Source: Legionella brunensis (GTDB lineage: Bacteria; Pseudomonadota; Gammaproteobacteria; Legionellales; Legionellaceae). From it: a stretch of 64,000 nt of DNA. Both the position numbers and the translations under genes were made by a program. Location: contig NZ_LNXV01000004.1 of the NCBI RefSeq assembly GCF_001467025.1, positions 271,264 through 335,263 on the forward strand. Reading direction: 5' to 3'. The notes beneath the pieces are model-generated. The model was given only the letters and a program-made list of their open reading frames with translations. It ran no database searches and was not told the origin of the DNA. Position 1 is the first letter of the stretch; each line of letters begins with the position of its first letter. Positions 1 through 64,000 of this stretch are shown here, piece by piece.

Positions 1-556
1 CACGTATTTCTTGATGATTCGTGTCAAAAAGAACTAATTGGCTATCTTTCAAACGAACCGCAGATAATGTTAAACGAGTTTTCCCACTATTTAGAAGATC
101 AAAATCAATTAAACTTTCTAGGGTTTCTTTTAGTAGGGAGGTATCATAAAAGCTAATTTCATCCGGCTTGGAGTTTGATAGGAAATGTGGATTTATCAAG
201 CGCGGCATGAAAAATCCTGGTTGTCCGAAAAAAAGGGTAGCATGCGCATGGAGTTGATTATATAACCGACGCAGATCGATATTTTCAAGGTATTCATCCC
301 ACCAAGAGAAATGTGTAGGTGTGGAGATAATTCGCCAAAATTCCTTCAATTTTGCTACCCGATTTTCGGGTTTATTTCCAGCAACAATGGCGGCATTAAT
401 AGCTCCAATAGAGACACCACTTACCCAGTCTAGTTGATACCCTGCATTGTGAAGAGCTTCGTAAATGCCTACCTGAAAAGCTCCTAAGGCACCGCCTCCT
501 TGAAATATGAATGCAACACGATTCCAAACAGGCTTAGCTTGTAGTTGCTTTTTCAT
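1..556 (-). CDS. Patatin-like phospholipase (3' part outside window)
   Basis: The minus strand from ATG 556 stays open to the window edge, giving the first 185 residues. A GGGALG oxyanion-hole motif lies at about residues 20-25 and the nucleophile elbow GVSIG at about 48-52, the usual start of a patatin domain, a lipid acyl hydrolase with a Ser-Asp dyad. No signal peptide precedes the domain, so the enzyme is cytoplasmic or exported by a signal-independent route. The catalytic Asp would lie beyond the window edge and cannot be checked. Legionella carries many patatin paralogues, some of them Dot/Icm effectors such as VipD; the short N-terminus here fits better a housekeeping member. The family call is firm, the substrate unknown. 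Confidence 0.85.
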   Translation of the reverse strand, partial: MKKQLQAKPVWNRVAFIFQGGGALGAFQVGIYEALHNAGYQLDWVSGVSIGAINAAIVAGNKPENRVAKLKEFWRIISTPTHFSWWDEYLENIDLRRLYNQLHAHATLFFGQPGFFMPRLINPHFLSNSKPDEISFYDTSLLKETLESLIDFDLLNSGKTRLTLSAVRLKDSQLVLFDTNHQEIR

Positions 557-614
557 TATACTCCTCCTTGATGCTCATCATTCTTTTGATGAATCTGAGT
601 GATGAGCTAAGTCT

Positions 615-1940
615 TTAATATTTGCTAAAATGTAATTTTAATCTTGGTCTTGTTTTAGTAAGCAATTTTTTTGCCCGTCTTACGGTCAATGCACCAAAAA
701 AACCGTATAAAGCAATCAGATGCATAAAGTATAGTGAACGATAAACAGATTGCGCTATTTTACCCCCAATGTAGTGTTGCATCTTATAGAAGCTTTTTAT
801 GTTTCCAAAAGTATCATAGCAACTTAAAGTGACTAACGAACCCCGATCATGATACCTGAAAGGAAGCAATGGTTTATTGTTAAGTCGATTTTTAAGAGAC
901 TTGGCTAAAATCTGTGCTTGCTGATGTGCAGTTTGTGCTCGCGGAGGAATTGATGTTTTAAGAACTGGATCAATGAAATTAGCACAATCACCGAGGGCAA
1001 AAATGTTGTCGTCATTTGTTGTTTGGAGTGTGATGTTAACAATAAGCCGATTAATAGAGTCTGTTTCTAAACCATCAAGTTGAGTCAAAAAATCAGGGGC
1101 TTTGACTCCTGCCGCCCAAACACATAAATCAGCTGGAAAAAATTTACCACTTTTAGTATGAATACCATCCTTCATCGCCGTGGTGACCATCTCGTTGGTG
1201 TAAACTGCAATGCTTAGAGATTTTAGTCGTTCATTGATAGCGGCAGCTACTACATCGGGTAAGTGGGATAAAATACGAGGTGCACCCTCTACTAATGTAA
1301 TTTGAGCGAGTCTGATTGCTTCATGATCTAAACCATAAGTATTTGCCTGTCGCAAGCTATAATGAAGTTCTGCCGCTAATTCAACTCCCGTGGCTCCCCC
1401 GCCTACAATAACGATCTTCAAAGGTGAATGGGGTAGTCCGCAGCCATACTGTGTGCCTAGAAGTTTATTGAGATATTCTCTTTGAAATAAATTGGCCTGT
1501 TCCAAATTATCCAGAGACAAGCAATGTTTTTTCACGCCAGGAGTATTAAAATCATTACTTAAACTACCAACAGCCAAGACTAAAGTGTCATAAGCTAAAG
1601 TGCGTTTAGGAATGAGTTCTTCACCATGCTCATTATTTAAAGCAGCCAAGACTATTCTTTTTTTCTCCCTTTCCAAACCCTCCATTTTTCCTGGTTGATA
1701 GTAGTAATAATTATCAGTGGCGTGTGCATAATAATTGATTTGATCAATATTAGAGTCAAGCGACCCTGCAGCTACTTCGTGGAGTAGGGGTTTCCATAAA
1801 TGAACTGCATGTTCATCAACCAATGTAATACGGGCCTTACCTTGTTTGCCCAGGCTGTGTCCTAGCCTTGTCACTAGTTCGAGTCCGCCTGCTCCTCCGC
1901 CAACCACAAGGATATGGTGCTGTGTTTGGGCCTTGTTCAT
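615..1940 (-). CDS. ndh: Type II NADH dehydrogenase (NAD(P)/FAD oxidoreductase)
   Basis: A 441-residue flavoprotein with two Rossmann motifs: VGGGAGG at residues 13-19 (FAD) and VGGGATGVE near 178 (NADH). The FALGD motif near residue 315 contacts FAD. A hydrophobic/basic stretch near residues 400-430 (LYFMHLIALYGFFGAL) fits the peripheral membrane anchor of NDH-2 enzymes. The expected reaction is non-proton-pumping electron transfer from NADH to quinone at the inner membrane face. Length and motif order match Ndh. An AGGA ribosome-binding site precedes the ATG. It faces the same way as the patatin and hydrolase genes, but its spacings of about 40-60 bp do not prove an operon. Confidence 0.85.
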   Translation of the reverse strand: MNKAQTQHHILVVGGGAGGLELVTRLGHSLGKQGKARITLVDEHAVHLWKPLLHEVAAGSLDSNIDQINYYAHATDNYYYYQPGKMEGLEREKKRIVLAALNNEHGEELIPKRTLAYDTLVLAVGSLSNDFNTPGVKKHCLSLDNLEQANLFQREYLNKLLGTQYGCGLPHSPLKIVIVGGGATGVELAAELHYSLRQANTYGLDHEAIRLAQITLVEGAPRILSHLPDVVAAAINERLKSLSIAVYTNEMVTTAMKDGIHTKSGKFFPADLCVWAAGVKAPDFLTQLDGLETDSINRLIVNITLQTTNDDNIFALGDCANFIDPVLKTSIPPRAQTAHQQAQILAKSLKNRLNNKPLLPFRYHDRGSLVTLSCYDTFGNIKSFYKMQHYIGGKIAQSVYRSLYFMHLIALYGFFGALTVRRAKKLLTKTRPRLKLHFSKY

Positions 1941-1983
1941 TTTATTTCCTAAAACCGATTAGAGATATTAGAATCCTCAGAGA

Positions 1984-2898
1984 TCAAAAATACTTAGATT
2001 CTACGCTATTTAGCCAATGCGCAATTTTTTCATGTTCTCTGGACTCGAATAAAATTGGAGCATGACCTGCGTTTTCGATCTCGATAACTTCGACATTGGG
2101 GTGACCTCTTTGCATTCTTTTTATATGTTCTGGCAGTAGCATATCTGAATTCTTGCCACGAATTACAAGGACTGGGCATGTTACTTTTTGCCACAGATAC
2201 CATAAGTCAACATCAAACAAGATACCTTCAAGAGCTCTATGAGGATTAACGAAAAATTCTTTGACCAGCTGGCCACTTGATTTCGAGCCTTTAATGTGAG
2301 GATCTATTTTGGCTGTAAAAGTGCCAGGAGTAATCTCCTTAATGCTATGATGCGTTAGATAGCTCCATTGTTCTTCAGTAAGGATGCCAAAACTTCCATA
2401 AATAGTTTTAAAATACTCTTTAGCTTCTTCCTCGCTTTTAAACAGAGGATGTTTACCTACATATTGACCTAATCGCCAGAGTGCTTGCACAGGAATTTGT
2501 GGGCCAATATCATTTAAGACAAGTGAGCGGATAGGGGAGTTAGGTAAGGCCGCGAGCGCCATGCCAATTAATCCACCCATGGATGTTCCTATCCAATCTA
2601 TCTTTTGTGCTGAAGTTCTTGCAATTAAAGTGCTCATATCGGCAATATATTGCTGATAATTATAATATTTTGGATTTTTAAACCAGCTACTATCACCGCG
2701 GCCAACAATGTCTGGACAAAGGATCTGACGTCCTTTATCGCTCAAAAATTGTGCGAGAGGTTCAAAGTCACAACGATTGCGTGTTAAACCATGGACGCAA
2801 ATAACTGCAGAAAGATCTTCTTTTGGCTGACCCCATTCGGAGTATGTTACTTTGTGAAATCCTTCTTGTGTAGCGCACAAAATGTAGTTTAACTTCAT
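1984..2898 (-). CDS. Alpha/beta hydrolase
   Basis: A 304-residue alpha/beta hydrolase fold protein. The oxyanion region is VHG at residues 35-37, the nucleophile elbow is GTSMGG with Ser106, and the C-terminal NAGHAPIL supplies the catalytic His near residue 280. There is no signal peptide. The sequence around the elbow resembles the esterase/thioesterase-like hydrolases common in proteobacteria. The substrate cannot be read from the sequence. It lies 43 bp downstream of no obvious partner and is followed by ndh in the same direction. An AGGATG-type ribosome-binding site precedes the ATG. Confidence 0.8.
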   Translation of the reverse strand: MKLNYILCATQEGFHKVTYSEWGQPKEDLSAVICVHGLTRNRCDFEPLAQFLSDKGRQILCPDIVGRGDSSWFKNPKYYNYQQYIADMSTLIARTSAQKIDWIGTSMGGLIGMALAALPNSPIRSLVLNDIGPQIPVQALWRLGQYVGKHPLFKSEEEAKEYFKTIYGSFGILTEEQWSYLTHHSIKEITPGTFTAKIDPHIKGSKSSGQLVKEFFVNPHRALEGILFDVDLWYLWQKVTCPVLVIRGKNSDMLLPEHIKRMQRGHPNVEVIEIENAGHAPILFESREHEKIAHWLNSVESKYF

Positions 2899-3028
2899 TT
2901 ATATTTCATCCTTGTTGCATTCTTTCAACATAGTATATACCCAAATTTTTTGATATTTGGAATCAAGTATTGACGACTGGTAGGAAGGAAAAGTTTGTGG
3001 ATCTCGCGTCAAGCCGCGGGTCTATCTA

Positions 3029-4330
3029 TTATTCCTCTAGGATATCCAAGGGAGTTAGGGCATTTGTTTTATCAATATGAATAATCGAATCAAACTGATA
3101 AGTAAGATGTGTAAAAAAATAATGACTCAGACGTTCTGATTCAGGGCGGTAAATCACACCGATAGCGCGTTGTAACCGTGGGATTTGTAAGTAATGCTCA
3201 AGTTCTGGATTATCAGCTAAATCCAAGAAAAAATTATCAGATGTTAATTGATGAAACAATTCTTCATAACTACTTTCAAAACCAGGGACAACTTTTTTAT
3301 ACTCAGGAGGATTGCCCCAATCACTGGCGGCAGTCACAAAGCCTCCATAAGTGGAAAAACCAATGGAATAGCTATGCCTATCATACTGTTCACGCACTAA
3401 TTGACCAATATTGATTTCACCGCGCTCACTCATTTCTGTCGCTCGTGCATCGCCAATGTGGGAGTTATGAGCCCAAATCACAATCTTTGCAGGTTTGTCA
3501 TAACGATTTTCTAGATGATCAGCAAGAATATTCAAAGTTTCTGTCATATGCCTATCGCGAACATTCCAAGATGAGGCTCGTCCTTCAAACATAGAGCGAT
3601 AATAAATTTCAGCATCTTTGATTAAGCGAGCATTTTGTGTGGCAAAAAAATACTCGTCCTCGGCGGTAATGCGGTCTTCGCGTATGTATTTAAAAGCATG
3701 ATGTTGTAACTCAACTAAAACAGCAATTGCTTCATTTATACAAGATTTTTTTATACCTATGTTCGTTAAATAGCCATAAGTCTGTGGATCAATATTGGTA
3801 TGGTCAAAACATGCGTATCGTTTTCTTGCGCGTTGGGCTGCTTCAGGATCTATTTGCATAAGATAACCAATTACTGCCTGCATAGAAGCATTCAAGCTGT
3901 ACAAGTCAAGGCCATAAAACCCTATTTTCTTGCTAGAAGTTAAACTTTTATTATATGCGCGTAGCCATTCGATAAACGGAGGCATTGTTGTATTACGCCA
4001 CATCCAGGTAGGAAATCGTTTAAAATCCTCTAAGGATTGCTCTGCATCGGAAACATTACTTTTCTCTTGGATATAGCGATGGACTGTATAGGCATCAGGC
4101 CAGTCTCCTTCTATTGCTACGGCCATAAACCCTTTCTCTTCAATTAGCAGTCGGGTAATATCAATTCGTGCTTGGTAAAATTCTTCAGTGCCGTGAGTGG
4201 CTTCACCAATCATTACAAACCGCGCATCTCGAATTTTATTTAAAATAAATGAGTAATCGCTTTTCGTGATATCCAGGGGGAGTAGAGCATTATTTAAAGT
4301 ACTAATAAGTTTCTGATGATTATTTAGCAT
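3029..4330 (-). CDS. Erythromycin esterase family protein
   Basis: A 433-residue protein of the erythromycin esterase / succinoglycan-biosynthesis family. It has the GEATHGT motif near residues 42-48 with the active-site His, an acidic EGDWPD segment near 75, and the second His motif WAHNSHIGDAR near 285. Enzymes of this fold hydrolyse the macrolide lactone in some resistance proteins, but most chromosomal members have no shown antibiotic activity. It is the first gene of a tight minus-strand trio's downstream end, 27 bp after a dienelactone-hydrolase-like gene and then a phosphoribosyltransferase, a trio that I recall recurring in other bacteria. A strong AGGAG site precedes the ATG. Resistance function is not implied. 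Confidence 0.82.
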   Translation of the reverse strand: MLNNHQKLISTLNNALLPLDITKSDYSFILNKIRDARFVMIGEATHGTEEFYQARIDITRLLIEEKGFMAVAIEGDWPDAYTVHRYIQEKSNVSDAEQSLEDFKRFPTWMWRNTTMPPFIEWLRAYNKSLTSSKKIGFYGLDLYSLNASMQAVIGYLMQIDPEAAQRARKRYACFDHTNIDPQTYGYLTNIGIKKSCINEAIAVLVELQHHAFKYIREDRITAEDEYFFATQNARLIKDAEIYYRSMFEGRASSWNVRDRHMTETLNILADHLENRYDKPAKIVIWAHNSHIGDARATEMSERGEINIGQLVREQYDRHSYSIGFSTYGGFVTAASDWGNPPEYKKVVPGFESSYEELFHQLTSDNFFLDLADNPELEHYLQIPRLQRAIGVIYRPESERLSHYFFTHLTYQFDSIIHIDKTNALTPLDILEE

Positions 4331-4357
4331 AGAAACTCCTGTAATCCATTTAGCAAA

Positions 4358-5014
4358 TTACAGTGCTAAATAGCTAACGAACCATTTTTTTGCCAGTTGT
4401 GCTACCTGACCAAGTGTTCCTGTTTCTTCAAACAAATGAGTTGCACCAGGAATAATTTCCAATTGTTTTATACATTCTAATTTAGAGAAGGCTTCTTTAT
4501 TCATTAAAATAACAACGTCATCATATCCACCCACTATCAATAAAGTGGGTGCTTTTACGTCTGATAATGATTCCTCTGCCAAGTCAGGTCTACCTCCACG
4601 TGAAACGACGGCTTTTATGAGTTCTCCTTTTGCTGCTGCAGCAATTAATGCTGCGGCAGCTCCTGTACTTGCGCCAAAATACCCCATAGGTAAGTTAAAA
4701 TTTTCTGTTAGACACCAATTCGTTGCGTCTATTAGGCGACTTGCCAAAAAATTAATATTGAAGCGAAATTCGCGAGTACGAAGGTCAACAGCTTCTTCTT
4801 CAGGTGTTAATAGATCAAATAATAAGGTAGCCAATGGTGCTTTATTTAAAATTTGTGCAACAAAATGATTTCTTATACTAAAACGGCTGCTGCCACTACC
4901 GTGAGCAAATAGAACAATACCTAAAGCGTTTTGAGGGATGTATAAAAGCCCACTGAGAGAAACATGCCCATTAGTAATGGTGATGGAATGTTCCATATTC
5001 AGGGAAAAACTCAT
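4358..5014 (-). CDS. Dienelactone hydrolase-like alpha/beta hydrolase
   Basis: A 218-residue compact alpha/beta hydrolase. It shows the oxyanion motif FAHGSGSSR near residues 35-43, the nucleophile elbow GASTG near 114-118, an acidic GGYDDVV segment, and a terminal GATHLFEE with the catalytic His. This is the form of dienelactone-hydrolase-like protein that is often fused to, or encoded beside, a phosphoribosyltransferase. Here the two are separate genes 18 bp apart (stop to next start), so co-transcription is likely. A GGGAGG ribosome-binding site precedes the ATG. The natural substrate is unknown. Confidence 0.8.
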   Translation of the reverse strand: MSFSLNMEHSITITNGHVSLSGLLYIPQNALGIVLFAHGSGSSRFSIRNHFVAQILNKAPLATLLFDLLTPEEEAVDLRTREFRFNINFLASRLIDATNWCLTENFNLPMGYFGASTGAAAALIAAAAKGELIKAVVSRGGRPDLAEESLSDVKAPTLLIVGGYDDVVILMNKEAFSKLECIKQLEIIPGATHLFEETGTLGQVAQLAKKWFVSYLAL

Positions 5015-5032
5015 ACGACCTCCCTTTGTATA

Positions 5033-5704
5033 TTATAAAACTGACGACATACCATTGTGTGGATTATTAATTTTGTTGGCTAATAATTCAGTAACCTCAG
5101 TATCTGTAGTTTGTGCAAAGTCCTCATACCAAAGGCCAACCGCATAAAAATGCAAGGGTTGTAGAGGGCAGATAATTTCATCTACCAGCTTAGCCATTTC
5201 TTGATAAGTGGAAAAGGCAGCCACAGGGATTGCCATAATGAGACGAGCCGGATTTTGTTTGCGTAAAGATTTAATAGCAGCACGCATTGTCGCTCCAGTA
5301 GCAACCCCATCATCCACAAGAATGACTATTTTATTTTCCAGTTTTGGAAAAGGTTGATTGTGACGATAAATTGCTTCACGTCTTTCTAATTCTTCCTCTT
5401 CCGAATGAATCACTTCCTCAATTGCCTGTTTTGAGATATGCAAAGCTTCAACTATTTCATCATTAAAAATTGCCGTGGCGCCTGAAGCAATGGCTCCCAT
5501 AGCTAATTCTTCATGTCCTGGCACACCAAGTTTTCGAACAATGAAGACATCAAGCGGCACAGAAAGAGCTTTTGCTATTTCATAGCCTACTGGCACTCCT
5601 CCTCGGGGCAACGCCAAAACAATCACATCAGGATTATATGCATACATTTTAAGTTGATCTGCTAATATTCTTCCTGCTTCGTGTCGATTAATAAATTTTT
5701 CCAT
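5033..5704 (-). CDS. Phosphoribosyltransferase (PRTase type I fold)
   Basis: A 223-residue phosphoribosyltransferase-domain protein. The PRPP-binding motif VILVDDGVATGAT lies near residues 117-129, with LPRGGVPVGYE near 34 and VRKLGVPGHEELAMGA near 56 also typical of this family. An upstream in-frame ATG at 5761 would add 19 residues, but the ATG at 5704 has a good CGAGG site five bases upstream, so I chose it. The gene heads the PRTase / dienelactone hydrolase / erythromycin esterase group. In other bacteria the first two are sometimes one fused protein. The base or metabolite acted upon is unknown. Confidence 0.82.
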   Translation of the reverse strand: MEKFINRHEAGRILADQLKMYAYNPDVIVLALPRGGVPVGYEIAKALSVPLDVFIVRKLGVPGHEELAMGAIASGATAIFNDEIVEALHISKQAIEEVIHSEEEELERREAIYRHNQPFPKLENKIVILVDDGVATGATMRAAIKSLRKQNPARLIMAIPVAAFSTYQEMAKLVDEIICPLQPLHFYAVGLWYEDFAQTTDTEVTELLANKINNPHNGMSSVL

Positions 5705-5789
5705 AAATACCTCGTTGCACTCATAAGTGTCATCTCTCATCAAGATTTCACTGCCACACATAGGATGATAGAGCTACTTATTTTATTGC

Positions 5790-5990
5790 CTAGATTGCAT
5801 CGAAGGGACTGTATTGAAAATGTTTAATAATCCGATGCAATTTATTATCGATAATTTCACCATTTACCGTGCAAAAATTTTTTTGTGCCTCATCTTGCAT
5901 CCATTCCATTAATTTTGAAATTTTATCTCCATGTTTTTTAGCCATTTTCCCATCATCAAGATGGATTTTTGCTGTGTATTTATATTTCAT
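5790..5990 (-). CDS. Small conserved-looking hypothetical protein, 66 aa
   Basis: A 66-residue lysine-rich soluble protein with no signal peptide or membrane segment. It is mostly charged residues in the first half (KMAKKHGDKISKLMEW) and ends in an FQYSPFDAI tail. It lies 85 bp upstream of the phosphoribosyltransferase in the same direction, with an AT-rich intergenic region on its 5' side that could carry the promoter of the group. I do not recognise a family. The ordinary codon use and clean start support a real gene, but that is modest evidence. Confidence 0.55.
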   Translation of the reverse strand: MKYKYTAKIHLDDGKMAKKHGDKISKLMEWMQDEAQKNFCTVNGEIIDNKLHRIIKHFQYSPFDAI

Positions 5991-6130
5991 TTATATCAAA
6001 AATTTTGACTATGTCTATGAATATAATTTTAGCATATAGACTGTGAGATAATTCGCAAAAATATAGTGCCTGGCTTATACTACAAGGGCTTAACTATGCA
6101 AAATTCTTTATTGGAAGGGATAACTAACAT

Positions 6131-6940
6131 ATGATGAGAATTGCTTGGTTAACAGACATTCATCTTAATTTTTTGAATGAAATCCATCGATATGAATTTT
6201 ATGAAAAAATTATTCAGTCACAGGTCGATTGTTTGTTCATAACTGGTGATATTGCCGAAGCACCATCATTGAGCATATTCCTCTTTGAAATGGAAAAACT
6301 GCTTGCAAAACCGATTTATTTTGTATTGGGAAATCATGATTATTTTCGTGGGGATATTTCAAGTGTCCGTAATAAAATGAGGCATTTAACGAGTGAGAGG
6401 CCATTTTTAAATTGGCTGCCTGCAATAAGGGGAGTAAAATTACAAGAAGGGATTTATTTAATTGGGCACGATGGATGGGCTGATGGACGGTTTGGTGATT
6501 ACCAACATAGCTCCATCATAATGAATGATAGCCAATTAATTGCTGACTTATTAAACGCTTATCGTTTAGGAAAAAGCTACCTTCTTGAAAAAATGCAAGC
6601 TCTTGCGGCTTATGATTGCGATGAATTAAGGGAAAATTTTTTTCGTATAGCAATGCTGAAACCATCCGACGTTATTATTTTGTTGCATGTCCCTCCATTT
6701 AAAGAAAATTGTCTATACAAAGGTGAGGGAAATAATGAATATTTCTTGCCATTTTATGCTTCTCAAATAGCGGGTGATACTTTGCTTGAGATAGCAGATG
6801 TATATCCTGAGATTAAGTTTTTGGTTTTGTGTGGTCATGTTCATCATCGAAGCGTGTATCAACCTCGTGAGAATTTAATTATTAAATCGGGACATGCTGA
6901 ATATTATTATCCGAGGATAGAAGAAATTATTGAAATTTGA
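6131..6940 (+). CDS. Calcineurin-like metallophosphoesterase
   Basis: A 269-residue metallophosphoesterase with the full set of metal-ligand motifs in order: LTDIH near residue 8 (DxH), GDIAE near 39, GNHDYF near 73 (GNHD), LLHVPPF near 190, and GHVHH near 237 (GHxH). This is the binuclear-metal core of class III phosphoesterases. The substrate could be a nucleotide, phosphoprotein or phospholipid; nothing in the sequence decides. There is no signal peptide. Two adjacent ATG codons (6131, 6134) follow a GGAAGGGA site about ten bases upstream. It is a single gene, convergent with the transporter to its right. Confidence 0.85.
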   Translation: MMRIAWLTDIHLNFLNEIHRYEFYEKIIQSQVDCLFITGDIAEAPSLSIFLFEMEKLLAKPIYFVLGNHDYFRGDISSVRNKMRHLTSERPFLNWLPAIRGVKLQEGIYLIGHDGWADGRFGDYQHSSIIMNDSQLIADLLNAYRLGKSYLLEKMQALAAYDCDELRENFFRIAMLKPSDVIILLHVPPFKENCLYKGEGNNEYFLPFYASQIAGDTLLEIADVYPEIKFLVLCGHVHHRSVYQPRENLIIKSGHAEYYYPRIEEIIEI

Positions 6941-7000
6941 TGCGGTTTTAAGGAGTCTATTCCCACGGAAGACAGAAACCGCGGGAAGTCAAATTAGTAA

Positions 7001-8296
7001 TTACGCGCAGAACAATCCGTAAAGTATTGCAGAAATAGCCACTAGGCCTATAAAGCTAATAAAAATGTTAGTGATTGGATTTCTAAATTTTTTCATTGCA
7101 GGCACTTTAGCTATCGCATACATGGGCATTAAAAATAAAATAATGGCAATTACAGGGCCACCTAAAGTTTCAATCATACCTAAAATACTAGGATTTAGGG
7201 TTGCTACAATCCAACAAGTAACAATCATAAAAGCTTCAATAAATTGTTGTATTCGCTTTTGACTTAGACTCTTATTACGACTGGTAAGCCCTTTTGTGAT
7301 TAACCCTTGTAGCCCTTCACTGGCACCAAGATAGTGACCGAGAAAAGATTTGGCGATGGCAATAAAAGCTATCAATGGAGCGATATAGGCCATGAGAGGC
7401 GTATGAAAGTGGTTTGCAAGGTAGGAAAGAATAGAAATGTTTTGTTGCTTGGCTAGAGCGAGATCTTGAGGGGAAAGACTCAATACACAACTAAACACAA
7501 AAAACATCACCGTGGCGACCATTAATATATGACTATACTTTAAAATTCCAGAGCTTTTTTCATCAGCGTCACTACCATATTGTTGCTTCTGTGCTACAGC
7601 AAAAGAAGAAATAATGGGGGAATGGTTAAAAGAGAATACCATGACAGGAATAACTAGCCATAAAGTCATTAGTAGACTATGTGTTCCATTTCCATTGATG
7701 GCATTACTTTGCTGAAAAATGGCATCATTCCAATGGGGGATTAGGTAAAGAGACAATATTAATAAAATACTCACAAAGGGATATACAAGCATGCTCATTG
7801 ATTTCACAATAATTTGCTGACCAAAGCGCACAATAGCCATTAAAGTAAGAATAAGAAGAATGGCTAAAAGCGCGCGTGGGGGGGCTTGTAAACCCATTTG
7901 ATTGACAATAAAACTTTCAGTGGTGTTAGTGATAGCTACACTATACATCAGTAAAATTGGGTAAATAGCAAAGAAATAGAGAAAGGTTAATATTTTACCC
8001 GCAATGGAGCCGAAATGCTCATCAACTACGGCCGTAATATCGTCTTTTGCAGAAGAACCTGAAAGTACAAAACGACATAAAGCCTGATGAGAAAAATAAG
8101 TCATGGGGAAGGCTAGGAGCATCATAATAATCAGGGGCCAAATACCACTTAATCCTGCATTAATGGGTAAGAAGAGGGTGCCGGCACCAATTGCAGTTCC
8201 ATAAAGACTGAGCATCCATACCGTATCTTGTTTCCGCCACTTTGAAGCCTGACTTTGTGTTTCAGGTATACTTGCTGCTATCTCATTTAGAGACAT
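7001..8296 (-). CDS. Serine/threonine-type amino acid transporter (HAAAP family, SdaC-like)
   Basis: A 431-residue membrane protein with about eleven hydrophobic segments. Its first helices (YGTAIGAGTLFLPINAG) and the following SHQALCRFVLSG, VDEHFG and LYFFAIYP segments closely resemble E. coli SdaC and TdcC as I recall them, proton-coupled serine or threonine importers of the HAAAP family. An upstream ATG at 8386 would add 30 polar residues, but the ATG at 8296 has a GAGG site eight bases upstream and gives the usual N-terminal length. Amino acids, serine in particular, are major carbon sources for Legionella, so the role is plausible. Single gene. Confidence 0.82.
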   Translation of the reverse strand: MSLNEIAASIPETQSQASKWRKQDTVWMLSLYGTAIGAGTLFLPINAGLSGIWPLIIMMLLAFPMTYFSHQALCRFVLSGSSAKDDITAVVDEHFGSIAGKILTFLYFFAIYPILLMYSVAITNTTESFIVNQMGLQAPPRALLAILLILTLMAIVRFGQQIIVKSMSMLVYPFVSILLILSLYLIPHWNDAIFQQSNAINGNGTHSLLMTLWLVIPVMVFSFNHSPIISSFAVAQKQQYGSDADEKSSGILKYSHILMVATVMFFVFSCVLSLSPQDLALAKQQNISILSYLANHFHTPLMAYIAPLIAFIAIAKSFLGHYLGASEGLQGLITKGLTSRNKSLSQKRIQQFIEAFMIVTCWIVATLNPSILGMIETLGGPVIAIILFLMPMYAIAKVPAMKKFRNPITNIFISFIGLVAISAILYGLFCA

Positions 8297-8600
8297 AAAA
8301 ACATCCTCGTTTCTTGCCCTGAGTTGAAAATAACTCATGCCCATTAAGTGTGCTTTTCCTAATATGTGTTCTTTTTTTAAGCACATCTATCATGTTAACT
8401 AAACGTAAAAAACAAATCAAGAGGAAAACAAACGAAATTTCATATCTTTGAAGCAAATTTACAGCGAATATCAAAAATTATATTTGGGAATAAAAAAGAA
8501 CAATATGGTCTATAGATACCCTTTTGGTTTGAATCTTAAGATTTCCTTAATTTATATTTAGTACTCTATCCAACAATTTTAAGCTGCCAGGTTAGAGAAA

Positions 8601-11345
8601 ATGACTGTAGTAATCATAGGTGCAGGTCCTAGTGGTCTTTATTTAGCAAATCAATTAAAAAAAGCTCATGTAAAAGACATCAAGGTTTTTGATCCTCGAG
8701 CAGGGGATTATTTAAGGCCTGGCCATATTAATGACTCAGTCTTTCGAAGAGCCGAGAGAGGTATCGGTAAAAAATTACGCACTAGCACTGACACGGCACA
8801 CATCAAGGACATAGAACGTGCCCTTCATAAGCAGGCTGAATTAGAAAATATTTCCATTAGAAAATGCAAATTTCTCCGGTTTGCTGAGGATAAAAAGGGA
8901 ATCATTATTTCTGATGAAAACCAAGAAGAAAAATTTATACCTTGCGACTATGTTTTTGATTGCAGTGGTTCGAAGCGAGTGGTGGTTCATGCAGTGAATG
9001 AAAGGGCAAAAAATAAACAAAATAAGCCGCCATTCCAAATTACACCGGTTGTGGATGAAATCAACGTCAAAAATCATTTACTAGCTTATATTTACATGAG
9101 TCCAATGGATGCAGCTATCGCAGCCCGGTATCTACCTTCTTCCTCTGAAATTGGCCTCAATGGTAAAACGCCATTAGAGTTCGCAAAATCAATGGAAAGA
9201 TTACGCCAATTCGGTTGGCGTGAATTCGCATTTCCTCGTTGCTATAGTATGTCCTTTGGTAAAGGCAAACACTGCTTTTACCTTGAAGCGCCAGATGGTC
9301 TTCCTGAAAGTAAAAAAGAAGAGTGGCTAAGAACAGTACTTGAGTGTGCTTCCGGCAAACCGATAAACTTCAAATTATTACCACACAATACTAAACCAAG
9401 GTTGACCACATTTCCTGTCGAACCACAACAACTTAATCGTTTTTGTTATCAGGAAAAGAGGTTTCCTTGCGTAATTACACAAGGTGATACGCAAATTGAT
9501 CCAAATTATTACCTCGCTCATGGCATTGTTGAGTCATTTGAACGCATCGATACCATGATTTCGGGATTAACGATTAGCGATGGGAAAATTCAATATTTTG
9601 ATGAACAAGACTATGAAATCGATGTTAATCATGCTTTAACCAGACATCGAGAAGCTCTAATTGACCATTACAAAGAGAGGAAGGATTTTTTTGTGCAATG
9701 GTTACATGATTCTGAGGGCTATTATAAGAAAGCCATAGCAGCCACGCTTAGTAATCTGGAAGAGGGTATTTTTAACGAGCGACTAAAAGAAATTAAAGCA
9801 CGTATAGATTACCATGATGCTTGCGATATTCTTGCCCATCGAATTTCTAAAGGTAAAGTCACTACAAATTCATTTGATCTAGCCCAATTAATTTTAGATC
9901 TGGTGAAGGCTAGGGATCTGTTGCTTAAGGCAAGTGTTGATTTGCCAGTAGAATATAAACGAGAGCGTGATGGTGCTCAGTTGAGCCTGGCTCAACTGCC
10001 CGGCTATTTTAAAGATCTAGGGAACCAATTATATCAAAAAAATCAATTTGACCTGGCTTTGCAAGCCTATCAGCATGCCTTGTCTGGATATCAGTTAAGC
10101 GCTTCGAGCTCACCTGAAGTAATAAGCCTCTATTCGAATATGATCCTCACTCATAATAAGTTAAATCAAGACGAGGAGGTCATTGCTTTAGCTTGCAAAG
10201 CTTTTGATGCTAATCAGGATATTCCCGAAAATCTTAGGAAAAAAATACTTTTCCATGCAATTGGTGCCAGCGTTAAAGTAATAGAAGGGTTGCAAAAGGC
10301 CTCTTCCACCGACAAATTACAAGCACATATCTTGCAACTCAGTGAACTTTGCTCACTTCACAAAGGGTTTATTCAACTTCATTTAAAAGATAGCTTACAA
10401 AATATTGAAAGAATTAACTCGTTTATTGATAAGAAAGTTTTACAAAACTCAGCCAAGCATATGTTTTCAAATGGAAATTTTGTTTTGGCTTTAAAATATT
10501 TTAAGAAAGCATTATTGTCTTCATATGAAGACAATAACAGGGATAAAAAAAGTGAGTTAATTTTACAATCCAATATTGTTTTAACTCATCGCAAATTAAA
10601 TGAGGTTGAAGAAGCTTTATCTGTAGCACAAGAGGCGTTAGTAGCCGATGTGCCTTTCTCTTTGGAAACAAAAAAGAAAATCCTGTTTAATACTCTTAAA
10701 GCAATTGCTGAAAAAATTGGCTCTCAAAAAGGGGAGTACAGGAAGCTGGCTAGGATGGCTATTTCTTTTTATTTAGAGCATCAGTCGTTGTTTAGTAAGC
10801 AGTTGCTGAGTGAACTAAAAAATGAACTGAAGCACGAATTTGCAATAATTAAATCAACTCTAGGAGAAAGTGAATCTCTTAGAGAGGACGGTAAGAAATA
10901 CTTCTCTGTTGGCCAATATGAGCTAGCTTTAGCTTCTTATGACGATTCCTTATTGATGTTGCGTTTTTCTGATATAGATAAACGTAGTGAGGAAGAAGGA
11001 AGCTTAGTTGCTAATATTGTGCTGATTTACCGTAAATTGAATCGTATTTCTGAGGCGCTTTCTCTTACAGATCAATTCTTGACTAATGAATTGGAGCTCT
11101 CAGTCGAAGTTAAGAAGAAAATATTGTTTAATGTGATTAAAGGCGCAGTAGAGGCTATCAAGCAGAAGCAGGTTTCTAGTGCTGAATTAAAAGCAGATAA
11201 GCTTGTAAGGGAAATAAATAATTTTTGTGCTTTGCATAGCAATTTTATTAAAACCGAGTTGGCAAAAAATTTGAAAATAGAGCTTCAATTCCTTGATTCA
11301 TTGGAAACTGACTCACAGCTTTTCTTATCTCAAAAGAATTACTAG
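8601..11345 (+). CDS. FAD-dependent monooxygenase-like protein with three C-terminal TPR-like modules; candidate effector
   Basis: A 914-residue protein in two parts. Residues 1 to about 350 form an FAD-binding monooxygenase-like domain: GAGPSGLYLANQL at 7-19 is the dinucleotide motif and DCSGS near 120 is the second flavin/NAD contact. From about residue 460 three homologous modules of about 145 residues follow (near 473-610, 613-760, 762-900). Each holds a TPR-like helix pair (pattern LALxxYxxAL), a NIVLTHRKLN-like segment and a KKKILFN segment. A bacterial flavin monooxygenase fused to helical repeats resembles eukaryote-interacting proteins, so a Dot/Icm substrate is possible, but that is inference. 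Single gene. Confidence 0.7.
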   Translation: MTVVIIGAGPSGLYLANQLKKAHVKDIKVFDPRAGDYLRPGHINDSVFRRAERGIGKKLRTSTDTAHIKDIERALHKQAELENISIRKCKFLRFAEDKKGIIISDENQEEKFIPCDYVFDCSGSKRVVVHAVNERAKNKQNKPPFQITPVVDEINVKNHLLAYIYMSPMDAAIAARYLPSSSEIGLNGKTPLEFAKSMERLRQFGWREFAFPRCYSMSFGKGKHCFYLEAPDGLPESKKEEWLRTVLECASGKPINFKLLPHNTKPRLTTFPVEPQQLNRFCYQEKRFPCVITQGDTQIDPNYYLAHGIVESFERIDTMISGLTISDGKIQYFDEQDYEIDVNHALTRHREALIDHYKERKDFFVQWLHDSEGYYKKAIAATLSNLEEGIFNERLKEIKARIDYHDACDILAHRISKGKVTTNSFDLAQLILDLVKARDLLLKASVDLPVEYKRERDGAQLSLAQLPGYFKDLGNQLYQKNQFDLALQAYQHALSGYQLSASSSPEVISLYSNMILTHNKLNQDEEVIALACKAFDANQDIPENLRKKILFHAIGASVKVIEGLQKASSTDKLQAHILQLSELCSLHKGFIQLHLKDSLQNIERINSFIDKKVLQNSAKHMFSNGNFVLALKYFKKALLSSYEDNNRDKKSELILQSNIVLTHRKLNEVEEALSVAQEALVADVPFSLETKKKILFNTLKAIAEKIGSQKGEYRKLARMAISFYLEHQSLFSKQLLSELKNELKHEFAIIKSTLGESESLREDGKKYFSVGQYELALASYDDSLLMLRFSDIDKRSEEEGSLVANIVLIYRKLNRISEALSLTDQFLTNELELSVEVKKKILFNVIKGAVEAIKQKQVSSAELKADKLVREINNFCALHSNFIKTELAKNLKIELQFLDSLETDSQLFLSQKNY

Positions 11346-11464
11346 GCTGTTGTATATAAAACTGATTACTTGTGTAGGTAAATATAGTTTGCTGGAATCA
11401 TTATTTGCTTTTACTATTATTAAAAAGGATGTTTTATTCCACACCATAATCAATAGAGTTTTAA

Positions 11465-12268
11465 ATGCTAACCGATGAATTGATTTTCCAGTCCCTGCAA
11501 AAACAATCTTATGTACAAGTGCCATTTCCAATAAAGTCGACGGTTCTTGTACAAGCAATAACCGCTTTCTTTAAATTCTTAGAAGAGCCTGAATCTATTA
11601 AAAATCACATTGATTTTACCATCGCTCCCTTGCATCGAAGGGGTGATGTAGGATTTAAGCATCGTGCAGGTGAACATATTTATGATGACACGAAGGATTT
11701 TTTTCATTTTCATCCTGCATTATTTAAAAAATATGAGGAATTTTTAAAAGCCAATCCAGCGGTGTTTGATTTTGTTTCAAAAGCTAAACCAATTTGGGAT
11801 TTAGCTTATCAAACGGTATATGATATTTTGCAGTCATTGGAAAAAAGATCGCCGGGTGTGGTTAAAAAAGTCTTTGATACGGAAGATGTTCATATTCTAT
11901 TAAGGTTTTTAAAATATGATTGGCAAGAATCAGGAAAATACCTGGCAAAACCACATTTTGATGCTGGTTCGTTTACATTAGCGATTGCAGAAAGCACCCC
12001 GGGCTTGCGGATTGGTTGTTGTCCTGAAGATTTAAAGCTTGTCGAGCATAAAGAAAATCATGCTATTTTTATGCTTTCGAGCAATTTTAAACAAGTTATG
12101 CAAATTAACGAATTGTCGGCAGGTTGGCATGATGTAATTCAACTGGATGACGCGTTGGTTGGCAAGCCCTTTGCAAGATGGGCCATTGTGGCATTTATTG
12201 ACGCCCATGGTGTGAAGGCTTTGCCAAGAACTGAGACTCATAAGTGGTATAGCGGCGAACCAGTGTAG
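11465..12268 (+). CDS. 2OG-Fe(II)-dependent oxygenase-like protein
   Basis: A 267-residue protein with a probable double-stranded beta-helix core. KPHFDAGS near residues 161-168 gives an HxD iron-ligand pair, GWHDV near 222 offers the distal His, and RWAIVAF near 238 offers the Arg that would hold 2-oxoglutarate, as in the isopenicillin-N-synthase superfamily. The N-terminal half is poorly conserved with anything I recognise. It lies 32 bp upstream of a histidine kinase in the same direction, so co-transcription is possible. The substrate is unknown and the family call is from motif spacing only. Confidence 0.6.
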   Translation: MLTDELIFQSLQKQSYVQVPFPIKSTVLVQAITAFFKFLEEPESIKNHIDFTIAPLHRRGDVGFKHRAGEHIYDDTKDFFHFHPALFKKYEEFLKANPAVFDFVSKAKPIWDLAYQTVYDILQSLEKRSPGVVKKVFDTEDVHILLRFLKYDWQESGKYLAKPHFDAGSFTLAIAESTPGLRIGCCPEDLKLVEHKENHAIFMLSSNFKQVMQINELSAGWHDVIQLDDALVGKPFARWAIVAFIDAHGVKALPRTETHKWYSGEPV

Positions 12269-12300
12269 GAGCGGTTTTTATAAGTAGGATTTACATATAA

Positions 12301-13569
12301 ATGAACCCAATTATGCGGGCATTAAAAAAAGCTCTTTTGTTTATTTATTTATATTTAGCAAAGCAGACTGAGGAAGCAAGTCATCAAATTACTTTATTTG
12401 CCATAGTTATGATGATTAATTTTCCTCTTTTTGGCGTATTGTGGAAATTTGAATTATTTCAATTAAGTGAAGAGTTCTTATTACGTATAGTAGCAACCTT
12501 GCTCTGCGCACTTTTAGCAACCAATCAATTTTGGCCTAACTCGTGGCTTAAGCTATTGCCATTACTTTGGTATACGACATTATTATTTTGCCTACCATTC
12601 TTTTTTGCCTATTTGACCTTGCTTAATCATGGTTCAACATTGTGGCTAATGAATTGTGTCTCAGCTATCTTTTTCCTTCTTTTAGTAACGAGTGTTCTTG
12701 GTGCACTAATTCTTTTATTTTGTGGGGCAGGGCTAGCATTCGTGAGTTATTTTTATTTGATGGGTAATGCTGTGAAATATATTCCGGGGAATGTTTCTCT
12801 ATATAGCCTAACTATTACCTTCACTGCCGCTGTAATTATTGGTGCTTTATTTGCCAGAGACAGAGAGTTAATTTATGAGGGCAAAATTTCTGGTATGCGT
12901 CTTTTGGCGGGTAGTATAGCACATGATTTACGTACACCTTTAGCTAGCATCCATTTGCAAGCTGAGTTACAGGAGATGTTTGTTGAGAAGCTCAAAAATC
13001 CCGAGATACGAAAACATTTGAAAGAAAGTCTTCACAAAATAACTCGCGGAATTGAGATGAGTAATCAGCTGATTAGCATGCAATTGAACAACATTCAGCG
13101 TGATAAATTTGACACGTATAAATTTTCTATTATGCCTATCAAAGATCTATTAGAAAAAACAGTAGAAGAATACCCACTTAAAAAAGAACAAAAGAAATTA
13201 ATCCATATGAATGTGGAAACTAACTTTTCTGTATGGATGGAAGAGGTGGCTTTTAAAAATCTTATCTGGAATTTATTAAAAAATAGTTTTGATTTTATTG
13301 ATGAGGAAGGGAAGGGAGAAATTACTATCTGGTTGGTAACCGGAGGCGAAAAAGACGATTTTAATTATTTACACTTTAAAGATACGGCCAAAGGCATTCA
13401 AAATCCTGAGAAAATTTTTGATACCTTTTATTCAAATAGAAAGGGTGGAACTGGAGTTGGATTGGCTTATAGTAAACTCTTAATGGTTGCAGCAGGAGGA
13501 GATATTACGTGTGAAGGTAAACCAAACCAATATGCACATTTTATTCTAAAATTTCCAAAAGTAGATTAA
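12301..13569 (+). CDS. Six-TM sensor histidine kinase, LqsS/CqsS-like
   Basis: A 422-residue kinase with about six hydrophobic segments between residues 28 and 185, then a HisKA-like helix with the phospho-acceptor motif AHDLRTPLAS near residue 207, an N box NLIWNLLKNSFDF near 320, and a GTGVGLAYSK G2 box near 385. No receiver domain is attached. The six-TM input domain followed directly by MRLLAGSIAHDLRTP resembles the alpha-hydroxyketone receptors LqsS/LqsT of Legionella and CqsS of Vibrio. No lqsA or lqsR homologue is nearby, so it would be an orphan receptor or a kinase for another ligand. Start supported by an AGGA site. Confidence 0.78.
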   Translation: MNPIMRALKKALLFIYLYLAKQTEEASHQITLFAIVMMINFPLFGVLWKFELFQLSEEFLLRIVATLLCALLATNQFWPNSWLKLLPLLWYTTLLFCLPFFFAYLTLLNHGSTLWLMNCVSAIFFLLLVTSVLGALILLFCGAGLAFVSYFYLMGNAVKYIPGNVSLYSLTITFTAAVIIGALFARDRELIYEGKISGMRLLAGSIAHDLRTPLASIHLQAELQEMFVEKLKNPEIRKHLKESLHKITRGIEMSNQLISMQLNNIQRDKFDTYKFSIMPIKDLLEKTVEEYPLKKEQKKLIHMNVETNFSVWMEEVAFKNLIWNLLKNSFDFIDEEGKGEITIWLVTGGEKDDFNYLHFKDTAKGIQNPEKIFDTFYSNRKGGTGVGLAYSKLLMVAAGGDITCEGKPNQYAHFILKFPKVD

Positions 13570-13570
13570 G

Positions 13571-14272
13571 CTATGTGATTTCAAAAATAGCACTCGATAA
13601 TTGCGTCCACATTTTTATTTGATGTGAATAAATAAAATTAAGTGAATCAGATATTTTGCTTTCTGAATTTTGCCAAATAGGGATTAATTTTTCGATTGTT
13701 GGCTCAAAATGTTCAACGTGCATATGTACCTGGAAAAAGGCTGTGGCTGATTCAGGTATATTGAGTGAAGAGGCAAACTTAGTTAGATAAGGATAATCAA
13801 TATTGTCTAATCGTTCATAAGCAGCAAAGGCTGCAAGACGCTCATCTGCATCATGGGTAGTAAGCCAATGTAAGTGCCCTTTGTTAAATTCTTTGGCAAA
13901 TGGGAGATAATGAGTTTGATTAACAATTTCATCGTTAATATCAATACCACATTCTTTAGCAAAGCGTTCGTAAAGTTTTTCATGAGAAAAGCGGGTTCCG
14001 GAGCCTAATTCCTCATTAATATTTTCAAGAATTATTTTTTTTGTGTATGGATCAGTGGAAAAGTTGGCTACGTACCACATAAAGTTAATAAAATGACCTC
14101 GGAGATGATAAAAAACCGCAGCAAAAAAATTTCTTTGTTCTAAGCTCAATTTGGTTTTTTTATTTTGACTAAATAAGGGAATCAACTCCAACTGCTGGCG
14201 ATAGCTTGTATCGGCCTCTGAAAGAAACCTCTCGAAATCAGAAGGTACATTTAAAACATGAATATTTGACAT
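13571..14272 (-). CDS. Haem-oxygenase-like diiron protein (iron-containing redox enzyme family)
   Basis: A 233-residue all-helical protein of the haem-oxygenase-like fold (PqqC/TenA/CADD group). The expected ligand positions are visible in order: EELGSGTRFSHEKLY near residues 90-104 (Glu and His), AAYERLD near 150 (Glu) and a C-terminal cluster HMHVEHFE near 180. The last cluster departs from the usual HxxxDxxH, so metal binding is not certain. CADD in Chlamydia is a host-related member, but most relatives are metabolic oxidases. ATG 14272 is preferred to a TTG seven codons upstream. Its 3' end abuts the histidine kinase gene, convergent and with one base between. Confidence 0.65.
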   Translation of the reverse strand: MSNIHVLNVPSDFERFLSEADTSYRQQLELIPLFSQNKKTKLSLEQRNFFAAVFYHLRGHFINFMWYVANFSTDPYTKKIILENINEELGSGTRFSHEKLYERFAKECGIDINDEIVNQTHYLPFAKEFNKGHLHWLTTHDADERLAAFAAYERLDNIDYPYLTKFASSLNIPESATAFFQVHMHVEHFEPTIEKLIPIWQNSESKISDSLNFIYSHQIKMWTQLSSAIFEIT

Positions 14273-14421
14273 TTTTTTGTTTATTTCAACCAAGCTAATT
14301 AATTTAAATTCTGTATAAAATTAATGAAATTTTATCATAAATTTAACGAAATAATGAGTGAAATAAGTGCAACCCTATATTATTTTCGAATCTTTTTTCT
14401 AATTTTATAGAGCAAAAAATC

Positions 14422-15423
14422 TCATTTTTCTAGCATTAAAATATATTTTTCAAGTGCGGATAAGTCTTTATGAGAACGCAACTCAATAAAGTTAACCTGC
14501 GGATACTGTTCACGTAGTTCTTTAAGGAGAGAGATTACTTTAAATTCATAATTCCATAAGTATTTCAACAAAGGCCAACGGATTGTATTTTTACAACCGG
14601 GTGCTCGATCATCAATTTCTGGATCTCTGCTAATGAGACGTTTTATCAATCGCCAATAACATAACCAACGAGGAAAGTTAAAATAAAGACATAGATCTGA
14701 TTCGCGATAACGTAATTCAAAGGATTTTGTTGAATTCCCATCAATTATCCAAGAATCTTGTGCAACTATTTCTTGTTGAATGAAAAGAAACTCTTCATAG
14801 TTTCGTTCTGCCCAATTTTTTGTGAAGAAAAATTTATCAAGATGAAACAAGGGCAAACCTAGTTTTCCTTTTAAAACGTGTGCAAAGGTTGATTTTCCAC
14901 TACCTGGTTTACCAATAATCATGATTCGCTGTGGATGCTCTATCTGACGTTCAAGGGTCATCAAGTGATATTTCTTTTTATGCAAAGTCATTTCCATAAG
15001 GGGCTGAAAACCTAGCTTTGCATAACAATGAATTGCTTTATAGTTTGTAAACTCAGGATCGACGACAATTTCAGCTGCCATAGCGCAGTATTGTTTAATA
15101 AAACATCCTAATATTTTAGTAGCCCACCCTTTGCCTAAAAAATGCGTATTACCAATAAAGAAATCTATTCCTATACTTGGAAAGCTTTTAGTGTATTTCC
15201 AAAAAAAATGATTTTTATCAATGGTGTATCTTTGTATGTAGCCTACAGGTTCACCGCCAATCATTACAATAAACCGCAAAACTTCATCATATTTTAAATA
15301 GTGTTGTTTTACTTGTCGTGTTTTTCTGTGCCCATCATCCCAAAATTCACGAATGTGTGGGAGTTGCAGCCAAGTGTGGAGGGTAGGAATATCTCGAGCA
15401 TTCAGTGGTTTAAAAACTATCAT
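14422..15423 (-). CDS. Fusion: GNAT acetyltransferase + adenylate-kinase-like P-loop protein
   Basis: A 333-residue two-domain protein. Residues 1 to about 155 form a GNAT domain of the aminoglycoside 6'-N-acetyltransferase type, with DFFIGNTHFLGKGWATKI near 88-113 as the acetyl-CoA-binding region. Residues 166-333 form a small P-loop kinase: Walker A GKPGSGKST at 171-179, LDKFFF near 195 and WIIDGNSTKS near 223. The second half resembles the FlaR-like 'topology modulation' or adenylate-kinase-related family. Both domains normally occur as separate proteins. No stop or frameshift interrupts the link. The linked function is unknown; an acetylating and a phosphorylating domain on one chain could act on one small substrate. 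Single gene. Confidence 0.75.
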   Translation of the reverse strand: MIVFKPLNARDIPTLHTWLQLPHIREFWDDGHRKTRQVKQHYLKYDEVLRFIVMIGGEPVGYIQRYTIDKNHFFWKYTKSFPSIGIDFFIGNTHFLGKGWATKILGCFIKQYCAMAAEIVVDPEFTNYKAIHCYAKLGFQPLMEMTLHKKKYHLMTLERQIEHPQRIMIIGKPGSGKSTFAHVLKGKLGLPLFHLDKFFFTKNWAERNYEEFLFIQQEIVAQDSWIIDGNSTKSFELRYRESDLCLYFNFPRWLCYWRLIKRLISRDPEIDDRAPGCKNTIRWPLLKYLWNYEFKVISLLKELREQYPQVNFIELRSHKDLSALEKYILMLEK

Positions 15424-15576
15424 GTAATTTCTGGTATTTAAAATAAAAATTATAGTCTTCCCAAAAGGGAGATGATATTTGCGCTACATTTTTTTCATCG
15501 TTTTTCTCCGGCGATTTGACTATCTATGTACTATACTTTACATGCATAATCATAACCTTAGGGGAGCGCAGTAGTC

Positions 15577-16512
15577 ATGTCTCACACAAAACAGAGGGAA
15601 GTGCCTGAAATTATAAAGCTACATTATAAAGATATTCTTGCGGCGATACCTAATATTCTTTACATTCTAGACAAAAATTGTACTTTTGTTGGTGCTAACA
15701 ATAATTTTCTAAATCTATTAGGGTATACCCGTTTAGAAGATTTAATCGGCAAAACTTATAAGGAAATAGCCAAAAATCTGCCATGGTCAGAAGAGCGAGT
15801 TCAGGTGCTAAAACGCGATGATATTAATGCATTACTGTCTGGCGAGCCTTTGTATGATGTAGAGGAGCCCCCTGTTGTTAACTCGAACACGACAGTTACT
15901 TATTATCAATCTGCAAGGATACCAATTTTGGATAAAGAAAAGAATGCAGATGGTTTAATGGTTATTTTAATTGATGTCACAGAGCGTAAACATCTTGACG
16001 AGCAATTAGCTAAAGTGAAAGACCAGTTACAAGCAAATAATCTAAAATCACAATCTGCAGTCAAAGCGAGTGATCTCAATAATGGGAAAAAAATTCCCAA
16101 TATTTTAATGGTTGAAGATAACTCTATAGCTCAAAAAGCAACCCAGGCATTGTTAATGCAATTGGATTGTCACGTTGATGTAGCAGACTCAGGAGATAAA
16201 GCAATTGGTTTATTTAAACCAGGTAAATACGATCTTGTTTTTATGGATATTGGTTTAGAAGGTACATCGGGTTATGTAGTTTCTAAACAAATCAGAAAGA
16301 TGGAGCAACAATCAGGGCATCGGGTTCCTATCATTGCTTTAACAGGTTTTGAGGCCGATGTTGTTAAATATGATTGCGTAGACTACTTCATGGAAGGGGC
16401 TCTTACTAAACCGCTTACTAGTGAACAGGCTAAGCAAATCATCCAACATTATATTTATGATATTGATATTCCTGTTCGAGGTTTAAGAAGTACTAAGGAA
16501 ATAGGGAATTAA
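15577..16512 (+). CDS. PAS-receiver protein without a kinase domain
   Basis: A 311-residue protein with a PAS sensor domain (about residues 18-140, ending in the typical DVTERKHLDE), a short coiled-coil linker (138-165), and a response-regulator receiver domain (174-290) with acidic pair E180/D181, phospho-acceptor D224 in VFMDIG, T near 265 and K near 276. Hybrid histidine kinases normally carry HisKA and ATPase domains between such parts; both are absent here, with no frame break to explain the loss. It should therefore be phosphorylated by another kinase or HPt protein. The convergent REC-HPt gene 20 bp away is the obvious candidate partner. Confidence 0.8.
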   Translation: MSHTKQREVPEIIKLHYKDILAAIPNILYILDKNCTFVGANNNFLNLLGYTRLEDLIGKTYKEIAKNLPWSEERVQVLKRDDINALLSGEPLYDVEEPPVVNSNTTVTYYQSARIPILDKEKNADGLMVILIDVTERKHLDEQLAKVKDQLQANNLKSQSAVKASDLNNGKKIPNILMVEDNSIAQKATQALLMQLDCHVDVADSGDKAIGLFKPGKYDLVFMDIGLEGTSGYVVSKQIRKMEQQSGHRVPIIALTGFEADVVKYDCVDYFMEGALTKPLTSEQAKQIIQHYIYDIDIPVRGLRSTKEIGN

Positions 16513-16532
16513 TTCTGACTAAGAGAAATGTA

Positions 16533-17420
16533 TTATTCATTGGCAGTGGGCTTGTCAGAAGTTAGCCATTGCTCAATGAATAATTTTGTTTCTTTCAATA
16601 CGCCCACAAGTTGCTGGTAGAGTTTTTCTAGTAATACAGAATGTCCGGCTTTATGGTAGCGCTCGAGATAAAGACAAGCATACTGTAGTCTCTCTGTGCC
16701 ACAATAGAGTGTTCCGGCTTTCATTTTGTGTGTTAACTCTGCAATTTTCTCCCAATTTTTATTGCTATAAGCTTTTTGAATGTCCAGAGTACACTCTGGT
16801 ATAGCTTTTTCAACTAGTACTTGTAGCACCTCTCTTAGTATTTTCTCACTGTCGACATTTTCGATACCTTTATTAGTATCTAGCAAAAGAAACTTCTCTA
16901 ATTGAAATAACTCTGCTTCTATATTGGGTAAATCCAAGCCTAATTTACATTGAGACTCTTGTGTGATGACTGTTTCCTTATGGTGTGTAGGAAGCAAATT
17001 GTTTAAAAGTTCTTGAATAGTGTTCGTTTGAAGAGGCTTGCTTAACACTTTGTTCATACCCGATTCGAGACATTTTTTCTCTGTTTGGCCACTAGGAAGT
17101 GCTGTTAAGCCAACAATTGGAATATGCCGATGTTTTGAAGAATCATTTTCCCATTTGCGGATAAATTGCGTTAAATCGTTGCCGGACATTCCAGGCAAAC
17201 CAATGTCTGTTATGATCAAATCAAAATTTTTCATTTTTACTAACTCTAAAGCTTGCTCACCAGTGGTTACTGCAGTTACTTGGCAGCCGGCCGCTGTAGT
17301 CAATGCTTCAATAAGATGTAGGACGATAGGATTATCTTCTACTAAAAGTACAGAAGGTGCAGTGGGGCAATGAGGTAAAGCCCCAGTAATTTCTGTGGTA
17401 TTAATGACAACGGATCTCAT
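16533..17420 (-). CDS. Receiver-HPt phosphotransfer protein
   Basis: A 295-residue protein with an N-terminal receiver domain (residues 23-140; E28/D29 acidic pair, phospho-acceptor D72 in ITDIGLPGMSG, K near 128) and a C-terminal histidine phosphotransfer helix bundle with LTHKMKAGT, phospho-acceptor H231. No kinase or output domain is present. Such REC-HPt proteins shuttle phosphate between hybrid kinases and final regulators. It is convergent with the PAS-REC gene (20 bp between stops), and the two together supply all parts of a phosphorelay except the kinase. The order and spacing of the key residues are standard, so it is probably functional. Confidence 0.82.
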   Translation of the reverse strand: MRSVVINTTEITGALPHCPTAPSVLLVEDNPIVLHLIEALTTAAGCQVTAVTTGEQALELVKMKNFDLIITDIGLPGMSGNDLTQFIRKWENDSSKHRHIPIVGLTALPSGQTEKKCLESGMNKVLSKPLQTNTIQELLNNLLPTHHKETVITQESQCKLGLDLPNIEAELFQLEKFLLLDTNKGIENVDSEKILREVLQVLVEKAIPECTLDIQKAYSNKNWEKIAELTHKMKAGTLYCGTERLQYACLYLERYHKAGHSVLLEKLYQQLVGVLKETKLFIEQWLTSDKPTANE

Positions 17421-17549
17421 CGTGTTACTAGTCCTGGGGGGTTATCTTTATATAAATTGCAATCGCAAATGGAAAGTAAAAGAAAAAGATCGTGTCCTTG
17501 CTCAATTACCTGTTAATTCTATGATTAAACAGGCAATTGAATCAATATG

Positions 17550-18629
17550 TTAAACTTGGAGAGCAGGCAGAACTGAAGCGAAGTCGTCTAATTTCTTTGC
17601 AGAGTCTGTTTTCGGAACGGGTAGAAAACAGTATCTACTGTTTACCCAGTTACTAATCAGATTTGCAGTGCCTAAGCTGGCAATAGACAAAACGATATAA
17701 GTAAGATTCCATAATACTTCAGTCCACCCACGGTGTTTTTCTAATTCGGTACGTGCTGAATCAATTGCGTCCTGACATCGTTGCTGGAACTCAGAGTAGT
17801 TGATTTGAGGGGTGTCACCAAAATAATCGTTATTTACCTTTATTAAGGTGCGATATAATTTTATTGCTTCATCACTTCCTTTTCTATAATTTTCATCTTT
17901 TTGTGCTCTTTCATACAATTTCGCCACTTTAACAGCTAAAGTAGCTAATGCAATTGTAAACTTTTCTTTACTCTGGTTAAGCTTTGGTTGAGATGATTCT
18001 ATATGCTTTTTAACAATAGGTTTGGCCTCATTATATGCATTCAAATATCTCTGCAGTTCTGCGTGCGCCTCGCGCAGATTTGGAAGTTGATTTCTTATAA
18101 AGTCTGCAAATTCTTGTTGATTTTCATCATCAGTAATCCTTGCCGGCAATGGCCAAAGTTTACTTAGGCATGATAGCAAAGCCTCAGTTGCCGCATAATG
18201 TTGGTAAAGATTTAGTCGAAAAGCAAATTCAATGCGATAAAGTCCGTGAAGAAATTCTCGATAGTCTATTGGAGAGGTAATGGCTTTAGGTGTTTTACTT
18301 AAGAATCCGTTTTTAAAATCCTCCTCCATGTTCTCTTTTTCTAAATCAAGCTTCTTCACTAATTTTTTAAACAAAGAATACGCTTCGGAGAAGTTTTGTT
18401 GTTCAATTGCTTTAAGCGTTTGAGATTTTAAATCTTCTAGATTTTTACTTTCAAATTTCTCTGCATCTATAGCATTTTTCCCATGTAGAAGTTCGAATTC
18501 TGATAATTCTGCAGACGGTGGGGGGCAAATAAATGTCTGAAAACTCCATTTCTGAAAGCGATTTAAAAGCTTATCTCTAGTGAGTGATTTATGGGTTTGA
18601 ATAAGGAGGGCTAAATCTTCAGGAGTCAT
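17550..18629 (-). CDS. Coiled-coil protein with C-terminal hydrophobic segment; candidate Legionella effector
   Basis: A 359-residue protein of unknown function. Residues 1-300 are helical and highly charged, with likely coiled coils (for example around 60-110 and 200-260). Residues about 305-335 (WTEVLWNLTYIVLSIASLGTANLI) are a hydrophobic segment preceded by HRG and followed by a polar KTDSAKKLDDF tail. That 'HRGW, hydrophobic segment, TDS/KKL' ending resembles a C-terminal module I recall from many Legionella proteins of unknown function. ATG 18629 is preferred over a TTG at 18644. There is no signal peptide, so a Dot/Icm route is possible but not shown. Single gene with AT-rich flanks. 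Confidence 0.6.
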   Translation of the reverse strand: MTPEDLALLIQTHKSLTRDKLLNRFQKWSFQTFICPPPSAELSEFELLHGKNAIDAEKFESKNLEDLKSQTLKAIEQQNFSEAYSLFKKLVKKLDLEKENMEEDFKNGFLSKTPKAITSPIDYREFLHGLYRIEFAFRLNLYQHYAATEALLSCLSKLWPLPARITDDENQQEFADFIRNQLPNLREAHAELQRYLNAYNEAKPIVKKHIESSQPKLNQSKEKFTIALATLAVKVAKLYERAQKDENYRKGSDEAIKLYRTLIKVNNDYFGDTPQINYSEFQQRCQDAIDSARTELEKHRGWTEVLWNLTYIVLSIASLGTANLISNWVNSRYCFLPVPKTDSAKKLDDFASVLPALQV

Positions 18630-18854
18630 ATAGTTTACCAACAAGTCTAAAATCGCTCATTATGGTGTCATAATACCCAAAAAAAGACAAGAAAACTTAA
18701 GTTAGTGATTTTATATGCTTTTGTGAGTGAATAATTTAAGCGAAAAATCAATACGTTATAAAATGAATTTTTAGCGCAAGTATTGGACATTGTGTTTTTG
18801 ATAAGGATGGAATAAATTTAAAATTATAAGGGGATGAAACTAAGGAGGGTTATT

Positions 18855-19232
18855 ATGTTAAACCTTAATTCAGGAATAATTTGCGACATCATCCTTAAAG
18901 CACGACAATTTCAAGCCAAGGAAAATGTAAGTTTCCCAGAGGTTACTGCCGAAATGGACGCACTATATGTATTAGCTGATCACGAAGATGATCCAGTATA
19001 TCAGGAGGTTACGATTGCAATTGATAACTTACGTCCTTCCCAACAAGCTACTTTGGTCGCGCTGATGTACTTAGGCAGAGGTGATTATACGGAAAAAGAG
19101 TGGAAAGATGCTTTGCTAACTGCGAAAGAAGAATGGACAGAGCATACCGGCGAATATCTTTTATCAAGACCTACCATGCCAGATGATATAGAGAGAGGGT
19201 TAGATTTATTAGGGATATCTTGCAATGAGTAG
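18855..19232 (+). CDS. DUF3775 domain protein
   Basis: A 125-residue acidic protein that I recognise as DUF3775-like: an N-terminal helix, a VLADHEDDPVYQEV segment, LRPSQQATLVALMYLGRGDY in the middle, and a C-terminal PTMPDDIERGLDLLGISC ending. The family is widespread in proteobacteria and has no known function. An ATG at 18834 lies in frame, but the ATG at 18855 has a very strong AAGGAGGG site five bases upstream, which decides the start. The gene is followed after 77 bp by a membrane acyltransferase in the same direction. Confidence 0.72.
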   Translation: MLNLNSGIICDIILKARQFQAKENVSFPEVTAEMDALYVLADHEDDPVYQEVTIAIDNLRPSQQATLVALMYLGRGDYTEKEWKDALLTAKEEWTEHTGEYLLSRPTMPDDIERGLDLLGISCNE

Positions 19233-19309
19233 CATTTTTAGTTTCTAAAAAAGAGGTAATTCGTTATGCTCTGACTACTTTGAAAGTGAACTGCTTGATA
19301 GTCTAGAAC

Positions 19310-20416
19310 ATGACAGCTATAGAAAAAAAAATTTCCCGATTATTGTCGCTTGATGTATTTCGTGGACTTACCATTGCCTTAATGATTCTTATTAATAGCC
19401 CTGGAAATCCAACTGCTTATGCATGGCTTGAACACTCTGAATGGAACGGCTGTACTTTGGCCGATGTTGTTTTCCCGTTTTTTATTTTCATTGTGGGTGT
19501 CTCTTTAGTTTTTTCTTTAACTAAAGCAAAGGCATCTGGTCTTACTTCAGGGCAATTATTACCGAAAATTATACGGCGTAGCTTCATTATTTTCTTAATA
19601 GGATTGCTCCTTAATGCATTCCCTAATCATTTCGACCTGGTAACACTTCGTGTGTATGGTGTTCTCCAGCGTATAGCAATTTGTTATTTCGTTTGTGCCA
19701 TGCTTTTTTTAACTACTCGTATCTCAACGCAAATTGTTCTATTAGCATTATTACTCATTGGATACTGGCTCTTGATGACATTAGTCCCTGTGCCAGGCTA
19801 TGGTTTAGATGATTTAACCCCGCAAGGAAATCTAGCTGCTTATGTTGATCGGATGATTTTTTCTGCAAACCACTTATACGGTAAATTCTTCGATCCGGAA
19901 GGACTATTAAGCACCCTTCCTACTATTGCAACTGGATTAATTGGGAATTTAACGGGATTTTGGTTACTGACTCCTCGCAAAAACTCTGAAAAGTTTAAGG
20001 GAATGATTGTAGCAGGTATTCTAAGCTTAGTTGTGGGGTGGTTTTGGGGATTAGAATTTCCAATCAATAAAGCGCTTTGGACAAGCTCCTATGTATTGTG
20101 GACTGGGGGTTTAGCACTTTTAGTTTTAGGATTGTGTTATTGGTTAATTGAAATAAAGGGGTGGAAAAAATGGTCAAAACCTCTTGAGATTTTTGGCGTT
20201 AATGCCTTGGCAGTTTATTTTCTACATATTCTTTTGCTAAAGATTCAACTGATGATTACTACAACTTCTGGTAATTTACGTTTATTTATCACTGATCATC
20301 TTTTTGGTTGGGCTTCTATGCAGAATGCTTCACTATTCTATGCTTTAACTTATACGCTATTCTGGTTATTCATTTTAACAATCCTTTATCGGAAGAAAAT
20401 TTTTATCAAAATTTAG
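19310..20416 (+). CDS. NagX/HGSNAT-like membrane acyltransferase
   Basis: A 368-residue membrane protein with about ten hydrophobic segments. The start (RLLSLDVFRGLTIALMILIN), the FPFFIFIVGVS segment and the RVYGVLQRIAICYF segment are typical of the heparan-alpha-glucosaminide N-acetyltransferase-like family (DUF5009, often called NagX). These proteins are thought to acetylate sugars or cell-envelope glycans across the inner membrane; in many bacteria a relative lies near N-acetylglucosamine metabolism genes. No such neighbours are seen here. It follows the DUF3775 gene and may share its promoter. Confidence 0.78.
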   Translation: MTAIEKKISRLLSLDVFRGLTIALMILINSPGNPTAYAWLEHSEWNGCTLADVVFPFFIFIVGVSLVFSLTKAKASGLTSGQLLPKIIRRSFIIFLIGLLLNAFPNHFDLVTLRVYGVLQRIAICYFVCAMLFLTTRISTQIVLLALLLIGYWLLMTLVPVPGYGLDDLTPQGNLAAYVDRMIFSANHLYGKFFDPEGLLSTLPTIATGLIGNLTGFWLLTPRKNSEKFKGMIVAGILSLVVGWFWGLEFPINKALWTSSYVLWTGGLALLVLGLCYWLIEIKGWKKWSKPLEIFGVNALAVYFLHILLLKIQLMITTTSGNLRLFITDHLFGWASMQNASLFYALTYTLFWLFILTILYRKKIFIKI

Positions 20417-20499
20417 CGTGTTGGCATCAGTTATGAGGTAATCCCCTAGATCTAAAGTAGTGGTATATTATGAGCGTGTTAGTTAAACAATAAGCTTTG

Positions 20500-21600
20500 A
20501 TGCTGGGTATGAAAGATTCATTTGCAATTAAAAACCGTGGTGCTATCAGTAATCTAGAGGGTAGGTTTGAAATAACTACCTCTGAAAATTTTGATGACGG
20601 GTGGGTACGTGAGGAGGATTTATTACCTCCTTTAGAAACATTTCTGATGCCGGAAGCTTCGAAATCGATTATTTCTCGTAACGATTCTCCAGATCTTGGT
20701 TTTGAACAGTCAATTAATCCCTATCGTGGTTGTGAGCATGGTTGTATCTATTGTTATGCTAGGCCAAGTCATGCCTATATGAATTTGTCTCCAGGCCTTG
20801 ATTTTGAAACGAAAATTTTCTACAAAATGGATGCAGCCAAGTTATTAGTCAGAGAGCTTAATAAACCTGGCTATACCTGCAAACCTATTGTTTTGGGAGC
20901 AAACACTGATCCTTATCAACCTGCAGAATCAAAATTAAAAATTACCCGTAATATTCTGGGGGTTTTGAGAGAGCATCAACATCCAGTAATTATTATCACT
21001 AAGAATTCACTTATTGAACGCGATGCAGACATCTTGAGTGATATGGCTAAGGATGATTTGGTAAGAATAGCGGTAAGCATTACTTCTCTTTCTACCAAAC
21101 TTAAATACATTATGGAACCAAGAACATCTTCCCCGTCAGCAAGACTAAGGATAGTAAAACATTTTTCTGAAAAGAATATTCCTGTTCGAGTGATGTTGGC
21201 ACCAATAATTCCCATGGTGAACGATGTTGAGATGGAAAGAATTTTGCAGGCTGCATGTCAAGCAGGAGCTCAATATGCCAGTTATGTATTAATCAGGTTG
21301 CCCCATGAGGTAAAGGATCTATTCAAAGAATGGCTTGCTACTCACTTCCCCCAGAGAGCTGAGCACATTATGAGTCTCATTCGACAAATGCGGGGAGGAA
21401 AAGAATATGATTCGACATTTGGGAAGCGTATGCGAGGAGAAGGGGAGTTTGCTAACTTAATTGAAAAACGCTTCCGGTTAGCGTGTAAACGATTCAATTT
21501 AAATATAAAACTATCACCGGAACTTGATGTTCAAAAGTTTAAAAAAATAGCAAAAGATGCTGCACACAAGCAATTAAGTTTGTGGGATGATGAGTTTTAA
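20500..21600 (+). CDS. PA0069-family radical SAM protein
   Basis: A 366-residue radical SAM protein. The iron-sulphur motif is C78-x3-C82-x2-C85 in RGCEHGCIYCYA, followed by the ARPSHAY signature and GANTDPYQP near residue 135, as in the SplB-like PA0069 family. Members bind a [4Fe-4S] cluster and S-adenosylmethionine; the substrate is unknown, though some relatives are photoproduct-lyase-like. Start choice is uncertain between ATG 20500 and ATG 20509, and neither has a good ribosome-binding site. Ends 17 bp before the predicted zwf promoter, so it is not part of the Entner-Doudoroff operon. Confidence 0.82.
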   Translation: MLGMKDSFAIKNRGAISNLEGRFEITTSENFDDGWVREEDLLPPLETFLMPEASKSIISRNDSPDLGFEQSINPYRGCEHGCIYCYARPSHAYMNLSPGLDFETKIFYKMDAAKLLVRELNKPGYTCKPIVLGANTDPYQPAESKLKITRNILGVLREHQHPVIIITKNSLIERDADILSDMAKDDLVRIAVSITSLSTKLKYIMEPRTSSPSARLRIVKHFSEKNIPVRVMLAPIIPMVNDVEMERILQAACQAGAQYASYVLIRLPHEVKDLFKEWLATHFPQRAEHIMSLIRQMRGGKEYDSTFGKRMRGEGEFANLIEKRFRLACKRFNLNIKLSPELDVQKFKKIAKDAAHKQLSLWDDEF

Positions 21601-21617
21601 TTCGGGGGGCTCTAGTC

Positions 21618-21645
21618 TTGACGCTAACCATCACTGCTGTAGAAT
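21618..21645 (+). promoter_or_regulatory. Predicted sigma-70 promoter of the zwf operon
   Basis: TTGACG and TAGAAT boxes are separated by 16 bp. This is the best promoter match in the space between the radical SAM gene and zwf. Transcription would begin near 21652 and leave a leader of about 140 nt before zwf. Confidence 0.5.
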
Positions 21646-21779
21646 GAAAACCATTTTCTGTAACAAAGTACTCCTGTAGATATACCCGATTTGGGTTTTA
21701 TCGCATTCTGCTGGATCAGACGTTACACCGATGAAATTATTGCAGTAGAGCTTGAATAGAGGTCCATCAGAAGACAAGT

Positions 21780-21792
21780 TCTAAGGATTAGA
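21780..21792 (+). promoter_or_regulatory. zwf ribosome-binding site inside a small hairpin; possible CsrA site
   Basis: The bases TCTA and TAGA pair around a five-base loop AGGAT, and the loop is the zwf Shine-Dalgarno sequence. GGA in a small hairpin loop overlapping the ribosome-binding site is the classical CsrA target form. The stem is only four pairs, so this is suggestive only. Confidence 0.35.
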
Positions 21793-21793
21793 T

Positions 21794-23263
21794 ATGACAA
21801 CAACTGTGAGTAACAAAGCCTGTGATTTGATTCTATTTGGAACTTTAGGTGATTTAGCTTCTCGCAAATTATTACCAGCACTCTATCAATTAGAAAAAGC
21901 CAACTTACTGCACCCGGATACTCGTATCACGGGTGTCGCACGTGAAGATTTAGTACTGCAGGACTATGTTGAGATCGTACAAGCAAGGTTACAGAATTTT
22001 CTTATACATTCACTAGATAGCGAAATCTGGCAGCGCTTACAACAAAGGTTGCAATATGTGAGAGTCGAGTTGACACAGGTAGCTGATTACGAAAAGCTTG
22101 CTGCAGTTACTAACCCCTCATTGCGTATTCCCATAAGTTATTTTGCTACTCCTCCTTCCTTGTTCGGTCAGATTAGTCAGGGTTTATCGATGATAGGACT
22201 TGCAGGGCAGTCTGCACGAGTGGTTTTAGAGAAGCCGATTGGGCATGACTTAGCATCCTCAATAGTGATTAATGATCAAGTTTCTCGTTACTTTAATGAA
22301 AGCCAAATTTACCGTATTGATCATTACCTGGGTAAGGAGACGGTTCTTAATTTATTAGTTTTGCGTTTTGCCAATGCAATTTTTGCATCCAATTGGGATA
22401 ATACGGCTATTGACCATGTGCAAATTACAGTTGCTGAAGAAGTTGGCGTTGAAGGTCGCTGGGGCTATTATGATGACGCAGGGCAGACACGGGATATGGT
22501 ACAAAACCATCTGCTGCAAATTTTATCTTTGATAGCAATGGAGCCTCCAAGAAATTTGGACGCTGATAGTATTCGTGATGAAAAACTTAAGGTTTTAAAG
22601 GCTTTAAGGCCAATTGATCTATCTAATGTGCAAGAAAATACAGTACGAGGACAATATAGTCATGGCTTTGTCAATGGTAAGGCAGTACCTGGCTATTTGG
22701 AAGAGGCTGATGCTAGGCAAAATAGTAAAACTGAAACCTTTGTTGCGTTGAAGGTCGATATTGATAATTGGCGCTGGGCTGGCGTGCCATTTTATCTGCG
22801 CACTGGAAAGCGCATGCTGAAAAAGCATAGTGAAGTTGCAATTTGTTTTAAACCTCAACCGCATAATATTTTTCAGAAAAGCTACAAACATTTAACACCT
22901 AACAAATTAATTATTCGCTTACAGCCTGATGAAGGTGTAGAAATTCAAATCATGAATAAGATTCCTGGCTTAGGTGAGACTATGCAATTGCAGCAATCAA
23001 AATTGGATTTAAGTTTTGATGAAACTTTTAAATCTCAGCGTATTGCTGATGCCTATGAACGGTTATTGCTGGAGGTTATGTTAGGAAATCAGTACTTATT
23101 CGTGCGTCGTGACGAAGTGGAACAAGCTTGGAAATGGGTTGATGGGATTCTGGATGCATGGCGTAACTTCAATGAGATACCATCGCCTTACCAGGCGGGA
23201 AGCTGGGGGCCTGTTGCTGCTACTTCGCTCTTGGCTCGAGGTGGACGCAACTGGGACGAATAA
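21794..23263 (+). CDS. zwf: Glucose-6-phosphate 1-dehydrogenase
   Basis: A 489-residue enzyme that oxidises glucose-6-phosphate to 6-phosphogluconolactone, the entry to the Entner-Doudoroff and pentose phosphate pathways. LFGTLGDLASRKL near residue 14 is the NADP-binding motif and RIDHYLGKE near 174 holds the catalytic His and substrate Lys. The motif FYLRTGKRM near 333 is also typical. Length is normal. It is first in a tight run with pgl, edd, glk and eda (gaps or overlaps of at most 29 bp), as in the L. pneumophila glucose-catabolic locus. AAGGA precedes the ATG, inside a small hairpin. Confidence 0.96.
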   Translation: MTTTVSNKACDLILFGTLGDLASRKLLPALYQLEKANLLHPDTRITGVAREDLVLQDYVEIVQARLQNFLIHSLDSEIWQRLQQRLQYVRVELTQVADYEKLAAVTNPSLRIPISYFATPPSLFGQISQGLSMIGLAGQSARVVLEKPIGHDLASSIVINDQVSRYFNESQIYRIDHYLGKETVLNLLVLRFANAIFASNWDNTAIDHVQITVAEEVGVEGRWGYYDDAGQTRDMVQNHLLQILSLIAMEPPRNLDADSIRDEKLKVLKALRPIDLSNVQENTVRGQYSHGFVNGKAVPGYLEEADARQNSKTETFVALKVDIDNWRWAGVPFYLRTGKRMLKKHSEVAICFKPQPHNIFQKSYKHLTPNKLIIRLQPDEGVEIQIMNKIPGLGETMQLQQSKLDLSFDETFKSQRIADAYERLLLEVMLGNQYLFVRRDEVEQAWKWVDGILDAWRNFNEIPSPYQAGSWGPVAATSLLARGGRNWDE

Positions 23264-23264
23264 G

Positions 23265-23984
23265 ATGCAAATTCATCAATTTAACGATGTACACCAACTA
23301 AATCAACACTTTGCGCAACAAATTGCAACACTCTTGACGGATGCTATTCGGCAGAGAGGAAAGGCTTTTTTAGCAGTATCAGGTGGGAAAACACCTTTGG
23401 GATTATTTAAGAGACTGGCACAAACAAACCTGGATTGGCGAAATGTCACTATTACTTTAACTGATGAGCGATGGCTTAATCCTTTGGATAAGGACAGCAA
23501 TGAATATTTGGTTAAAGAAAACTTATTACAAGATAAAGCTGCAAAAGCTACTTTTATTAGCTTGTATAGTACGGCTGATGACCATTGTTGCGATGAAATT
23601 GAAACTCGCCTTGCAGTTTTACCCACATTCGACGTGGTTATCTTGGGAATGGGAGAGGACGGTCATACCGCGTCTTTATTCCCTTGTAGTACAGAAATTT
23701 ATTCGGGACTAGCTGATACGTCCTCTGCCGTATTAATGGTAAACCCAACAAGCGCCCCTTACCGCAGAATCTCATTAAGTAAAACCCGCCTTCTCAATAG
23801 CCGAATAATTTTTCTGCATTTAGTGGGAAAGAACAAAATGGCTGCTCTTAACAAAGCGCTTGCGGGAAGTAATTTATTTGAAATGCCCATTAGGGCTTTT
23901 TTGCATCATCCGACTACCGATATCCAAATTATGTTTGCACCTGAAGAGGTTACTAATGCATCCAGTTATCAAGAAAATTACTGA
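23265..23984 (+). CDS. pgl: 6-phosphogluconolactonase
   Basis: A 239-residue cytoplasmic lactonase that hydrolyses 6-phosphogluconolactone to 6-phosphogluconate. The family motifs are visible: FLAVSGGKTPLGLF near residue 37, TDERW near 71 and GMGEDGHTASLFP near 132. The ATG at 23265 starts one base after the zwf stop codon. A longer open frame reaches back into zwf to 23109, but that part is only the zwf sequence read in another frame. The 3' end overlaps edd by 29 bp, which suggests translational coupling. Confidence 0.95.
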   Translation: MQIHQFNDVHQLNQHFAQQIATLLTDAIRQRGKAFLAVSGGKTPLGLFKRLAQTNLDWRNVTITLTDERWLNPLDKDSNEYLVKENLLQDKAAKATFISLYSTADDHCCDEIETRLAVLPTFDVVILGMGEDGHTASLFPCSTEIYSGLADTSSAVLMVNPTSAPYRRISLSKTRLLNSRIIFLHLVGKNKMAALNKALAGSNLFEMPIRAFLHHPTTDIQIMFAPEEVTNASSYQENY

Positions 23985-25785
23985 GCGCATAATAGCGCGC
24001 AGCGAAAAAGCTAGAGCAAACTATTTAGAACAAACCGAAAAAGCTCAGTTGAAAGGGCCTCATCGTGGCGCTTTACAATGCGGTAATTTGGCACATGCCT
24101 TTGCGGCTTGTCCTGCACGAGAGAAAACAGAACTTCGTGCGCTGACAAAAGCTAATATTGCAATTGTTTCTGCCTATAATGACATGTTGTCTGCACATCA
24201 ACCCTATGAAAATTACCCTGCAATACTTAAACAAGCTATCAACGAGGTTGGTTGTGTAGCTCAATTTGCAGGAGGAGTTCCTGCAATGTGTGATGGTGTG
24301 ACACAAGGTCAACCTGGTATGGAACTTAGCCTCATGAGTCGCGATATTATCGCGATGTCTGCTGCTATAGCTTTATCCCATAATATGTTTGATGGCGGAT
24401 TAATGCTTGGCATTTGCGACAAAATAGTTCCAGGATTATTAATTGCAGCACTCAGTTTTGGCCACTTGCCTTTTATATTTGTCCCCGCAGGTCCGATGCC
24501 CTCGGGGATCCCTAATAAAGAAAAGGCTCGTGTGCGCCAGTTATACGCTGAGGGGAAGGTTGGCAAAGATGCTCTACTTGAGGTGGAGGCGGCCTCTTAT
24601 CATGCCCCGGGAACTTGCACTTTTTATGGTACCGCCAATTCCAATCAATTAGTTGTTGAAGCAATGGGATTACATTTGCCAGGTGCTTCTTTTGTTAACC
24701 CAGGAACCCAGTTGCGGGAAGAGTTAACAAAGGCTGCTGCTCGTCAAGTTACTGAGTTAACTCATCTAAGTACTAATTACTTACCTATTGCCAAATTGGT
24801 TGATGAGAAAGTCATTGTCAATGGCATGATAGCGCTACTGACAACTGGAGGCTCAACAAATCATACAATGCATCTGGTAGCAATCGCTCGTGCTGCAGGG
24901 GTGATCATTAATTGGGATGATTTTGCTGAATTATCGAAAGTGACTCCTTTAATAGCCCGAATCTACCCCAATGGTAGTGCTGATATTAATCAGTTTCAGC
25001 AAGCCGGGGGAATGTCTTATTTAATAGGTAGTTTATTGGATGCAGAATTGCTGCATGAAGATGTTAATACCATTATGGGTTTTGGCTTACGACACTACAC
25101 GCAACAACCTATTATTGAGGAAAACCAATTAATATGGGTGGATGGGGTTAAAGAGTCATCCGATTTGAGCGTATTAAGATCACCTGTAACCCCTTTCAAA
25201 GAGCAGGGGGGATTGCAAGTTTTATCCGGTAATATTGGCAGAGGCGTGATTAAAACGTCTTCGCTGCAACCTAGCGCTGAAATTATCCAGGCTCCTGCTG
25301 TTGTATTTTCTGATCAACATGATTTGGATAAAGCTTTCAAAGCAGGAGAGTTAAACAAGGATTGTGTAGTCGTTGTCCGCTTTCAAGGCCCTAAAGCTTG
25401 TGGTATGCCAGAATTACACAAACTTACGCCAGCGCTAGGAGTGCTACAAGATCGAGGTTTTCGGGTTGCACTTATTACCGATGGTCGCATGTCTGGAGCA
25501 TCAGGAAAAGTACCTGCGGCCATCCATGTTACACCTGAAGCAATTGACGGGGGCGTAATTGCCAAAATTCAAACAGGTGACATGATACTTATTAATAGCC
25601 AAGAAGGTATCCTAGAGGTCTTAGTATCTGAAGAAGAGTTAGCGCAACGCAAAATCATTAAACCAGAACATAATCAATCACTTTATGGTATGGGTAGGGA
25701 AATGTTTAGTAATTTACGGTTTCAATTAACAGGTGCAGAGGAAGGGGCCTCTTGTTTATTTGCAAGTGAGATTGAGGATGATTAA
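23956..25785 (+). CDS. edd: 6-phosphogluconate dehydratase
   Basis: A 609-residue [4Fe-4S] dehydratase of the IlvD/Edd family that makes 2-keto-3-deoxy-6-phosphogluconate. Typical segments are [27 protein letters not shown] residues near 110 (including a cluster Cys), [12 protein letters not shown] near 158, and the C-terminal [24 protein letters not shown] with the conserved SG pattern. The start at 23956 overlaps the end of pgl by 29 bp; an open frame further upstream lies in pgl and is not used. The last bases overlap glk. Confidence 0.95.
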
Positions 25786-26791
25786 TCCGCAGGATTGGTC
25801 AACTAATGACACTAAGGGGAGCCATGCTATTGTTGCAGATGTTGGTGGTACAAATGCGCGGTTTTGTCGTGTTGATCTGAGGAATTGGTTTGTCGACAGA
25901 ATAGAGGTATATCCTTGTGCTCATTTTCCCAGTTTAGTTGCTGCATTAACCTTTTATCAGAAAGAACAAGGATTCTCAGAAATAAAACACATCGCTATTG
26001 CAATAGCCTGTCCTGTAACCAGTGACCTCGTACGCATGACTAATTTTCACTGGCAATTTTCAATTGCTGATATGAAATATCAACTTGGTGTAAGCCAGTT
26101 GCAGGTCATGAATGATTTTACAGCTGCAGCAATGAGTTTGCCTTTATTGTCGGCTAATGACAAAGTACAAATTGGTCAAGGAATCGCTGATTTGAGCAAA
26201 TCAATGGTGGTTCTTGGAGCTGGCACAGGACTTGGAGTTGCACACTTAATTCCTGCTGATGATGAGTTTATTGCTTTAGCTGGGGAGGGTGGACATGCAA
26301 CATGGGCAGCTCAAACCGAGCAAGAGTGGTTTATTCAACGCTATTTGTCTGAACAGTTTGGTCATGTGTCTTGTGAGCGGCTGCTTTCTGGGCCTGGTCT
26401 AGAGAATCTTTATTTAGCCTTGGCAGCCTATCAACAGAAACAAGTTTCAGCACTTTCGGCGGAGGAGATTACTGCATTGGCTTTGTCTCGCCAATGTGAG
26501 CTTGCATCAGCAACAGTCGAACAGTTTTTTGCAAGTTTAGGAAGTTATGCTGGTGATTTGGCTTTAAGTTTGGGCGCTTTAGGTGGAGTGTTCATTGCGG
26601 GTGGGATAGTACCTAAATTATTGCCATTGTTAGAGCTCAGCGAATTTAGAACACGTTTTGAAGCTAAAGGACGATCGAGCGCTTTTAATCGTCAAATACC
26701 CACCTATGTCATTGTGGCTGAGCAACCTGGTTTATTAGGAGCAGCTGCCTATTTAAAACAAGTTATGGTAAGGGAGTCCTATGTCATTTAG
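25778..26791 (+). CDS. glk: Glucokinase
   Basis: A 337-residue ROK-independent, E. coli Glk-type glucokinase that phosphorylates glucose entering the cell. VADVGGTNARFC near residue 20 is the phosphate-binding motif, VMNDFTAAA near 112 holds the catalytic Asp, and GAGTGLGVAHL near 148 binds nucleotide. The ATG at 25778 overlaps the edd stop by eight bases and has GAGG immediately upstream. An upstream open stretch to 25733 lies inside edd and is not used. Followed by eda with an 11-base overlap. Confidence 0.93.
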   Translation: MINPQDWSTNDTKGSHAIVADVGGTNARFCRVDLRNWFVDRIEVYPCAHFPSLVAALTFYQKEQGFSEIKHIAIAIACPVTSDLVRMTNFHWQFSIADMKYQLGVSQLQVMNDFTAAAMSLPLLSANDKVQIGQGIADLSKSMVVLGAGTGLGVAHLIPADDEFIALAGEGGHATWAAQTEQEWFIQRYLSEQFGHVSCERLLSGPGLENLYLALAAYQQKQVSALSAEEITALALSRQCELASATVEQFFASLGSYAGDLALSLGALGGVFIAGGIVPKLLPLLELSEFRTRFEAKGRSSAFNRQIPTYVIVAEQPGLLGAAAYLKQVMVRESYVI

Positions 26792-27425
26792 TAACTGGCA
26801 AGTAAGTCCTGGAAAGCTATTTTCGCTGTGCCCCGTTGTGCCCGTCCTTGTCATTCAAGAGCTTGCTGATGTAATTCCCTTGGCAAAGGCTTTAATGGCT
26901 GGTGGCATCAATATCCTGGAGGTAACTCTAAGAACTCCGATAGCGCTTGATGTAATTCGTTTGTTAAAGGACACCGTACCAGAGGCTATTGTTGGTGCTG
27001 GTACGGTAACTACCGTTAATCAATTGCAACAAGTCATTGAGGCAGGTGCTCAGTTTACGATTAGTCCTGGATTAACTCGAGATCTGCTCTATGCAGGCCG
27101 AGAGTTGAATGTACCGTTTATTCCAGGAGCAAGCAGTATTTCTGAATTGATGGAGGGGGTTGGTTTAGGCTATACCCATTTTAAATTTTTCCCAGCAGAG
27201 GTTGCAGGTGGTTTAGCGATGTTAAAAGCCATCCATGCTCCCTTTCCTGATTTACGATTTTGTGCGACAGGTGGGATTAATGAAAAAAACTTTCTGGACT
27301 ATTTGAGTTTGCCCAATGTAGAGTGTGTAGGTGGTAGTTGGATTGTCCCTTCTGAAAAAATCAGGGAAAAGCAATGGGATCAAATTACTGAACTAGCTTC
27401 AGCCGCAGTAAAAGCTACTGGCTAG
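26781..27425 (+). CDS. eda: KDPG aldolase (2-keto-3-deoxy-6-phosphogluconate aldolase)
   Basis: A 214-residue class I aldolase that splits 2-keto-3-deoxy-6-phosphogluconate into pyruvate and glyceraldehyde-3-phosphate, closing the Entner-Doudoroff pathway. GGINILEVTLRTP near residues 38-50 holds the catalytic Glu, VGAGTV near 71 is conserved, and FKFFPAE near 134 holds the Schiff-base Lys. Its start overlaps glk by 11 bases, so translation is probably coupled. The transporter gene follows after 48 bp. Confidence 0.95.
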   Translation: MSFSNWQVSPGKLFSLCPVVPVLVIQELADVIPLAKALMAGGINILEVTLRTPIALDVIRLLKDTVPEAIVGAGTVTTVNQLQQVIEAGAQFTISPGLTRDLLYAGRELNVPFIPGASSISELMEGVGLGYTHFKFFPAEVAGGLAMLKAIHAPFPDLRFCATGGINEKNFLDYLSLPNVECVGGSWIVPSEKIREKQWDQITELASAAVKATG

Positions 27426-27473
27426 TCTTTCAGACCCTGTAAGGGATTTTAACATTTTTTAAGGATTAAAAAA

Positions 27474-28886
27474 ATGGCATGGTTAGTAGCAATCATTGGT
27501 TCAATAACAGGATTTTTATTTGGTTACGATGAAGGTATCATCGCCGGTTCTTTAGATTTAGTACGAAATCATTTTAGCTTAAACCATACCGATGTAGGTG
27601 TAATGACCTCAGCATTACCATTCGGTGCATTAATTGGCTCCATGCTTATTGGGGCTGTGTTGGCGTCACGTTTTGTTAAGAGTTTTGGTCGACGTTCAAT
27701 TTTATTCTTAGCGGGCCTTCTATTTCTTATGGGAGCCTTAGGAACTGCTTTAGCTGCAGAAGAGTGGATACTCATTTTTGCACGCTTTACTCTTGGAATT
27801 GCTATTGGAACAGCGGCTGTCACCACTCCTCTTTATCTTGCCGAAACTGCCCCTATGCAGTTGCGAGGAGCTATGGTTGCCATTTATCAGTTGGCAATTA
27901 CTGTCGGAATTGTTTGTGCTTATTCAGTAAATTATTTACTCATTGAACATCATGCTTGGAGGTCAATGTTTGCATCGAGTGCTATTCCTGCATTGATTTT
28001 AGTCTTCGGAGTCTTCTTTTTGCCAGAATCTCCCCGTTGGTTAGTGAGTATTGGTAGAGAAGACAAAGCGGCAAAAGCATTAAGACGTTTACGAAAAAAC
28101 CAATTAATTAAGCAGGAGTTAATTGAAATTCAAACTACATTGGCGAATGAACCTAAAGAGCACAATTGGCGTGCCATGTTTAAGAAACCACTATTACCCG
28201 TATTGTTGTTAGGGATGACGTTATTCTGCTTACAACAGTTGAGTGGGATTAATGTGATTATTTATTTTGCTCCAGAAATTTTTAAGAACTTGGGGTTTAC
28301 GAATACAATTGGACAGATCTTAGCAACGATGGGTGTTGGTGTGGTTAATTTACTAGTTACCATTGTTGCAATATTCTGTGTGGATAGAGTGGGGCGACGT
28401 AAACTTTTACTCATTGGCTTCACGGGGGCATGCATAAGCTTAGCCTCACTAAGTATGTTTTCTTTTTATCAAGCCTCATTACTCGCTTATCTTTCAGTGC
28501 TTTGTCTAACTGTTTATATTTTTTCATTTGCAATAAGTATAGGTCCTATACCTCATATTGCGATGTCAGAAATTTTCCCTCTGCATGTTCGTGGAATGGG
28601 TATGGGATTGTCTTCAATTAGCAATTGGGGGTTCAATACGCTTACAGTATTTAGCTTCCCTATACTACACAACCAATTCGGTATTGAATTTACTTTTGCA
28701 ATTTATGCTTTAATTTGTCTTCTAGGCTTGATTTACACTTATTACTATATGCCGGAAACCAAGAATCTTAGTCTTGAAGTGATTGAAGATTATTTAATGA
28801 AAGGGAATTCCTTACAGTATTTGGGTCGAGATGAAGTGATTTCTAACACGAAGGATACTGTAAAAGCTACTTTGGTGTATGAATAA
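27474..28886 (+). CDS. MFS sugar transporter (sugar porter family)
   Basis: A 470-residue transporter of the major facilitator superfamily, sugar porter family, with about twelve membrane helices. It has FGRRSILF after helix 2 (normally D/N-R-x-G-R-R), PESPRWLVSIGR near residue 184 and PETKNLSLEVIED at the C-terminus, all sugar-porter signatures. QQLSGINVIIYFAPEIF near 260 contains sugar-contact residues in the homologues XylE and GLUT. As the last gene of the Entner-Doudoroff cluster it is the likely glucose importer feeding glk. AAGGA lies upstream of the ATG. Confidence 0.9.
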   Translation: MAWLVAIIGSITGFLFGYDEGIIAGSLDLVRNHFSLNHTDVGVMTSALPFGALIGSMLIGAVLASRFVKSFGRRSILFLAGLLFLMGALGTALAAEEWILIFARFTLGIAIGTAAVTTPLYLAETAPMQLRGAMVAIYQLAITVGIVCAYSVNYLLIEHHAWRSMFASSAIPALILVFGVFFLPESPRWLVSIGREDKAAKALRRLRKNQLIKQELIEIQTTLANEPKEHNWRAMFKKPLLPVLLLGMTLFCLQQLSGINVIIYFAPEIFKNLGFTNTIGQILATMGVGVVNLLVTIVAIFCVDRVGRRKLLLIGFTGACISLASLSMFSFYQASLLAYLSVLCLTVYIFSFAISIGPIPHIAMSEIFPLHVRGMGMGLSSISNWGFNTLTVFSFPILHNQFGIEFTFAIYALICLLGLIYTYYYMPETKNLSLEVIEDYLMKGNSLQYLGRDEVISNTKDTVKATLVYE

Positions 28887-28942
28887 GTCGATATAAAGTA
28901 AATCAGCATCCTTGCTCACCTTGATATGGCTTAATATTTAGT

Positions 28943-28978
28943 ATTTGACACAAAGTATTCATAACTTTTGTGTCAAAT
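28943..28978. terminator. Convergent-gene hairpin (bidirectional terminator candidate)
   Basis: A perfect 12-bp stem (ATTTGACACAAA pairing with TTTGTGTCAAAT) closes a 12-base loop between the convergent sugar transporter and glucoamylase genes. A-T pairs at both stem ends can act as the U-tract in either direction, but there is no long T run. Confidence 0.55.
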
Positions 28979-28983
28979 GCTTA

Positions 28984-30261
28984 TTAACGAGTGATTAATT
29001 TTTCTCGTAATTCGATTGCTCTAAGAACTGCAACGTAGCTCCAAGTTAAGGAAACTGCACCTTGCTGTATACCAGTATTAAGATTAATTTGTTCACTCAT
29101 GTTTAAGTTGGGAGCATAGATTTTAATGAGCTTTAAATAATTATCTCCCTCTGATATATAGGCTTGCATTGTAGCTTGATGTTCTGTATCCGAAGGCAGT
29201 GTGTCTGCTAGAGTATAATAATACTCAGCCATGGTTGCAGTTAAGATAAACCAGGGATTGCCTAAACTGTCATTACGATATCCATCGTAGGTATCTCCTG
29301 GATAGCGTCCAAATAGTAGGGCTTCATGGTGGTTGTCATTGATAGGATAAAGTAATTTAAACTGCTCTTTTAAAGCAATAGCAGTATTCTTGACGTAAGT
29401 ATTATCAGGTGCAAAAGGCGTATCGCTAGTATTTCCTAGTAAAATGGCTAACATCACTGCTGAATCTAATTCATCAGTTTTTTGTGGACCTGGATGAGGT
29501 GCCAAGCTTGCTTGAATAATTGCCTTATTGCTATTAACATGTTGTTGCAAACGTTCTTCAATTAAGCGGGCTTGAACCTCGTAAAAAGCAGCTGTTGACG
29601 GCTCATTAAGTTTGCGTGCGAGAATAGCGCCTTCTAATAAGGCTTTTCTTTGAACCATTGCTGTAAAAAAATGATCGCCATAAACCTCTTCCCAGAGATC
29701 ATAATTTTTATCTTGCCAATGATGAGCAACGTATTCCAAGTCTATTTTAATAGCCCCCATTGTTAGGGGATCTAGCCCCCCCTTATAAAGATGGGAACGA
29801 ACATAATGTTCTTCTTTGTTGTTTAAGAGGATATGGGCAAAGCGAATTAAAGTTAGTGCTCGAAGGGCAGGACCATCATTTTGGGGGCGTCCCCAAGAGC
29901 CATCATAAGCCCTGCCATCCAAATAAAATTTAGGCTCGCCTATAATATCTTGTCCAGGAATGGTATCAATCTGATGTTGAGCTTGTTCTACCCAATGGAC
30001 ATAATTAAATAGGCGCGCTTTATCTTCTGGTTGTTTCTCCTTCTCATACCAAGTCTCAATTAAATCCATTGCAATAGCTGCATCACGAACCCAATCATAA
30101 TAATAGTCAGGATAATATCTGGAAGGAGAAGCAATAACTGCTCCTGTATTGGTAATATTGGCAATAAAATTTTGTTTGAGTGTTTTAACTTCAGTAGGCG
30201 AAAAAACTGATGCCATCGCTGAGGTGATAAAAAAATAAAGCAAAGCAAAAATCCGTTTCAT
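28984..30261 (-). CDS. gamA: Secreted glucoamylase, GH15 family
   Basis: A 425-residue glycoside hydrolase that releases glucose from starch or glycogen ends. Residues 1-18 (MKRIFALLYFFITSAMAS) form a Sec signal peptide. PSRYYPDYYYDWVRDAA near residues 46-62, GSWGRPQNDGPALRAL near 121, DLWEEVYG near 187 with the general-acid Glu, and VSLTWSYVAVLRA near 400 match the GH15 family in order. L. pneumophila has a eukaryote-like, type II-secreted glucoamylase GamA in the same position beside the Entner-Doudoroff operon. Convergent with the glucose transporter; together they form a polymer-to-pyruvate route. A strong AAGGGG site precedes the ATG. Confidence 0.9.
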   Translation of the reverse strand: MKRIFALLYFFITSAMASVFSPTEVKTLKQNFIANITNTGAVIASPSRYYPDYYYDWVRDAAIAMDLIETWYEKEKQPEDKARLFNYVHWVEQAQHQIDTIPGQDIIGEPKFYLDGRAYDGSWGRPQNDGPALRALTLIRFAHILLNNKEEHYVRSHLYKGGLDPLTMGAIKIDLEYVAHHWQDKNYDLWEEVYGDHFFTAMVQRKALLEGAILARKLNEPSTAAFYEVQARLIEERLQQHVNSNKAIIQASLAPHPGPQKTDELDSAVMLAILLGNTSDTPFAPDNTYVKNTAIALKEQFKLLYPINDNHHEALLFGRYPGDTYDGYRNDSLGNPWFILTATMAEYYYTLADTLPSDTEHQATMQAYISEGDNYLKLIKIYAPNLNMSEQINLNTGIQQGAVSLTWSYVAVLRAIELREKLITR

Positions 30262-30434
30262 TGATACCCCTTAAAGCATTTAATTTCTTGTGCAAAAAGC
30301 CCATACATCTTACCGGAAAGGAATAGATCAAGCTATAACACATTGATAAAGTTGGAAATAGCAGATAACTTTGTATTGATAATAAAATGCTAAAATTTAT
30401 TCGGCTTATCCTTTCAAGATGATAAGGAATTTCA

Positions 30435-31403
30435 GTGTATCCTGAGAATAAAGAAATGAGAATTATTCAGGTTGTGCCTTACAATCCACAATGGTCATTA
30501 TTGTTTGAGCAAGAAGCAGCACAGATTAGAAATGCTTTAGGTGCAAATTGTTTTGAGATTCATCATATCGGTTCAACTGCCGTTCCAGGATTAGCGGCGA
30601 AACCGGTCATTGATATGGTACCTGTTGTTAAGGACATTAGGAAAGTTGATGATGCAAATGATGCTATGCAGGCACTAGGTTATGAAGTCAAAGGAGAGTT
30701 TGGCATCCTATTTCGTCGCTATTTCCAAAAAGGTGGTGACTTAAGAACTCATAATATCCATGTGTTTGAGATTAACAATCCTGAAATTGAAAGGCATTTG
30801 AGGTTTCGGGATTGGATGAGATCCCATAAGGAAGATAGAGATACTTATGCGAATTTAAAACGAGAGCTCGCCAAAAAGCATCCTGACGATATTCTTGCCT
30901 ATTGTTTAGGAAAAGATGCTTTTATAACTGATATTGATACTCAAACTGGGTTTTCAGGTGTTCGAATTGTCAAAGCCTTGACTACACGTGAATGGGATAC
31001 TGCACGTTCTTTTCGCCAGATTTATTTTGCTAAGGAATTTTCTATTTCTGATCCTTATATTTGGACCTTTGAGCACGAAGAGCACGCGCATTTGGTTCTA
31101 TATCAGGGCACTCAAATTATCGGTTATACACACCTTCAATTGAGCTCAAAACAAAGAGCCATCATAAGACTTCTCTTTATCAATGAAGCGTTCAGAGAGT
31201 CGGGATTTGGAACAAAGATGTTGACTCTTTGCGAGCAGTGGTTACAGTATCAAAATGTTACTATATTGGAAGTGGACTCCACAAAAAAAAGCGAAGTATT
31301 TTTTGGGAAAAAAGGCTTTATTAAAGTATCTGATGATAGACAAGATGACTTTTATGACAAATTGATTTCCCCCTCCGTGCTGTTCTTAATGAGGCAATTG
31401 TAA
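30435..31403 (+). CDS. Fusion: GrpB (UPF0157) nucleotidyltransferase-like + GNAT
   Basis: A 322-residue two-domain protein. Residues 8 to about 170 are a GrpB/UPF0157 domain, with VVPYNPQWSLLFEQEA, HHIGSTAVPGLAAKPVIDM (the nucleotidyltransferase-like GS and DxD region) and LRFRDWMRSH. Residues about 190-320 are a GNAT acetyltransferase with FGTKMLTLCEQWL near 260 and a VFFGKKGF ending. GrpB-GNAT fusions are a known architecture, but the function is not established. GTG 30435 has AAGGA six bases upstream; ATG 30456 is the alternative. The AT-rich segment after it carries the promoter region of the next gene. Confidence 0.75.
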   Translation: MYPENKEMRIIQVVPYNPQWSLLFEQEAAQIRNALGANCFEIHHIGSTAVPGLAAKPVIDMVPVVKDIRKVDDANDAMQALGYEVKGEFGILFRRYFQKGGDLRTHNIHVFEINNPEIERHLRFRDWMRSHKEDRDTYANLKRELAKKHPDDILAYCLGKDAFITDIDTQTGFSGVRIVKALTTREWDTARSFRQIYFAKEFSISDPYIWTFEHEEHAHLVLYQGTQIIGYTHLQLSSKQRAIIRLLFINEAFRESGFGTKMLTLCEQWLQYQNVTILEVDSTKKSEVFFGKKGFIKVSDDRQDDFYDKLISPSVLFLMRQL

Positions 31404-31433
31404 GCTAAGTTGTCATGGGTAGACTTTATTGTC

Positions 31434-31459
31434 CTATTATATAGCTTGCTATATAATAG
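31434..31459. promoter_or_regulatory. Perfect 26-bp palindrome upstream of the dehydratase gene
   Basis: Two perfect 12-base arms (CTATTATATAGC and its reverse complement) flank two bases. It lies 35 bp upstream of the dehydratase ATG, a good place for an operator. A stem-loop function is less likely because the centre is only TT. Confidence 0.6.
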
Positions 31460-31494
31460 CTTATGATGTTAAAATTGATTGTTTAATTTATTAC

Positions 31495-32421
31495 ATGGAT
31501 ACCATTATGGAGCATCCAGATTTACATCATGCAACTCCCTTACTGTATTCACAACATCTTAAAAACGCTTGGGGAAAAGATGTATATTTTAAACTCGAAG
31601 CATTACAGCCAACTGGGTCGTTTAAAATCAGAGGGATTGGGAAGTTGTGCCAATGCTATAAAGAGCAAGGTTTTATAAAATTTGTTGCCTCTTCAGGAGG
31701 AAATGCCGGAGTTGCTGTTGCTTATGCGGGTATGAAGTTAGGAATCCCTACTACAGTTTTTATCCCCTGCACGAGTAATCCAATTTATATCAATGAAATT
31801 AAGTCCTACGGTGCTCAAGTTATTATTTCAGGCAATGTTTGGGATGAGGCTCACCAGGCAGCGCTATCTTTTGCGCGAGAAAAAAATGCTGCCTATATTC
31901 CACCATTTGATGATCCTGTCATTTGGGAGGGGCATGCTACGATGATCGATGAAATCAAGGAGATTGGTTTAAAACCTGATGTAATTATTGCTGCAGTAGG
32001 AGGCGGTGGTCTTGCTTGTGGGATTCTGCAAGGCATGCATCAAAATGGCTGGGTAGATATTCCATTAATTGCAGTAGAGACTGTAGGTGCCGATGCTTTT
32101 TATCAATCTATACAGGCTAAAAAACGTATTATTCTTGAAAAAATTACTTCAAAAGCTACAAGTTTAGGTGCAAAACAAATCGCAGCAAGGTTGTTTCAAT
32201 GGGCTTCAGAGCATGCGATAAGAAATATCGTTGTTAAGGATGAGGAGGCTGAATCAGGTTGTAGGGCTTTTGCAAAAGACAAGCGAATTTTAGTTGAGTT
32301 ATCAGCAGGAGCAGCACTGTCATTAGTGTATGCAAAACATAGTGCACTTCAAGAATATCAATCAATCTTAGTGATTGTTTGTGGAGGAATAAATACCCAT
32401 TTTTTTAATGAAATAACTTGA
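31495..32421 (+). CDS. PLP-dependent serine/threonine dehydratase-like enzyme
   Basis: A 308-residue fold-type II PLP enzyme. LQPTGSFKIRG near residues 37-47 contains the Schiff-base Lys, SSGGNAGVAVAYAG near 69-82 binds the substrate carboxylate, and AAVGGGGLACGIL near 166 binds the PLP phosphate. It lacks a regulatory ACT domain, so it resembles catabolic L-serine/threonine ammonia-lyases (SDS/SDSL type) that yield pyruvate or 2-ketobutyrate. Open frame extends upstream to 31429 through a poor coding stretch that contains the palindrome, so ATG 31495 is taken; ATG 31507 is also possible. With a palindrome just upstream, it is probably regulated. Serine is a key carbon source for Legionella. 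Confidence 0.8.
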   Translation: MDTIMEHPDLHHATPLLYSQHLKNAWGKDVYFKLEALQPTGSFKIRGIGKLCQCYKEQGFIKFVASSGGNAGVAVAYAGMKLGIPTTVFIPCTSNPIYINEIKSYGAQVIISGNVWDEAHQAALSFAREKNAAYIPPFDDPVIWEGHATMIDEIKEIGLKPDVIIAAVGGGGLACGILQGMHQNGWVDIPLIAVETVGADAFYQSIQAKKRIILEKITSKATSLGAKQIAARLFQWASEHAIRNIVVKDEEAESGCRAFAKDKRILVELSAGAALSLVYAKHSALQEYQSILVIVCGGINTHFFNEIT

Positions 32422-32524
32422 ATGTTTATTGATAGTTAACTAGGTGCACTTTATTTGTTTTTGAAAATTGCATGTGTTAAAAATGTCGTAGCAGTTTAAA
32501 GTCACTTCATTTCAAGAGATTTTC

Positions 32525-33832
32525 ATGGACGAAAATTACAGTAAGCAATTGGCTATTCATGTCTGGATAGTTTGTGCCTTAGGTTTGTTTATTGATGGGT
32601 ATGACTTATACATTGCCTCGGTTGCTGAACCTTTTATTAATGCTTTGTACCATCCTTCCTCTCTAATGATAGGACTAACTCAGGCCGCAGCCCCACTAGG
32701 CGCAGTATTTGGAGCCATTATCGTTGGACGACTGGCTGATATGGTTGGCAGAAAAAGCATGCTCATGGTGAATCTTGTCTTTTTTGTCTTCGTAGCCTTA
32801 TTTTCAGCGTGTGCCTGGAATATCACGTCACTGTGTATTTTGCGGTTTTTACTAGGGTTTGGTGTTGGAGCTGATTATCCTATTTGTGCTGCCTATCTTG
32901 CAGAAATGATACCCGAAAATAAAAGCAATAAATTTATTGCTACGGCGATGTTTCTCAATTGCCTTGCTTCTCCAGTAGGGGTAGTTGTTGCCTGGTTTTT
33001 GTTTAAAATATATCCTCATATGGATGTCTGGCGATGGATGTTTGCCTCTGGTGCACTGCCTGCAGTAATCGGCTTATTATTTAGAGCAAAATTACCTGAA
33101 AGCTTTTTATGGAAAGCTCATCAGAAGCTAAAAAACTCAACTACAAAGTCTACAATTATTAGTTATTACGGGAAGCTCTTCTCTCCGAATATGATGAAAG
33201 CCACTTTTTATCTATGCTTTTGCTGGTTCTTTCTTGATATTTCTTATTACGGAATAGGCCTATTTACCCCTTATGTTTTACAAGCATTTGGCATTACGAG
33301 TGATGCTAATTTTATTACAGCACAAGCAGAAGTATTAAAAAGCACTTTATTTGTTAATTTCTTTGTTTCCCTTGGGGCGTTTGCAGTGATCTTTTTTGTC
33401 AATAGAGTTCCCCTTATCAAACTACAAAAAATTGGTTTTCTATTTTCATTTTTAGGTTTATTAATACTTAGTGTTAGTTATCTGTCACCTAATACCAGTA
33501 TGGTATTTTTAGGTTTTATTCTATTTAATTTTTTCATTAATTTTGGCCCTGGGATAACAACGTATTTATTGCCAGCTCAGCTTTATAATCCAGAAGTTAA
33601 AGCGACAGGGCATGGTGTGGCTGCAGGAGCCGGCAAATTTGGTGCTTTTCTGGGGACTGTATTGCTACCTATTTTCCAGGCAAAATTAGATATTTACTTA
33701 ACGGTAAGCATTCTTGCGGGTACCTTATTACTTGGTTGGGCGTTAACGCAACTTTTGGAGAAAGAAAAGGTCAGGCTATCTAAAACAACAGATGATATAT
33801 TGGCAGAGTCATTACTATTACGTAGTACTTAA
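32525..33832 (+). CDS. MFS transporter linked to phosphonate oxidation genes
   Basis: A 435-residue major-facilitator transporter with about twelve membrane helices. It carries GRLADMVGRKSML after helix 2, a FLLGFGVGADYPICAAYLAEM segment near residue 118, and a central RAKLPESFLWK loop, as in the inorganic-phosphate or organic-anion porters. Only 13 bp separate it from the phytanoyl-CoA-dioxygenase-like gene, and the HD-domain gene follows four bases later, so the three form an operon. That suggests an uptake role for 2-aminoethylphosphonate or a similar phosphonate; this is inference from context, since most phosphonates enter through ABC systems. Confidence 0.82.
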   Translation: MDENYSKQLAIHVWIVCALGLFIDGYDLYIASVAEPFINALYHPSSLMIGLTQAAAPLGAVFGAIIVGRLADMVGRKSMLMVNLVFFVFVALFSACAWNITSLCILRFLLGFGVGADYPICAAYLAEMIPENKSNKFIATAMFLNCLASPVGVVVAWFLFKIYPHMDVWRWMFASGALPAVIGLLFRAKLPESFLWKAHQKLKNSTTKSTIISYYGKLFSPNMMKATFYLCFCWFFLDISYYGIGLFTPYVLQAFGITSDANFITAQAEVLKSTLFVNFFVSLGAFAVIFFVNRVPLIKLQKIGFLFSFLGLLILSVSYLSPNTSMVFLGFILFNFFINFGPGITTYLLPAQLYNPEVKATGHGVAAGAGKFGAFLGTVLLPIFQAKLDIYLTVSILAGTLLLGWALTQLLEKEKVRLSKTTDDILAESLLLRST

Positions 33833-33845
33833 AAGCGAGGGAGTT

Positions 33846-34652
33846 ATGTACTATCAATTGAATGAAAAACAACAGGCGTTTTGGAAAAAACATGGCTTTA
33901 TTGTTTTGACGGATTTTTTCCCGTCAGCGTTTAAAAATCAATTGAGAACTTGGTGTGATGAGTTAACAGCATTGCCAGAAACACCAGGTAAATGGATGAA
34001 ATATTTCGAAAAAAATGCACAAGGTCAACGCCAACTTTGCCGCGTAGAAAATTTCATTGATTACCATAAATCTTTGCATGATGTTGCGAATGGTGAACGG
34101 ACACTGGGACTAGTCTCTGAACTAATGAATGAACCTGCTGCCATTTTTAAAGAGAAGATCAATTATAAATTTCCTGGTGGAGGTGGTTTTAAGCCTCATC
34201 AAGATGCACCTGCCTTTGTCAGTTTTAACCAAAAATTTCATATTACGATGATGGTGGCAATTGATGACTGCACTTTGGAGAACGGCTGTTTGCAGGTTGT
34301 TGAGGGTGGGGCTAACAAACCGATTATTCTCCCTCAAGAAGCAGATGGCTCGATTCAAAAAAATATTGCTGCGACTTTGGCTTGGTCACCCATTGAATGC
34401 AGTAGTGGTGATGTGATTTTATTTGACTCGTATCTGCCGCATTATTCAGAACCGAATCGCAGTAATAATCCACGTCGGGCGATGTTTATTACGTTTAATA
34501 AGTTCTCAGAAGGTGGGGAAAAACGAGAAGCTTACTATAAAGATAAACGCGAAAAATTCCCTCCCGATTGTGAGCGTGATCCAAATAAAGATTACGCTGC
34601 TGGTGCTGCAATTTATAATGTTGCTAATCCAATTACTGAAACTATGCAGTGA
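33846..34652 (+). CDS. phnY: PhnY-like phosphonate 2OG-Fe(II) hydroxylase
   Basis: A 268-residue phytanoyl-CoA dioxygenase family protein. Iron ligands H118-x-D120 (KPHQDAP) and H199 (LPHYSEPN) and the 2-oxoglutarate Arg near 211 (NPRRAMF) are all present. The paired HD-domain gene directly downstream identifies it as the PhnY partner: PhnY hydroxylates 2-aminoethylphosphonate at C1 before PhnZ breaks the C-P bond. An open frame reaches back to 33792 inside the transporter gene, but the ATG at 33846 follows a GAGGG site. Without the downstream neighbour it would only be called a PhyH-family oxygenase. Confidence 0.8.
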   Translation: MYYQLNEKQQAFWKKHGFIVLTDFFPSAFKNQLRTWCDELTALPETPGKWMKYFEKNAQGQRQLCRVENFIDYHKSLHDVANGERTLGLVSELMNEPAAIFKEKINYKFPGGGGFKPHQDAPAFVSFNQKFHITMMVAIDDCTLENGCLQVVEGGANKPIILPQEADGSIQKNIAATLAWSPIECSSGDVILFDSYLPHYSEPNRSNNPRRAMFITFNKFSEGGEKREAYYKDKREKFPPDCERDPNKDYAAGAAIYNVANPITETMQ

Positions 34653-34655
34653 ACT

Positions 34656-35318
34656 ATGGAGAATCTAGAGAATAAAATTAATAGGGCGTTCTCCTGTCTT
34701 AAATCAGTTAAAGATACTGACTACATAGGCGAGTCTGTCTCACAATTAGAGCATGCTTTACAAGCTGCTTATTTTGCGGAGCAAGCAGGACATAGTCGGG
34801 AGGTTATTCTAGCCTCTTTATTTCATGATATGGGGCATTTTGCTTCTGATACCCAACAATTTACTATGGCGAATTTGGGGGTGGTTAACCATGAGTGGAT
34901 AGGAGCAAAATTGGCTTATGATTTGGGCTTTTCTGCTAAGGTGGCCTTGTTAGTAGGATATCATGTCGAGGCTAAGCGTTATCTTGCCGCCAAAAAAAGC
35001 AATTACTTCGATAGATTGTCCGAAGCAAGTAAAGGGACTTTAGCGTTTCAAGGGGGCGTCATGTCTTTTGAAGAAATGCATCACTTTGAAACTCATCCTT
35101 ACTTTAAAGAAATTCTTCAGGTAAGGGTTAACGACGAAAAAGCAAAGGAAATAGATTTAAAGGTTCCCGAACTCAATTATTACCGTCCTCATTTGTGTGA
35201 ACATTTCAAGGAGAACAGGGCGTCATTACATCACGACTTGATGTTAACCAATTACATTGATGTAAGATGGGTGGAAAGACTTAAGATTGCTCTTGAGAAG
35301 GGGGCTGAGCGAGCTTAA
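34656..35318 (+). CDS. phnZ: PhnZ-like HD-domain mixed-valence diiron oxygenase
   Basis: A 220-residue HD-domain protein. As I recall the PhnZ structure, its ligands are H34, H58, D59, H80, H104 and D161, with Y24, E27, H62 and K108 at the substrate. The present protein has H33, H57, D58, H79, H103, D160, Y23, E26, H61 and K107: every position is shifted by exactly one. The motifs are YIGESVSQLEHALQ, FHDMGH, VNHEW, GYHVEAKRYL and VRVNDEKAK. PhnZ cleaves hydroxylated 2-aminoethylphosphonate to glycine and phosphate. Starts four bases after phnY. The call is strong; the exact phosphonate (2-AEP or a relative, as with TmpB) is less sure. Confidence 0.88.
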   Translation: MENLENKINRAFSCLKSVKDTDYIGESVSQLEHALQAAYFAEQAGHSREVILASLFHDMGHFASDTQQFTMANLGVVNHEWIGAKLAYDLGFSAKVALLVGYHVEAKRYLAAKKSNYFDRLSEASKGTLAFQGGVMSFEEMHHFETHPYFKEILQVRVNDEKAKEIDLKVPELNYYRPHLCEHFKENRASLHHDLMLTNYIDVRWVERLKIALEKGAERA

Positions 35319-35540
35319 TCAAGTGAGCCAAGCAAAAAGAACAATGTTGCTACACAACCTAATAAACTACGGATTGCATGAAGCTTTCCCCATTGTTTAA
35401 TTAAATTTCGGGTTTGTTCATTAGCAGCCATCTCGTCAGTAGCCATAATTTTTTGATTAGTTGGTAGAATGCTGAGCAAAGTATAAGTGAAATAACTAAA
35501 GAAAGTTCGCCGATTACCATGTAATATCCTTTTGCGCGGT
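35315..35540 (-). pseudogene. Remnant of a DUF1772 (anthrone-oxygenase-like) gene
   Basis: In one minus-strand frame an ending is readable as TYTLLSILPTNQKIM, EQTRNLIKQWGKLHAIRSLLG and a hydrophobic tail ending LGSLD. This matches the end of DUF1772 membrane proteins (a PTN motif, then W-x2-LH-x-RS). No matching N-terminal half with a start exists upstream, where the frame breaks and is closed by stops, so this is a truncated relic. Its stop overlaps the phnZ stop. A short ATG-initiated product of 44 residues (from MATDEM, about 35449) could still be made. The residual match is only about 50 residues, so the call is moderate. Confidence 0.45.
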
Positions 35541-35605
35541 ATTTATTTTAAAATCAGGCTAGCGTTTAAGCCAGTCTGATTTTATTAATAGCAGTCATGA
35601 AGTTT

Positions 35606-36400
35606 TTAGGCAATAGATCGTACAATTCCGCCATCAACACGTAATGCAGCACCGTTTGTGGCTGAAGATAAAGGGCTACATAAGTAAACTACCATAGCAG
35701 CAACTTCGCTGGGGGTGGCAAATCGTTTGAGTAATGATGAAGGGCGCATAGATGTAAAGACTTCTTTTTCAATTTCCTCAAACTTTTTGTTTTGTTCTTG
35801 CGCGATACTTTTAACAAAATCATTAATACCGTCGCTGCTTGTTGGTCCAGGAAGAACACAATTAACAGTAACATTTGTTCCCACTGTTGTTTCTGCAATG
35901 CCGCGAGCAACAGAAAGTTGGGCTGTTTTCGTCATTCCATAGTGAATCATTTCTGCGGGGATTTGTAATCCTGATTCACTGGAAATAAAAATAATTCTTC
36001 CCCAATTTCTTTGAAGCATTTCAGGAAGGTAATGTTGGCTTAAGCGGATGCCGCTCATGACATTCACTTCAAAGAATCGAAACCAGTCATCATCTGAAAT
36101 TTCTTGAAATGGTTTTGTTTCGTAAATGCCAAAATTATTAACAAGAATATCAATAGTCGGGACGTAACGGGTAATCGCTTCAATACCTTTTTTATTGCTT
36201 AGATCTGCGGGAGCAGAAATAAGCTTAGCTGCGGCATGTGTCGCTTTTATTTTTTTTATTGACTCAGCTACTCTTGCTTCACTTCGACCGTTAATAGCAA
36301 CAGTAACACCTTCTTGAGCAAGCAATTGCGCGATGGCGAAACCAATCCCTGCTGTTGAGCCTGTAACCAGTGCTGTTTTATTATTTAACTGGTAATCCAT
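35606..36400 (-). CDS. Short-chain dehydrogenase/reductase
   Basis: A 264-residue SDR with the cofactor motif TGSTAGIG near residues 13-20, NNFG near 88 (NNAG in most), Ser near 141 (FISSES) and the catalytic pair YGMTK near 154-158. NADP(H) preference is suggested by Arg in NGRSEARV. The substrate cannot be read. Two starts compete: ATG 36406 touches an AAGGA sequence with no spacing, while ATG 36400 sits six bases from it, so 36400 is chosen. It is a lone gene between the phnYZ operon and a thioesterase. Confidence 0.85.
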   Translation of the reverse strand: MDYQLNNKTALVTGSTAGIGFAIAQLLAQEGVTVAINGRSEARVAESIKKIKATHAAAKLISAPADLSNKKGIEAITRYVPTIDILVNNFGIYETKPFQEISDDDWFRFFEVNVMSGIRLSQHYLPEMLQRNWGRIIFISSESGLQIPAEMIHYGMTKTAQLSVARGIAETTVGTNVTVNCVLPGPTSSDGINDFVKSIAQEQNKKFEEIEKEVFTSMRPSSLLKRFATPSEVAAMVVYLCSPLSSATNGAALRVDGGIVRSIA

Positions 36401-36534
36401 AATCATTCCTTAATTAAGAGAAGTTGCATTCCATGTTGCATTTTATGAAATTACGTTTTTCATCATACTGAAAAAGAATTATAGTTCATACAGTCGATAT
36501 AGAACAAAATCGTAAACTTCGATGTATGTCAAAA

Positions 36535-36936
36535 TTACCCCATGAGCTCGAATTGCTTTATTAGCTCAAGAGAAACAGGTTTATTGCGCTTGCTGTCTAC
36601 ACAAACAATGGTGTTGACTGCTGTACATATTAGTTTTTCATTATTTGTGCAAACAATAGTCTGATCAAACAATAGCTTAATTTTCCCTTCACGCCTGGCT
36701 GTTGAAATAACTCTAAAAGTTTGAAAAGCACGAAGTGAGTGTAAAAAACGAATATCCGCATGTGCTAAAACAAGATTAAATCCATCATGACTCAGCTTAA
36801 CCCAGTCGATGCCATACTCACGTAAAAGTAATGTTCTTGCATGGTCAAAATAACTTAGATAATGTGCATTATTGACAATACCTTGAGCATCAATCTCATG
36901 GGCGCGAACTTCACTATTCCACGTAAAACAAATCAT
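36535..36936 (-). CDS. Acyl-CoA thioesterase, 4HBT/YbgC-FadM type
   Basis: A 133-residue hot-dog fold thioesterase. RAHEIDAQGIVNNAHYLSYFDHART near residues 11-35 is the conserved HxxD-x-G-x-V-N-x2-YL-x2-F region with the catalytic Asp. It would release free acids from acyl-CoA or acyl-thioester intermediates, in the cytoplasm. Short, soluble and normal length. It is separated by about 135 bp from the SDR on its left and is divergent from the RiPP cluster on its right, so the space 36937-37068 may carry promoters in both directions. Confidence 0.82.
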   Translation of the reverse strand: MICFTWNSEVRAHEIDAQGIVNNAHYLSYFDHARTLLLREYGIDWVKLSHDGFNLVLAHADIRFLHSLRAFQTFRVISTARREGKIKLLFDQTIVCTNNEKLICTAVNTIVCVDSKRNKPVSLELIKQFELMG

Positions 36937-37068
36937 TTAATAGCCACAAGAAAAAAATAAGTCATAGGTAACATAGGGAACAATAAAATTCAACACTCGA
37001 ATTTAGGAAGGTACTCTGTTTTTGAAACTCATAGAATTCTACTTGAGTTATTACAAGTGAGAGGGGTT

Positions 37069-37131
37069 ATGAAAAATCAAAGCAATAATGAGTCGATTAA
37101 ATTTAAATTGCAAAAACTAGCGTCCATTTAA
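37069..37131 (+). CDS. 20-codon leader ORF upstream of hlyD
   Basis: An ATG at 37069 follows a strong GAGAGGGG site at normal spacing and opens a 20-residue peptide (starts MKNQSNNES, ends LQKLASI) that stops eight bases before the hlyD ATG. hlyD itself has no ribosome-binding site, so its translation may be coupled to this peptide. The peptide does not resemble the two precursor leaders and has no GG site. Possibly a leader peptide or a degenerate precursor. Small size keeps confidence low. Confidence 0.4.
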   Translation: MKNQSNNESIKFKLQKLASI

Positions 37132-37139
37132 ATTATCCC

Positions 37140-38147
37140 ATGGATAATAAGTCATCACTCTTCAGACAAGAGGCAATCGATAGCCGCCTAAATAGAAGTT
37201 TAGGTAGTGTTTCTATTAATATACCTTTAAGTTATCGAATTATCAGCGTCGTTTTAGTGGTTTTTATTTTGATAATTATAATTTTTTTATTTTTTGCAAA
37301 AACCTCAGAAAAAATAGTTGTTCGTGGTTATTTAGATACGGAGCACGGTATTACTTCTGTGTACTCTGATTCCAGAGGGATTATTACTCAGTCAATGATC
37401 GAGGAAGGGGAGCGTATAACTAAAAACAGTACCCTCTTTGTTATTGCGCGAGCAGGCCAGGAAAAAACTAGAGAGTTTCTCGAAAATCTTAATCAGAGAA
37501 GGAAAAATCTTAAGAATGAATACCAAATAAAAAAGAAATATTGCCAATCTTTATCCAAGTTATATAAGAAACATTATGTTTCACTGACATTGTTACAAAA
37601 TACAAAGGCCGAACTACTAGAAATTAGAAATAGAATAAAATCAGTCGACTTAGAACTCATCCAATTCAAACAAAATCAATACCAGCTAATCAAGTCACCT
37701 ATTAATGGTGTTGTCACTAATATTCTTTACAAAGAGGGGCAATCAATTGATCCATCAAAAGCATTGCTGCAAATACTACCTGATAATGCCAAATTAATCG
37801 CTAGATTATACATACCTGCTCAAAATATTGGTTTCTTAAAAAAAGGAGACTCCGTTGCTATAAAATACGATGCTTATCCTTCCCAAAGATTTGGGATTTA
37901 TAAAGCTCTAGTGAAAGAAATTAATTTAACTGTATTGACGGATGACAAAGAAGACAAACCAATTAATGTTGGGCAACCCTATTATAAAATTAAAGCGGAG
38001 CTTGATAAATATTATGTGAATGTGTATGGGGAAAAGACTAATCTGAGTCATGGAATGACCCTGACAGCCGTATTTTCCGGTGACAAAAGAAAGATGTGGC
38101 AATGGATTTTAGACCCTATCTTCAGTTATTACGGGAAAGTTTCATGA
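37140..38147 (+). CDS. HlyD-family periplasmic adaptor of the peptide exporter
   Basis: A 335-residue membrane fusion protein. A short cytoplasmic start is followed by one membrane helix at about residues 28-50 (ISVVLVVFILIIIIFLFF), a biotinyl-lipoyl-like strand region (KIVVRGYLDTEHG), a coiled-coil hairpin at about 95-180, and a second lipoyl half with PINGVVTNILYKEGQ near 183. Such adaptors link an ABC peptide exporter in the inner membrane to a TolC channel. Its stop overlaps the start of the C39 exporter by four bases (ATGA), and it is the first large gene of the RiPP cluster. No ribosome-binding site of its own. Confidence 0.88.
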   Translation: MDNKSSLFRQEAIDSRLNRSLGSVSINIPLSYRIISVVLVVFILIIIIFLFFAKTSEKIVVRGYLDTEHGITSVYSDSRGIITQSMIEEGERITKNSTLFVIARAGQEKTREFLENLNQRRKNLKNEYQIKKKYCQSLSKLYKKHYVSLTLLQNTKAELLEIRNRIKSVDLELIQFKQNQYQLIKSPINGVVTNILYKEGQSIDPSKALLQILPDNAKLIARLYIPAQNIGFLKKGDSVAIKYDAYPSQRFGIYKALVKEINLTVLTDDKEDKPINVGQPYYKIKAELDKYYVNVYGEKTNLSHGMTLTAVFSGDKRKMWQWILDPIFSYYGKVS

Positions 38148-40237
38148 TGGAGTTAAGTTTAAAATTGTCTAGATCCGAAAAAAATAAACTTCCGGTAATT
38201 AGACAAGATCAAATTTCCGAATGCGGTCATGCTTGTGTGGTAATGATAAGTAATTTTTACGGTCATGATATCGATTTATTTTCTTTAAGAGAGTTAGATA
38301 CCCCATCCTTAAATGGCGGTACAATGCTTGATTTGGTTAAGCTCTTAGAACGATTAAAGCTTAAATCCAGGGCACTAAGGGTAGATATTGAAGAGCTCGG
38401 GAAGGTTAGATGTCCCGCTATTTTACACTGGGATATGAATCATTTTGTGGTCTTAAAATACGTGGGTCATAATTATGTTGTGATTCACGATCCTGCAACA
38501 GGGCGAAGAAAAATTCTTATGAGTGAATTATCAAGTTCATTTACTGGGATTGCCCTAGAGGTTGAAAAAAATGACGAATTTAAAAATATTCATTTATGTA
38601 ATAGATTAAAACTCGTTAACCTTTTTAAAAATGTAAAGGGTATCAAAAGTAGTTTGCTCACATTGTTATTACTATCGTTAGCTATCGAAGTATTTATATT
38701 ACTCAATCCACTTTTTCTGCAATATGTCACTGACAATATTGCCACTACTACTAATCTTAATAATCTTTATGTAATAGCTACAGGAGTAATAATATTAACA
38801 GTTTTTCATGCTTTCACAGAGTATGTAAGAAGTAACTTTGTAATCTATTTAACTAACAGCCTATCAGAATATTTTTCTTCTGGTGTTATGAGTCACCTGT
38901 TAAAACTACCTCTTGAATATTTTGAGAGAAGGCATAAAGGGGATATCTTATCAAGATTTCACTCTGTCAATGAGATTCAAAGTAAAATTACTACCGATTC
39001 AATTAATACCGTTTTAGATGGTCTTGTCATTGTATTAGCATTAATAATTATGTCTGTTTACAGTTGGTTCCTAACACTTATTGTTACCAGCGCATTTACC
39101 ATTTATCTTCTTCTAAGAGCAATATCTTACAATCATTTGAAGAATCAAACGGAGATCTCTATAGGTGAACATGCGAATGTTAATTCAAAATTTTTGGAGA
39201 TTATCCAAAGCATTATGCCAGTTAAGATCTTTGCGAAAGAAGAGACAATGTACCGAAGCTGGAAAAATTATTTTATTAAGGCAGTCAATGCAGATATTAA
39301 AATTTCACAGGCTAATATTGTCTATAATGTCTCTAATATTTTGCTATTTAATTTCGAGCATGTTTTAGTAATATGTATTGGTGCAACCTTGGTTATTACC
39401 AATCAGTTTTCAGTAGGTATGTTGGTTGCTTTTCTTGCTTATAGACAGACATTAGTTAATAAAGCCACTTCGTTTATCCATAAGATATTTGAGTATAAAC
39501 TCATTACAATTCAAATTAACAGGATTGCAGACATTCTGACTCAACCTCTCCCCCCTGAAGACCCAAATATTGTAAAAGAACATATTCAGGGTGATATAAA
39601 AGTCGAAAATGTAACCTATAAATATCCGGGTAATTCTAAACCTATTTTTGATAAAATAAGCGTTCATATTCGCCAAGCCGAAAAAGTAGTTATTACAGGT
39701 TCTTCAGGTATCGGAAAAACAACCTTACTTAAGATTATGCTGGGATTGATACCCCCAACTGAAGGTAAAATTTTAGTTGACGATGTTTCCCTGGATGCTT
39801 TAGGCCAGAGAAGATACCGTGAAATTTGTTCTAGTGTTATGCAGGATGACTCCTTAATTAGTGGTTCGATTTTAGATAATATAACGTTCATGGACGCCAA
39901 GATCGATATTGAGAGAGTTTATGAGGCTGCTAAAATAGCGCAAATTCATAATGATATTCTGAGTATGACAATGGGCTATGAAACATTAGTTGGTGATATG
40001 GGAAGCTCATTATCGGGTGGGCAAAAGCAAAGAATATTAATTGCCAGGGCATTGTATAAAAAGCCAAAGATATTATTTCTAGATGAAGCAACGAGTCATT
40101 TGGACATTGCAAAAGAAATTAAAATTAATGCAGCGTTAAAAGAGTTACAAATAACACAAATAGTAATCGCTCATCGACAAGAAACAATTAATATGGCAGA
40201 TAGGATTATCGATCTGTCTAATCAAGCATATCCTTGA
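38144..40237 (+). CDS. C39-peptidase ABC exporter (PCAT) of the graspetide cluster
   Basis: A 697-residue three-part protein. The N-terminal C39 peptidase has Q21, catalytic C27 (SECGHAC), H100 (NHFVVL) and D116 (IHDPATG), the full set for cutting after a Gly-Gly leader end. A six-helix ABC membrane domain lies at about 160-440. The ATPase domain has Walker A GSSGIGKTT near 519, LSGGQKQR near 622 and LFLDEATSHLD just after. It should remove the leaders of the two GG-precursor peptides encoded downstream and export the cores through the HlyD adaptor. Starts inside the hlyD stop; ATG 38144 (or 38147) is chosen over an open frame from 38096. Confidence 0.93.
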   Translation: MMELSLKLSRSEKNKLPVIRQDQISECGHACVVMISNFYGHDIDLFSLRELDTPSLNGGTMLDLVKLLERLKLKSRALRVDIEELGKVRCPAILHWDMNHFVVLKYVGHNYVVIHDPATGRRKILMSELSSSFTGIALEVEKNDEFKNIHLCNRLKLVNLFKNVKGIKSSLLTLLLLSLAIEVFILLNPLFLQYVTDNIATTTNLNNLYVIATGVIILTVFHAFTEYVRSNFVIYLTNSLSEYFSSGVMSHLLKLPLEYFERRHKGDILSRFHSVNEIQSKITTDSINTVLDGLVIVLALIIMSVYSWFLTLIVTSAFTIYLLLRAISYNHLKNQTEISIGEHANVNSKFLEIIQSIMPVKIFAKEETMYRSWKNYFIKAVNADIKISQANIVYNVSNILLFNFEHVLVICIGATLVITNQFSVGMLVAFLAYRQTLVNKATSFIHKIFEYKLITIQINRIADILTQPLPPEDPNIVKEHIQGDIKVENVTYKYPGNSKPIFDKISVHIRQAEKVVITGSSGIGKTTLLKIMLGLIPPTEGKILVDDVSLDALGQRRYREICSSVMQDDSLISGSILDNITFMDAKIDIERVYEAAKIAQIHNDILSMTMGYETLVGDMGSSLSGGQKQRILIARALYKKPKILFLDEATSHLDIAKEIKINAALKELQITQIVIAHRQETINMADRIIDLSNQAYP

Positions 40238-40525
40238 TGTTTTAACACTAAAAATTCCTTTTATCTTCTCTAATAAAGATTTATAACAATATAAGCTAAT
40301 AAAGCAGATTAAGTTATTGTTATTAAATATTTTTATTTAAACATCATAGTTCAAATATCATGAAAATAAAAGGAATTCAATACCATAATTAAGCAAGTTT
40401 ATATCGCTATAAAATTGATGATAATTAATCATCTTTAGTGATAGATAACAATCTAATAGGAGTTAGATAATAGCAAGTACAACTAAAGATTAATTAAAAA
40501 AATAATTAAAAATATGGAGAATGTA
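40238..40525 (+). other. AT-rich leader region with an operator-like dyad before precursor 1
   Basis: 288 bases without a convincing gene separate the exporter from the first precursor. At 40417-40433 a dyad GATGAT-AATTA-ATCATC could be an operator; it loosely recalls a Fur box but does not match one. The strong AT content fits a separate promoter for the precursor-ligase units. No terminator with a T run is seen after the exporter, so read-through is also possible. Confidence 0.4.
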
Positions 40526-40699
40526 ATGGAAGATAAAGAGCGAGTTTTTGCTTATCAATTAGCTAAAACTATCGATAATGAGGAATTAGATAAGGTCTCT
40601 GGAGGTAGTGCACTGATGACTAGTAGACAGACAGTGCGTGCAACGGCTGGCAGTGGACAAGGTGCTGATGTTGCATACGATGTTGCGTTTGATTGGTAA
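40526..40699 (+). CDS. Graspetide precursor peptide 1 (GG leader)
   Basis: A 57-residue peptide: leader of 27 residues (MEDKERVFAYQLAKTIDNEE, then LDKVSGG) and a 30-residue core. Cutting after Gly27 by the C39 domain gives a core with Thr at positions 5, 9 and 13 and Asp at 21, 25 and 29, ending in Trp30; only these positions and an Ala14 recur in precursor 2 at matching places. The pattern fits three side-chain esters made by the ATP-grasp ligase encoded 80 bp downstream. An upstream ATG at 40514 is in frame, but ATG 40526 has GGAG six bases before it and aligns with precursor 2. No known graspetide that I recall has this core. Confidence 0.85.
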   Translation: MEDKERVFAYQLAKTIDNEELDKVSGGSALMTSRQTVRATAGSGQGADVAYDVAFDW

Positions 40700-40714
40700 T
40701 TGTTGACTTCAAAT

Positions 40715-40739
40715 TTAGGGCTCAGATTATGAGCCCTAA
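40715..40739 (+). promoter_or_regulatory. Perfect hairpin between precursor 1 and its ligase gene
   Basis: A perfect 10-bp stem (TTAGGGCTCA) with a five-base loop, 16 bases after the precursor stop, no T run after it. It probably stabilises the precursor mRNA or partly attenuates transcription so that more precursor than ligase is made. Confidence 0.6.
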
Positions 40740-40779
40740 TGAAAGAATAATTAATTCTATTATCATATAAAGAGAAAAA

Positions 40780-41886
40780 ATGAAGTTTTTAATCCCTACA
40801 GAACCGGATGATACGCACGCCATACTTGTTAAAATCGCACTTGAAAATTTAGGGCATCAAGTACGGCTTCTGTTTACAGCAGACCAACCAACCAAACAAA
40901 AAAATTCAGTATCTATTAGCAGTGAGGGTTATGAGTGGAGCAGTTCTGACAAGTATAGCTCGATTTCAGACAACGATTATGATGTCGTATGGTGGCGTCG
41001 TGCAAGAAAACCTTATATCCCCAAAGAAATAATTCATAAAAAGGATCACAAATTTGTTGTTAGAGAAAATGTATTATTCTATGAATCATTAACCTATAGT
41101 TTTGCACCAGAGGCATGGTGGATCAATACAAAAGAGTCGGCTCATAGAGCTAATTCTAAATTGCTTCAGTTAAAAATAGCTCGTGAATCGGGTATGGATA
41201 TTCCTGTTACACTTTGTTCCAACGATCCTCAAGATATACGACATTTTTTGTTAAAACACGACAAAGAAGGGGTTATCTATAAACCCCTTTGTTCCAATTT
41301 TTGGTTTGAAGGAAAAAAAATTAAAATTTCTTATACGTCAAAAATCAATTTTCCCGATCTTCCAAGCAACAAATCCTTACAACTCGTCCCTGGAATTTTC
41401 CAAAAAGAAATCAAGAAAAAATATGAATTGAGAGTTACATGCTTTGGCGACTTTCTCGTGGCCGCAAAATTAAATTCTCAAAGTTATGAAGAGGGACAGA
41501 TTGATTGGCGAGCAATATCAGAAGGAAAAATGACAATTGAACCTTACACACTACCTTCAATGATTGAGTATAAAATACGAGATTTTATGTCCAAAATAGG
41601 AATCGTATTTGGTTCATTTGATTTTATTGTGACCCCTAACAATGACTATGTTTTTCTTGAAGTTAACGAGCAAGGTCAGTTTTTATGGATTGAGGAATAT
41701 AACTCTGAGTTTAAAATGCTAGATATTTTTATTAATTTCCTACTCAATAAATCTAAAAAATTTATGTGGGAGCCTAAGAAATTGATGCATACCATAGAAA
41801 TTTACAGAAATGAGATGACGGAAATATTTTCAAAAAATACAAGATATCATGTGAATTTAAATAATGAGAAAACACATAATGAGTAA
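40780..41886 (+). CDS. MvdC/MvdD-like ATP-grasp ligase 1 (graspetide macrocyclase)
   Basis: A 368-residue ATP-grasp enzyme of the microviridin-type peptide ligase family. Its N-terminal EPDDTHAILVK and the DVVWWRR element at 69-74, the ARESGMDIPVTLCSNDPQ linker near 142-159, FQKEIKKKYELRVTCFG near 207-223 and FLEVNEQGQFLWIE near 295-308 (metal ligands E and N) are the family signatures. Such enzymes activate Asp or Glu side chains with ATP and join them to Thr, Ser or Lys. The linked precursor has three Thr and three Asp in fixed register, so ester formation is expected. Second ligase, 43277, is a close paralogue. Confidence 0.88.
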   Translation: MKFLIPTEPDDTHAILVKIALENLGHQVRLLFTADQPTKQKNSVSISSEGYEWSSSDKYSSISDNDYDVVWWRRARKPYIPKEIIHKKDHKFVVRENVLFYESLTYSFAPEAWWINTKESAHRANSKLLQLKIARESGMDIPVTLCSNDPQDIRHFLLKHDKEGVIYKPLCSNFWFEGKKIKISYTSKINFPDLPSNKSLQLVPGIFQKEIKKKYELRVTCFGDFLVAAKLNSQSYEEGQIDWRAISEGKMTIEPYTLPSMIEYKIRDFMSKIGIVFGSFDFIVTPNNDYVFLEVNEQGQFLWIEEYNSEFKMLDIFINFLLNKSKKFMWEPKKLMHTIEIYRNEMTEIFSKNTRYHVNLNNEKTHNE

Positions 41887-41895
41887 GGAGTAATT

Positions 41896-42942
41896 GTGAT
41901 AAAAACAGTGTTAGTAGTATTAGGTTTAATCTCATCTGCTAATTTATTTTCTAAAAACGTTGTTGATTTGTACGGAACGAATGCCAAAAAGTCTGAAGAA
42001 ATAATAAAAAAATACTCAAATGAAGTGGGGTATATTGAAAATTTATTACAAGAGAACTTTAGGAAAATAAGTGACAATTTAGAAAAAGAAATCCCTGAAA
42101 AAATTTTAATGAAAAAATATTTGTTAGAGGAGAAAATAAAAAGAGAGGGTAATTTTTTATTTGTGAATTTTTCTACTATTCTATACCCCGGTGATAATAA
42201 TCAATATACGACTATTGAAGTTATTGATAAAAACCAACCAGATAGATTGCAATTTGTTAATCAACGAGTTGTAACTGCAAGCCAGCCCAAAGATGACTTA
42301 ATTAATAAGATGGTAAACTTCATAAATTTAGATTTACAACTCATGCCTAATAATCAAAAAAGGAGCGACTCATGCCCTGTCTATCATTGCCTCAGCGGCT
42401 TTAATCATCCTAAATTAAAACCTTACTTGAAAGTTTTTAATACTGGTGCTGTAAAAGAAAAGCAATTGATAGCAGATACACTAAATAAAGATCCCGATCC
42501 TGAAAGAAGAGCTGCTGCTGCTTTTTTAATAGGGCACTTTCATGATCCAAAGGAAATTCTTTCTCTCTTATTGCCACACGTCAATGATCAAGATATCGGT
42601 GTTAGGAATAATGTAATTCGCGTCATCGCTGCGACGATGAGTAAGTCAAAAATTACCCAGATCGATTTGATGCCTTTTTTGAGTTTGATAGATTCACCAG
42701 CAACAACAGATAGGAATAAGGCTCTTCATGTATTACTAAACGCAGCAGATTCTGAGTCTTCAAAAAAAGTTATTACTCAAAAGGGTGGGGGGACATTAAT
42801 AGCCTTGCTACAACTGAAACAGCCTAATAATCATCAAATAGCTTACCTAATCTTTAAAAAAATAAGCGGAAAAGATTTTGGGGAAAATAATATAGCGGCT
42901 TGGAAAAGTTGGTTAGCTTCAGTGCAATCTCGAAAGGGTTAA
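41896..42942 (+). CDS. Secreted HEAT-repeat protein in the graspetide cluster
   Basis: A 348-residue protein that begins with a signal peptide (VLVVLGLISSANLFS, residues about 4-19), so it is probably periplasmic. A helical charged region (30-90) and a small beta-like region (90-140) are followed by HEAT-like helical repeats from about residue 175 (RRAAAAFLIGHFHDP and VRNNVIRVIAATM). Two cysteines in a CPVYHC motif (near 161-166) could form a disulphide. A GTG start follows AAGGAG at five bases. Lying between the two precursor-ligase units, it may be an immunity, export or target-binding factor; no family function is known. Confidence 0.75.
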   Translation: MIKTVLVVLGLISSANLFSKNVVDLYGTNAKKSEEIIKKYSNEVGYIENLLQENFRKISDNLEKEIPEKILMKKYLLEEKIKREGNFLFVNFSTILYPGDNNQYTTIEVIDKNQPDRLQFVNQRVVTASQPKDDLINKMVNFINLDLQLMPNNQKRSDSCPVYHCLSGFNHPKLKPYLKVFNTGAVKEKQLIADTLNKDPDPERRAAAAFLIGHFHDPKEILSLLLPHVNDQDIGVRNNVIRVIAATMSKSKITQIDLMPFLSLIDSPATTDRNKALHVLLNAADSESSKKVITQKGGGTLIALLQLKQPNNHQIAYLIFKKISGKDFGENNIAAWKSWLASVQSRKG

Positions 42943-43033
42943 GCACAAGATTTCAAGGATGAGAAATTATAATAATAAGCTTAATAATGAAGGGATTCAT
43001 ATTGTTAAGTTTAATAACAACTAGGAAAGATAA

Positions 43034-43204
43034 ATGGAAAATATAAAAGAGCGAGTCCTAGCCTATGGCTTATCAACGGAAATTAGTGAGTCTGATTTGC
43101 ATGATGTTACTGGAGGGGCCGGAAAATTAACGCACTACGTTACTCACTATTATACTGCTAAAAAAGCTGGGGGAGATAGAGAGCGTGATGATGATTGGGA
43201 TTAA
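43034..43204 (+). CDS. Graspetide precursor peptide 2 (GG leader), short and easily missed
   Basis: A 56-residue peptide read directly from the DNA: leader MENIKERVLAYGLSTEISES, then DLHDVTGG, and a 28-residue core. Leader identity with precursor 1 is clear (KERVxAYxL, then LxxVxGG). In the core Thr sits at positions 5, 9 and 13, exactly as in precursor 1, and Asp at 20, 24 and 28; further acids (E22, D25, D26) add alternative acceptors. All other core residues differ. An AGGA site precedes the ATG. It is below the size limit of usual gene callers. A ligase gene follows 72 bases after the stop. Confidence 0.85.
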   Translation: MENIKERVLAYGLSTEISESDLHDVTGGAGKLTHYVTHYYTAKKAGGDRERDDDWD

Positions 43205-43215
43205 ATAATTTTTTC

Positions 43216-43241
43216 GTGACCCTGATATAAATCAGGGTCAC
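43216..43241 (+). promoter_or_regulatory. Perfect hairpin between precursor 2 and its ligase gene
   Basis: A perfect stem of 10-11 bp (GTGACCCTGA pairing with TCAGGGTCAC), 12 bases after the precursor stop and without a T run downstream. It occupies the same place as the hairpin after precursor 1, although the sequence differs. Confidence 0.6.
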
Positions 43242-43276
43242 ATCAAGACAATCTCTTACATGGAAACGAGTAATCT

Positions 43277-44389
43277 ATGAATATTCTGATAGCAACAGAG
43301 CCCGATGATGTACATGCTCAGCTTGTAAAATTAGCTCTCGAAGATAAAGGACACACTTGCATATTATGGTTTATGGCTGATATACCTACAAAACAGATTA
43401 ATAGCATTTATTGTTCAAATGAACACTATCAATGGGTGTCTGAAAATAATATTGATACCCCAATAGAAATAGACGATGGTTCTTTTGATGTGGTGTGGTG
43501 GAGAAGACCCAGACGTCCCTTTGTTCCTGAAACTTTACACCAAAATGATATTGATTTTATTAAAAAAGAAAACTCTATATTCTACGACTCAATCCCCTTG
43601 GCAATTAATAGATCATGGTGGATTAACCCCTATGAATCTATCAAATACGCAAATTCAAAGCCATATCAATTAAAATTGGCAGCTCGTTCAGGTTTTAATA
43701 TTCCTTCGACATTAGTATCAAATTCTCCCGAAAGAATTAAAGAGTTTATATTAAAGCATGATGAAAAAAATGTTATCTACAAGGGGTTTTCTTCGCATCA
43801 TTGGTTAGAGAACGATAGGTTAAGACTCTCGTATACTAAAACTGTGACCTTAGATCAATTACCTACAGATTATATCCTTCAAATGACTCCCGGCATCTTT
43901 CAGGAAAAACTACAAAAGAAATATGAATTAAGAGTGACCTGTTTTGGCGGATACATCGTTGCCGTAAAAATTGATTCGCAGCAACATCCGAAGGGAATGG
44001 GAGATTGGCGAGTTATTCCCCCAAATGAATTAAAAATTGAACCTTATCAGCTATCCCCAAGGATTGAAAATATGATTCGAGTGTTCATGAAAAGATTAGG
44101 GGTGGTATTTGGATGCTTTGATTTTATAGTCACTCCTGAAGATGCAATTTATTTTCTTGAGATTAACCAACAAGGGCAGTTTTTGTGGATTGAAGATTTA
44201 TATCCAGATTTAAAGATGCTAGATATTTTTGTTAATTTTATTTTGCAAAAATCGGCTACTTTTAGCTGGGATAATCATCACGCGGCAATTAGTCTAAAAG
44301 ACTATGAACTTCTAGCGTTTAATGCGGTTAGAAAAAATATGGAGAAGCATGTTTATCTCAATGCAATTAAAAAATTAAACGCTTCATAA
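43277..44389 (+). CDS. MvdC/MvdD-like ATP-grasp ligase 2 (graspetide macrocyclase)
   Basis: A 370-residue paralogue of ligase 1, recognisably similar throughout by eye. Shared elements include TEPDD-VHAQLVKLALE at the start, DVVWWRR at 71-77, SGFNIPSTLVSNSPERI near 148, FQEKLQKKYELRVTCFGGYIVAVK near 210-233, and FLEINQQGQFLWIEDLYPDLKMLDIF near 298-323, with the metal-binding E-x-N. It is expected to modify precursor 2, but cross-reaction with precursor 1 is possible because the leaders are alike. Spacing from precursor 2 is 72 bases with the hairpin between. Confidence 0.88.
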   Translation: MNILIATEPDDVHAQLVKLALEDKGHTCILWFMADIPTKQINSIYCSNEHYQWVSENNIDTPIEIDDGSFDVVWWRRPRRPFVPETLHQNDIDFIKKENSIFYDSIPLAINRSWWINPYESIKYANSKPYQLKLAARSGFNIPSTLVSNSPERIKEFILKHDEKNVIYKGFSSHHWLENDRLRLSYTKTVTLDQLPTDYILQMTPGIFQEKLQKKYELRVTCFGGYIVAVKIDSQQHPKGMGDWRVIPPNELKIEPYQLSPRIENMIRVFMKRLGVVFGCFDFIVTPEDAIYFLEINQQGQFLWIEDLYPDLKMLDIFVNFILQKSATFSWDNHHAAISLKDYELLAFNAVRKNMEKHVYLNAIKKLNAS

Positions 44390-44512
44390 TTAAGTTTTAG
44401 AACAACAGGTGATTATTCCTGTTAAAAACTTTAGTGAGTAATTTTTTATCGATACTCTTGATACTCAACTGAATTTTCACCTAGACTGTAGTTTCAGAAT
44501 ATGGGAGTTGCT

Positions 44513-45535
44513 ATGAGCTACGGAAAGCTTCAACTGCTTCTACTGGGGCTATTACTGGACATCCTCGGCCAGAGAGTGGCTTTTTCAGAGGTTCTTTTTA
44601 ATTGTGATGGTTCTCAAGCTTACCCCTGTCTTGTTCAAGAATCTCTAAATTCAGTCAATCCCGTCATGAATCTTCGCGATATCCGCTTAATAAGAAACTA
44701 CTATTCGGGTGATATTAGCGGTATAGACTCCCTGAATTTATCTGCCAGTGCGATGCCAAACGCAGTAGGTTGGGGGGAAGTTAAAAATTATATTGAGCAG
44801 CAAGCACCAGCTATGCCGCAAAAAATCATTGTTGTTGATTTGCGCCAAGAAAGTCACGGTTATTTAAATGGAATGGCAATTAATTTAACCACCGCACATA
44901 ACTGGATTAATATCAATAAAACTAATGAAGAAATTAAATTAGCTGAGAAAAATTGGCTATTTTTTTTGAAAAGTCAAATGATGGTTTCGGGCGTACTTAC
45001 TCCCCAGCAGTTCGAAACTCACGATTATTTACAAGGCAGAAGTATTGAAATACACACTATCCAAGATGAGGAAGAAGCTGTTAAGGAAAAAGGCTTGGAT
45101 TATGTGCGTTTTTATGTAAGCGACCATCGTGCTCCAGTTGATAATGAGGTTGATCGATTTGTTGAGTTTTATAAGCACCTTGAGGCGAATACGTGGCTGC
45201 ATATTCATTGTCGTGGGGGTAAAGGGCGCTCAACTAGTTTTCTTGCCTTGGTCGATATGTTAAACAATGCGGATAAAGTGAGTTTTGAGGAAATTTTAGC
45301 GCGACAAGCAGCAATTCCACCTTTCTATAATCTGGGATTAATTGTTAGAAGTGATCCAGAGCTAACTCCTTTTTACATTGAGCGGTTACAGTTTTTACGA
45401 CAATTTTACTATTATTCTCAAGCTTCCATACATGGATATAAGGGGACCTGGTCTGAATGGAAAAACTCCAGAGAGGTTGCATTAGGCCACGATATATTCC
45501 AATGGGGGTATGACAAATCTTTTTATCTTAAGTGA
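44513..45535 (+). CDS. Secreted PTP-like phytase / inositol polyphosphatase
   Basis: A 340-residue protein with an N-terminal signal (LQLLLLGLLLDILGQRVAFS, about residues 6-25). The catalytic P-loop is HCRGGKGRS at 232-240 (C233 nucleophile, R239). VDLRQESHGYLNG near 115-127 and VSDHRAPVDNEV near 200-212, with a general-acid Asp, are the other hallmarks of cysteine phytases, which remove phosphate from myo-inositol phosphates. ATG 44513 follows GGAG five bases upstream; ATG 44501 is also in frame. It follows the RiPP cluster by about 120 bp but seems functionally unrelated. Secretion from an intracellular bacterium makes a host-directed role conceivable. Confidence 0.78.
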   Translation: MSYGKLQLLLLGLLLDILGQRVAFSEVLFNCDGSQAYPCLVQESLNSVNPVMNLRDIRLIRNYYSGDISGIDSLNLSASAMPNAVGWGEVKNYIEQQAPAMPQKIIVVDLRQESHGYLNGMAINLTTAHNWININKTNEEIKLAEKNWLFFLKSQMMVSGVLTPQQFETHDYLQGRSIEIHTIQDEEEAVKEKGLDYVRFYVSDHRAPVDNEVDRFVEFYKHLEANTWLHIHCRGGKGRSTSFLALVDMLNNADKVSFEEILARQAAIPPFYNLGLIVRSDPELTPFYIERLQFLRQFYYYSQASIHGYKGTWSEWKNSREVALGHDIFQWGYDKSFYLK

Positions 45536-45600
45536 CTTTCAATAAGAGTTCTGTTATTAAGCCATTTTATTAGTTAATTTTCACATGGAAATGCAAATTG

Positions 45601-46830
45601 GTGATAAGTCAAAATAAAACACTTCGTTCGTATTTTTTCCCTACTCTTTTATTATCTTCGATTATCTTAGGGGGGCTGGCAGGCTATTTCTTCCAGGAAG
45701 AGGCAAAAATTTTAAAACCATTTGGTGATATTTTCCTTAATTTGATTTTTACAGTGATAGTCCCACTTATTTTTTTCAGCATTACTTCCGCTATAGCCAA
45801 ATCAGGTTCTCTAGGCAAGTTAGGGCGAATTATGTTTTATATGGCAGCTGTGTTTCTTCTTACTGGTCTAATAGCAGCATTGTATGCTCTTTTTATCGTA
45901 AAAATTTTCCCTCCTGCACAGGGAGTTTATATAGAATTGCCTAAGTTTCAAGAATCATCAACACTCAATTTTGCACAGCAATTAGTGGGAATCTTTACTG
46001 TTCCTGATTTTACCAAATTAATCTCACACGAGCATATGACGGCTCTAATTGTCTTTTCCATTTTAGTAGGGCTTGCTGTTGCGTTAATCAAAGAAAAAGG
46101 AGCGATTTTTGTCGACTTTTTAAAAGCAGGTGAAGAGATTTTTATGCGGGTTTTTTCGCTCATTATGTATTATGCTCCTATTGGATTTTTTGCCTATTTT
46201 GCAGTTTTAGTTAGTGACCTTGGTCCTAAAATAATGGAAAACTATATTCGGATTGCTGTAATTTACTATGCCGCAGTTCTTGTTTACTTTTTCTTCGTAT
46301 TTACAATTTATGCTTATCTCGCTGATAAAGAGAACGGTATAAAGTCATTTTGGAAAAATCTTTTTTTGCCGGCAACCACGGCTCTTGCTACCTGTAGTAG
46401 TGCTGCTAGTATTCCAGCGAATCTGAGCGCTGCTAAAAATATGCATGTTTCTTCTGAAATCTATGAAACAGTCATCCCACTGGGCTCAATCATTCATAAG
46501 GATGGCTCAATAATTGGTGGAATGTTTAAGATTGCTTTTTTATTTGGGATTTTCCACCTAAATTTTAATGGTGCGGGCGTTTTGCTGACAGCGATTGGTG
46601 TTTCATTATTGGTAGGTACGGTTATGGGGGCTATCCCAAGTGGGGGTATGCTTGGAGAATTGCTCATATTGACTGTTTATGGTTTTCCTCCTTCAGTGTT
46701 AATTGCAGTTGCTGCCATCAGTGTTATTATTGATCCCATTGCGACTATGCTCAATGTAACTGGAAATACTGTCAGCAGTATGTTGATTGCACGTTGGGTG
46801 GATGGCAAAAACTGGTCTTCTCAAGAATAA
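45601..46830 (+). CDS. Dicarboxylate/amino acid:cation symporter (DAACS family)
   Basis: A 409-residue transporter of the GltP/DctA family. The eight-helix, two-hairpin design is visible, with TALATCSSAASIPANL near residue 258 (the serine-rich re-entrant loop), PSGGMLGELLILTVYGFP near 340 and DPIATMLNVTGNTVSSML near 379 (substrate and cation sites). It imports glutamate, aspartate or C4-dicarboxylates. Starts are poor: GTG 45601, or TTG one codon earlier; an out-of-frame ATG at 45585 just upstream opens only ten codons. Single gene. Confidence 0.85.
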   Translation: MISQNKTLRSYFFPTLLLSSIILGGLAGYFFQEEAKILKPFGDIFLNLIFTVIVPLIFFSITSAIAKSGSLGKLGRIMFYMAAVFLLTGLIAALYALFIVKIFPPAQGVYIELPKFQESSTLNFAQQLVGIFTVPDFTKLISHEHMTALIVFSILVGLAVALIKEKGAIFVDFLKAGEEIFMRVFSLIMYYAPIGFFAYFAVLVSDLGPKIMENYIRIAVIYYAAVLVYFFFVFTIYAYLADKENGIKSFWKNLFLPATTALATCSSAASIPANLSAAKNMHVSSEIYETVIPLGSIIHKDGSIIGGMFKIAFLFGIFHLNFNGAGVLLTAIGVSLLVGTVMGAIPSGGMLGELLILTVYGFPPSVLIAVAAISVIIDPIATMLNVTGNTVSSMLIARWVDGKNWSSQE

Positions 46831-46895
46831 AATTTTCTAATACCCATTGCTAGAGCTGCAATACGTAGAATATCAGCAATCATCGTTCGTATTAA

Positions 46896-47318
46896 TTACT
46901 GGAGCTTGGTGCTTGTATAAATGGTTTTCTCGTCACTTAAATGTTTCGCCTTATACATGGTTTCATTCATACAAAGAATTTGGTCAACCGAGTTAGGTAT
47001 AGGGAAAACAATAAATGAAGCCTTTATTGTTTCGTAAAGTTTGCCATCTTTTATTTTCCAGTCGCCAGACACTGCTTTTACTGCGTCGTTGTGATCGTCT
47101 TTATTGACAATTTTACCAATAAAGGTATGGTCTGGCTTAAAAATTGTAATTGCCAAATAAGTTTTTCCAAATAGGGTAAGGCTTTCACTCTCTAATCGTG
47201 TTCCAATAATTTTTTTTTCGTAATAGCTATCGGTATTAGGCTGGCAGTTGTCAGAAGTAGCGGCGAAAATAGGCGGAAGGAATAAAAATAAACTTGCAGC
47301 TACTAAAACTTTAACCAT
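46896..47318 (-). CDS. Secreted hypothetical protein, 140 aa
   Basis: A 140-residue protein with a clear signal peptide (residues 1-20, VLVAASLFLFLPPIFAA). The mature part is beta-rich and polar, with two cysteines (near residues 25 and 113) that could form a disulphide, and an ITIFKPDHTFIGKI / VSGDWKIKDGKLYETI pair that recalls lipocalin-like or DUF-type small periplasmic proteins. I do not recognise a family. It lies convergent with the symporter and divergent from the GGQ protein. Confidence 0.65.
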   Translation of the reverse strand: MVKVLVAASLFLFLPPIFAATSDNCQPNTDSYYEKKIIGTRLESESLTLFGKTYLAITIFKPDHTFIGKIVNKDDHNDAVKAVSGDWKIKDGKLYETIKASFIVFPIPNSVDQILCMNETMYKAKHLSDEKTIYTSTKLQ

Positions 47319-47429
47319 TTTGAAGGCCTTAAATTAATAGCAACTTGAAATTAAATTAAACTTATAATTTAAAACATGTCAAATTGTCTAGCTGGGTTAT
47401 GGAATAGTCTCTAGGGGTTACGAACTGAG

Positions 47430-47834
47430 ATGATTAATAAAGAAAAATGGGACAAATTGTCCGACTTTATGATTAAACTGGATATCAATGAAGTTGATCT
47501 CATTGAAAAATTCATCATAGGCAGCGGTAAAGGAGGGCAAAAATTACATAAAACCGCCTCAACGGTTTATTTGAAACATTTGCCCTCAAGTTTGGAAATA
47601 AAATGTCAGGAATCTAGAGGCCGTGAAGATAACCGCTATTTTGCAAGAATGCGACTTTGCGAAAAATTACAGGCAATAGTTAGTGATGAAAAAACAAAAG
47701 AGCAACAGGAAAATGAAAAAATAAAGCGCCAAAAGAAAAGGCGCTCAAGACGAGCGAAGCAAAAGATGCTGGATGAAAAATCGAAGCAAAGTCAAATAAA
47801 GGTATTAAGAAAAAAAACTCTAGCTCATGAATAG
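47430..47834 (+). CDS. GGQ-motif release-factor-like protein (ArfB/C12orf65-like)
   Basis: A 134-residue protein with the peptidyl-tRNA hydrolysis motif GGQ at residues 35-37 in GSGKGGQKLHKTAS, and a basic tail from about residue 90 (KRQKKRRSRRAKQK). It lacks the codon-recognition domain of RF1/RF2, so it should act codon-independently, like ArfB, which rescues stalled ribosomes by inserting a basic tail into the mRNA channel. The sequence GSGKGGQK with T-x-V resembles the mitochondrial C12orf65/MTRFR branch. Single gene; start after a GGGGTT-type weak site. Confidence 0.8.
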   Translation: MINKEKWDKLSDFMIKLDINEVDLIEKFIIGSGKGGQKLHKTASTVYLKHLPSSLEIKCQESRGREDNRYFARMRLCEKLQAIVSDEKTKEQQENEKIKRQKKRRSRRAKQKMLDEKSKQSQIKVLRKKTLAHE

Positions 47835-47870
47835 ACATTGATCCTTATTCTCTACAAAGCGTTCAAAACG

Positions 47871-49064
47871 CTATAAATCCGTGTACTTTGAATTATCCCT
47901 ACTGATAGTGACATCTGCATCTGCTAACCTATTCTTGCGAATGTTTCTACAAAGTTCATTGATATCTGCGCTGGGTCCCTGCATTGTCAGATTGTTTAAA
48001 ACTTGAGGATTAGTAATAATTGCCTCATAAATCAGGCGTCTTGCAGCCTCACCTCCAAAGGAGTTTTGAGTAACATCCATATACACTTCTGATTCAATCT
48101 TATTCGAGCGAATAAATTCTGAGAGTTTTTTGGCGCCTTCTTGTTTAATCCCATTATATACCAAATGAAGTTTTATTTTTGACCCTTGACTCATATTTTG
48201 AAGAGCATCTAAAATGGCGGCGAAGCCGTCATCCTGTAACCCTTGCTCACTTAAATCTAACTCAAGCTGCTCAGGGCAACTCATTGTTTTTAACGCTGAA
48301 AATAATATAGTAACTTCACTTGTGCTGAGATGTTTAACGCCAAATTGTAAGGATAATTTTTCGGGACACTCATTAGATTTTAGTGCATTATTTAAATTAA
48401 TAATGATACCTGTCCCATGCTTACTAAATTCATATTGGATTTTTAAGCTATCTTTGGTTGCCCCACATTTCATGCCTTCAACTAAAGCTGCAGAGCCTTG
48501 TTTGGTTGTTGGATTAAATAACAAATTTAAGGATAAGTTCTTCGCGCTACCCGTGAGTTTAAGCATCTCCGTTAATGCAATGACGCCCATGTCTGAAATA
48601 TCATTACTTGCTAAATTTAGTGCTACTGTCGTTGGACAATGTTCTGATTGTAAAGCATTAGCAAGAATTACAGCGCCAGCATTCCCAAGCCGGTTATTAC
48701 ATAGCCCTAATCTAACTTCCGAAGCCTTACACCCCTTTGCAATGACATTCGCAAGGGTATTTAATGAATTTTTACTAAGAGATGTCTTGGTTAGTATGAG
48801 ATTAATAGAGTTTGGACACTTATCAGATTGCAAAAATGTCGCCAATTCGGAAATGTCTTTTTCACTTAATTGGTGATGGGTAAAATCTAAACATAGAGTA
48901 TCTCTTGAGTTTTCTTTAGAAAGACTTTGACAAATTGCTTGCACTTTATTTGTTGTGGGACTAGTTGGGGAAAACTCAAACCTTACATCCTGCTCGGATT
49001 TATATTGTTCACATAATGTATCAAATTCTTCAATATCAAGGACTTTAACAATTTTTTGGGGCAT
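47871..49064 (-). CDS. Leucine-rich-repeat protein (RNase-inhibitor-like), candidate effector
   Basis: A 397-residue protein made almost wholly of leucine-rich repeats of the ribonuclease-inhibitor/RanGAP type. Repeats of about 28 residues recur from about residue 50 to 355, with pieces such as SLNLLFNPTTKQGSAAL, ALNLASNDISDMGVIAL and LDLSEQGLQDDGFAAIL. Cys-Pro pairs recur (SDKCPNS, SEHCPTT, SNECPEK, MSCPEQ). Such eukaryote-like proteins are common Dot/Icm effectors (Leg proteins). There is no signal peptide. ATG 49064 has AAGGA nine bases upstream; upstream starts (49097, 49073) lack usable spacing. Target unknown. Confidence 0.75.
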   Translation of the reverse strand: MPQKIVKVLDIEEFDTLCEQYKSEQDVRFEFSPTSPTTNKVQAICQSLSKENSRDTLCLDFTHHQLSEKDISELATFLQSDKCPNSINLILTKTSLSKNSLNTLANVIAKGCKASEVRLGLCNNRLGNAGAVILANALQSEHCPTTVALNLASNDISDMGVIALTEMLKLTGSAKNLSLNLLFNPTTKQGSAALVEGMKCGATKDSLKIQYEFSKHGTGIIINLNNALKSNECPEKLSLQFGVKHLSTSEVTILFSALKTMSCPEQLELDLSEQGLQDDGFAAILDALQNMSQGSKIKLHLVYNGIKQEGAKKLSEFIRSNKIESEVYMDVTQNSFGGEAARRLIYEAIITNPQVLNNLTMQGPSADINELCRNIRKNRLADADVTISRDNSKYTDL

Positions 49065-49379
49065 TAGTGACATTCCTTTCTTAAATTTAAAACACAATGA
49101 TAGTGCTAGTTATATTAGTTTTGCGAGGCGAATTTGTAAAAATATAGCAAAACCAATGCGGTTAAGAAGTATATTATAATATCAAAGTGAGTTAATTTAA
49201 AGCATTTATGATAGTTTCTTGTTGTTCTCTAAATTAAGAAGCAGTTGATTACGACTTTTAGATAAAAGATGCGCGTTTCTTTCTACAAAATCAACGCTTA
49301 ATTAATCCATTAATATTTAAATAATAAACTAATATTATAATAAATAAACACAAAGTAAATTAATTAATCTGGATGTTTT

Positions 49380-50723
49380 ATGCCTACAAATAAATTTCAT
49401 TATATTTGGATGGGGCGTTTACCTACTGGTAAATACGAAGACTCATTTAAAAATGGTCCAAATGATTTAGCGAGACAATTAAATGAATATGTAATGGATA
49501 AGAATAAAAATCGAGCCCCCGGTACTCCTAATCCTCAAGATCAAGAAATAATAATGTGGGTACCTGAGGATCTTATTGAGGGTATTAAAGCTTCAGGTGT
49601 TCTAAATCCAGAAATTACTCTTAAACCTGTAGAAGACCTCTATAGAAATGCTAAACATTTAACGGAAGAAGAAAGAGCAAACCTAAAAAAAACCGTTGAT
49701 TTATTAGGGGAAAATAATGCCTATGCCTCTCAAAAAGACATCCTCTCGGCGGCAATATTAGAAGAATATGGGGGGTACTTTTTAGATACAACTACAGCCA
49801 TCGACTCGGTTGAAACCTTAATCAATCATCAACCTAAAGATGTCTGGTTTCCCAGAGTTACTAATGAAGCTGAAAAACTATATGATGGGGAAGCTGTTAT
49901 CTTACCTGATGTATGGGCCATGTATAATCCAAAGCCAGGGGGAGGTACCTTTAAGGCTATGATTGATAGCTATGTACAAAGATGCCAATTCTATTTCCCT
50001 GAAAAATTTGAAGGCGCGCAAATTGATATTGAAAGATTGAAAGGAAAAAGCGGATATAATGTTCTTGATGGGGAATGTTATGGGAAAGGAAGCGAAATAA
50101 TGACTATGCCCGGAGCCAGAGATAAATTAATTGGTGAGACTGCTATTTTTTCACTCCTGGATGGGCTGAACGACACAAAGGGACCTCTAACTGATAGGCG
50201 AATGAAGGAACTCAGTTCATTTGCCAGAGTTGCATCGCAGGGTAAAAAGATTGAAGAATTAGGCCTCGAAAAGTTTCATAAAGGAATGTGGCGAAATCAA
50301 ACAGTAGCAGAGAATATAGAGGATAGAGTAGAAGGTAGGATGGATGGGCCTCATGAAAGTTTAAATCAACCACAGCAACCAGCTCAAATACCTACCCAAA
50401 ATCGCAAACACTCGTTTGAGGTTCGAGGCTCTGAATTTGAAGACTTTAAGACAAAATATCAATCATTGAGAGGCGATATATTAAAAAGTCAAATTATTAG
50501 TGACTTTAAAGATAAGTTAGATGATATATCAGATAAAGAAACACTCGATCATTTTGTAGACGATTTCAAGAAAAGTATTTCTTATAAAGTGCTTTCAACA
50601 GGACAAGACTTAACGACAAAGTTATTTTTCTTAGACACGAGTTCCCAAAAGAAAGTTGAAGGAATAATCAAAGAGAAAGAGGATGAGATAGCACGGCTCT
50701 CAACTGGTAATGTTATTAGTTAG
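49380..50723 (+). CDS. Glycosyltransferase of the TcdA/TcdB-like (DxD-region) fold; candidate effector
   Basis: A 447-residue protein. HYIWMGRLP near residues 7-15 is the donor-sugar entry motif, and YASQKDILSAAILEEYGGYFLD near 115-136 is the typical helix and strand before the DxD motif, which here reads DTT (136-138). The DxD third residue is replaced by Thr, as in some capsule-type relatives. The C-terminal 90 residues form a charged coiled tail (KEKEDEIARL near 433), which resembles a Dot/Icm export signal. No signal peptide. A eukaryote-directed sugar transferase is the likely role; donor and target are unknown. A GGATG site precedes the ATG. Confidence 0.7.
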   Translation: MPTNKFHYIWMGRLPTGKYEDSFKNGPNDLARQLNEYVMDKNKNRAPGTPNPQDQEIIMWVPEDLIEGIKASGVLNPEITLKPVEDLYRNAKHLTEEERANLKKTVDLLGENNAYASQKDILSAAILEEYGGYFLDTTTAIDSVETLINHQPKDVWFPRVTNEAEKLYDGEAVILPDVWAMYNPKPGGGTFKAMIDSYVQRCQFYFPEKFEGAQIDIERLKGKSGYNVLDGECYGKGSEIMTMPGARDKLIGETAIFSLLDGLNDTKGPLTDRRMKELSSFARVASQGKKIEELGLEKFHKGMWRNQTVAENIEDRVEGRMDGPHESLNQPQQPAQIPTQNRKHSFEVRGSEFEDFKTKYQSLRGDILKSQIISDFKDKLDDISDKETLDHFVDDFKKSISYKVLSTGQDLTTKLFFLDTSSQKKVEGIIKEKEDEIARLSTGNVIS

Positions 50724-50832
50724 CTGGCTTTTGAAATATTCATTTGGAGTTTGAACACTTCCGGCCAACTACATCTATGTATTGGCCTTTGATTTTGAAG
50801 TGCTTTATTATTTTTCAGTGATTTACTGAAAA

Positions 50833-50909
50833 TGGCGCGCCCGGAAGGATTCGAACCTCCGACCCCCTGGTTCGTAGCCAGATACTCTATCCAACTGAGC
50901 TACGGGCGC
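50833..50909 (-). tRNA. tRNA-Arg (ACG)
   Basis: A 77-nt cloverleaf on the minus strand with encoded CCA. The anticodon loop CTACGAA gives ACG. The acceptor stem GCGCCCG pairs with CGGGCGC and the T loop TTCGAAT is canonical. The sequence is close to E. coli tRNA-Arg(ACG) as remembered. Confidence 0.97.
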
Positions 50910-50915
50910 GTGTAC

Positions 50916-51005
50916 TGGCGGAGAGAGAGGGATTCGAACCCTCGATGGGATTTCTCCCATACTCCCTTAGCAGGGGAGCGCCTTCGACCTCTCGGCCATC
51001 TCTCC
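50916..51005 (-). tRNA. tRNA-Ser (GCT)
   Basis: A 90-nt minus-strand tRNA with a long variable arm typical of serine tRNAs, an acceptor stem GGAGAGA, encoded CCA and an anticodon loop CTGCTAA (GCT). Six bases separate it from tRNA-Arg, so the two are probably one transcript. Confidence 0.97.
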
Positions 51006-51130
51006 ATTCAATGGAGGCGAAGTATAACAGGTATTTAGAACTCGTCAACTCTCTTAAAAATCTTTTTTAATATCAAACCTCTAAAAGCTTACAAAAGCTC
51101 AGGATAACTGCTATCTTTTATAAGATGATT

Positions 51131-51284
51131 TAGGCTCTGTCGACAATCGTTTTTCCCAGCTGCAAATGCCGTCGATTTGCTCAAATTTTAGCTTGAGAGC
51201 TCTCGAGTAGGTTCACCTATTCGTTTTTTCAAGCTGAAATTTGAGCCAAATCATTACCATAAAAGCAATTGTCGACAGAGCTTA
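51131..51284. repeat. Large imperfect palindrome, MITE-like
   Basis: About 319 bases (51006-51324) lie between tRNA-Ser and the thiolase gene. Inside, two outer arms (GCTCTGTCGACAAT and ATTGTCGACAGAGC, perfect inverted repeats) and two inner arms (GCTCAAATTTTAGCTTGA with TCAAGCTGAAATTTGAGC) make a stem of about 55-65 bases a side around a short GAGCTCTC-bearing loop. No open reading frame lies inside. It looks like a palindromic repeat or miniature inverted-repeat element. Confidence 0.65.
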
Positions 51285-51324
51285 GAACGATGTTAGGCTG
51301 CATTGGCAACTATCAGGAGGAGTA

Positions 51325-52644
51325 ATGAAGCTCAAATCAAATTTAAGCGGCAGAGATGTATATGTGGTTGATGGTAGTCGAACCCCATTTTTAAAAGCAA
51401 AAGGAATAGGTCCTTTTACGGGTTCTGATTTGGCTGTCGCTGCCGGAATGCCATTGTTAAAACGTCAACCATTTTCCCCTACTGAATTAGATGAAGTGAT
51501 TATTGGTTCTGCCATGCCAGGACCTGACGAAGCAAACATTGCCAGAGTTGTGGCTTTGCGATTAGGTTGCGGCGAAAAGGTACCTGCGTTTACCGTAATG
51601 AGAAATTGTGCCTCTGGTATGCAAGCCCTTGATAATGCAGCGATACAAATTGCTAATGGCCGAAGTGACCTCATATTGGCAGGCGGAACTGATGCTATGA
51701 GTCATGCTCCTCTACTGTTCAATCAAAAGATGGCTGCATGGCTTGCAAGTTGGTTTGCAGCAAAAAGCATGGGGCAAAGAGCAGTTCTAATGACTAAGTT
51801 TAGACCCTCTTTTCTTGCTCCAGTAATTGCTTTATTAAGAGGATTAACTGATCCAATAGTTGGATTGAACATGGGTCAAACAGCTGAAAAAGTAGCTTAT
51901 CGCTTCAATCTTACAAGAGAACAGATGGACACTTTTGCAAGTGAAAGCCATCATCGTTTGGCCTTAGCTTATGCTGAAGGGCGTATGGAAGAAGTGACCC
52001 CAATTATTGATTACAAAGGACGTGTTTATCCTCAAGATGATGGAATTCGTCCAGATTCGACTGTTGAGAAATTAGCAAAGTTAAAACCTTATTTTGATAA
52101 AAAATACGGCATGGTTACGCCAGGTAATAGTTCACAGGTGACTGATGGTGCTTGTTTATTGCTATTAGCCAGTGCTGAGGCTGTTAAGAAATATAATTTG
52201 CCTGTTATGGGACGAATTGTTGATTCACAATGGGCAGCACTCGATCCTTCGCAAATGGGATTGGGACCTGTCCATGCTGCTACACCAATTATGCAACGCC
52301 ATAACTTAAAGCCTAGCGATTTAGACTGTTGGGAAATTAATGAGGCTTTTGCAGCTCAGGTTCTTGGCTGTTTGGCAGCTTGGGATGATGAAGAGTATTG
52401 TCGTACCCAGTTAGGTTTAAAACAAGCGATGGGGGCTCCGTCACTTGGCCGACTAAATATGGACGGTGGAGCTATAGCCGCGGGGCATCCAATTGGTGCT
52501 AGTGGGGCTCGCATTGTCTTGCATGTGCTCCAGTCACTTAAGCATCATAATGGAAGTCGAGGAATGGCTGCCATTTGTATTGGTGGTGGTCAGGGTGGAG
52601 CAATGTATCTCGAACGTGTGACAGAGGTGAAAGGACATGAGTAA
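51325..52644 (+). CDS. fadI: Acetyl-CoA C-acyltransferase (3-ketoacyl-CoA thiolase)
   Basis: A 439-residue thiolase for the last step of fatty acid beta-oxidation. RNCASGMQALDNA near residues 91-103 has the acylated Cys, NEAFAAQVLG near 344 holds a catalytic His region, and NMDGGAIAAGHPIGASGAR near 370-388 and CIGGGQGGAM near 415 complete the set. A strong CAGGAGGAG site precedes the ATG. Its stop overlaps the start of the multifunctional protein by eight bases. The longer form (439 aa) is typical of FadI rather than FadA, so I give that symbol as likely. Confidence 0.88.
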   Translation: MKLKSNLSGRDVYVVDGSRTPFLKAKGIGPFTGSDLAVAAGMPLLKRQPFSPTELDEVIIGSAMPGPDEANIARVVALRLGCGEKVPAFTVMRNCASGMQALDNAAIQIANGRSDLILAGGTDAMSHAPLLFNQKMAAWLASWFAAKSMGQRAVLMTKFRPSFLAPVIALLRGLTDPIVGLNMGQTAEKVAYRFNLTREQMDTFASESHHRLALAYAEGRMEEVTPIIDYKGRVYPQDDGIRPDSTVEKLAKLKPYFDKKYGMVTPGNSSQVTDGACLLLLASAEAVKKYNLPVMGRIVDSQWAALDPSQMGLGPVHAATPIMQRHNLKPSDLDCWEINEAFAAQVLGCLAAWDDEEYCRTQLGLKQAMGAPSLGRLNMDGGAIAAGHPIGASGARIVLHVLQSLKHHNGSRGMAAICIGGGQGGAMYLERVTEVKGHE

Positions 52645-54658
52645 TTATAAAAATTGGGAGCTACAAACTGATGCTGATCATATTGCCTGGTTAGCAATCA
52701 ATCGTCATGATACGGCAGTGAATGTAATCAACAATGAAGTTTTAGATGAATTAAATGGTCTCCTACAAGAAATTGGCCAGCGTTCTAATCTAAAAGGTTT
52801 GATTATTTATTCTGCTAAAGACAAAGGATTTATTGCTGGCGCGGATGTGAATGCTTTTTCACAATTTACCACACCAGCAGAAGCAGTCGATTTTTTAAGA
52901 AAGGGGCAGGCGGTTTTTTCGCGACTAGAAGCGCTGACAATTCCCACCGTTGCAATGATTGATGGTTTTTGTATGGGAGGAGGATTGGAGCTGGCCCTGG
53001 CATGCGATTATCGCATAGCTAGCGATGATAAAGAGACTCGCTTGGGTTTACCCGAAATTATGTTAGGCATTCATCCGGGGTGGGGGGGTACAGTTCGGTT
53101 GCCTCAGATAATTGGTGGTTTCGATGCATTGTCTAAAGTGATTCTCACTGGAGCGCCACTTAGTGCGGAAAAAGCTAAGCACTTAGGGGTTGTGGATGAT
53201 GTTGTTCCATTAAGACAATTAAAGCGGGCAGCAGTTTATTATATCAAAAATAAACCAGCAAAACATAAGCCCAAATTTATGCACTCATTAACGAACTACT
53301 CATGGGTTCGCGCCTTACTTGCCCCTCTGTTACGTTACAATGTTTCCAAACGAGTATCGAAGCAGCATTATCCCGCTCCCTATGCTGTGATTGATCTATG
53401 GGAGAAGGAGGGAGGAGTAGGTGAGCGTGGTTATCTTAAAGAGGCGGACTCTGTTGAGCAGCTAGTTAGTCAAGGTGAGACGGCACGAAATTTAATACGT
53501 GCTTTTTTATTGCGCGAAAGGATGAAGGCTTTTGCCAAAGGTAGCGATTTCAAAGCACAACACGTGCATGTGATTGGTGCTGGTGTAATGGGCGGTGATA
53601 TTGCAGCTTGGTGTGCTCTGCGTGGTATGCATGTTACTTTGCAAGATAAGTCCCATTTACAAATTGCGCCTGCTATTGGCCGAGCTTATGCCCTATATAA
53701 GAAGAAATTGCGTAAACCTCGCCTTATACAAGCTGCCATGGATAGATTGGTTGCAGATCCAGAAGGACATGGCATTGCTCGCGCTGATGTAATTATTGAA
53801 GCCGTTTTTGAAAATCTAGAAGTCAAGCAAGCAATTATGCAACAAATCGAAGCCCAGGCTAAGAAGAATGCCATTATTGCTACCAATACTTCTAGTATAC
53901 CTCTCGATGAAATCAGTCAGGTCATGGCTAATCCAAAACGTCTCGTTGGTATTCACTTCTTTAATCCAGTCGCTAAAATGGAACTAGTTGAAATAGTAAG
54001 TAGCTCCAAAACTACAAAAGAAATTGTCAACGATGCGTGTGCCTTTGTCGGTCAGATTGGCCGTTTACCGCTGCCTGTAAAATCAAGTCCAGGATTTTTA
54101 ATCAATCGTGTCTTGATGCCTTACCTCATGGAATGTGTGCAGTTGCTTGAGGAGGGGTATACTGGTGAGGAAATTGACAAAGCTGCTAAAGAATTTGGCA
54201 TGATCATGGGGCCTGTCGAATTAGCTGATACTGTAGGTATGGATGTTTGCCTAGCAGTGGCAGAAAACCTCACTTCACATTTTGGAGGCACAGTCCCTCA
54301 AAGACTACGTGATATGGTTAAAGAGGGTAAGCTTGGCCGTAAAACAGGTCAAGGTTTCTACCGTTATAAAAATGGCAAGCCTGTGAAGCAAAAAGTAACT
54401 AGTAATAAGCCTGCTAAAGATATTGCCAATCGTCTAATTTTACGAATGGTAAATGAGGCGGCGACTTGTTTGCGTGAGGGAGTTGTTGCCGATAGTGATT
54501 TGCTTGACGGTGGGATGATTTTTGCAACCGGTTTCGCACCTTTCCGCGGCGGACCTATGAACTATGCCAAGCATTTTGGGCATGATAAGTTAAATGAACT
54601 TTTTGCAAAGTTGGAAGCACAATATGGTGATCGTTTTAAAGCGGACGCTAGTTTATAA
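52637..54658 (+). CDS. fadJ: 3-hydroxyacyl-CoA dehydrogenase / enoyl-CoA hydratase
   Basis: A 673-residue bifunctional protein. Residues 1-200 form the enoyl-CoA hydratase domain (IAGADVNAF near 66, MGGGLELALACDYRI near 110, with the two catalytic Glu around LPEIMLG). Residues about 310-500 bind NAD (VIGAGVMGGDIAAW near 312) and dehydrogenate, with GIHFFNPVAKMELVEIV near 440 and SPGFLINRVLMPY near 488; a C-terminal helical domain closes the chain. Partner of the thiolase in an operon with overlapping reading frames. FadJ is more likely than FadB by length and partner, but the symbol is not certain. Confidence 0.88.
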   Translation: MSNYKNWELQTDADHIAWLAINRHDTAVNVINNEVLDELNGLLQEIGQRSNLKGLIIYSAKDKGFIAGADVNAFSQFTTPAEAVDFLRKGQAVFSRLEALTIPTVAMIDGFCMGGGLELALACDYRIASDDKETRLGLPEIMLGIHPGWGGTVRLPQIIGGFDALSKVILTGAPLSAEKAKHLGVVDDVVPLRQLKRAAVYYIKNKPAKHKPKFMHSLTNYSWVRALLAPLLRYNVSKRVSKQHYPAPYAVIDLWEKEGGVGERGYLKEADSVEQLVSQGETARNLIRAFLLRERMKAFAKGSDFKAQHVHVIGAGVMGGDIAAWCALRGMHVTLQDKSHLQIAPAIGRAYALYKKKLRKPRLIQAAMDRLVADPEGHGIARADVIIEAVFENLEVKQAIMQQIEAQAKKNAIIATNTSSIPLDEISQVMANPKRLVGIHFFNPVAKMELVEIVSSSKTTKEIVNDACAFVGQIGRLPLPVKSSPGFLINRVLMPYLMECVQLLEEGYTGEEIDKAAKEFGMIMGPVELADTVGMDVCLAVAENLTSHFGGTVPQRLRDMVKEGKLGRKTGQGFYRYKNGKPVKQKVTSNKPAKDIANRLILRMVNEAATCLREGVVADSDLLDGGMIFATGFAPFRGGPMNYAKHFGHDKLNELFAKLEAQYGDRFKADASL

Positions 54659-54695
54659 CCAGCTTTTGTCATGAGTGAATATAATTCTATACTTG

Positions 54696-54724
54696 CGGCA
54701 AGGTATTTCCCTTGCCGTTTTTTT
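54696..54724 (+). terminator. Rho-independent terminator of the fadIJ operon
   Basis: A CGGCAAGG stem pairs with CCTTGCCG around a six-base loop, and a T run of seven follows. It sits 38 bases after the fadJ stop. Confidence 0.85.
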
Positions 54725-54745
54725 ATCCCTTAAGGATAATTGTTC

Positions 54746-55642
54746 ATGAGAATATTCAATTGTCTACGTATTCTATCGCTTGGTTTGGGAGTTACAGTTT
54801 CCACGTCCCTCTGGTCCATAAGTTTTGTACTGCCAACCCAGGGTGAGGTAATTGGTGAAATTCAGTATGCCCATCCTGAAATGGGAGAAACACTAAGTGA
54901 TGTGGGTATTCGTTTTGATATAGGGTATAACGAAATGGTTAGGGCTAACCCACAAGTTAATCCCACAAGTTCTTTATCCTCAAATATAACTTTGCTTATT
55001 CCATCGCAATTTATTTTACCACATGCCCCTCGTGAAGGGGTGGTAATCAACCTGGCAGAATATCGACTGTATTATTTTTCTCCCCATGAGAATGTGGTAA
55101 TAACCATGCCAGTGGGTATTGGACGAAAAGGATGGACAACTCCTTTGGGATTAACCAAAGTTATCGCAAAAGAAAGAGATCCTATTTGGCATCCAACGAC
55201 TAATGTCCAGGCAGAGGCAGCAAAGCAGGGGATGCTGCTCCCGGATACATTTCCTGCAGGAGATGGAAATCCTCTTGGAAGGCATGTATTACGTTTAGGA
55301 TGGCCGACGTATTTAATCCATGGAACGAACAGACGTGATGGAGTTGGAGCAAGAGTAAGTGCGGGTTGCATGAGAATGATGCCTGAGGATATTGAATACT
55401 TATTTAATGTTGTAAACGTTGGTACTCCTGTGCGTGTACTTAATGAGCCTATAAAGTTGGGTTACTCCAAGGACGCTTTATATATTCAAGTGCATCCTGT
55501 ATTGAGCGAGCAAAAAAATCGTGATTTAAATACGCTGGCTTATGAGCAGTTAAAGCAACTGGGTATGGTTGATAAAGTTAATAGTCGCTTGCTACAAATG
55601 GAATTAAAGTCTCCTAGTGGAGTTCCTAAGAAAATAGGCTAG
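54746..55642 (+). CDS. L,D-transpeptidase (YkuD family), secreted
   Basis: A 298-residue periplasmic cell-wall enzyme with a signal peptide (residues about 8-25), a LysM-like part near 45-88 (SDVGIRFDIGYNEMVRANP) and a YkuD catalytic domain near 100-235. The active-site motif is HGTN near 194 and SAGCMRMM near 208-215, with the nucleophile Cys. It links peptidoglycan stems or attaches Braun-type lipoproteins. ATG 54746 follows AAGGA at nine bases; a TTG two codons earlier is also in frame. The gene ends four bases inside the next, convergent gene. Confidence 0.88.
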   Translation: MRIFNCLRILSLGLGVTVSTSLWSISFVLPTQGEVIGEIQYAHPEMGETLSDVGIRFDIGYNEMVRANPQVNPTSSLSSNITLLIPSQFILPHAPREGVVINLAEYRLYYFSPHENVVITMPVGIGRKGWTTPLGLTKVIAKERDPIWHPTTNVQAEAAKQGMLLPDTFPAGDGNPLGRHVLRLGWPTYLIHGTNRRDGVGARVSAGCMRMMPEDIEYLFNVVNVGTPVRVLNEPIKLGYSKDALYIQVHPVLSEQKNRDLNTLAYEQLKQLGMVDKVNSRLLQMELKSPSGVPKKIG

Positions 55643-56514
55643 TTTTTTTTTACGCAATGAAAGCAAAAATAATGAGTAAGTAGTAAGATAATAAAGCTTC
55701 CCAATAGGTCAATTGGATAGTGCCAACCCAATAAAACACAGGAGGCGATTAATAATATATTTACAGGCAACAGTAAAAAGAAAAGCAGACGCCACCATCG
55801 AACCAAGTAGAGACAAAGCCAGGCCCAAATTGCATGAAAAGAAGGAAACGCTATCATCCCACCTTCTATGGTTGAAGGAGAAATATGCTGATGAATTTCT
55901 TTAAATTTAATTCCTGTTGCATACTGTTCTGGACTAAAAATAGGGTTCTGAAGGGTTGTTGCTGGAGCTAGCGTAGGATAAAAATAATAAAAGCTAAAAC
56001 CTAGAAGTGCGCTAACAAGAAGTAAGCAATAATATTCACGCAGGTAAGAAAATTTCCGCATAAAAATTGTTGCGACAGGTAAAAAACTCATTTGATAAGG
56101 TAAGCTGTCATAAATATGTACAAGTATTTGTGTAAACCGTGGGTGACTGACAGTCCAAGTAACGATGTCCACGATATTAATATGTATGGAGGCTTCTAGA
56201 GAAACTAATAAATCATCAATCGGGGTAAAAGGGGTGTATTGGATAGCATTGGTAGCAAACGCGATAACACACATAACTAGGAAATAGTAAATTAGTTCTC
56301 TAGTCATTTTGACAGCCATGCTTTCCTTACCAAATTGCAAATAACTTCCTATAAATGCCAAGAAAAGCATAACTGCTATTAAAAAAACATCAGGTGGGAA
56401 ATAATTATTGCCTGGAAATTTAAAGAAAAAATAGTTTATAGCCATAGCTACTGTAGCTAGTATACCAAGGCTAAGAGCAGCAAGTAATGAGCAGGATTGG
56501 GCTTTAAGTTGCAT
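55639..56514 (-). CDS. PAP2-superfamily membrane protein (Aur1/inositol-phosphotransferase-like)
   Basis: A 291-residue protein with about six membrane helices. IAFPSFHAIWAW near residues 214-225 carries the SxxH motif and LGWHYPIDLLGSF near 262-274 the third PAP2 motif (H and D). The first PAP2 motif (KxxxxxxRP) is absent, as in the yeast Aur1-like phosphotransferase group (PAP2_3). It may act on a lipid head group at the outer face of the inner membrane. Its stop overlaps the end of the L,D-transpeptidase gene by four bases. Confidence 0.78.
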   Translation of the reverse strand: MQLKAQSCSLLAALSLGILATVAMAINYFFFKFPGNNYFPPDVFLIAVMLFLAFIGSYLQFGKESMAVKMTRELIYYFLVMCVIAFATNAIQYTPFTPIDDLLVSLEASIHINIVDIVTWTVSHPRFTQILVHIYDSLPYQMSFLPVATIFMRKFSYLREYYCLLLVSALLGFSFYYFYPTLAPATTLQNPIFSPEQYATGIKFKEIHQHISPSTIEGGMIAFPSFHAIWAWLCLYLVRWWRLLFFLLLPVNILLIASCVLLGWHYPIDLLGSFIILLLTHYFCFHCVKKN

Positions 56515-56526
56515 TATAAATGCTGG

Positions 56527-56724
56527 TTATTCAATATCGCTATTTTGTTGTTTTTGCTTAATGGCATGATAAATCTCTTCACGGTGAACTTCGACCGAAC
56601 GGGGGGCATTTACACCAAATTTAATATTGCCATGCTCCAAGGTTTTGAATGCGACTACCTGAACAACAGTTCCGTTGATGTTAACAATGAGTGGTTCCTC
56701 AAAAGGAATAGTCATAATATTCAT
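56527..56724 (-). CDS. csrA: CsrA-like post-transcriptional regulator, divergent N-terminus
   Basis: A 65-residue CsrA paralogue. The C-terminal half (IKFGVNAPRSVEVHREEIYHAI) is typical, including the RNA-binding Arg of VHREE. The first strand, however, reads MNIMTIPFEEP where CsrA proteins have MLILTRRVGE, so the usual Arg4 is missing. An upstream ATG at 56760 is in frame, but ATG 56724 has GAGG five bases upstream. Legionella encodes several CsrA paralogues; this one sits beside rpsF, as a paralogue does in L. pneumophila as far as I recall. RNA target set probably differs from CsrA proper. Confidence 0.8.
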   Translation of the reverse strand: MNIMTIPFEEPLIVNINGTVVQVVAFKTLEHGNIKFGVNAPRSVEVHREEIYHAIKQKQQNSDIE

Positions 56725-56776
56725 AAAAGCCTCGTTACTTTTTAACACTTTATATCTCATGGTCTTGTCAAAAGCA

Positions 56777-56890
56777 ATGATTTAATATTTAAGTTTATGA
56801 TTTTCAAGAAAAGAATTAAGAATTTTATGCAAGTTAACTCCTCGTTGATTCATCAAATTTTATCAGGTATCTACGAGGAGTTTTTTTTAT
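56777..56890 (+). ncRNA. Candidate small RNA ending in a strong terminator
   Basis: No gene reads into this segment on the plus strand, since the csrA-like gene to its left points away. Yet 56836-56888 is a strong terminator: AACTCCTCGT pairs with ACGAGGAGTT around a loop of about 27 bases, followed by eight T. A short transcript starting near 56770-56800 is therefore likely. The loop contains no open reading frame. The 5' end is not defined. Confidence 0.4.
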
Positions 56891-57213
56891 TTTCTTAGAG
56901 ACCATTCATAATGGTTAAACGAAAATTCATGCTTTATTTTACCTGGATTTTTAAAATTACAGGGAAAAATGGTTAAATTTTAGTAAACGAGCTGTAACTC
57001 TCATGATAGTTGTGCTTTGATATGGCAATGCAAAGAAGATTTTGATGTTAATTTAGTTAAATTAAAAATTTTATTGATTCTTCCAACCTTTCGAATTACT
57101 CAAAAGAAGTAAATTTGCTACCAAGTAGAAAATCAGTTAAGATTGTGCGTTTTTTTAACCTTGCCTTACTTTATTTTCATTGAAGAAGGCTATATCCATA
57201 AGGAGAAATCTCA
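56891..57213 (+). other. Upstream region of rpsF, no gene seen
   Basis: About 320 AT-rich bases with no plausible open reading frame. They must hold the promoter and leader of the ribosomal-protein operon; I see no textbook promoter pair. An AAGGAG site directly precedes the GTG of rpsF. Confidence 0.5.
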
Positions 57214-57552
57214 GTGAGACATTATGAAGTAGTGTTTCTTGTGCATCCTGATCAAAGCGAACAAGTACCAGCAATGGTTGAGCGTTATGAAGGGATTATT
57301 ACTAAGCATGAAGGTAAAATTCACCGCAAAGAAGATTGGGGACGTAGACAACTTGCCTACACCATTAAAGAAGTTCACAAAGCGCATTACATATTAATGA
57401 ATATTGAATGCAATCAAGCTGCACTTGATGAATTAAAGAATGCGTTTAAATTTAATGACGCAATTTTAAGAAATTTAATTATCAAGAGAAAGCACGCGAT
57501 TACTGGTCAATCCGTGTTAATGAAAAAAGAGAAAGATGAAAGAGCAGCTTAA
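57214..57552 (+). CDS. rpsF: 30S ribosomal protein S6
   Basis: A 112-residue small-subunit protein. The start [24 protein letters not shown] and the [18 protein letters not shown] segment near 46-63 are conserved S6 sequence. It starts with GTG after a strong AAGGAG. First in the classical rpsF-rpsR-DUF2232-rplI order. Confidence 0.97.
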
Positions 57553-57565
57553 GGAGATATAATTC

Positions 57566-57793
57566 ATGTCAACTGCATATTTTCGACGTAAAAAAATGCG
57601 TTTCAGCGCAGAAGGTTCTAATGAAATTGATTATAAAGATATCAATTTATTAAAAGAATATGTTACTGAAACAGGCAAGATCGTACCAAGTCGTATCACC
57701 GGTACTCCCACTCGTCCTCAACGTCAATTGGCGCAAGCTATACAACGAGCACGGTTTTTGGGTTTATTGCCTTATTGTGACAGCCACCGATAA
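57566..57793 (+). CDS. rpsR: 30S ribosomal protein S18
   Basis: A 75-residue, basic protein. [28 protein letters not shown] residues near 21-45 and the [21 protein letters not shown] ending are canonical S18. It follows rpsF by 13 bases and is co-transcribed with it. Confidence 0.97.
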
Positions 57794-57795
57794 AA

Positions 57796-58719
57796 ATGAC
57801 ACGTCTGGGCGAGTTATTGCGTAAGCAAGGTCATTTCTTATTGGAAAATGACCTTCATGCATTGGTATACATCGCAATTTTAGCCTTAATACCCTTCGCG
57901 GCTTGGTTATCGGTTGCTGTTGTTGCATTGATAACTTTGCGCAAAGGATGGGGGGCTGGGTTTAAAGGAGTAGTGGTAGGAGTTGTGTCAATGCTTCTCT
58001 TATCGCTGTTATCCTCATCATGGTCTGCCAGTTTTATGGAGGCTGTGATAGCTTTTTTACCCTGTTACCTAACAGCGGGGATTTTGCGTGAAACCATGAG
58101 TTGGCGGATCGCAGTGGCTTTTATAGTTCTGCAGGCTTTAACTGGTATTGTCTTGGTGCATTGGTTGGCCCCTGAGTTTATTAATCAGCAATATCAACTT
58201 ATCCAAACTGTGCTAAAAGGGCTGGAGAGTGATGATGCTGTTGCGGGTTTGCTCAGCAACCAGGATGTAGTGAATCCAATAGTGATTGCCAACTATATTG
58301 TAGGAGTTCAGGCAGTCAGTATTATTCTGTCAGCAGTTGCCTCGCTTATGTTGGCGCGTTCTACCCAGGCTAATTTATTCTATCCTGGTGGATATCGGCA
58401 AGAAATGCTTGGTTTTCGTGCCAGCCCTTGGGGGGTAATTATACTGCTAGCTTCGGCAATAGGGGCTTATCAACATTTCCCTTTAGCAATTAGTTGTTTG
58501 CCACTATTAGTTGTGTATTATGCTAGTGCAGGAATAAGCATAGGTTTTAATATTTTAACAAAAGGGAAAAAAGGAATTGGAACATTATTCTTATTACTAC
58601 TTCCTTTAATATTATTGCCTTTTGTTATGTTGCCCATTTATGTCCTTTTAGGTGCTTTAGATAGTTTGTTTAATTTTAGATTATATTTGCTTGTTAAAAC
58701 AGGCGGAAAAACAGATTAA
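57796..58719 (+). CDS. DUF2232 family membrane protein
   Basis: A 307-residue protein with about eight hydrophobic segments, two bases after the rpsR stop. Its place between rpsR and rplI is the usual one for the DUF2232/YybS-like membrane protein in gammaproteobacteria. Function unknown. It lies twelve bases before rplI, so it is part of the ribosomal operon. Confidence 0.78.
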   Translation: MTRLGELLRKQGHFLLENDLHALVYIAILALIPFAAWLSVAVVALITLRKGWGAGFKGVVVGVVSMLLLSLLSSSWSASFMEAVIAFLPCYLTAGILRETMSWRIAVAFIVLQALTGIVLVHWLAPEFINQQYQLIQTVLKGLESDDAVAGLLSNQDVVNPIVIANYIVGVQAVSIILSAVASLMLARSTQANLFYPGGYRQEMLGFRASPWGVIILLASAIGAYQHFPLAISCLPLLVVYYASAGISIGFNILTKGKKGIGTLFLLLLPLILLPFVMLPIYVLLGALDSLFNFRLYLLVKTGGKTD

Positions 58720-58731
58720 GGGGGTTAAGAG

Positions 58732-59181
58732 ATGGAAGTTATTTTACTAGAAAAAATTAGAAATTTAGGAAACTTGGGTGATAAAGTGAATGTGAAAGCG
58801 GGTTATGGTCGCAACTACCTGATCCCTCAAAGCAAAGCTGTATTTGCTACCGAAGATAATATCAAGCGTTTTGAGCAACGTCGCTCAGAGCTTGAGAAAA
58901 AAGCACAGCAAGCATTGGCAAATGCTGAACAACGTGCTGCAAAATTAAATGATGTGACAGTTATTATTTCTGCAATGGCTAGTGACGAAGGTAAGCTTTA
59001 TGGCTCTGTTGGTGCGAATGAAATTTGCGATGCTTTGAAAGCCAAATCAATTGAAGTAAGTAAGCGTGAAATTGTTATGCCTGAAGGTCCAATTCATTCA
59101 ATTGGTGATTATGTTGTGGAAGTTCATGTTCATAGCGATGTAATTGCAAATTTACAAATTCAAATTGTTTCTGCCAAATAA
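58732..59181 (+). CDS. rplI: 50S ribosomal protein L9
   Basis: A 149-residue protein with the N-terminal fold [19 protein letters not shown] and [13 protein letters not shown] near 25-37, then a long helix and a C-terminal domain ([15 protein letters not shown] near 88). Standard L9 in every respect. An AAGGGGG site precedes the ATG. Confidence 0.97.
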
Positions 59182-59196
59182 TAAAATACTCTGATT

Positions 59197-59238
59197 CTTC
59201 CTTATTTTGTGCGCTTTTTTGCGTGCAGAATAAGGAGG
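59197..59238 (+). terminator. Long hairpin after rplI
   Basis: An 18-bp imperfect stem (CTTCCTTATT plus TTGTGCGC) with a T6 loop follows the rplI stop by 15 bases. Its T run is in the loop and not behind the stem, so the terminator call is tentative; it may protect the operon mRNA's 3' end. Confidence 0.5.
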
Positions 59239-59283
59239 TTGTCTCTCTAAAGATGATGCAAAAGCCCTTATTTTTTCGAATTG

Positions 59284-59610
59284 TTAAAAAAATTCCATGC
59301 GGACTACTTCAAATGCAGGTTCCTCGTAGGGATGGTTTGCTTTGAGCTCTTGAATTACTTTGACAATATATTGGCTAGAACAGATCATTTCCACTTTGTA
59401 TTCGGGGACGAATGTTAATGTACCAAGTGTTCCAATAGCGGGTTTTGCCCCACTAAGGGGGCTAAATTGTCCTTGACCTAAGCATTGCCAGCAACAATGC
59501 TCATAATTCCCTTGTCTTCCAGCACCTGCATCAAATAAAGCTTGTTTGACAATTTCGAGGTGACTTTCCGGAACATAAAAAGTTAACTTATATTGAACTA
59601 ATTTTTCCAT
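59284..59610 (-). CDS. NIF3-like (YqfO-type) small protein
   Basis: A 108-residue protein resembling the CutA-like insert domain of NIF3/YqfO proteins found alone in many bacteria. Visible elements are KLTFYVPESHLEIVKQALFDAGAG near 8-31, YEHCCWQCLGQGQFSPL near 36-52 and ANHPYEEPAFEVVRM near 91-105. Possible metal binding through the paired Cys-His; function unknown. It overlaps the thioredoxin-like gene by 13 bases, so the two are co-translated. Confidence 0.75.
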   Translation of the reverse strand: MEKLVQYKLTFYVPESHLEIVKQALFDAGAGRQGNYEHCCWQCLGQGQFSPLSGAKPAIGTLGTLTFVPEYKVEMICSSQYIVKVIQELKANHPYEEPAFEVVRMEFF

Positions 59611-60155
59611 TTAATGTTGCATCCCAAACTTGGCTTTTGTTCAATAGTAATAGGTTTATTGGCAAGTAAGCTATCTAGGGCGCTACGCAAATGGTTACCT
59701 GTTACCTCGATGTCATTGCCTGGTCTAGAGTCATCTAATTGTCCACGGTAAACTAATGCAAGATTTGAATCAAAAACATAGAAATCGGGTGTGCAGGCAG
59801 CCTGGTAAGCCTTTGCAACCTCCTGAGTTTCATCGTAGAGATAAGGAAATGGATAATTTTGTTCAAGGGCAGTTTTTTTCATATTCTCAGGTGAGTCTGC
59901 AGGGTAAGCTTCAACATCATTTGAATTGATAGCAAGAAAACTTACTCCTTTAGGCATGTAGTCATGCGCTAATTGTGTTAATTCACTGCTTACATGTTTG
60001 ACATAGGGACAGTGGTTACAAATAAACATAATGACTGTGGCTTTACTGTCCCATGCGTTATTTAAGCTTATTTTGGAGCCAGTCATGACATTTAATAAAG
60101 AAAATTGTTGAGCGGATGTCCCTAAGGGCACCATGTTCGAAGGTGTTTTAGCCAT
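59598..60155 (-). CDS. Thioredoxin-family (redoxin) protein
   Basis: A 185-residue thioredoxin-fold protein with an active-site motif C46-N-H-C49 in FICNHCPYVKHV. An added QLDDSRPGNDIEVTGNHLRSAL segment near residue 138 is typical of the AhpC/TSA-like redoxins often called 'thioredoxin family protein'. No signal peptide, so it acts in the cytoplasm, probably as a peroxidase-like or disulphide reductase protein. A GGTTGGGAATTT stretch precedes the ATG. First gene of a pair with the NIF3-like gene. Confidence 0.78.
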   Translation of the reverse strand: MAKTPSNMVPLGTSAQQFSLLNVMTGSKISLNNAWDSKATVIMFICNHCPYVKHVSSELTQLAHDYMPKGVSFLAINSNDVEAYPADSPENMKKTALEQNYPFPYLYDETQEVAKAYQAACTPDFYVFDSNLALVYRGQLDDSRPGNDIEVTGNHLRSALDSLLANKPITIEQKPSLGCNIKWKN

Positions 60156-60167
60156 AAATTCCCAACC

Positions 60168-60671
60168 TTATGAAAAGATCAATTTCAAAATTGCAATTAA
60201 AGCAAAAAGTGAATTTAGAATAGCCCATAATAAAGTAATTGCTTTGCCTTTATAGGCGGTATAAAACGCGTAAATAGCTATTGAAAAACTTCCTATAAAG
60301 AATATCCATTGATTCTCGTAGGAGAAGCCAACGGAAAGCACAGCAATACCGGTGATACCAATAAGAAGAAAAATATTATTTAATTGCCCACTCATAAAAT
60401 AAAAAGATAATAGCTGGATACAAAGCAGAATAGGCAAAGCTAACTGGAGGGTAGTGCCAATTCCCAAAAGAATAGCACCATGACCTGCAAGAAGAATAAT
60501 TTCAAGCGCTATGAAATAGATCAGTCTAAAATGAATAGATGTTAGTAATAATAGGGCGGAACCAATTACATAATATTTCTGTGCAGGAGTATTTGTCAGC
60601 CCCAAAAGTAAAATAAAAGAGCCGATTATACCTACTACGAGAAAGAGTTCATTCTGTCGTTTTATATTCAC
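60168..60671 (-). CDS. Hypothetical membrane protein, 167 aa
   Basis: A 167-residue protein with about five to six membrane helices and little else; no family recognised. It begins with GTG four bases after the EnhB-like gene and lies 12 bases before the redoxin gene, so it may be transcribed with both. Its polar loops are short, so its likely location is the inner membrane with no large domains. Confidence 0.65.
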   Translation of the reverse strand: MNIKRQNELFLVVGIIGSFILLLGLTNTPAQKYYVIGSALLLLTSIHFRLIYFIALEIILLAGHGAILLGIGTTLQLALPILLCIQLLSFYFMSGQLNNIFLLIGITGIAVLSVGFSYENQWIFFIGSFSIAIYAFYTAYKGKAITLLWAILNSLFALIAILKLIFS

Positions 60672-60675
60672 CTAG

Positions 60676-61167
60676 TCACCAACGTAAGTAAATTCCTTTC
60701 TTGGTTGCCTCAGTAATGACATCATTCTGAGATTTATTTGTTGATACCCAATAGTTTCCCATATTGCTTAAAGCAAACTTAACACGTGGGTACTGACAAA
60801 CCTCCAAAACATCACGGCAATCCAGGGCTTTTACGGTTTCATTCTCTTTAATAAAGCACTGAAAATGTAAGTTTGCGATGTCTGATGCAAAAGCAGCCCA
60901 ATTCAAAGGATCTAGCTTCATAGCTAAAGAGGGGCTCATAAACTCTTCACGTGTTTCAATACGTTGTAATTCAACGGGTTGGTTACTACGATTTTGAATT
61001 AAATAAAAAGATTGTTGGCCATTGTCGTTAACAATCAAATGATTCTCACTAAAACCGAAGCCGCTTACCTCACAACCATGAGGAAAAGCTGTAGGTGTCG
61101 CAGCAGTGGCTATACCCCAAAACATAGTAATCATTACTACTGACATGATTGCTTTACAAAATGACAT
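60676..61167 (-). CDS. EnhB-like secreted protein
   Basis: A 163-residue protein with a signal peptide (residues about 1-23, ending GIATAATP). The mature part starts FPHGCEVSGFGFSENHLIVND and has SFYLIQNRSNQPVELQRIE, four to five cysteines and a GNYWVSTNKS ending. This resembles the enhanced-entry protein EnhB of Legionella as I recall it. Such proteins lie with EnhA and EnhC in L. pneumophila, but here no enhA or enhC is next door. ATG 61167 has GAGG six bases upstream, better than ATG 61179. Periplasmic or secreted. Confidence 0.65.
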   Translation of the reverse strand: MSFCKAIMSVVMITMFWGIATAATPTAFPHGCEVSGFGFSENHLIVNDNGQQSFYLIQNRSNQPVELQRIETREEFMSPSLAMKLDPLNWAAFASDIANLHFQCFIKENETVKALDCRDVLEVCQYPRVKFALSNMGNYWVSTNKSQNDVITEATKKGIYLRW

Positions 61168-61235
61168 GAAAATCCTCATATAAAATTTAGAAGTGCGTAT
61201 TTTAATGATAACTGCTTTAAAAGTGAATCAACTTA

Positions 61236-62000
61236 TTAATTCACTTTTGTAGTAATTTCAGAATGAGTCATGGGCGAATAGGTTCTATACATACTAAGGC
61301 TTAAGTACATCACTACATAACTAACTGATAAAAATAGCCAAATATATTCAATATGTGGATAGTTCCAAAGAACAAGCGCGGAACTTAGACCATAAATCAG
61401 CGAAAAGGTATGCATTATTACTTTCACAAAACGATATTTGGTTAGGTAATCAAGACGAGAAGGATATACATATTTAATGGGAACAAAAATTAACAAACAT
61501 AAAATCGATAATATCCATGCATTGGTGTACATTGAGGTGTTAAAAATAAACATATAGAACACAGCAATGTTCCAATAACATGGGAACCCTTTAAAAAAGT
61601 GATCAGGAGTTTTTGCATCAATTTGACAAAATTGATAAGAAGAGGTGGTTGTTATTGCTATGATCAGAACTAATAAGTAACTGCTAGGTAACATATCAGG
61701 TTTTACATAAAGAAAGAAACACGGTGTAATTACATAGTTTAAATAATCCACGATGTTATCAAGTAGTGTACCATCAACGTTGGGTAAAACAGATTTAACA
61801 CGCACTAATCTTGCCAAAGTACCATCGACAGCATCAATAACCACGGTAATAGCCATGAACCATAAAGCTTGCACGTAGTCATGCTGATAAATTTTGACAA
61901 GAGTAAGAACCCCAAAACACGCGGCACTTGCTGTAAAAGCATGCACAGCCCAGGCAACCAAATAATGAGCGGGGTGGTAGCCTAGTTTTTTATTTGTCAT
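61236..62000 (-). CDS. pcs: Phosphatidylcholine synthase
   Basis: A 254-residue membrane enzyme of the CDP-alcohol phosphatidyltransferase family with about eight hydrophobic segments. The catalytic signature VIDAVDGTLARLVRV near residues 54-68 followed by VDGTLLDNIVDYLNY near 75-89 gives the D-x2-D-G-x2-A-R-x8-G-x3-D-x3-D pattern. It joins choline directly to CDP-diacylglycerol. Legionella membranes are rich in phosphatidylcholine made by Pcs, and choline comes from the host. Single gene with AGGA before ATG. Confidence 0.9.
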   Translation of the reverse strand: MTNKKLGYHPAHYLVAWAVHAFTASAACFGVLTLVKIYQHDYVQALWFMAITVVIDAVDGTLARLVRVKSVLPNVDGTLLDNIVDYLNYVITPCFFLYVKPDMLPSSYLLVLIIAITTTSSYQFCQIDAKTPDHFFKGFPCYWNIAVFYMFIFNTSMYTNAWILSILCLLIFVPIKYVYPSRLDYLTKYRFVKVIMHTFSLIYGLSSALVLWNYPHIEYIWLFLSVSYVVMYLSLSMYRTYSPMTHSEITTKVN

Positions 62001-62347
62001 TGTTTATCCTAATCAGTAGGTAGTTACTCTATCGCACTGCTTTTATTTTTTTATTTGTTCTTTATTGGCAGTGTCAATACAACGGAAATTAGCAAAATAG
62101 TAACAACAATCAAAAGCGGTGTGCAAGAAACTCTATGTTGAATTCGTGAATTTGTCAGAACCTAGAGGAGAACTTGTTTTTAGTTAAATCTTTTTGTATT
62201 AATTGTGAACTTTAATGCTTGAGAACAGGAATTGGAACAAACAAGCATAAACACTAAGATAAGCCTGCCTATGAAAATTCAATGAAAGTATAGTTTGCGT
62301 CCTGACCTTCATAAGCTACACTGAAAAAAATACTTGGAGTAATAGCG
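62001..62347. other. Intergenic region between pcs and the aldehyde dehydrogenase
   Basis: About 347 AT-rich bases with no convincing gene. A possible promoter for the dehydrogenase is TTGCGT (62295-62300) with TACACT (62317-62322), 16 bases apart. The divergent pcs promoter must also lie here. Confidence 0.35.
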
Positions 62348-63730
62348 ATGATTATTCGTACTATAAATCCTGCCACGGAAGAGGTTTTACAAGAGTATAA
62401 GACTTTTAGTGAGCAACAATTAAATTCTTATATTGATGCTGCTCATTTAAGCTTTTGTGTCTGGAGAAAAACGCCATTTTCCCAGCGCAAGCAAGCGATG
62501 TTGAGAATGGCTAAGTTATTAAGAGAAAAAAAAGATGAACTGGCACTATTAATGACACAAGAAATGGGCAAGCCCATTAGCGCAGGAAGAGCCGAGATTG
62601 AAAAATGTGCTTGGGTTTGTGAGCACTATGCTGAAAATGCAGAGGGCTATCTCCAGGCGCGCACTGTGCAGACTGAAATGAAAAAAGCAATGGTGTGCTA
62701 TCAACCTTTAGGGGTTGTGTTTGCAATTATGCCTTGGAATTTCCCTTTTTGGCAGGTATTTCGTTTTGCGGTTCCTGCATTGATGGCTGGTAATGCGGCA
62801 ATCTTAAAGCATGCGCCGATTTCTACAGGTACCGGTAACAAAATTGCAGAATTATTTATTGAGGCAGGTTTTCCTGAGCATTTATTCCAACATTTTATTT
62901 TGGATAATGATTTAGCCGCAAAAGTTATTTCGAATGAGAAGATTGTTGCAGTAACTCTTACAGGTAGTGAAAAAGCAGGGGCGACAGTTGCTTCAAACGC
63001 TGCACAACATTTAAAGAAAGCAGTGTTGGAGTTGGGCGGAAGCGACCCTTATGTGGTTTTACACGATGCCGATCTTGATTTAACGGCGAAAGCTGTAGTG
63101 ACTTCGCGTTTAAATAATGCCGGACAAGTTTGCATCGCAGCAAAACGTGTTATCGCTGTTGAACCAATCTATAATCCTCTCGTTGAAAAAATTAAAGAGC
63201 TAATGGCTAATTACCATATGGGGGATCCATTGGATGAAAAAACTAATATGGGACCTATGGCACGCGATGACTTGCGAAAAGCACTTCATGAGCAAGTACA
63301 GAGGAGTGTAGAATCGGGCGCTAAATTAATTGAGGGGGGAGAGATGCCAAAGCGTAAAGGCTTTTATTACCCACCTACACTATTAGTCGATGTGAAAAAA
63401 GGTATGGCTGCTTTTGATGAGGAGCTATTTGGTCCTGTTATTGCTATTACTAAAGCTCAGGATGAAGCAGATGCTATACGTTTAGCCAATGAAACCCAAT
63501 ATGGTTTGGGGGCTGCGGTATTTACCCAAGATTTGGCAAGAGGGGAACACATAGCCAGATACGATATTGATGCCGGAGCGTGTTTTGTAAATGCTTTTGT
63601 TGCCTCGGATCCAAGATTGCCTTTTGGTGGTATAAAACGATCTGGATTTGGGCGAGAATTATCAAGAGAAGGAATTTTAGAGTTTGTGAATACAAAAACG
63701 ATTGCAATTAATGACAATGCAAACCATTAA
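62348..63730 (+). CDS. gabD: NAD(P)-dependent succinate-semialdehyde dehydrogenase
   Basis: A 460-residue aldehyde dehydrogenase. IMPWNFPFWQVFRFAVPALMAGN near residues 127-149, VLELGGSDPYVVL near 230-242 with the catalytic Glu, and NNAGQVCIAAKR near 258-269 with nucleophile Cys are present. The ending SREGILEFVNTKT is typical. The overall pattern fits the short form often labelled succinate-semialdehyde dehydrogenase, but substrate is not proven, so the symbol is tentative. Its 3' end overlaps the following L,D-transpeptidase gene by 14 bases. Confidence 0.78.
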   Translation: MIIRTINPATEEVLQEYKTFSEQQLNSYIDAAHLSFCVWRKTPFSQRKQAMLRMAKLLREKKDELALLMTQEMGKPISAGRAEIEKCAWVCEHYAENAEGYLQARTVQTEMKKAMVCYQPLGVVFAIMPWNFPFWQVFRFAVPALMAGNAAILKHAPISTGTGNKIAELFIEAGFPEHLFQHFILDNDLAAKVISNEKIVAVTLTGSEKAGATVASNAAQHLKKAVLELGGSDPYVVLHDADLDLTAKAVVTSRLNNAGQVCIAAKRVIAVEPIYNPLVEKIKELMANYHMGDPLDEKTNMGPMARDDLRKALHEQVQRSVESGAKLIEGGEMPKRKGFYYPPTLLVDVKKGMAAFDEELFGPVIAITKAQDEADAIRLANETQYGLGAAVFTQDLARGEHIARYDIDAGACFVNAFVASDPRLPFGGIKRSGFGRELSREGILEFVNTKTIAINDNANH

Positions 63731-64000
63731 CCAATTTATTTATATTTCTGCTAGTCAGCAAAGAATGCATTGTTTTGAAAATGACACTGCCTATAAAATT
63801 TATCCTATTTCAACAGGAGAAAATGGTTTGGGTGAGCAAAATGGTAGTGGCTGTACTCCTCGAGGGTGGCATCAGATTTACTCGCGCATTGGTCTTGATG
63901 TCCCTATTAACACAGTATTTGTATCTCGGGAGCCCACAGGAGAACTGTATAGTTCAATGCTGGCTTCCAAATATCCAAAGCGAGATTGGATATTAACTCG
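63717..64000 (+). CDS. L,D-transpeptidase-like protein (3' end outside window)
   Basis: The frame opens with ATG 63717, overlapping the dehydrogenase stop, and stays open to the window edge (94 residues). It starts MQTINQFIYISASQQRMHCF and has a YPISTGENGLGEQNGSGCTPRGWHQI pattern, the usual first half of a YkuD-type L,D-transpeptidase (short form, no signal peptide seen). The catalytic HGT...SxGC part would lie beyond the window edge. Translational coupling to the dehydrogenase is likely. Confidence 0.7.
   Translation, partial: MQTINQFIYISASQQRMHCFENDTAYKIYPISTGENGLGEQNGSGCTPRGWHQIYSRIGLDVPINTVFVSREPTGELYSSMLASKYPKRDWILT

What the first reader, a model, noticed from the sequence alone, without database searches (positions are those of the whole stretch)
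37069..44389. A two-module graspetide-type RiPP cluster in a Legionella-like genome
The DNA shows, in one direction, an HlyD adaptor, a C39-peptidase ABC exporter, precursor 1, ligase 1, a secreted HEAT-repeat protein, precursor 2 and ligase 2. Both ligases carry the signatures of the MvdC/MvdD ATP-grasp peptide ligases, both precursors end their leaders in GG, and the exporter has an intact C39 triad (C27, H100, D116). From family knowledge the product should be a ring-closed peptide secreted through a TolC-like channel. I do not recall a described graspetide from Legionella. Its use against competing bacteria or amoeba-associated microbes is inference.
Basis: partly seen in the sequence, partly recalled or inferred. 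Interest (0 to 1): 0.95.

Follow-up and report, generated by a model that had tools for sequence, protein, structure and literature searches.

The report
Ring-laddered peptide pair with bodyguard
This Legionella genome carries genes for two small peptides that two neighbouring enzymes are predicted to close into three-ring ladders and that would then be exported, next to a protein that usually travels with these enzymes in the Legionella family and probably shields the producing cell; the peptide class is already known, so the interesting part is the likely shield.

Summary
In detail: HlyD adaptor, C39-ABC exporter, GG-precursor 1, ligase 1, HEAT protein, precursor 2, ligase 2, a graspetide-type cluster. 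What the calls add: (1) A core pattern: donors [ST]-x3-[ST]-x3-[ST], then acceptors [DE]-x3-[DE]-x3-[DE]; three by three at spacing 4 in 50 of 85 non-redundant cores, 0-2 of 85 at spacings 2, 3, 5, 6, 7. Both window cores fit. (2) The HEAT protein is no bystander: 67 of 71 hits in 143 Legionellaceae genomes lie within 1 kb of a ligase hit. Three intact copies remain where the ligase is lost. Of nine ligase genomes without it, eight showed no exportable precursor in the stretch seen. Best reading: periplasmic self-protection. Its N-domain model resembles POTRA domains, modestly. (3) The two ligases belong to two old clades, and the exporter, first only here (last in 40 of 40 relatives), was likely exchanged. 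Ring chemistry, target and protection are untested.

The parts
37140..38147 (+). HlyD-type periplasmic adaptor
   Evidence: PF13437 3.9e-14, PF16576 2.6e-12
38144..40237 (+). C39-peptidase ABC exporter; Q21, C27, H100, D116 present; overlaps the adaptor by 4 bases
   Evidence: Pfam, residues; groups with eight exporters of other loci, 100/99
40526..40699 (+). Precursor 1, 57 aa; leader 40526-40606 ending GG, core 40607-40696; donors T5, T9, T13, acceptors D21, D25, D29 of the core
   Evidence: ORF, core pattern; Bacteriocin_IIc 0.001, below cut-off
40780..41886 (+). Ligase 1, ATP-grasp peptide ligase of the first clade (62 of 83 rows)
   Evidence: NCBIfam graspetide models below cut-offs, solved macrocyclases, tree
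41896..42942 (+). Secreted HEAT protein, predicted self-protection protein: signal-like start, POTRA-like domain 41953-42273, C-P-x-x-H-C motif 42373-42390, HEAT/armadillo domain about 42418-42936
   Evidence: PF13646 3.8e-7; conservation; models pLDDT 92 and 93; fold comparison; adjacency to ligases
43034..43204 (+). Precursor 2, 56 aa; leader 43034-43117 ending GG, core 43118-43201; donors T5, T9, T13, acceptors D20, D24, D28 of the core
   Evidence: ORF, core pattern
43277..44389 (+). Ligase 2, ATP-grasp peptide ligase of the second clade (21 of 83 rows); 49% identical to ligase 1
   Evidence: NCBIfam models below cut-offs, 5ig9 2.1e-34 alone, alignment, tree

Best explanation
The locus holds two precursor-ligase pairs of graspetide type, one HEAT protein with a signal-like start and one C39 exporter; each ligase is predicted to tie its precursor's Thr ladder to its Asp ladder by three side-chain bonds, the exporter would cut behind GG and export the peptide, and the HEAT protein likely protects the producer in its periplasm. 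Shown from sequence: gene content and order, GG leaders, exporter active-site residues, ligase family, the spacing-4 donor and acceptor ladders across relatives, the pairing of the HEAT gene with the ligase, its survival in three places where the ligase is gone, and the separate history of the exporter. Inferred: that the bonds form, that they are nested (innermost T13 with D21 in core 1, T13 with D20 in core 2, then T9, then T5), that export runs through a TolC-type channel encoded elsewhere, and that the HEAT protein is periplasmic, binds its own peptide and so gives immunity.
For: Ligases: graspetide models E 5e-43 to 8e-57; solved macrocyclases. Cores: three by three at spacing 4 in 50 of 85 non-redundant cores against 2, 0, 0, 0, 0 of 85 at spacings 2, 3, 5, 6, 7, shuffles mean 0.06, max 1; three dehydrations known for Gra-7 (PMC9576775). 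HEAT: 67 of 71 hits within 1 kb of a ligase hit, median gap 39 bases; genomes 59 with both, 9 ligase only, 1 HEAT only, 74 neither. Divergence of 41 loci: ligase-HEAT r 0.904, adaptor-exporter r 0.917, cross pairs 0.47-0.55. Intact HEAT genes at L177, L178, L179 without an intact ligase beside them. Of 9 ligase genomes without HEAT, 3 have a leader without GG and acid ladder and 5 showed no leader-type ORF and no exporter in the stretch fetched.
Against: No product, no mass and no protection was measured. The ligase-HEAT link weakens without the deep clades: 0.757 (exporter 0.781, so not better) with 37 loci, 0.792 (0.640) with 35, 0.698 (0.508) with 29. G048 has precursor and exporter on a 4.3-kb contig but no HEAT was found in that genome. 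Orphan copies are only three, and L177 lies in a genome with other ligase-HEAT pairs. In G460, another family, weak HEAT homologues without the Cys motif also stand away from ligases. One HEAT gene would have to serve two peptides. The step from last donor to first acceptor is 7-8 in 42 of 48 three-by-three and 8 of 12 two-by-two cores but only 4 of 11 and 2 of 7 in the unequal ones, and 49 of 79 without a minimum gap.
Confidence: 0.55

Rival explanations
1. The HEAT protein is a periplasmic helper of the peptide (chaperone, folding or export factor) and not an immunity protein. It would take the ring-closed peptide from the exporter and pass it on.
For: It lies in one operon-like row with ligase and exporter in 40 of 40 relatives; partner proteins needed for graspetide making are known (PMC13097080; abstract and passages, section 7).
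Against: Its divergence follows the ligase rather than the exporter in three of four sets; it stays intact where the ligase is lost (L177, L178, L179), and at L178 the adaptor is a 52-residue stump.
Confidence: 0.25
2. The peptides are signals or cargo and the HEAT protein is a receptor or scavenging protein in the periplasm that binds them on return.
For: A two-domain binding-type architecture (HEAT/armadillo) fits a receptor as well as an immunity protein; orphan receptors could also be kept.
Against: No sensor kinase, regulator or uptake gene was seen in the conserved neighbourhood (one search tested only the window's own gene families, so this is weak).
Confidence: 0.13
3. The ATP-grasp proteins are ligases of another substrate (RimK- or glutathione-synthase-like) and the small ORFs are plain bacteriocins.
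For: They miss all curated graspetide cut-offs.
Against: RimK and glutathione synthase models score far lower (E 0.0003 to 0.12); nearest solved structures are peptide macrocyclases; donor and acceptor ladders in the neighbouring precursors.
Confidence: 0.03

Closest known systems
Gra-7 graspetides of Legionella pneumophila, 'group 8' (PMC9576775; passages, section 11)
   Same: Legionella; ATP-grasp ligase; three dehydrations per peptide there, three donor-acceptor rungs predicted here; a L. pneumophila ligase (P0048) is 61-64% identical to clade-2 ligases of this family
   Different: One ligase for two precursors there, two ligases here; ring positions unsolved there; no partner protein mentioned in the section read. 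That P0048 is the Gra-7 enzyme, or that group 8 has the ladder pattern, I could not check
Microviridin-type ligases (solved 5ig9, 5ig8, AMdnB 7m4s, CdnC 7mgv)
   Same: Ligase fold family by sequence over nearly the whole length; leader-dependent ring closure (recalled)
   Different: Leader is RVLAY-type and no PFFARFL; cores lack the microviridin pattern (recalled); GG leader and C39 exporter
Partner-protein-dependent graspetides rosaritide and corallotide (PMC13097080; abstract and passages, section 7 in full)
   Same: A protein that co-occurs strictly with the synthetase
   Different: Those partners work in biosynthesis; here the partner has a signal-like start and can outlive the ligase
POTRA domains of Omp85 proteins (BamA, TamA, Toc75)
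   Different: No Foldseek match under E 0.001, no POTRA model among the families listed, no barrel; fused to HEAT repeats

Membership tests
Graspetide biosynthetic cluster | ATP-grasp ligase of the peptide macrocyclase family | tested here: met
   E 5e-43 to 8e-57 to graspetide ligase models, 5ig9 2.6e-55 by profile
Graspetide biosynthetic cluster | Adjacent precursor with leader and a core holding Ser/Thr/Lys donors and Asp/Glu acceptors | tested here: met
   both window cores three by three
Graspetide biosynthetic cluster | Ester or amide rings (minus 18 Da each) | not testable with these tools
   Needs mass spectrometry
MvdC / MvdD maturases (TIGR04185, TIGR04184) | Score above the curated cut-off | tested here: not met
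   181.6 and 158.8 against 425; 175.2 and 147.5 against 475 bits
Graspetide group 8 | Group consensus core and network membership | not tested
   Consensus (Lee et al. 2020) and supplements not readable here
Peptidase-containing ABC transporter (C39) | C39 domain with Cys-His-Asp triad plus ABC membrane and ATPase domains | tested here: met
NHLM/NHLP exporter TIGR03796 | Score above the curated cut-off | tested here: not met
   462.5 against 853.3 bits
HEAT-repeat proteins | HEAT_2 above gathering score | tested here: met
   30.7 against 27.7 bits; armadillo/HEAT rows fill the fold list
POTRA domain | POTRA fold of the N-domain | tested here: inconclusive
RiPP immunity protein | Cognate, next to the producer genes, kept when production is lost, gives protection | tested here: inconclusive
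   Adjacency and shared divergence, three orphan copies; protection itself not testable

The most novel reading that the evidence does not exclude
The POTRA-HEAT protein is a target-mimic immunity protein: the laddered graspetides strike the POTRA part of the Omp85/BAM outer-membrane assembly machinery of competitors, and the producer's secreted POTRA-HEAT protein catches its own peptides first. That would be a new form of RiPP self-protection and would name the target of a whole lineage of graspetides whose ring number is written as the number of T-x3 and D-x3 rungs.
Probability: 0.1. Interest if true: 0.88.

Novelty: new variant of a known kind. Interest (0 to 1): 0.56.

Why it matters
What most graspetides do, and how producers survive them, is little known: library searches for 'graspetide' with 'immunity protein' and with 'HEAT repeat' returned no paper. 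A cluster spread over a lineage (ligase relative in 68 of 143 Legionellaceae genomes) with a dedicated protein that behaves like an immunity gene gives a handle on target and function. The ladder pattern turns a ring connectivity that was left unsolved for Gra-7 into a testable prediction: three nested rings, two in the shorter cores.

Tried and rejected
HEAT gene as a hitchhiker: set aside by 67 of 71 hits within 1 kb and the 59/9/1/74 table (Fisher p 3e-29, not corrected for shared ancestry). The 71 hits include four pieces of one broken gene in G138 and two pieces in G001; in the table G135 and G138 count as ligase-bearing although only pieces match, and G064, counted as HEAT only, keeps a 42-residue ligase tail. 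G013 and G039 copies count as far only because contigs end there.

Recent tandem duplication as origin of the two modules: set aside; all 9 first-position ligases fall in the clade of 62 and all 9 second-position ones in the clade of 21 (100/98, midpoint root).

Exporter as an old companion of these ligases: set aside.

Spread on plasmids: 84 plasmid records match, only one closely (27.5-kb L. adelaidensis record, 59.7% identity). Promoter-like sites 32 against 33.8 expected, terminators 1 against 3.8: no information. Homologue search with precursor 1 found only itself. Whole-model fold searches are filled by HEAT/armadillo chains and hardly test the N-domain, hence a separate model. Pfam on the 41 N-domains gave only scattered weak hits.

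First core count used a leader rule that missed RVFAY leaders, window precursor 1 among them, which I had added by hand. One search repeats it with the rule widened: 120 hits, 92 distinct, 85 non-redundant. Old counts: 47 of 81 and 41 of 75. The rule was written after the sequences had been seen, and the spacing was noticed on the same data.

Dropped rows: frame-broken L087 and L137 left out (not of 25, 52 and 77); L129 (broken adaptor and exporter) out of 45 and 68. Searches listed the best 120 of 691 and of 410; one search kept 80 of 159.

Full report
WHAT IS THERE. On one strand: HlyD adaptor 37140-38147, C39-ABC exporter 38144-40237, precursor 1 40526-40699, ligase 1 40780-41886, HEAT protein 41896-42942, precursor 2 43034-43204, ligase 2 43277-44389. 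Exporter residues Q21, C27, H100 and D116 are in place. The genome (3.75 Mb, 37 contigs) has no third ligase match. The next gene, 44501-45535, is PTP-like phytase and had no match in the neighbour loci.

LIGASES. They match graspetide ligase models at E 5e-43 to 8e-57 but miss the curated cut-offs. By profile they find 5ig9, 7m4s, 5ig8, 7mgv and 9bou, and weakly 7drm. In Legionellaceae 68 of 143 genomes have a match, some of them pieces. In the tree of 83 ligases a split of 21 against 62 has support 100/98; the nine second-position ligases of two-module loci all lie on the first side, the nine first-position ones on the second. The window thus combines two old enzyme types; they are 49% identical.

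CORES. Precursors were collected by a leader rule: 120 hits, 92 distinct, 85 non-redundant (a narrower rule gave 81 and 75). In the cores, S/T donors and D/E acceptors are spaced by exactly four. Three by three or more: 50 of 85, while spacings 2, 3, 5, 6, 7 give 2, 0, 0, 0, 0; 1000 shuffles give 0.06 on average, 1 at most. Two by two or more: 79 of 85, against 0-14 at other spacings and 7.1 (at most 18) in shuffles. Donor and acceptor run lengths go together (Spearman 0.54; relatedness not corrected). The step from last donor to first acceptor is 7-8 in 42 of 48 three-by-three and 8 of 12 two-by-two cores, but in only 4 of 11 and 2 of 7 of the unequal ones; without the minimum gap of five it is 7-8 in 49 of 79 (all). 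A step that does not change with rung number is what nested pairing predicts; parallel pairing would shift ring size. So I predict nested rings: core 1 T13-D21, T9-D25, T5-D29; core 2 T13-D20, T9-D24, T5-D28. This agrees with the three dehydrations of Gra-7, whose ring positions were not solved (PMC9576775, section 11).

WHY SELF-PROTECTION. First, distances over 41 loci fall into two units: ligase with HEAT (r 0.904) and exporter with adaptor (0.917), cross pairs 0.47-0.55; partial HEAT-exporter given ligase is -0.065. Without deep clades the contrast shrinks: ligase-HEAT against ligase-exporter 0.757 and 0.781 (37 loci), 0.792 and 0.640 (35), 0.698 and 0.508 (29), and the partial HEAT-exporter term rises to 0.35-0.46. 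If the HEAT protein is secreted and the ligase is not, their link should run through the product. Second, loss is lopsided. Intact HEAT genes remain at L177 with no ligase within 11.5 kb, at L178 beside a 42-residue ligase tail and a 52-residue adaptor stump, and at L179 beside ligase pieces. Of nine ligase-bearing genomes without HEAT, three (L131-L133) have a leader followed by a conserved tail without GG or acid ladder, five (G016, G017, G019, G020, G021) showed no leader-type ORF and no exporter in the 3.9 to 8 kb fetched (G019 with a partial ligase), and one, G048, has precursor and exporter on a 4.3-kb contig. HEAT thus goes with an exportable product. Against a strict rule: G460 of another family has two ligases each next to a weak HEAT homologue in reversed order, without the Cys motif, and three more such homologues away from ligases. 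Helper and receptor readings stay open.

EXPORTER. It comes last in 40 of 40 relatives and first only in the window. In the tree it lies with eight exporters of other loci (100/99), away from those of the eight other two-module loci. Nearest by ligase 1: L055, L113, L115; nearest by exporter: L036, L039, L037. Exchange of the exporter is the simplest reading.

KNOWN AND NEW. Graspetides are known, also from Legionella. In PMC8939145 (word counts and passages) and PMC13097080 (word counts and passages; section 7 in full) the words HEAT and Legionella do not occur in the main text held. Supplements could not be read. Searches 'HEAT repeat' with 'graspetide' and with 'RiPP' and 'ATP-grasp' gave no paper; 'graspetide' with 'Legionella' gave three records, two listed. 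Whether the group 8 consensus of Lee et al. 2020 is already this ladder I could not check; that would lower the novelty of the core pattern, not of the partner.

Noticed in passing
Perhaps a peptide with an inner-cell use.
   Followed up: partly
L036, L038, L041: Clade-2 loci carry two or three different precursors before one ligase, the arrangement reported for Gra-7.
   Followed up: no
L113: Precursor 2 is present but ligase 2 is only a short fragment: module 2 is decaying; L042 has no module 2. Described only.
   Followed up: no
L087, L137: The two-module cluster of Legionella tunisiensis is in many pieces by frame breaks, perhaps a draft-assembly effect. Described only.
   Followed up: no
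L073 (MAG labelled Myxococcales): Its ligase and HEAT gene lie within the Legionellales-type family, so misbinning or transfer.
   Followed up: no
44501-45535: PTP-like phytase (PF14566 3e-22; XopH model 5.9e-49, below its cut-off); not part of the cluster in relatives.
   Followed up: no
33792-35318: PhyH dioxygenase and HD-domain gene side by side; recalled to resemble the PhnY/PhnZ pair for phosphonate use, not tested.
   Followed up: no
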